Made by a program: the position numbers and the translations under genes
In this document: piece by piece, positions 1 through 20,043 of the stretch
Numbering within the stretch: position 1 is the stretch's first letter
Layout: each line of letters starts with the position of its first letter
Assembly: GCA_004369085.1 (NCBI GenBank)
Contig: ML210503.1
Span: forward strand, 1 to 20,043
Length of the DNA: 20,043 nucleotides
Direction of reading: 5' to 3'
Origin: Coprinopsis marcescibilis
Lineage: Eukaryota; Basidiomycota; Agaricomycetes; Agaricales; Psathyrellaceae
The notes under the pieces: model-generated
Database searches by the model: none
What the model was told of the DNA's origin: nothing
What the model saw: only the letters and a program-made list of their open reading frames with translations

Positions 1-850
1 CCGGCGTTGAGTGAGCGGTCATCGGCCTGGGCAACACTGAGCATTTAGACCCCAGAGCAGAATCCGAGCGAGACAGCAGGTTGTAGTGTAGGTCGGGGCG
101 GCTGCCGTATTCGCGCAACAGTTGGGTATTGGTGGGTAGAGCCTTGTGCCATCGAATCCTACTGAAGTGGGACCCATTGGTTCGGACGAGGGCGAGCTGT
201 AGGCGGACTAACATAATCTCGAATCAGTTTTCTGCGAGTGAACGTGGCAGTGAAAATGCGGGAGTAGAAGCGATGTCAAAGGGATGACACAAGTGCAGGT
301 ATGGAAGAGGAGAGGGAGAAGGAAATCCAGACGGGTATGAGGACGAGGGGAACCTACCTCGAATGATTCCATGCTTGTTATTGAGCGTCCTCTGGTTCCG
401 TGTGGGTTGTAGGGAGTGAGATGGCCGGGTAGCATTTTATAGATGGCATCCTATTGCGGTCATTGCAGCACATCGTCGATGCAAGGGCAGGCCATGATCT
501 GGTACACTGGGTGGCTTTGTGTCGACGTGGTTTTTTGCTGTGTGGACGGATAGGTACGCATTTGGCGACTCTGTGAAGTTTGTAGATTAGATTTTGTTGT
601 ATACACCAGTAAATTGTTTATTACGCACCGAAGTAGGTTGGTGGTCGTCGTTGTGGTCGTCGTCGAGTAGACCGGTGACCGGTCGTTCGTGAGCAAGTCA
701 CGTTATGAAGACTGCGTCTGTCGATACAACGACCGGTACACCACCAGTCGGATGAAACGTAGCGTCTACGTTTTTGCCATCAGGCATCAACGGATTGAAC
801 CCCGCTGTCACACATGTGTCACGACCTGGACTCATCATCTTGGTCGCCCT
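1..850. other. Intergenic, no supported gene
   Basis: I see no spliced or unspliced reading frame that looks protein-coding. The stretch at about 632-668 is low-complexity GTT/GTC repeats, which create a poly-threonine frame on the minus strand; this is simple repeat, not protein. The last 8 bases before the next feature (851-858) are the target duplication of the hAT-type element. Confidence 0.5.
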
Positions 851-858
851 AATAGCAC

Positions 859-1579
859 TAGTGTTGCCGCAAGGTAAGGCTGAGGGACCTCAAGGGATAT
901 GGTGGCGCACCTTGATGGAATCTCAAGGAACCTTAAGGTCGTTCACACGGCCATCCATTTTTGGATGCGCTCGCCGACGCCTCAAGGTATGGCAACTCTA
1001 AAGGCTCTACCGTCGAATAACGTGCTAGTATACATATTAATTGGATCTAGAATACTTCCTTAGTATTATATGCCTAGTTTATCAAGTCAGAGAGTGTCTG
1101 TATACTGTGATTATTGAGTAATTCTTGCAGTGCCGCAGGACCTGACAGTCATCTTCTTGAACAACCCACTCATTGCGGAAATCTAACCGCTTAGACTTGT
1201 AGTCGAATTTGGAGATTTGGAGTACCTCTATCATCATGGACTAGAGCCCATTTCGATGAAATGTATCTGTTTCATTATACTCTAGAAATGTACTATGGAT
1301 CTTGGGCTGCAGGGCGAGCGCATTACTTTGAAGAATGGTGGGGAAACAAGGAATACAGACGCAGAATTCAACAATTATTGTGCTAAGCGCCTATTCATTC
1401 TGCACTTTGCTCGACCTCACATCGTTACTGCAAGTGGCGGTGTTTCGGGTTTTTGGCAGATGGGAATTTTATTTTAATGACCTTGAGGGACCTTGAAGGC
1501 CCCTTGAGGCTGCCGAAAAAGGAAACGTGCAACCTCAAGGGACCTCGGCCTTAAGGGACCTCACCTTGCGGCAACACTA
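859..1579. mobile_element. Non-autonomous hAT-type transposon (MITE-like), 721 bp
   Basis: The left end reads TAGTGTTGCCGCAAGGTAAG and the right end, reverse-complemented, reads TAGTGTTGCCGCAAGGTGAG, so the terminal inverted repeats match in 19 of the first 20 bases. An identical 8-bp direct repeat, AATAGCAC, lies immediately outside both ends (851-858 and 1580-1587). An 8-bp duplication with TIRs starting TAGTGTTG is the hallmark of the hAT superfamily. The subterminal zones are full of short motifs in both orientations related to ACCTCAAGG/CCTTGAGG (for example 887-896, 1481-1489, 1500-1510, 1531-1545), like the clustered transposase-binding repeats of hAT elements. The longest internal frame (60 codons at 1295) resembles no transposase, so the element would depend on a transposase encoded elsewhere. 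Confidence 0.9.
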
Positions 1580-1587
1580 AATAGCAC

Positions 1588-2090
1588 GGTGGGGCCATGT
1601 AAACATGGTCACAGGGTGGGGCCAAACATGTCCCCCATGTGTCAGGTTTTCCAGAAAAACCAAAATAATTTCATTTTCTATGCCAGCTCATTGCAAGCTC
1701 ACATTTCGGTTCATGATTTGGGAAGAAAGCAGTAGTCAATTCATTATTCAACTATATACATATACACCATGTAGACTACAGAGATCTGACCCAGTAATAA
1801 ATCAAGCTCAAATGTGTTGGAAGAGTAAAAAGGCCATGCAAAGAATCGAGTCCATCATAAATGTCTGGTATAACTGGGTCTGTGAGTTGAAGCGGTGAGA
1901 AATGGGCAAACAGATACACACCAACCGTTATCCAAGGCCCCTCATCTCCAAAATCTTACTATGAACAGAAACATCAGGATTAGCTTGTTGGAACAGAAGG
2001 AACACATACGTGGGCCTCCCAGCATGTGAATAGTGTCAACTTGGTACTCGTCCCTGTAATCCAGGCATATATCATGAATAACGACTGGCA
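1588..2090. other. Intergenic between hAT element and TIR element 1
   Basis: No gene is supported. A short direct repeat, GGTGGGGCCA, occurs at about 1588-1597 and 1615-1624, beside the hAT insertion. The frames present are short and show no codon or motif signature. Bases 2091-2097 are the left target duplication of the next element. Confidence 0.4.
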
Positions 2091-2097
2091 GACAGAG

Positions 2098-2315
2098 TAC
2101 GGTTGACAAGAACGTCGTGGATGGATTTTCCCATGCGACCACATTTCGGCGTCCACCGAGCCAGTTCCTACACATCATACCTGCGCACCCTCGTACCTAC
2201 CGCAGCTTCTATACACTCAATTTGACTCTGGAGGTCATAGAACAAGCTTAAAAAGTGGTATATAGGTATATAGCAGGTACATATGCTGTCCAACTATCTT
2301 AGCTACAGATGCCAA
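2098..2315 (+). repeat. Left terminal inverted repeat of element 1
   Basis: Reverse-complementary to 7814-8031. Over the outer ~141 bases I count 14 differences by eye, 13 of them transitions. Inward of about 2240 the match falls to roughly 70% but stays alignable to 2315. It lies 79 bp beyond the integrase stop codon. Confidence 0.85.
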
Positions 2316-2394
2316 CTGCATAACTTACCCATGCTGTGTAGGGCTCTGGCTATGAACACTGAAGCAATGTGAAGTGAGTGCGTACTTGAGCATA

Positions 2395-4022
2395 CTAATC
2401 TAACATATCTCTAATAGCATCAGACATGGTCTGAAAGACATCCCAAGCATTGTCTAGAGTGGTAGGAGGTTGACTGACTGAGGTATATGCAACCTCAGCA
2501 ATGGCTTTGAAATCATCGCTAAACCAACAGGAAAAGGTTTCTCGTGGACCAACCTCTTCCTCAATCAGATGTCTTGTTTGTTGCTGGATGTCCTCAGGAA
2601 CCCTGATCAGGCAGTTCAGAGCGTTGGAATCGTACTCCTCAGGGTGCTGAATAGCATTGGCAGGCACATGACCTGATGGCATATGCTTGTAAACCTGTGT
2701 GTGGACTCAGTGATGATTCCAGTATGTGCGGAACGAGTCAAGTTCACCCTGAACCAGTAGGATAAAAACCCAGTAGAACAAGTCACTAACATAATGCATA
2801 AGGAACGGGTACTGTTGCCTGAGGAGTACACATACGTGTGGTATGCGCACTGTGGCTGGAAAATGTGCGAAGATTTTCCCTGAAGGATGATCTCCTTCAA
2901 TGTGTGTCCCATTTTAACCTGGAGCCATTGCCACAGAGACTCGATAATGGTGTTATGAGCACTCATTATGGCCATTGCTGTTGCAAAGACCTCAGGGTCA
3001 ACATCTGGTGCAAGAAGGCATCTGTAAATGAGCCAGTGAGGTTTGAGAGTTTAAGTTAAAATATCAAAAATAGCCTCACCTCAGAGCATCTTGAATGCTT
3101 TACTGGATTCCACCTTCAGGACCTTTGTCAGTTGTGAGTTGAAGGGGGACCCCTAGCAAAGGACAATTTATGTGTCAGGCAGCTAACATAAAGTACAGAA
3201 CAGAATGACAAACCTCCACATTCCACAATAAGATCCAGATAGAGGTGACCCAAAGGTGCTGCACTTTGAGAGTCTGGTACAGCAACAAGCTTGATAATAA
3301 ATCCAGACCACTTATCCCAGTAAGCATAGATAGGAATGCTAATATCCCCCATCTGCAATGCTTGAGAATTCAGTTTCTCATGGCCGTCTGCAGAGACCTC
3401 TTGGTAAGGGCCCAACGAAAGCAGAGGAATATGCAGTATCAGCAACATTTTAGCGCCCAGGCATCGCAAATCAAAGCCTTCAGATGCAATGTCCTTCATA
3501 AGCAAGTGCAGCTCGTCGCTGATGTGGAGATGAGAAGAGAAAGGTGGGTATTAAACGCACAGACCACTGGAGTAGAAGAAAATGGCTTACCAAGCAATTA
3601 ATATATGCTCGTCTTGAAGCATTGACTTCAAAGCATGCAGACTGGTTCCCTGGGTCACATCTTTCTTGATAAAGTCTGTTGCTGTTTTTCTAAGGACCTC
3701 CTTTGGTAACTGGGGTTTCTGAACAGTTGGAATCTCAAGCTGGTCCTCAAGCTCCTGTAGCTTGGTCTCACTTGTTAAGAACTGATCAGATCGCATATAG
3801 ACAAAAGGGAGAAACAAACAAACCCAATAGATAGATTAAATTTTCGCTTGAGGTGCTTAATCTTATCTTTTCGCGTGTACTTCAAGCGAACACACTCAAG
3901 CAGTGCTTCTCTAAGCTTGTTGTCAGGGGGATCTAGAAGCAGTCAAGTCAACAATAGAGACAATGTATTTGTTACTCACAGTCTTTCCAACCCCACTGAT
4001 TACTACCAGATGGATTGGGCAT
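2395..4022 (-). pseudogene. Integrase-core (DDE, rve-like) protein, two in-frame stops
   Basis: Seven exons reconstruct as 4022-3980, 3932-3824, 3770-3591, 3518-3214, 3152-3080, 3021-2836 and 2785-2395, with GT-AG introns of 47-72 nt and consistent phases: 429 codons including the stop. The product matches the integrase-core family that is abundant in basidiomycete genomes. It starts MPNPSGSNQ, continues with a helical region ending in ILIA, and has acidic residues in SADGHEKL (D155), TTDKG (D221) and HNTIIES (E264), which fit a DDE triad. A C-terminal MPSGHVP segment leads to a tail ending near AWDVF. Two stops interrupt the frame: TAA at 3102-3100 (codon 230, between the second D and the E) and TGA at 2709-2707 (codon 325, within WNHH-stop-VH where the family usually has R). 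It is therefore probably dead. An upstream in-frame ATG at 4334 exists, but the family N-terminus favours 4022. Confidence 0.82.
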
Positions 4023-4416
4023 AGTAAATGTGGGGACAGCAAGCAAAGGAGTGTGAGGAACAGGTAGAGAAAGAGATGGAAAGGAGTTGGATAGGTTGAT
4101 GATATCTTGTTCAAACATTGGCAAGCTTTTATAGAAAACAGTGTCAGGGACTTGTCTCAATGTTTTGTGCTTGTACTTGCCCCAATCTTGACGGAGGCCA
4201 CAAGAGGCATTATGCCATTTCTCAAAGTATTGCTCTGGCCATGGCAATAATTTTGGGGAGTGGAGTCCTGTGAAACATCTCATACACAGAGCCCTGGGCA
4301 GCATGGGCACCTCATAAGCGCCAAGAACTTGCATGCATCAATGGGAACAAGGGTTCCAACTCAAATCGTTGATTCAGTTCCTGAAATGGAGATTTCAAAT
4401 AACACAGGTATCTGGT

Positions 4417-4523
4417 GTCTGGTGCACTAATATAAGAGATATAGTCTGGTGCACTAATATAAGAGATATAGTCTGGTGCACTAATATAAGAGATATAGTC
4501 TGGTGCACTAATATAAGAGATAT
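4417..4523. repeat. 27-bp tandem repeat, four copies
   Basis: Four essentially identical head-to-tail units begin GTCTGGTGCACTAATATAAG and end AGATATA; the last copy loses its final bases. Because the unit is a multiple of three it leaves open frames on both strands (periodic peptides such as WCTNIRDIV), but these are repeat artefacts. The array lies between the two divergent genes, and each unit holds a palindromic GTGCAC and a TATA-like ATATAAG. Confidence 0.95.
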
Positions 4524-4618
4524 TAGGTATGGTGTACAGGAAGGATACCGATGAAATTGAAATGGTTTTGACTGCACCTGCATTGGAATTTACTGATAAC
4601 AAGTGCTGCTGCAAGCGT

Positions 4619-4647
4619 CCCCATCAATCCCCATCAATCCCCATCAG
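4619..4647. repeat. 10-bp tandem repeat, about three copies
   Basis: The unit CCCCATCAAT is repeated nearly three times. It is followed at about 4690-4780 by a degenerate array of GGGAATGAGG and GGGAACAAGG units, which together form a small minisatellite zone. Confidence 0.85.
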
Positions 4648-4976
4648 CCCACCAACTATGTAGTAAGACTTGAAACTTTGATAGGAGAAAGGTCGGGAAT
4701 GAGGTCGGGAATGAGGTATTGAGAACAAGGCCATTGGGAACAAGGCCTTCAGGAATGAGGCTGTTGGGAACAAGGTTGGGATTCTGAGCTGGTGCGCATT
4801 GTGCACAACCAAGAATATGGCAGTGTACCAGGGTCCAGGATGTTATGCGCCAGTTACTTGCCAGTTATCTCGGAGTGTCAGGACTTCTGAAGCCTAAGTT
4901 CAACCCGGACATCCGACCAGCGTTGGCTCCAGGTGCTGGTCCCTGGATGGCTTGTTTCTGTTTTTGGGGCCATAGA

Positions 4977-4985
4977 TATATAAAG
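4977..4985 (+). promoter_or_regulatory. TATA-like box upstream of the alpha-kinase gene
   Basis: TATATAAAG lies about 75 bp upstream of the proposed start codon at 5060, a plausible distance for a fungal core promoter. Only the motif and its position support the call. Confidence 0.4.
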
Positions 4986-5059
4986 TCATCTTCAGTTGGG
5001 TACATGTCCTGCCATCTGACCTCTTTCAGCCTTTCCATGCAGCCAGTAACTTATATCAC

Positions 5060-7768
5060 ATGTCTTCTACCACTATTCTCAATTGTGGTGACTGCCGCAA
5101 TACATTCACTTGTGCGCCTTTAGCTCACGTGATGTGTGAGAAGTGCGTTGAGCTTGGTAAGCACCCATACCAGTCTGATGCATATAACAAGGTCATGGTA
5201 TGTCCCACTCCCTCCTAAATGTTCCTATGCTATTCAACTCTGTTTTCCATCCGGGTCATCTACTAGAGGTGGCCTCAGTGTGTTCAGTGTGGTCGGTCAT
5301 GGAGGAATGCAATCCAAACACTGCAAAGATATGCACTACCTGTGCACCTCAGGCAGTTGATTCAAATGGGCAAGCCAGTGCTGTACCAACCAACAAAGGT
5401 GTACTGGGTATGTGTTACTATGTCTACCTTGTTTAATCGATGCAATTAGCATGCTCACATTACAAACTTCAGCCATTGATTGCTATTGAGCATCCCAGGC
5501 TCATACTCTCGAGGGCACAACAGCCCGGCGAGCTGAGTCGTTGTTTCAGACTCTGAGAAACTCAACTGCAGCTCTTCCAACATTGGGTCTGACCACGGAG
5601 GTACTGCAGTCGCACGAGAACACCATGCATAGTGTGGCTTCCGTTAATAGTGGGAAACGCACTGATGCAGTTGTTGTTGAAATTAAGGTCAGTTTCTTTT
5701 GTTCAACGAATTAAGGTTGACTCATGTTGATTTTTATTTGTTGACTCTGATAGTACCGCCTTAGTGGGAAGCCTAAGGTGTTGGCAGACCTCTATGGCTC
5801 AAACGTTGCAGCATTTGGCTTGGACACAACACTTTGGGGTATGCTCCCCTATTCCCTCTGTTTTCTATGATTTTTCTGATGTCTTTTCAGATATTCAGGA
5901 CTGTGCATTGAAGCACTTTAACCTGACTTGGACAAAGAGTGGTCGATCACCAGTTGCTGTGTGAGTATTCTCAGTCTCTGAGGTGCCAGAATTCATACTT
6001 ATGCTTTCTATGATCTATCCTAGAACTGAGACCACCTTGTGGCAGCGGGATAATGGGAACATTGATCAGGACTTGACAGGGGCCACACTCAAAGAGTATG
6101 TTGCGCACTTGGCAGAAACAGGCCTTTCCACCGCCCCTGCTGCGTCTACCAAGTTTGGAAAGAAGACCTCGGCTCAGCAAAAGCGGTCGGCTGTTTCATT
6201 CGAGCTTTTTATTTTTGAGAACATGGTAGGGCTCTAACTTCTTCTTGACAACAACTTGTGTTTATTCTGACTGTACAATCATTTCCAGTACCTAGAGCGC
6301 ATGGAGAACTATAACTCTGTCCCTGCATCAGAGCTAGGTAAGGGAGGTGGGAAAAGGGATAGGACTGGGTCAATGGAGTTGTCCACAGGGGAAAAGGCAC
6401 CTTCGAAGGTTCAGAGAGTTGCAGGTTGTGGTAAGCTACCTGTACATTTTAAAAATGCTCTCTGTCTAACATCGTCCACTCAGGCTTTGAATTTCATTCG
6501 TTGTTCTCCTTGAGTTCACGAAGCACATCAGCTAAATCAAGCTCAGGCCCCATTGATCTGAGCACACATGTAGTTGTGCAGAAGATCGAATGTATGCATC
6601 TCACTGTAGAGGGCCAACCTGTCTTTGTTCAAAAGGTGAAGGTCAATGCACTTGTAGCAGACTCTTTTTTGGCTCATGGCTCAATGGAGGCTGTCTTTGA
6701 GGTATGTGTTTTGCTTGCATCAAAATCTACAGAATCATAATCGATTGAACCATTGTTCATAATCCAAAGATCACCTTTCCTGATTCGAAAAGCACAACCA
6801 AGTATATTGTGAAGCGCTTCTTTAGGCTTACCACCTTAAGTAGTAATGAGGACAACAATGGAGCAATGCCAACCCCTGACATGTCTTCCATCCCCTTCAC
6901 TGTGGATGAGCATTCTGCAGAAATTTGCGCCAAATGTGTTCGCTTAGCCCAGGGCTCGCAGTTTCTGAAGGACTTCTACAAGGCCTGTCAGAAGAAGGGC
7001 ATTGATGTTTACAAACGTGAGTTCTCAATTAACACGAGTAATTAGTGACATTAGATCTCCGGTTCTAACTCGTATTAGATCTCCAGTTTGCAAACTTGTG
7101 GCTACTTCAAGAGTGCAGAGTTGTGTCAAAAGCATCTGGTATGCTTGGCACAAGCAGTGCAGACAGCGACTTCGCTGATGCCCTAGGCATGGGGCTTACT
7201 TGGTTGATGGAGGAGAGGCATGTGAGTTCACATGTTACACGCTTTAGTGGAACTTTGCAGCATGCATCAGTGCACTCGGAGATCTCTCATTTGACCATTT
7301 ACGCATTTGCGCACTTTGTACTTGAGTCTACCAAGCATCAGATTGTCTGTGCTGACTTACAAGGTACGCCTATGTTTGGTCTTTAATGGTCAACGTGCGT
7401 GGGCGCTCACTTGGTTTAAATATCAGGGACCCCTATCTCACTTTGACATGCTGGCGAATGGGTTGAAGGTGTTCTGCTCTTTGATCCCATGACTCACACA
7501 GCTACTGTGTATGTACACATTTATGCTTTCGTGCTGAGCAGAAGGTCTAAGGTCTGATCTCAGGGACTCTGGCGTTGGTGATCACGGTATTCAAGGCATC
7601 AACTCGTTTTTGAAGCAGCATCGGTGTGGAATAATCTGCGAGGGCCTTTGCCTTACCCAACCTGGAGAGTCCGATCTTCTCGATGAGGATGAGTACGAGG
7701 TCATTCTCAGCGATACTGATGGTGACATTGGGAACAACAACTCTGAAGTTGCCGTTGAATCTGTTTGA
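5060..7768 (+). CDS. Alpha-type (MHCK/EF2K-like) protein kinase, element 1 cargo; possibly interrupted
   Basis: Twelve exons fit GT-AG introns and phases: 5060-5197, 5267-5407, 5499-5687, 5754-5838, 5891-5960, 6024-6225, 6289-6430, 6484-6701, 6770-7016, 7079-7363, 7427-7508 and 7564-7768 (668 codons with stop). The N-terminus is cysteine-rich (C9, C12, C18, C26, C29, then CVQC at 51-54), suggesting zinc-ribbon modules. A linker region precedes the C-terminal kinase domain. Family marks are IVKRFF (K410, the likely ATP-binding lysine), FSGTLQH, CADLQG (D570), LFDPMTHT (H596), the glycine loop SGVGDHG (603-608) and QHRCGIIC, whose cysteines with the histidines would bind the structural zinc. 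Alpha-kinases phosphorylate Ser/Thr in helical substrates; the target here is unknown. With the standard acceptor at 7426, an in-frame TGA at 7444-7446 falls between DLQG and LFDP. A TTGAAG acceptor at 7468 would skip it in frame, giving about 653 aa. Confidence 0.8.
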
Positions 7769-7813
7769 GGTGTTACGAGTAGATAGGGATACTTTCAAAT
7801 GGAATTTCCTTTG

Positions 7814-8031
7814 TTGGCACCTGTGGATAAGAGTAGTGGACACTATCGGTACATACTCTAGACCCATCTATCACTATCTATACTTGTTTTACGACCTCCA
7901 GAGTCGAATTGAGTGTATAGAAGATGCAGTAGGTACGAGGGCGCGCAGGTACGATGTGTGGGAACTGGCTTGGCAGATGCCGAAATGTGGTTGCATGGGA
8001 AAATCCATCCACGACGTTCTCGTCAACCATA
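7814..8031 (-). repeat. Right terminal inverted repeat of element 1
   Basis: Mirror copy of 2098-2315, beginning 46 bp beyond the alpha-kinase stop codon. It ends at the GACAGAG duplication (8032-8038). Its outer end is the more conserved part, as expected for a transposase-recognised terminus. Confidence 0.85.
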
Positions 8032-8038
8032 GACAGAG

Positions 8039-8645
8039 AGGATGAGCTTACCATAGTTGTCGCAAGTTGTCGCGTTGGTTGTGGGCGGAGAGAACAGACA
8101 GCAACCAACTGGTGAGGTGTTGTCCGGTTTGTGTGCCAACTGGCCTGGGAAACGGGAGTTGAAATCTTTGATTAAATTTGATTGACAGTGGCAGCTCGGC
8201 TTTCGCTTGGCAATGGACTTAAAACAAAATTGCGGCTCAGAATTCAACATCGTTTGAGCTTTCCAACACTTTCCCAGTGTTCGGTGAACAGGAAACGAAG
8301 TAAGAAACTCTCGAGAATCATTCTCATGAATCATTTAACCGTTTGAAGATGTGAAAACTCAAAGATACAATTTTGAGCCAATATGAAACCTCTATATTCC
8401 CAAATCAGCTGGTAGGCAGCTGGCGAAAACATCATGAAAAGGTTTTGATGGTCATGGTGTCATCACAGTGCAAACAGCTGTTTCGCAGCCTGCCTGGCAT
8501 TATGGGATAACGTCAATCTCCAACATCACAGCCGCCTGGGACCCTTTTGGGGGTGTACAGCCCAAATATTTTTGGGTGAGGCCCATCGCTGACCCGATTT
8601 GGAAGGCATCAAGCTGACATAATATTAGCAGTGCCCCATACCCTC
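8039..8645. other. Intergenic, no supported gene
   Basis: No frame shows recognisable motifs. A few minus-strand frames run about 70-100 codons, but none shows a splice-consistent continuation or domain. Confidence 0.4.
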
Positions 8646-8649
8646 ATTA

Positions 8650-8883
8650 ATAGCAACAGCCCGTAGCCCATACCGCTCGAACATGAGCACTTGCAGATCC
8701 TGGAATCGCTTCAGGGGCGAGACAATGACCGAAATGCCATTTGGAAAATATGCTGGCAAATGAGGGATCAAGTCTTCCCATAACCAGTTCCAATCGAGTG
8801 CTGCCCTGTAACAGAGTCGCTATCATTGATTCCAGTTGAAATTCGCGAGGCACAACAGCTTTTTGCAATGGCAGCATCTGCAA
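8650..8883 (-). pseudogene. RecQ/DEAH-like helicase N-terminal fragment, frameshifted
   Basis: Read on the minus strand, three successive frames spell a superfamily-2 helicase core: first PREFQLESMIATLLQ (Q-motif-like region), then IGTGYGKT (Walker A), then ISVIVSPLKRFQDLQV (motif Ia region) and GLRAVAINE (TSGG/motif Ib region). The order and spacing match fungal RecQ-like ATP-dependent DNA helicases, but at least two frameshifts separate the segments and a TGA follows the Walker A. No DEAH box or later motif is visible before the sequence stops being coding. It is a decayed fragment, perhaps of a transposon-associated or dispersed helicase family. It lies outside element 1. Confidence 0.65.
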
Positions 8884-9631
8884 CTTATAAGCTGTTCAGC
8901 TGCATCGAAACGAAGCCAGAAAGCAGGCGCTGGAGGCTTTTCAATGGGAATATTTGCGTTGAATAAGAGCTGTATGTTCAATGTTGTCCTGCAGGAGATT
9001 CCTGATTTTTTCTGAGAGCCTCTTGAACTGAAGGCTCAGGCTTTCCAAATTCATGAGACAAAAGAAACAAAATGAAATAAATAGTATCATACAGCTCAGA
9101 CCTCTCCTCGCCTTGTTACATGGAGAAGGAAATGCCCCCTCACGCCTACGCCGAACCTCATACACGAGTTATGAGCGCGACCCCCGATATGTACCTCCTT
9201 GCCATCTGGGCTAATATTTACACCTATCGGGATGGTCTTAACCCGAGTCTGGTGGGGAGTTGCGAATTCGATGTTGGTATCGAGTCAGATGGAACACTGG
9301 AGAGGAGGCTAGAGGAGGCCTGATGGGAATGCGCCGCGGGAATTGGGGTGGGAATGAGGTGGCTGGGATGAACGCTGATGCACCTGACATGTTTACTATT
9401 CTGCGTTATGTGCCGCCGGGGGTTCCTTGCTGCACTCCTCATGTAATGAATAACCAGCTCTAATATATATTTTCAGCCCTTACCACCTTCGAATACTGTG
9501 TGCAGCTTTGAAATGTGACTATGTAGTTGACTGGCCTCGTGTGAATACCATATGGGATAAAATCATAACTAATGCCTACTGAGTACTGAAGTCTTGGTCG
9601 AGTATATAAACGTACAATGCAAGCTTCGATG
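8884..9631. other. Intergenic; 3' flank of the NLR gene
   Basis: No gene is supported. Short frames exist on both strands (for example minus 8941-9165) but without domains or coherent introns. The part next to 9632 should contain the 3' untranslated region of the NLR gene; no clear polyadenylation signal could be singled out. Confidence 0.4.
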
Positions 9632-12600
9632 CTACTCCCACCGTCGAATCGAATGATTGTGAATATAGTTGTTGTAAATACCTGCAGAAGGCTCTTCTGC
9701 GCCATGCGAACGGAGCAATTCTGCAGTGTCGTGTTCGGCTTCTTTCAACGCACGGGCCAACGCCGTTCTCCCGTTTGGAGGCGCATAATCGATGAAAATG
9801 TCTTCGTGTTGGAGGAGCATTTCGACAGTGGATTTATGACCACCCTCCGATGCACACATTAAGGCTGTTCTTCCATCCTTGGGCAGATAGTTGACGTTGA
9901 TGCCTTTCACGCCAAGTAGCGTTTCCACGATGTCCTGGTGCCCACGCAGTGCTGCTTCAACCAGCGCCTCCCCACATTCGCTAACGAAGCTCGCTTCTTC
10001 ACTAGAGTCGCCTTCGCTTAGATTCTTGATGTTTGTACTCTGGAACCGAACGAGGGCTCTGACAACTTCGACATGACCTTCATACGAGGCCAACGTCAGA
10101 GCTGTCTCGCCACCCTCATTCCTACTACTGGCGTGGTTTGTGCCGACAACCGCAAGCAGCATCTCCACAATTTCCAAGCTTCCACTGTTCGCTGCAAGCA
10201 TGAGAGCTGTATCTCCGTTGCAATCGCCCAAAGCCACATCAATTCCCTCAACATTGAGAAGGACTCGAATCGTCTCAGCATGGCTGAAATATGTTGCGAG
10301 TACTAGAGCTGTTGATTCTTCGGACGCCCGGGCATTGATATCAAGGTCTGGGGGGGAGGGAGGCGGGAATTGTGATTGGGATCCATCAGCAGGGTGGCAG
10401 CTGGGATGGAACCATTCTTCGAGTAGTTCGTGGAAGTTGTAGGCGGCAGCTACGTGTATCGAGGAGCCCGTGTACGCAAGATATTCGCTGTTGTTGAGAC
10501 ATATTGGAAATACGGAGCCGTGAAGGATAAATTCCCGGGTTGAGGCTGGAAGTGCATCGGAGAGATGTGAATGTCCTGCCCATCGGCGTACTGAGTAACG
10601 CAGAAAGAAAGGGTTCTTTTCGAAGATGTCATCCAGGTACTGACGTCGTTGGGAATAGTTTGCCTGAGTGTCCACCGGAAGGTTGTTGAGGTTGAATTGC
10701 ACCAGACGTGCAACACAAGTAGACGCAAGCATTGCATGGGGATCAGGGTCCTCGCGTTTCAAGTAGGGCTCCAGATAATCCTTGGCCGTGTAGTCTACAC
10801 GAAGCGGTCAACTTGGATTGAATTGTGAAAATCCCAAAGCATACTTACGAACGAGTCGAACCAGTCCACTTTCAGATTCAAAGGTGACCAGGCCGCAACA
10901 CAAGGAGAGAAGGGTAGGACCATCAATGAGAAGTTCAGAGTCAAACTGGAAAGTCTTGGGATCCACCGCGATGGCGTATCGGAGGTCGTCCATTTCCAGG
11001 GAATCGAGTGCATGCACCAGCCATGTAAGAGCACGTTTGGCCTTTGCAGCCTGTTTGTGCGCCTTCACCCGCAACATGGTTGCCTGGTACATGGCTTCCA
11101 CACCGATTGGGAGTGTTTTCACTGCTTGACGTAATTCTTGGATGTCAACGCAATCTACGAGTGTGTCCAGCTGTAGAGACGCAACCAAAAACCTATCGAG
11201 ACATTTGAGAGACAGAACCGGAATTTTGACGCACAACTTACATGCCAGAGGATTTTTCAATGATTGTTTTGACAACCCATTGCTTGAATTCGTCTTTCGC
11301 AAGGAGCCCTTTAAGTGTTGGTATCTGGCGAACCTTTTCCTCAATGAGTCGCTCGATGTCCGCATCCTGGAGAATGATGCTGAAGTGGTCTGCTGTTGGA
11401 ACGTTGTCTTCGAGAAGATGTAAAGGGCGCGACGTTATGAGGAGGTTAATTGGCAGCTGGGAAAGGGAGTCAAGAAGCTCGAATTGGGTGGTGGATTTGG
11501 CTTCGTCCAAGCCGTCCAACGAGCAGAATCTCTCGTCAAAGAGATTGGAGGTGAAGATTGCCTCGAGAACAACGATCAACTCTTGCTTCGATGGACGGGT
11601 TTTTCGGAGCAAATGGTGATCGTGCATGCGCTGGATGTACACGATGGTCTGCGGATGGTCTTCAAGAATCTGGCGGAGGAGGCCTGCCAGAATCTCTTCG
11701 ACGGCTAAGGCGTCAGTGTAGCGGGAAAAGGCAAAGGCAACACAGATTCGCTTATTGCTCTTTGCAAGTTCCATGAGGTATTCGACGATTATGGACCTGT
11801 GACAATGTTAGACAGTTCAAAGATATGTCGAAGCACGACCTACGCTAAGATTGTCTTTCCTGCGCCAGCTATGCAGACGTGGTGTGTTAGTTACTGTCAG
11901 ACTCGAAGGATGCTGAGCTACGTACGCATACCAGTCCCCCACAGGATCCCGCGAGGTCCCTTCCTCCATTTGCAAAATTTTGGCTCTGAAAGAACCCAGC
12001 GTCCTGTCTTTCCGACCCTCTTGCGGAGATGGTCGGCTAGAAAATTGCGGAAGTTGATACTGCTGAGGGCTTCCGCAACCACTGCAATGTCTATGAAACC
12101 ACCATCAGGAAACGCGCACAATGAGCGTACAGCAAGCCTCTCACCTCGTGTTGATAAATTAGGGACTACGACAGTATGAGCGTTGATGAAAGTAGTCGTC
12201 CCGCTAAAATCGAGATTGCTGGCTCCCTGGAATGAATGTGTCGAGGGCCCAGAGACTGGATTTACAGCCTCAGGAACGCGGCCGCCTACATGCGAATATG
12301 TCAGGCACCACCGGCCAACATGGCAATAAACGGACGTACCACTATTCGAGGACGATCCTGGTCGGTACACAGAGCTCGCAGTGACGGGCTCATTGACGGG
12401 TCGACGGCTATGGTGTGATTCGGCCGGGATGCTGCTGTGGTGGTACTGAGCATAGCCTCCTGCACCCGCTTGGGACGAATACAGGGGTCCCGTTTGCCAG
12501 TTTTCCATAGCTATCAGGGCGTGCGGAGGGTTATAGCTTTTCCCTGAGATAGGGTAGCCAAGTGAATGCGGTGGAACGTAGTTCTGCTGGTATTGGGATT

Positions 12601-13139
12601 CGGCTGTGGTCCTGGAGAGGGATGCCGACGTCGGGGCATCAACGTGCGTTTGGAAGTCGTTGAACGTCGAATCTCCTTGTATGGTAAAGGCATGGGCTTT
12701 CTGGAACATCTGGGGAGCCTCATCCCAATCTGATCCATCGATCAGCGACCAATACTCGGTAAGCAACATCAACGAGACGGACCTTGCCAGTTCTGGACAT
12801 CATTCGAGCCACTTGCGAATGTTTGGCACGCTTCAGCTGCATCTAACCTTGTCCTCTTCACCCCAAAATATTCATTGTTGTTAGGATCAGAGACATCGGA
12901 TGAAGGTCGTCCTCGCTTGGGTATGGTGCAAGACGATGCTCCCTGTTCTTGACTCTGAGCGCAATTATCTCTGTGAGGTGAAGTGTAACACGGACCTGGT
13001 GAGGTGGATTGTCCTGGTAGCCATTCCAATCGGTGAGAGATGCTGAAGATGCTTCGCCATGATTAGCCACTGGCCTCATCGAGACCAAGGAATCATCGTC
13101 GTTCGAAAGGTCGTAGATTGACTGTCCTCCTCTGTTCAT
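9632..13139 (-). CDS. NACHT-ankyrin NLR-like STAND NTPase, about 1064 aa
   Basis: Seven exons: 13139-12996, 12942-12783, 12729-11926, 11868-11844, 11796-11242, 11192-10849 and 10794-9632. All introns are GT-AG, 47-57 nt, with matching phases and no internal stop. The start ATG has the favourable context ACCATGA. Residues 1-300 are mostly disordered and include an AT-hook-like PKRGRPS and an AHAFTIQGDSTFND motif typical of agaric NLRs. The NACHT domain follows: Walker A GMPGAGKT (368-375), Walker B LDGLDEA (471-477) and sensor LLITSRP (496-502), then a winged-helix-like segment (RALTWLVHALDSLEMDDLR) and LVRLVHYTAKDYLE (about 672-685). About six ankyrin repeats fill roughly 835-1045. Fungal NLRs of this design are thought to sense non-self ligands through the repeats and trigger oligomerisation and a death or defence response. 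No N-terminal effector domain is recognisable. The exon 1/2 junction could instead use acceptor 12955. Confidence 0.88.
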
Positions 13140-13744
13140 GGTCCCTAAATACGATAGCCTATTCGTCACTCTAGCTCCTAAAGTAGCAAAGTGTCACAAT
13201 TACCTGGAGTGGTGGACCCAGTTAGACGTACAGACTAATGGATGTAAGAAAGTAAAGTCAAGGGTCAAGTACAAAGCGCTTTCCTTGTATTTTGAATTCT
13301 CATGGCAGCACGTCAACAGCATATTCACAGCCTTGAGCCTGCCTCATGATGACATCCCACGCATGGACATCATGCTTTTTATGAGCGCTAATGCAGGCCA
13401 GAGAGGATAGCATGTGCACAAGACGATGCGATGCATCATCATGTCACGGTCATACACTGTACCACCAGAACGACCCCCCATGTCGCTCACTGGCTGAACG
13501 CCAATAGGCCTAACCAGCGGAGGAATAGTTCGAGTGGCTGTGTACCATCCAGCTCCTCTCCACCATCTTCAAACTCTCATAGGGAGTTTATTGAAAAGAG
13601 GTAGATAAGATAAGATAGGTAAGGCCCTCCGGGCAGACCTGGAGACCAATGTGATTAGGACACTGTTCGTCACAATTCAGCAACCTTCCAAATGTTCATG
13701 ATACGGTGGCGAGCGCCCTCGCAGGAACAACTGAAGTGCTGACT
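13140..13744. other. 5' flank of the NLR gene
   Basis: No gene is supported. A run of GATA motifs (GATAAGATAAGATAG, about 13603-13617) lies roughly 465 bp upstream of the NLR start and could bind GATA-type regulators, but position and motif are the only evidence. Bases 13745-13750 are the left target duplication of element 2. Confidence 0.35.
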
Positions 13745-13750
13745 AACGTG

Positions 13751-14092
13751 TACGGTGTTCGAGAAGGGTAAGGTTCGATTTTTCACGCGCGAGCTCAAGT
13801 GATGCCGACCTTCGGTGGCTATGTTGTCGTGTGCCGCCGTGGAGATGGAGCTATTTGACCTCCTGAGACTGTTAACTTGTACCCAAGGGCTCTCTAGGGT
13901 TGTATATACTAATTTTGAGCTGAATTCTGCATGTTATAACTGTCTGTCAAAGGGGAGGCCCGGTATAGCTGAGAGACCGACGCTACCTGCGAGTGCAGTG
14001 TGGCTGTGCGGCGCGTTTTGACCAGCCACAGTCAAACCTTATTTAAACGTTTTGCATCTACAGCTAAGGGATTCTACGGGTATGGAACTGTA
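13751..14092 (+). repeat. Left TIR of element 2, split by a 169-bp insertion
   Basis: Bases 13751-13839 pair with about 15419-15507, and 14009-14092 pair with about 15301-15412. The intervening 13840-14008 has no counterpart in the right arm. The unmatched block is bordered by similar GTGTG(C/G)C(C/T)G sequences, suggesting a small insertion with a target duplication. It contains no recognisable gene. Confidence 0.75.
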
Positions 14093-14297
14093 AGTGATAC
14101 ATAAGAGACCGCACTGACCAAGTTTGATGACCTCCGGATTGGATACCGGATGGTTGCGTTGGATTTGGTTCAAATTCCGTTGTGGACCCTGCGTACTACA
14201 GGTACACGCGTAAACTTAGCGTAAATTCGATATAAACTTGCTGCTAAATAATACAAGCATAAGCCTAATGAATTGTAGCAATACAAATGGACCGGGT

Positions 14298-14636
14298 CTA
14301 GACATCGGTGGCGTAACTAGTAAGATTAGCAAGCCCACGAGATTTCTTTGCTGCCTTCTCGATAGGGGCTGTCCCCTTTCCAAGAAACTCGATGCTATCG
14401 TTTGAAGACAATGATGCCAGCTGTTCTTCAATCTTGACGATACTCTTATCAGTGGAGTCCTCTTCCGCTGCGCCATTCTTGAGGGGTAAAAGACCAAGCC
14501 CTTTGCAGATTGAGTTGCATTCGTGTTGATTGACAAAGCCTTGGAGGCCAAAACCACCGAGGTCGCCCAAGCCGTACTTCATATCAGAGCCAGTATCGTA
14601 ACAAGGGCGGTGGTCAGTATTTGGCGCAAACTTCGG
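14298..14636 (-). pseudogene. Alpha-kinase C-terminal fragment (element 2)
   Basis: The minus-strand frame ends with TAA/TAG-type termination at 14298 and contains YGLGDLGGFGLQGFVNQHEC followed by NSIC. This is the glycine loop plus Cys-x3-Cys zinc site that closes the alpha-kinase domain; element 1 has SGVGDHGIQGINSF and QHRCGIIC at the same place. A hydrophilic tail of about 75 residues follows, as in element 1. Everything upstream (N-lobe lysine, DLQG) is missing because the frame meets the integrase fragment near 14637. It is a remnant, not a functional kinase. Confidence 0.75.
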
Positions 14637-14935
14637 TCCATCGAATTCGCGGGCAGAAGAAGACCTTGCTGCCATCGGATGCTCGAAGAACAGACATATT
14701 CCTCTCCCCAGAGCTTTTTGGTGGGGATAATCAGCTCATATCTATTCCTAATGAGGACATAGATGCACTTATTGAAGAGCACGACAATCCCGAGGTCTTT
14801 CAGTTTGGGTCTGCCGAGATGAGGAAAACCTATGTAGAGATTTACAATGCCATTGGAAACCCCGAGCTTCAGCCGGTCAAGGGTTGGGATATCTGGAAAG
14901 CGATGTTAGAGCAGTATATGACTCATTATATGTAG
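14637..14935 (+). pseudogene. Integrase-core C-terminal fragment (element 2)
   Basis: The plus frame begins at the deletion junction with HRIRGQKKTLLPS, the basic motif that follows the catalytic domain in basidiomycete integrase-core proteins. It continues through LFGGDNQLISIP to VKGWDIWKAM before a TAG at 14933-14935. Element 1's integrase has the equivalent MPSGHVP and LDNAWDVFQTM segments. The catalytic D, D and E residues are all lost. The fragment reads toward the right TIR, the same relation as in element 1. Confidence 0.7.
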
Positions 14936-15059
14936 TACTATACCTACTGGCTGCATCAGTAAAATGATCCATAGCGTGTGCGAACTTGGGCAAGTCCAAA
15001 AAGCCCAAAAATATCAAGAAATTTCCATTTTAGGGAGTGGTCTGGCATTGTCGAAAAGC

Positions 15060-15190
15060 CAGGTATTACTTTTGGAAAAGTGATGATCACTTTTCTCCTA
15101 AACGGGGTCTCTACCCGCCAAAAATGTGGCCACTTTTGGCTACTTTGTGACATTTTGACGTAAGGACTTGCCAAAAGTGAATAAGTCCAA
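15060..15190. repeat. Palindrome-rich zone inside element 2
   Basis: AAAAGTGATGATCACTTTT (15076-15094) is a near-perfect palindrome. GCCAAAA (15117-15123) pairs with TTTTGGC (15134-15140), and GGACTT...AAGTCC flanks 15167-15191. The same words (CCAAAAGTG, CACTTTTGG) recur in both orientations. It may be a nested small foldback element or a subterminal binding region; no target duplication was identified. Confidence 0.5.
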
Positions 15191-15300
15191 CAAGGCGGGA
15201 AGTTTTCGCCCCTTTTCCTGATGTGGTAGCTACGGCAACAAGTATAATGATCCTGTTCGCGCTTTTCAAATAGGAGGGCTCCGGATGTCGCAAAACTGGG

Positions 15301-15507
15301 CCTATACAGTCCCATAGTCATTATGAGCAACTTTGTAATTATACTCTTCCTTAGCTACACATGCAAAACGTTTAAATCTGGTTTGACTGTCCCTGCAACT
15401 ATTCCTCAAAACGCGCCGCAGCAGCACACGAAGACATAGCCACCGAAGGTTGGCATCACTTGAGCTCGCGCGTGAAAAATCGAACCTTACCCTTCTCGAA
15501 CACTGTA
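15301..15507 (-). repeat. Right TIR of element 2
   Basis: Reverse complement of the left arm without the 169-bp insertion. It includes the shared blocks at 15435-15507 (nearly identical) and about 15349-15412 (more diverged). It ends at the AACGTG duplication. Confidence 0.75.
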
Positions 15508-15513
15508 AACGTG

Positions 15514-16560
15514 ACTTGAGTTTCCAGCAATCGAATATCTTTGTACAAGAACTGCCTTGCTTCGCTACGGCATCCAGGAATTGAGGAAATATATTTCGTT
15601 GCTTACAACAGACTTCGGAAATTTCCGCATATACGATATGATTGTAACTTGCTAGAAAGTAAATGTTGGAAGAAGACACTGTGGGTAAAGGCAAAGGTGA
15701 GCATGCTAAACTGTGATAACAGCAGGCTCCAGATAAAGCGGTGTGACAGGAAGAGGGTGTAATAAGCCTTGACTTGCACACTGGCCCTGCAGTGGACCAG
15801 GGCCAGTGCGAGAAGTCTCAGAAACAGTATCAAGGGAATGAAGAAAGTGGTCAAAACGAAAAAATAAATAAAACAATCAAGTACAACAGAGCTAGGCAGT
15901 ATCGTTATAGATATGAAGGGATTTAACATACCTTTGTAGCCCTCCAGCCCAACCTATGTATACTGTGCTGCTACAAGGATATGTATGTGTTCCATGAATT
16001 CTTGAATCTTAGGACTACATTGAGGAGTACCCACGTCAATCTCAAACAAGGTCCACTACGCCCTAAGTGACTAGTAGAGTTGCTGGTTCCCCAGCGACTC
16101 ATATCCACATATCTGACATTTCCTGTTCTGAACCAGGTTCGCACACTTGTCAAAAAGTGGAGCAAAATGACAGATTCTAGACTGGGCGTTACTATACATA
16201 GCAAGAAAGTTGTGTGGGATGATCTATTTCGCATAGTAAAACCTACATCAGGATAATTCGCTCAGCTTGGTATTCCCAGACGGGGTTGATCGGACGATAT
16301 CGGCCTGATATAAATGGCAATTAGAGTATCAGGGATATCTTATCATATCAGGCTGATGGATGTTGGGTGTTAGACTGTTAGCTGATGGTCAGGAAATCGC
16401 GAATCCCTGCGTGTCACTTTCAGGTGTGTTGCAGGTGGTTATGCCAACCAGCTGTTCAGCTCTGGGTTACGCTCTCTTAACCGGGAGGGAGTCCCGAATT
16501 GTAAACAATAGAAAAAGGGCGAATAATAGTATTCCCATGGCAACCCGACAACTTCGACAA
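15514..16560. other. Intergenic, no supported gene
   Basis: No coherent gene. 15779-15808 holds a perfect 11-bp inverted repeat (CACTGGCCCTG/CAGGGCCAGTG) with an 8-nt loop. Hydrophobic minus-strand frames in 15603-15929 come from T-rich sequence and lack motifs. Confidence 0.4.
15779..15808. repeat. 11-bp perfect hairpin
   Basis: CACTGGCCCTG (15779-15789) and CAGGGCCAGTG (15798-15808) are perfect reverse complements around an 8-nt loop. No flanking duplication or poly-T indicates a terminator or element end. Confidence 0.6.
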
Positions 16561-16563
16561 CCA

Positions 16564-17294
16564 AATGGATCTTCATTCCAGATACAGTAGTACCTTTCGA
16601 CATTGTCACCAAAAGAAACTTGCTGTAGCCTGGTCAGTTCAAACACATTACTGTTGGTTTGCTTTTGACATTGTATGGATGGAGGTTTGTGAACACAAGC
16701 TTCATAGTCCATAATATTATTCATTTACTGCTCCAGCAGCTGTCTGCTGCATGAAATCTTTGCGCATAATAATGGGATCCACTGCTCTTTTACATACCTT
16801 GTCCAACCTCCTGTCGAGCTTGAAGGGAAGCTTCGTACTGTGCTTGCAAAAATGGTATTCATTATTTTCTAGGAGCTTCAATCTGGGTATATTGGTAGAA
16901 CCTGCAGACCTGATCAATGAGCACAACGAGATAGAGGGTCTTGGTGGAAGTGAGTATAGTGGTTTGCTCGTAGACTGACTTGGGTTGACAATTTACCAGG
17001 AGAATTCGCATCTCCCATGTGCGAACGGGATGGGAACGTCTATGCGGTGATTGCACAAATGAAGGATGAAGTTATTAACCTTAAGAACGACAATACCCAA
17101 CTGAGAAGGAACTGGAGGACGAATCAGGGGAGTGTCGGCGTCACATGAAGGATCTCCACAACCGCTTGTGGGCCATAGGTGCAATTCTCAGCATTTTTTG
17201 GGCCTGCAAGATAGAGACGCTTGCAGCTGCAATGATACATTTGGCAAGTTCAGACATGTCACCAGGAAAGATTGAGGAGAGGACTAAACCCTGA
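16564..17294 (+). pseudogene. Decayed spliced gene with coiled-coil segment, unidentified
   Basis: Several plus-strand stretches look coding and are joined by plausible introns, but the frames do not all connect. 16564-16683 starts with ATG and includes KKLAVAWSVQTHYCWF, then a GTTTGT donor. 16733-16861 encodes LLHEIFAHNNGIHCSFTY and VQPPVELEGKLRTVLAKM. After an intron ending near 16907 comes LINEHNEIEGLGG. An intron from 16951 (GTGAGT) to 16999 (CCAG) leads to EFASPMCERDGNVYAV and a leucine-spaced helix (MKDEVINLKNDNTQL), then after a 1-bp frameshift near 17106, KELEDESGECRRHMKDLHNR. The stop is at 17292. The helical part would form a coiled coil. I do not recognise the family. The frameshift and imperfect exon phases suggest a pseudogene. 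Confidence 0.45.
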
Positions 17295-18572
17295 ACTCTG
17301 ATGGCCCCTTGATTCCATAACTAAAGAAAAGGAATGTGTCCTTGTCGCTTGGGGACGCAGGAAGACACGGGATTCTCAATGCATTGAATGAAAAACCAAG
17401 TGCCAAGGAGTTGTAGGCACGCGAGAACGGAGGGAGGAGGATGGGACTGCACTGGGAAATGATTTGGTGAAAACCGAACAGCTCCTGTATTAGCGAATGT
17501 AACCAAATGTACGATGGCTGCAACCGCGCAACAATAGAACAAATGGTGGCCTAGGCCTGCATGAACATCTGGGGATCGGATGCGGTTAAAGAGGCCCGCA
17601 AATAAAAGTTAGCACTGGGAGAGATTTTCTTCAACCAGGTTTCGTCCTTGACAGATAAATGTAAGTGAAAAGTATTCTTCCGATTCTCGTTGTAAGCGCA
17701 GGGAGTTACTCCAGTGGGTGGACATGGGCAACCCAAGCGCGACGGTGGACCGAACATGGCCAGGATTACAATGGACGGATAGGTGGCGGGGTTAAGATAA
17801 AGTGTATGGGATAGCACAGCCGAAACGGACTGCAGCCTACATTGAGGGTCAAGCGATGTCGAGAATCTTGAGTGACTAGGAGTGTCGTGGTAATTTCGAC
17901 CCGAAAGTCAGCTCCATCGTGGAACTTGAGGTGTGTCGATGCAACCATCTGTTGATCGTCACCGGGAGCAAAGCGAGTTGGGCACGGGCCAGTGCCTCAG
18001 GTTGGTGGTTGATGATGGGAGTGAGCGGAACATTGAGCTGCACCTTCTTCAAGCCCCTACGGAAAGGGTGGACCAGAAAGGATCTGCGGATGGCGATGAC
18101 ATGCTTCCTTCTGGCAAGGACCATGTCGTAGTGTAGTGGGGGAAGTTACCAACAGGCGTGACGACCTTCTTGACAATGTCGAACTCGGTGGGAACATTGT
18201 GTCATCGGTATATCACGGTACGGTAGTGGTATCGAGAGAGATAACATGGAAGAGGGCGCTTACTTCGACAGCAAAAGTTGAACATGGACCTTTGATATGT
18301 CCGTTGCCAACTCCAATCTCCGCTCCGTGACATCAGCGGAGACCATGTGGTAACTAAGGACAGGATACGATCAGCACTTCAAGTTGATCACCACAGTCGA
18401 TGGGTAGTAGTACGTACCCACCAGTGTCAAATTCTATTCGCGAATAATACATATGGAACATTTGAAATTGTACATTCATAGGGCTTAAATACGCAAGCTG
18501 CTTATACAGAATTGTTACTTCAAGTTATACCTGCTCTGGGGACATCCCTGGGCCACCTCCATCCTAACTCCT
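17295..18572. other. Unresolved region, possible coding remnants
   Basis: No gene model could be built. Minus-strand frames around 17551-17700 (ending KKISPSANFYLRASLTASD and DPQMFMQA) and 17876-18124 (VQLNVPLTPIINHQPEALAR) have protein-like composition. A plus-strand frame at 17933-18136 also looks hydrophilic and protein-like, so strand is ambiguous. None shows a known domain. The stretch may hold a degenerated gene or transposon remnant. Confidence 0.25.
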
Positions 18573-19806
18573 CTACACCTCAATAGAATAAGCTTCAGAC
18601 GCAGGCTCAGTTTCGAACTCGTCCGCAGAGTATTCATCGTCAATGTTGGTCAAGATATCCCGAGTGGAGTACGAGTTTTCTGGACTTGAATGCATTTCGG
18701 CAAGCCCTCGGGCACTGTGCTCCTCCATTTGCGTCGTGGATGTCTCATCAGCTGGCACATCCCTTGGCGGACTTGGAGTAAACCTGGATATGCGCAGCAA
18801 ATGATCACGAGCTCTGTGCAAGCTCTGTAGCCGCTCTGTCTTTCTACGAAGTCGAGCGATCTCAGCTTCGAAGCACAGTCACTTTGCGCATTTGTGGATG
18901 TGTGGGAATGTGGCTCTGGGCATGATGATTTGGCACCCAGTGCACTGAACAAACAGCAACCAGAAAGTGTCTTCCATTAATCCCTCCCATACAAGGGCAT
19001 CGATCTTCTCTGGAAGTTCATCCATCTTGCCGTAGTTCTCCTGGATAAGCCCTGTGATTGACTATGTTAGCAGTTGGGAGGTGGTTTAAAGCAAGCAACG
19101 TACGCCTTTTAGTTCCCCTACAAATAATACCAGGAGAAGCTTGGTACAGCCCAAGGTCGTTATTATCAATGTAATCCAGGTCAGAAATATATGCTAGCTC
19201 ATGAGCCGACAATGGAGTGTCTGAATTAGTGTGTTAGTCAATTCCGGATGCATTGAGTGAAATTGAAGGAACACTCACCTCGTTTTTTGTAGTATCTCAA
19301 GTGCATGAGAGGAAGGGTGTAGAACCATTCTAAGCTGACTAGAAGTCTGAATGTCCAAGAGAAGGACTTACTGAAGTATCCGCAGTGATTTTGAGCGCAT
19401 TGAACAGCATATTGTCCATTCAGGGGGTGTCGGCCATATTGAACCTTCGGGGCAACCTGAACAAGGCCAATCCCGGTTTCAGTGTAAATCTCAGCATCAG
19501 ATCCTTTCTTCAGGGCAGGGCATAGGCAGCATGGAGCTTGAAACTCATGAGTTTGACGATGGTTTTCGAGCTTGCATGGTGGAACCCTTTGTCCTTCAAC
19601 AGTACATGGCCTGAAAGAATATAAATATCATTTGAGTGCCCCATATCTAGGCTTTCATAAATTTACCAGTTCCAAGGGACCAAGTTGCCAGGACTGGGCT
19701 TCCAGTGTAGGATGGTGGGCACCAAGAACTTGGTTGACAATTGAGCTGCTTGAATCCGACGAAAGTAGTGAGAAAGCGCCAGCGCAATCTTATTCTGTGA
19801 CGACAT
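18573..19806 (-). CDS. Cysteine-rich/zinc-finger coiled-coil protein, unidentified, one in-frame TGA
   Basis: Five exons: 19806-19667, 19610-19372, 19329-19279, 19220-19104 and 19051-18573, with GT-AG introns of 42-58 nt and matching phases. The start ATG lies in CACCATGTC. The N-terminal half carries paired cysteines (CTVEG...PPCK, CCLCP, QCAQNHCGYF, the last resembling a GRF-like finger). The second half has a C2HC-type motif, QCTGCQIIMPRATFPHIHKC (C219, C222, H233/H235, C237). A predicted coiled coil (FEAEIARLRRKTERLQSLHR) and an acidic, Ser/Glu-rich tail follow. A TGA at 18881-18879 (codon 240) sits between the zinc motif and the coiled coil, and the frame stays open for 101 codons after it. 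The product is either a 239-residue truncated protein or the gene is newly disrupted; undamaged length would be 341. Family and function are unknown; transposon association is possible. Confidence 0.6.
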
Positions 19807-20043
19807 GGTGAAAATCCGTGGAAAGAGTGTTCCGAACGACTTGGAGTGGATGGTTCAAGGGGTAAGTTGCCAGTGGGTCATTGACAAACATGTTTATATA
19901 GGCGCCAGGCACCAACACTCTCAAAGTAACCAGTCGATACTGATCCAAGTCCTTTCTCTAATCTGGGTCAGAAAGCACATAACACCTCGTATTGGTCACA
20001 GAGACCGCCCCTTTATGGCTTCTTGTCGCTAACATGCAACCTC
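19807..20043. other. 5' flank of the cysteine-rich gene
   Basis: Upstream region of the minus-strand gene. A plus-strand ATG at 19805 overlaps the minus-strand start codon at the palindrome CATG and opens MVKIRGKSVPNDLEWMVQG before a GTAAGT. This could be exon 1 of a divergent gene that runs out of the window, but no continuation is convincing. Confidence 0.3.

Follow-up and report, generated by a model that had tools for sequence, protein, structure and literature searches.

Structure of the element

The window, a 20,043-nt stretch of contig ML210503.1 of Coprinopsis marcescibilis, contains at positions 2098–8031 a 5.9-kb transposon copy with two outward-facing genes, one for a DDE transposase and one for an alpha-kinase. 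An inverted-repeat search places its terminal inverted repeats (TIRs) at 2098–2316 (forward strand, starting TACGGTTGACAAGAACGTCGTGGAT) and 7813–8031 (reverse strand, ending ...GTCAACCATA). The arms are 219 nt each and 83% complementary (182 of 219 positions, ungapped), with 20 of the outermost 22 nt identical. The 7-bp target-site duplication (TSD) GACAGAG, read from the sequence, adjoins both ends with no gap (2091–2097 and 8032–8038). The original prediction had the two ends of the element correct to the base.

Compared inward from the two ends in ungapped steps of 50 nt, the match starts at 94%, has dropped to 34% at 300 nt and is 22% farther in. Beyond the arms, the flanks match at 24–35% over 10–100 nt, which is the random level. 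This decay inside and random match outside rule out a larger segmental duplication, which the original prediction had named as counterevidence: the inverted-repeat match stops at the element boundary and does not extend past it. The window TIR is found at 11 places in its own genome, including both window arms.

A tandem repeat of four 27-bp units (4417–4523) lies in the intergenic stretch bounded by the genes' 5′ ends. As had been predicted, both genes end less than 80 bp from a TIR, the transposase at 2395 against 2316 and the kinase at 7768 against 7813, according to gene models in which certain exon joints are uncertain.

The transposase gene

The IS3EU-type DDE transposase gene occupies 2395–4022 of the reverse strand and runs over several exons, with modelled joints, from MPNPSG to the stop codon. 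It is homologous to two proteins of sister copies, P0001 (C384), a full-length annotated homologue, and P0002, whose annotation lacks the stretch bearing the first catalytic Asp. The window exons, compared with Pfam one by one, gave no integrase match, and the sister-copy proteins were therefore used instead. Both match PF24764, "Integrase core domain" (P0001, E = 3.1e-11; P0002, 1e-10), which is the sole Pfam match of P0001 at E values up to 0.1. In pieces, the window gene covers positions 15–424 (except 230–236) of a 425-position profile built from 31 homologues. Structure comparison reveals a fold resembling the Mu, TnsB, IstA and PFV integrase enzymes; searching PDB sequences with the transposase profile turned up chance-level matches only. 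The DDE residues are conserved among the homologues, their catalytic roles being assigned in this analysis.

A premature in-frame TAA (3100–3102, reverse strand) is present in the exon with the second catalytic Asp (TTDKGPE) and falls after this residue. Because of this stop, the transposase of the window copy is broken and the element is probably not autonomous.

The alpha-kinase gene

The alpha-kinase gene (5060–7768, forward strand; PF02816) comprises 12 exons and encodes 658 residues in our model. The public annotation, P0122 (FA15DRAFT_710745), has 491 residues and skips part of the domain. The protein is composed of N-terminal Cys pairs followed by the alpha-kinase domain. PF02816 is matched by a single window exon with E = 1.9e-07 and by P0122 with E = 5.7e-15 (56.3 bits against a gathering score of 21.3). 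Aligned to a solved alpha-kinase, the model contains a VKRF lysine and the motifs DLQG and H-x-C-x3-C, which we take to be the catalytic and zinc motifs of alpha-kinases.

Profile and structure model indicate that domain family and fold are shared with MHCK A, an Entamoeba alpha-kinase, ALPK1, eEF2K and TRPM7/ChaK. In contrast to the solved alpha-kinases, to which it is 13–18% identical in the fold matches, this kinase is borne by an element. The structure model has a mean pLDDT of 56 and is usable for the domain alone. The N-terminal half lies outside all sequence matches to solved alpha-kinases; its ubiquitin-like matches are weak (E 0.03–0.09) and are not claimed. A protein search with the kinase region returned 13 proteins.

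Sister copies and kinase loci in the genome

Five more elements in this genome carry a transposase and an alpha-kinase gene in the same orientation, and the two genes are opposite in all six elements where both were found. TAYGG..CCRTA termini bound the window element (TACGG/CCATA) and those at C211, C384, C26, C51, C87, C54 and C11. Exact TSDs of 7 bp flank the window element, C211 and C384, and exact TSDs of 6 bp flank C51, C87, C54 and C11; the TIRs measure 219 nt in the window, 179 nt in C51 and 107 nt in C87. Such termini together with an exact 6- or 7-bp duplication are found at 7 of the 10 alpha-kinase loci uncut by contig ends, against none of six comparison loci (transposase-like loci without a complete kinase rather than random places) and none of 2000 simulated sequences, the control motif and thresholds having been fixed after the termini of the kinase loci had been read.

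That two unrelated genes simply lie between chance or duplicated inverted repeats is hardly credible. Nothing speaks for this reading except the view of a single locus; the sister copies have their own TSDs, the repeat match ends at the boundary, and the survey of loci and the simulated control rule out chance inverted repeats. The predicted recurrence of the transposase and alpha-kinase as a pair is thus borne out by TIR-bounded sister copies with their own duplications. The original prediction had also named TIRs occurring independently of the genes as counterevidence, and some TIR-bearing derivatives do retain gene parts only.

C54 and C11 are bounded by TIRs and TSDs and contain kinase sequence, and no transposase was found in them. 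Transposase-like sequence with no detected kinase occurs at C155 (inverted termini, no TSD), C237, C263 and C50, and C6 has N-terminal kinase pieces only beside such sequence. Since the kinase profile missed the Pfam-found kinases of C54 and C11, absence of the kinase from these loci is not firm. At the alpha-kinase place on C9 no convincing terminus was found, the best agreeing with known ends at 15/25. Of the alpha-kinase sequences detected in this fungus, most sit inside an element of this kind or at its end.

Assignment to IS3EU

With a probability of roughly 0.8, we regard the window feature as a TET-less, IS3EU-type cut-and-paste transposon whose kinase is most likely the element's accessory protein. 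The superfamily assignment draws on termini, TIRs, gene layout and the integrase-type fold. In the passages used here, Kojima 2025 (PMC12730594) describes IS3EU elements with TAYGG..CCRTA ends and opposite transposase and alpha-kinase genes, mentions the kinase of fungal IS3EU in passing, and reports it in the TET-positive IS3EU of rusts and a truffle; fungal TET-positive families have TIRs longer than 30 bp. The original prediction was aware of no described superfamily bearing an alpha-kinase gene; this report shows that view to be wrong. IS3EU elements are further described as having TA..TA termini and TSDs of usually 6 bp (PMC12730594, PMC10045372).

The elements studied here share with these descriptions the TAYGG..CCRTA termini, TIRs longer than 30 bp, the integrase-type DDE transposase and the opposite alpha-kinase, as well as the 6-bp TSDs of C51, C87, C54, C11 and the second element in the window. 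They differ in the 7-bp TSDs of the window element, C211 and C384, for which "usually" 6 leaves room. Unlike the TET-positive elements described from rusts and a truffle, they reside in an agaric, and no TET/JBP gene was found between transposase and kinase; the one PF12851 match in the genome, among the candidates of a loose first look, is on C302. A search with a second 2OG-oxygenase family gave no match here and none in the control genomes and is uninformative.

GingerRoot elements are grouped with IS3EU and have mostly TA..TA termini, 6-bp TSDs and a related transposase; the likeness is one of description rather than sequence, and the word kinase does not occur in PMC10045372. Like the TET/JBP-bearing fungal transposons (KDZ, hAT7, IS3EU and others), the present elements carry, besides the transposase, a gene for a further enzyme, but this enzyme is a protein kinase and not a TET/JBP dioxygenase.

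The 7-bp duplications of the window element (C349), C211 and C384 would also suit a transposon of another superfamily, such as the rust hAT7 group, whose elements produce 7-bp TSDs (PMC12730594), or one not yet described. We consider this very unlikely: the termini, the integrase-type DDE core and the opposite alpha-kinase are those of IS3EU as described in that source, and C51 and C87, of another TIR lineage, have the same gene pair with 6-bp TSDs. hAT7 itself is ruled out by the termini and by the transposase, which matches PF24764, has an integrase-type fold and is no hAT transposase.

Selection and the role of the kinase

Both genes are under purifying selection between copies, with dN/dS of 0.12–0.19 for the kinase, which evolves faster, and 0.08–0.10 for the transposase, at dS values of 1.4–2.6 that are close to saturation (12 of the 19 printed gene comparisons are saturated) and with codons from aligned blocks, which biases toward low dN. 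The kinase occurs in two lineages whose transposases are just 22–27% alike. The correlation between transposase and kinase is carried largely by two clusters, the kinases of C51 and C87 being compared over 91–109 positions. In Favolaschia, a transposase pair is 54% alike and the accompanying kinases, paired by contig, 91%; a swap of partners or an error in the pairing may account for this.

Both genes point outward from a common central region. The transposase of an intact copy would pair the TIRs, excise the element and reinsert it with staggered cuts of 6–7 bp; the window copy would move only with enzyme supplied by another copy. The kinase would most likely be an accessory protein, retained because it helps the element. 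It might phosphorylate the transposase, as the original prediction also suggested, or chromatin or repair factors, and so set the timing of transposition. It might instead weaken silencing, as Kojima proposes for TET/JBP, whose gene is flanked by these two genes in the elements of rusts (PMC12730594, in the part consulted).

The kinase could also be cargo that is passive or serves the host, taken up a single time by an ancestral element and passed on since. Its higher dN/dS, the TIR- and TSD-bounded C54 and C11 and the transposase loci where no kinase was found fit such a history. We nevertheless judge it unlikely, as the kinase is constrained, its motifs are common to divergent copies, its place and orientation are identical in the six two-gene elements, it accompanies both transposase lineages, and Kojima reports it in rust and truffle TET-positive IS3EU (PMC12730594). 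Of a putative regulator encoded by the element and passive cargo, the regulator seems the likelier.

Alpha-kinase gene counts

Fungal genome papers treat alpha-kinases as host families. Table 3 of PMC4469406, as far as consulted, gives 79 for M. larici-populina and 39 for P. graminis tritici; seven Agaricomycetes average 5, and the remaining seven species listed have none. Rusts are also hosts of the kinase-bearing IS3EU described by Kojima (PMC12730594). One alpha-kinase is reported among 46 genes under diversifying selection (in the part of PMC4150398 consulted). We found no published statement that the alpha-kinase expansions of fungi may reflect the copy number of transposons.

Our analysis suggests that such expansions may be transposon copies. 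The spread proposed in the original prediction fits this genome, and for other genomes it is an extrapolation. If the kinases are transposon genes, published counts and selection results need rereading. At a little under even odds, we tentatively propose that the alpha-kinase is a standing IS3EU gene that predates the split of agaric and rust elements and acts as a phosphorylation switch of transposition or an anti-silencing factor, the rust and mushroom "expansions" reflecting element copy number and not host signalling genes. A eukaryotic transposon with its own kinase gene under purifying selection makes a role of phosphorylation in DNA transposition directly testable.

A second element in the window

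A second IS3EU-type element, 1757 bp long and internally deleted, lies at 13751–15507 on the reverse strand; the original prediction mentioned neither this element nor the premature stop in the transposase gene. It belongs to the C51-type TIR subfamily (TACGGTGTTCGAGAAGG) and is flanked by the duplication AACGTG, read from the sequence at 13745–13750 and 15508–15513. Its right end is TACAG, and it is therefore absent from the CCRTA scan. A transposase gene tail is found at 14534–14932 on the forward strand (profile E = 6.9e-12; no match in Pfam), and an alpha-kinase gene tail at 14301–14735 on the reverse strand has a profile E value of 1e-07 and scores 18.9 bits in Pfam, under the cut-off of 21.3.

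Structure of the element and its genes

Coprinopsis marcescibilis, a relative of the inky caps, carries in this window a transposon with a DDE transposase gene and an alpha-kinase gene. The window takes up one entire contig, C349, of 20,043 bases. The transposon has inverted arms at 2098-2316 and 7813-8031, with 182 of their 219 positions matching. Outward beyond the arms, the inverted-repeat match is only 24-35%, and inward it drops to 34% by 300 bases and to 22% further in. Since the arms end at the boundary and GACAGAG lies on either side, the element spans 5934 bases and is flanked by a 7-bp target-site duplication (TSD), which bears out the inverted repeats and abutting 7-bp direct repeat of the original prediction.

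The transposase gene runs from 4022 to 2395 on the minus strand, with several exons in the gene model, and the alpha-kinase gene from 5060 to 7768 on the plus strand, with 12 exons in the model. A tandem repeat of four 27-bp units is located between the starts of the two genes. Searched exon by exon, the window transposase gives no integrase match in Pfam; its relatives P0001 and P0002, from sister copies, match PF24764 ('Integrase core domain'), and the window transposase, taken piecewise, covers nearly the whole of a profile built from 31 homologues. P0001 is annotated and full-length. The window gene has an in-frame stop at 3100-3102 (minus strand), in the exon holding the second catalytic aspartate. 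The kinase domain scores 56.3 bits in P0122, the annotated protein of the window, and 91.1 bits in P0121, from a sister copy (PF02816 cut-off, 21.3). N-terminal to this domain, residues ~119-184 of P0121 form a predicted beta-beta-alpha-beta stretch with weak ubiquitin-like matches.

Relationship to IS3EU transposons

According to Kojima 2025 (PMC12730594), TET-bearing IS3EU families have terminal inverted repeats (TIRs) longer than 30 bp, TAYGG..CCRTA ends and 6-bp duplications, and their transposase and alpha-kinase genes are oppositely oriented with the TET gene between them. PMC10045372 gives IS3EU termini as TA..TA and duplications as usually 6-bp. The window element agrees with these published descriptions except for its 7-bp duplication and the absence of a TET gene; the genome has one TET/JBP match, on contig C302. 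Because the description fits in all but these two respects, the element is, judged against published descriptions, a TET-less transposon of IS3EU type.

In the literature searched, 'alpha-kinase' and 'IS3EU' occur together only in Kojima's PMC12730594, and the listings and passages covered show no link between alpha-kinase expansions and transposons. The family is termed highly expanded in rusts (PMC4469406) and appears in a Pfam-domain table (PMC5295586).

Recurrence in the genome

The element recurs in the C. marcescibilis genome. Its left TIR is found at 11 places, the window's two counted in, and the same gene pair is present in a 5650-bp copy on contig C211 and a 5710-bp copy on contig C384, each with its own 7-bp TSD (CCCACGG and CCATGTA, respectively). 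PF02816 sequence occurs at a minimum of 14 places, which do not equal insertions, because C314 and C111, with CTCGTG in common across the contig break, are probably a single 1418-bp insertion. At least one terminus is present at 13 of these 14 places. Two termini and an exact TSD are found at seven, namely C349 (the window), C211 and C384 with 7 bp, and C51, C87, C54 and C11 with 6 bp. Termini are present at both ends of C26 (22/22; TSD 6/7) and of C314 and C33, where one flank is lost past the contig end. C111 and C337 have a single terminus with the contig end on the other side, and C279 has a single terminus. At C9, comparison with known ends revealed no convincing terminus.

As a control, a terminus pair (18/22) with an exact 6- or 7-bp TSD was found at 7/10 kinase loci uncut by a contig end (C314, C33, C111 and C337 excluded), at 0/6 other loci (L039, L040, L041, L046, L047 and L048), which are transposase-like loci with no complete kinase and not randomly chosen places, and in 0/2000 Markov-1 sequences, with thresholds chosen after the termini and TSDs of the kinase places had been tabulated. 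The loci on C54 (L028, 2094-6441) and C11 (L029, 4094-6664) are TIR- and TSD-bounded and hold a divergent alpha-kinase by Pfam; a transposase was looked for at both and none was found.

Association of transposase and kinase

Both genes are found in six elements, and in all six they are transcribed outward from the middle. Among 15 contigs with a transposase-like match, nine have adjoining kinase sequence, in the same element or a derivative; one has kinase pieces, four have none that we found, and C238 is interrupted by the contig end. At the transposase-like loci on C155, C237, C263 and C50, no kinase was found in the 9.9 kb examined, an absence that is not firm because the kinase profile also missed the C54 and C11 kinases. 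The C6 locus has N-terminal kinase pieces only. These loci, together with those on C54 and C11, count against a fixed gene pair. The C155 locus (L041, 2109-8740) contains a PF24764 transposase far above the cut-off between TATGGCRGGCG inverted termini; neither an alpha-kinase nor a TSD was found there, and it also has other ORFs that lack a Pfam match above the cut-off.

Both genes are under constraint. When codon blocks of C349, C211 and C384 are aligned, the transposase has a dN/dS of 0.08-0.10 over 412-426 codons and the kinase one of 0.12-0.19 over 446-580 codons, figures that are rough because dS is 1.4-2.6; 12 of 19 gene comparisons, those of each of these copies with C26 or C6, are saturated. 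Transposase and kinase identities among six C. marcescibilis elements correlate with r 0.88 (1/720 permutations equally high), a value driven largely by two clusters, with the C51 and C87 kinases compared over 91-109 positions. For ten gene pairs, four of them from other species, r is 0.45 (Mantel p 0.0006), with one misfit, from Favolaschia. The kinases P0128 and P0132 of Favolaschia claudopus are 91% alike, and the listed transposases on their contigs 54% alike; a swap of kinase genes between elements is possible.

The transposase search yielded 131 proteins at E <= 0.001; five of the 120 listed are from C. marcescibilis, and the names among those listed are presumably all of mushroom-forming fungi. 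The kinase-region search yielded 13 proteins, nine of them outside C. marcescibilis. For four of these nine, the contig has the same size as one that carries a listed transposase of that species: 202,827 in Ephemerocybe angulata, 2,068,807 and 2,337,621 in Favolaschia claudopus, and 1,971,151 in Mycena galericulata. Such a match places the two genes on one contig, not necessarily adjacent; the other five match none listed.

We suggest that the transposase of intact copies would move the element by cut-and-paste and that the kinase would serve the element. Because the kinase is constrained, fixed in its place and present in two transposase lineages, which are only 22-27% alike, a role as regulator or anti-silencing factor appears preferable to passive cargo.

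A second element in the window

A second, internally deleted IS3EU-type element of 1757 bp (13751-15507) is located 5.7 kb from the first, with the ends TACGG/CTGTA and the TSD AACGTG read from the sequence. It retains the tails of the kinase gene (minus strand) and the transposase gene (plus strand), in reversed order relative to the first element. Its start and that of C51 are alike at 22 of 25 positions, and its TIR is also found on C276 and on C401, where termini 882 bp apart delimit a candidate miniature element (G000:C401:5020-5901). Between the two elements of the window, the minus strand has ORFs in which 9632-10807 encodes ankyrin repeats and 11238-11807 a NACHT-like NPHP3_N stretch; 9632-11807 is probably one NLR-like host gene.
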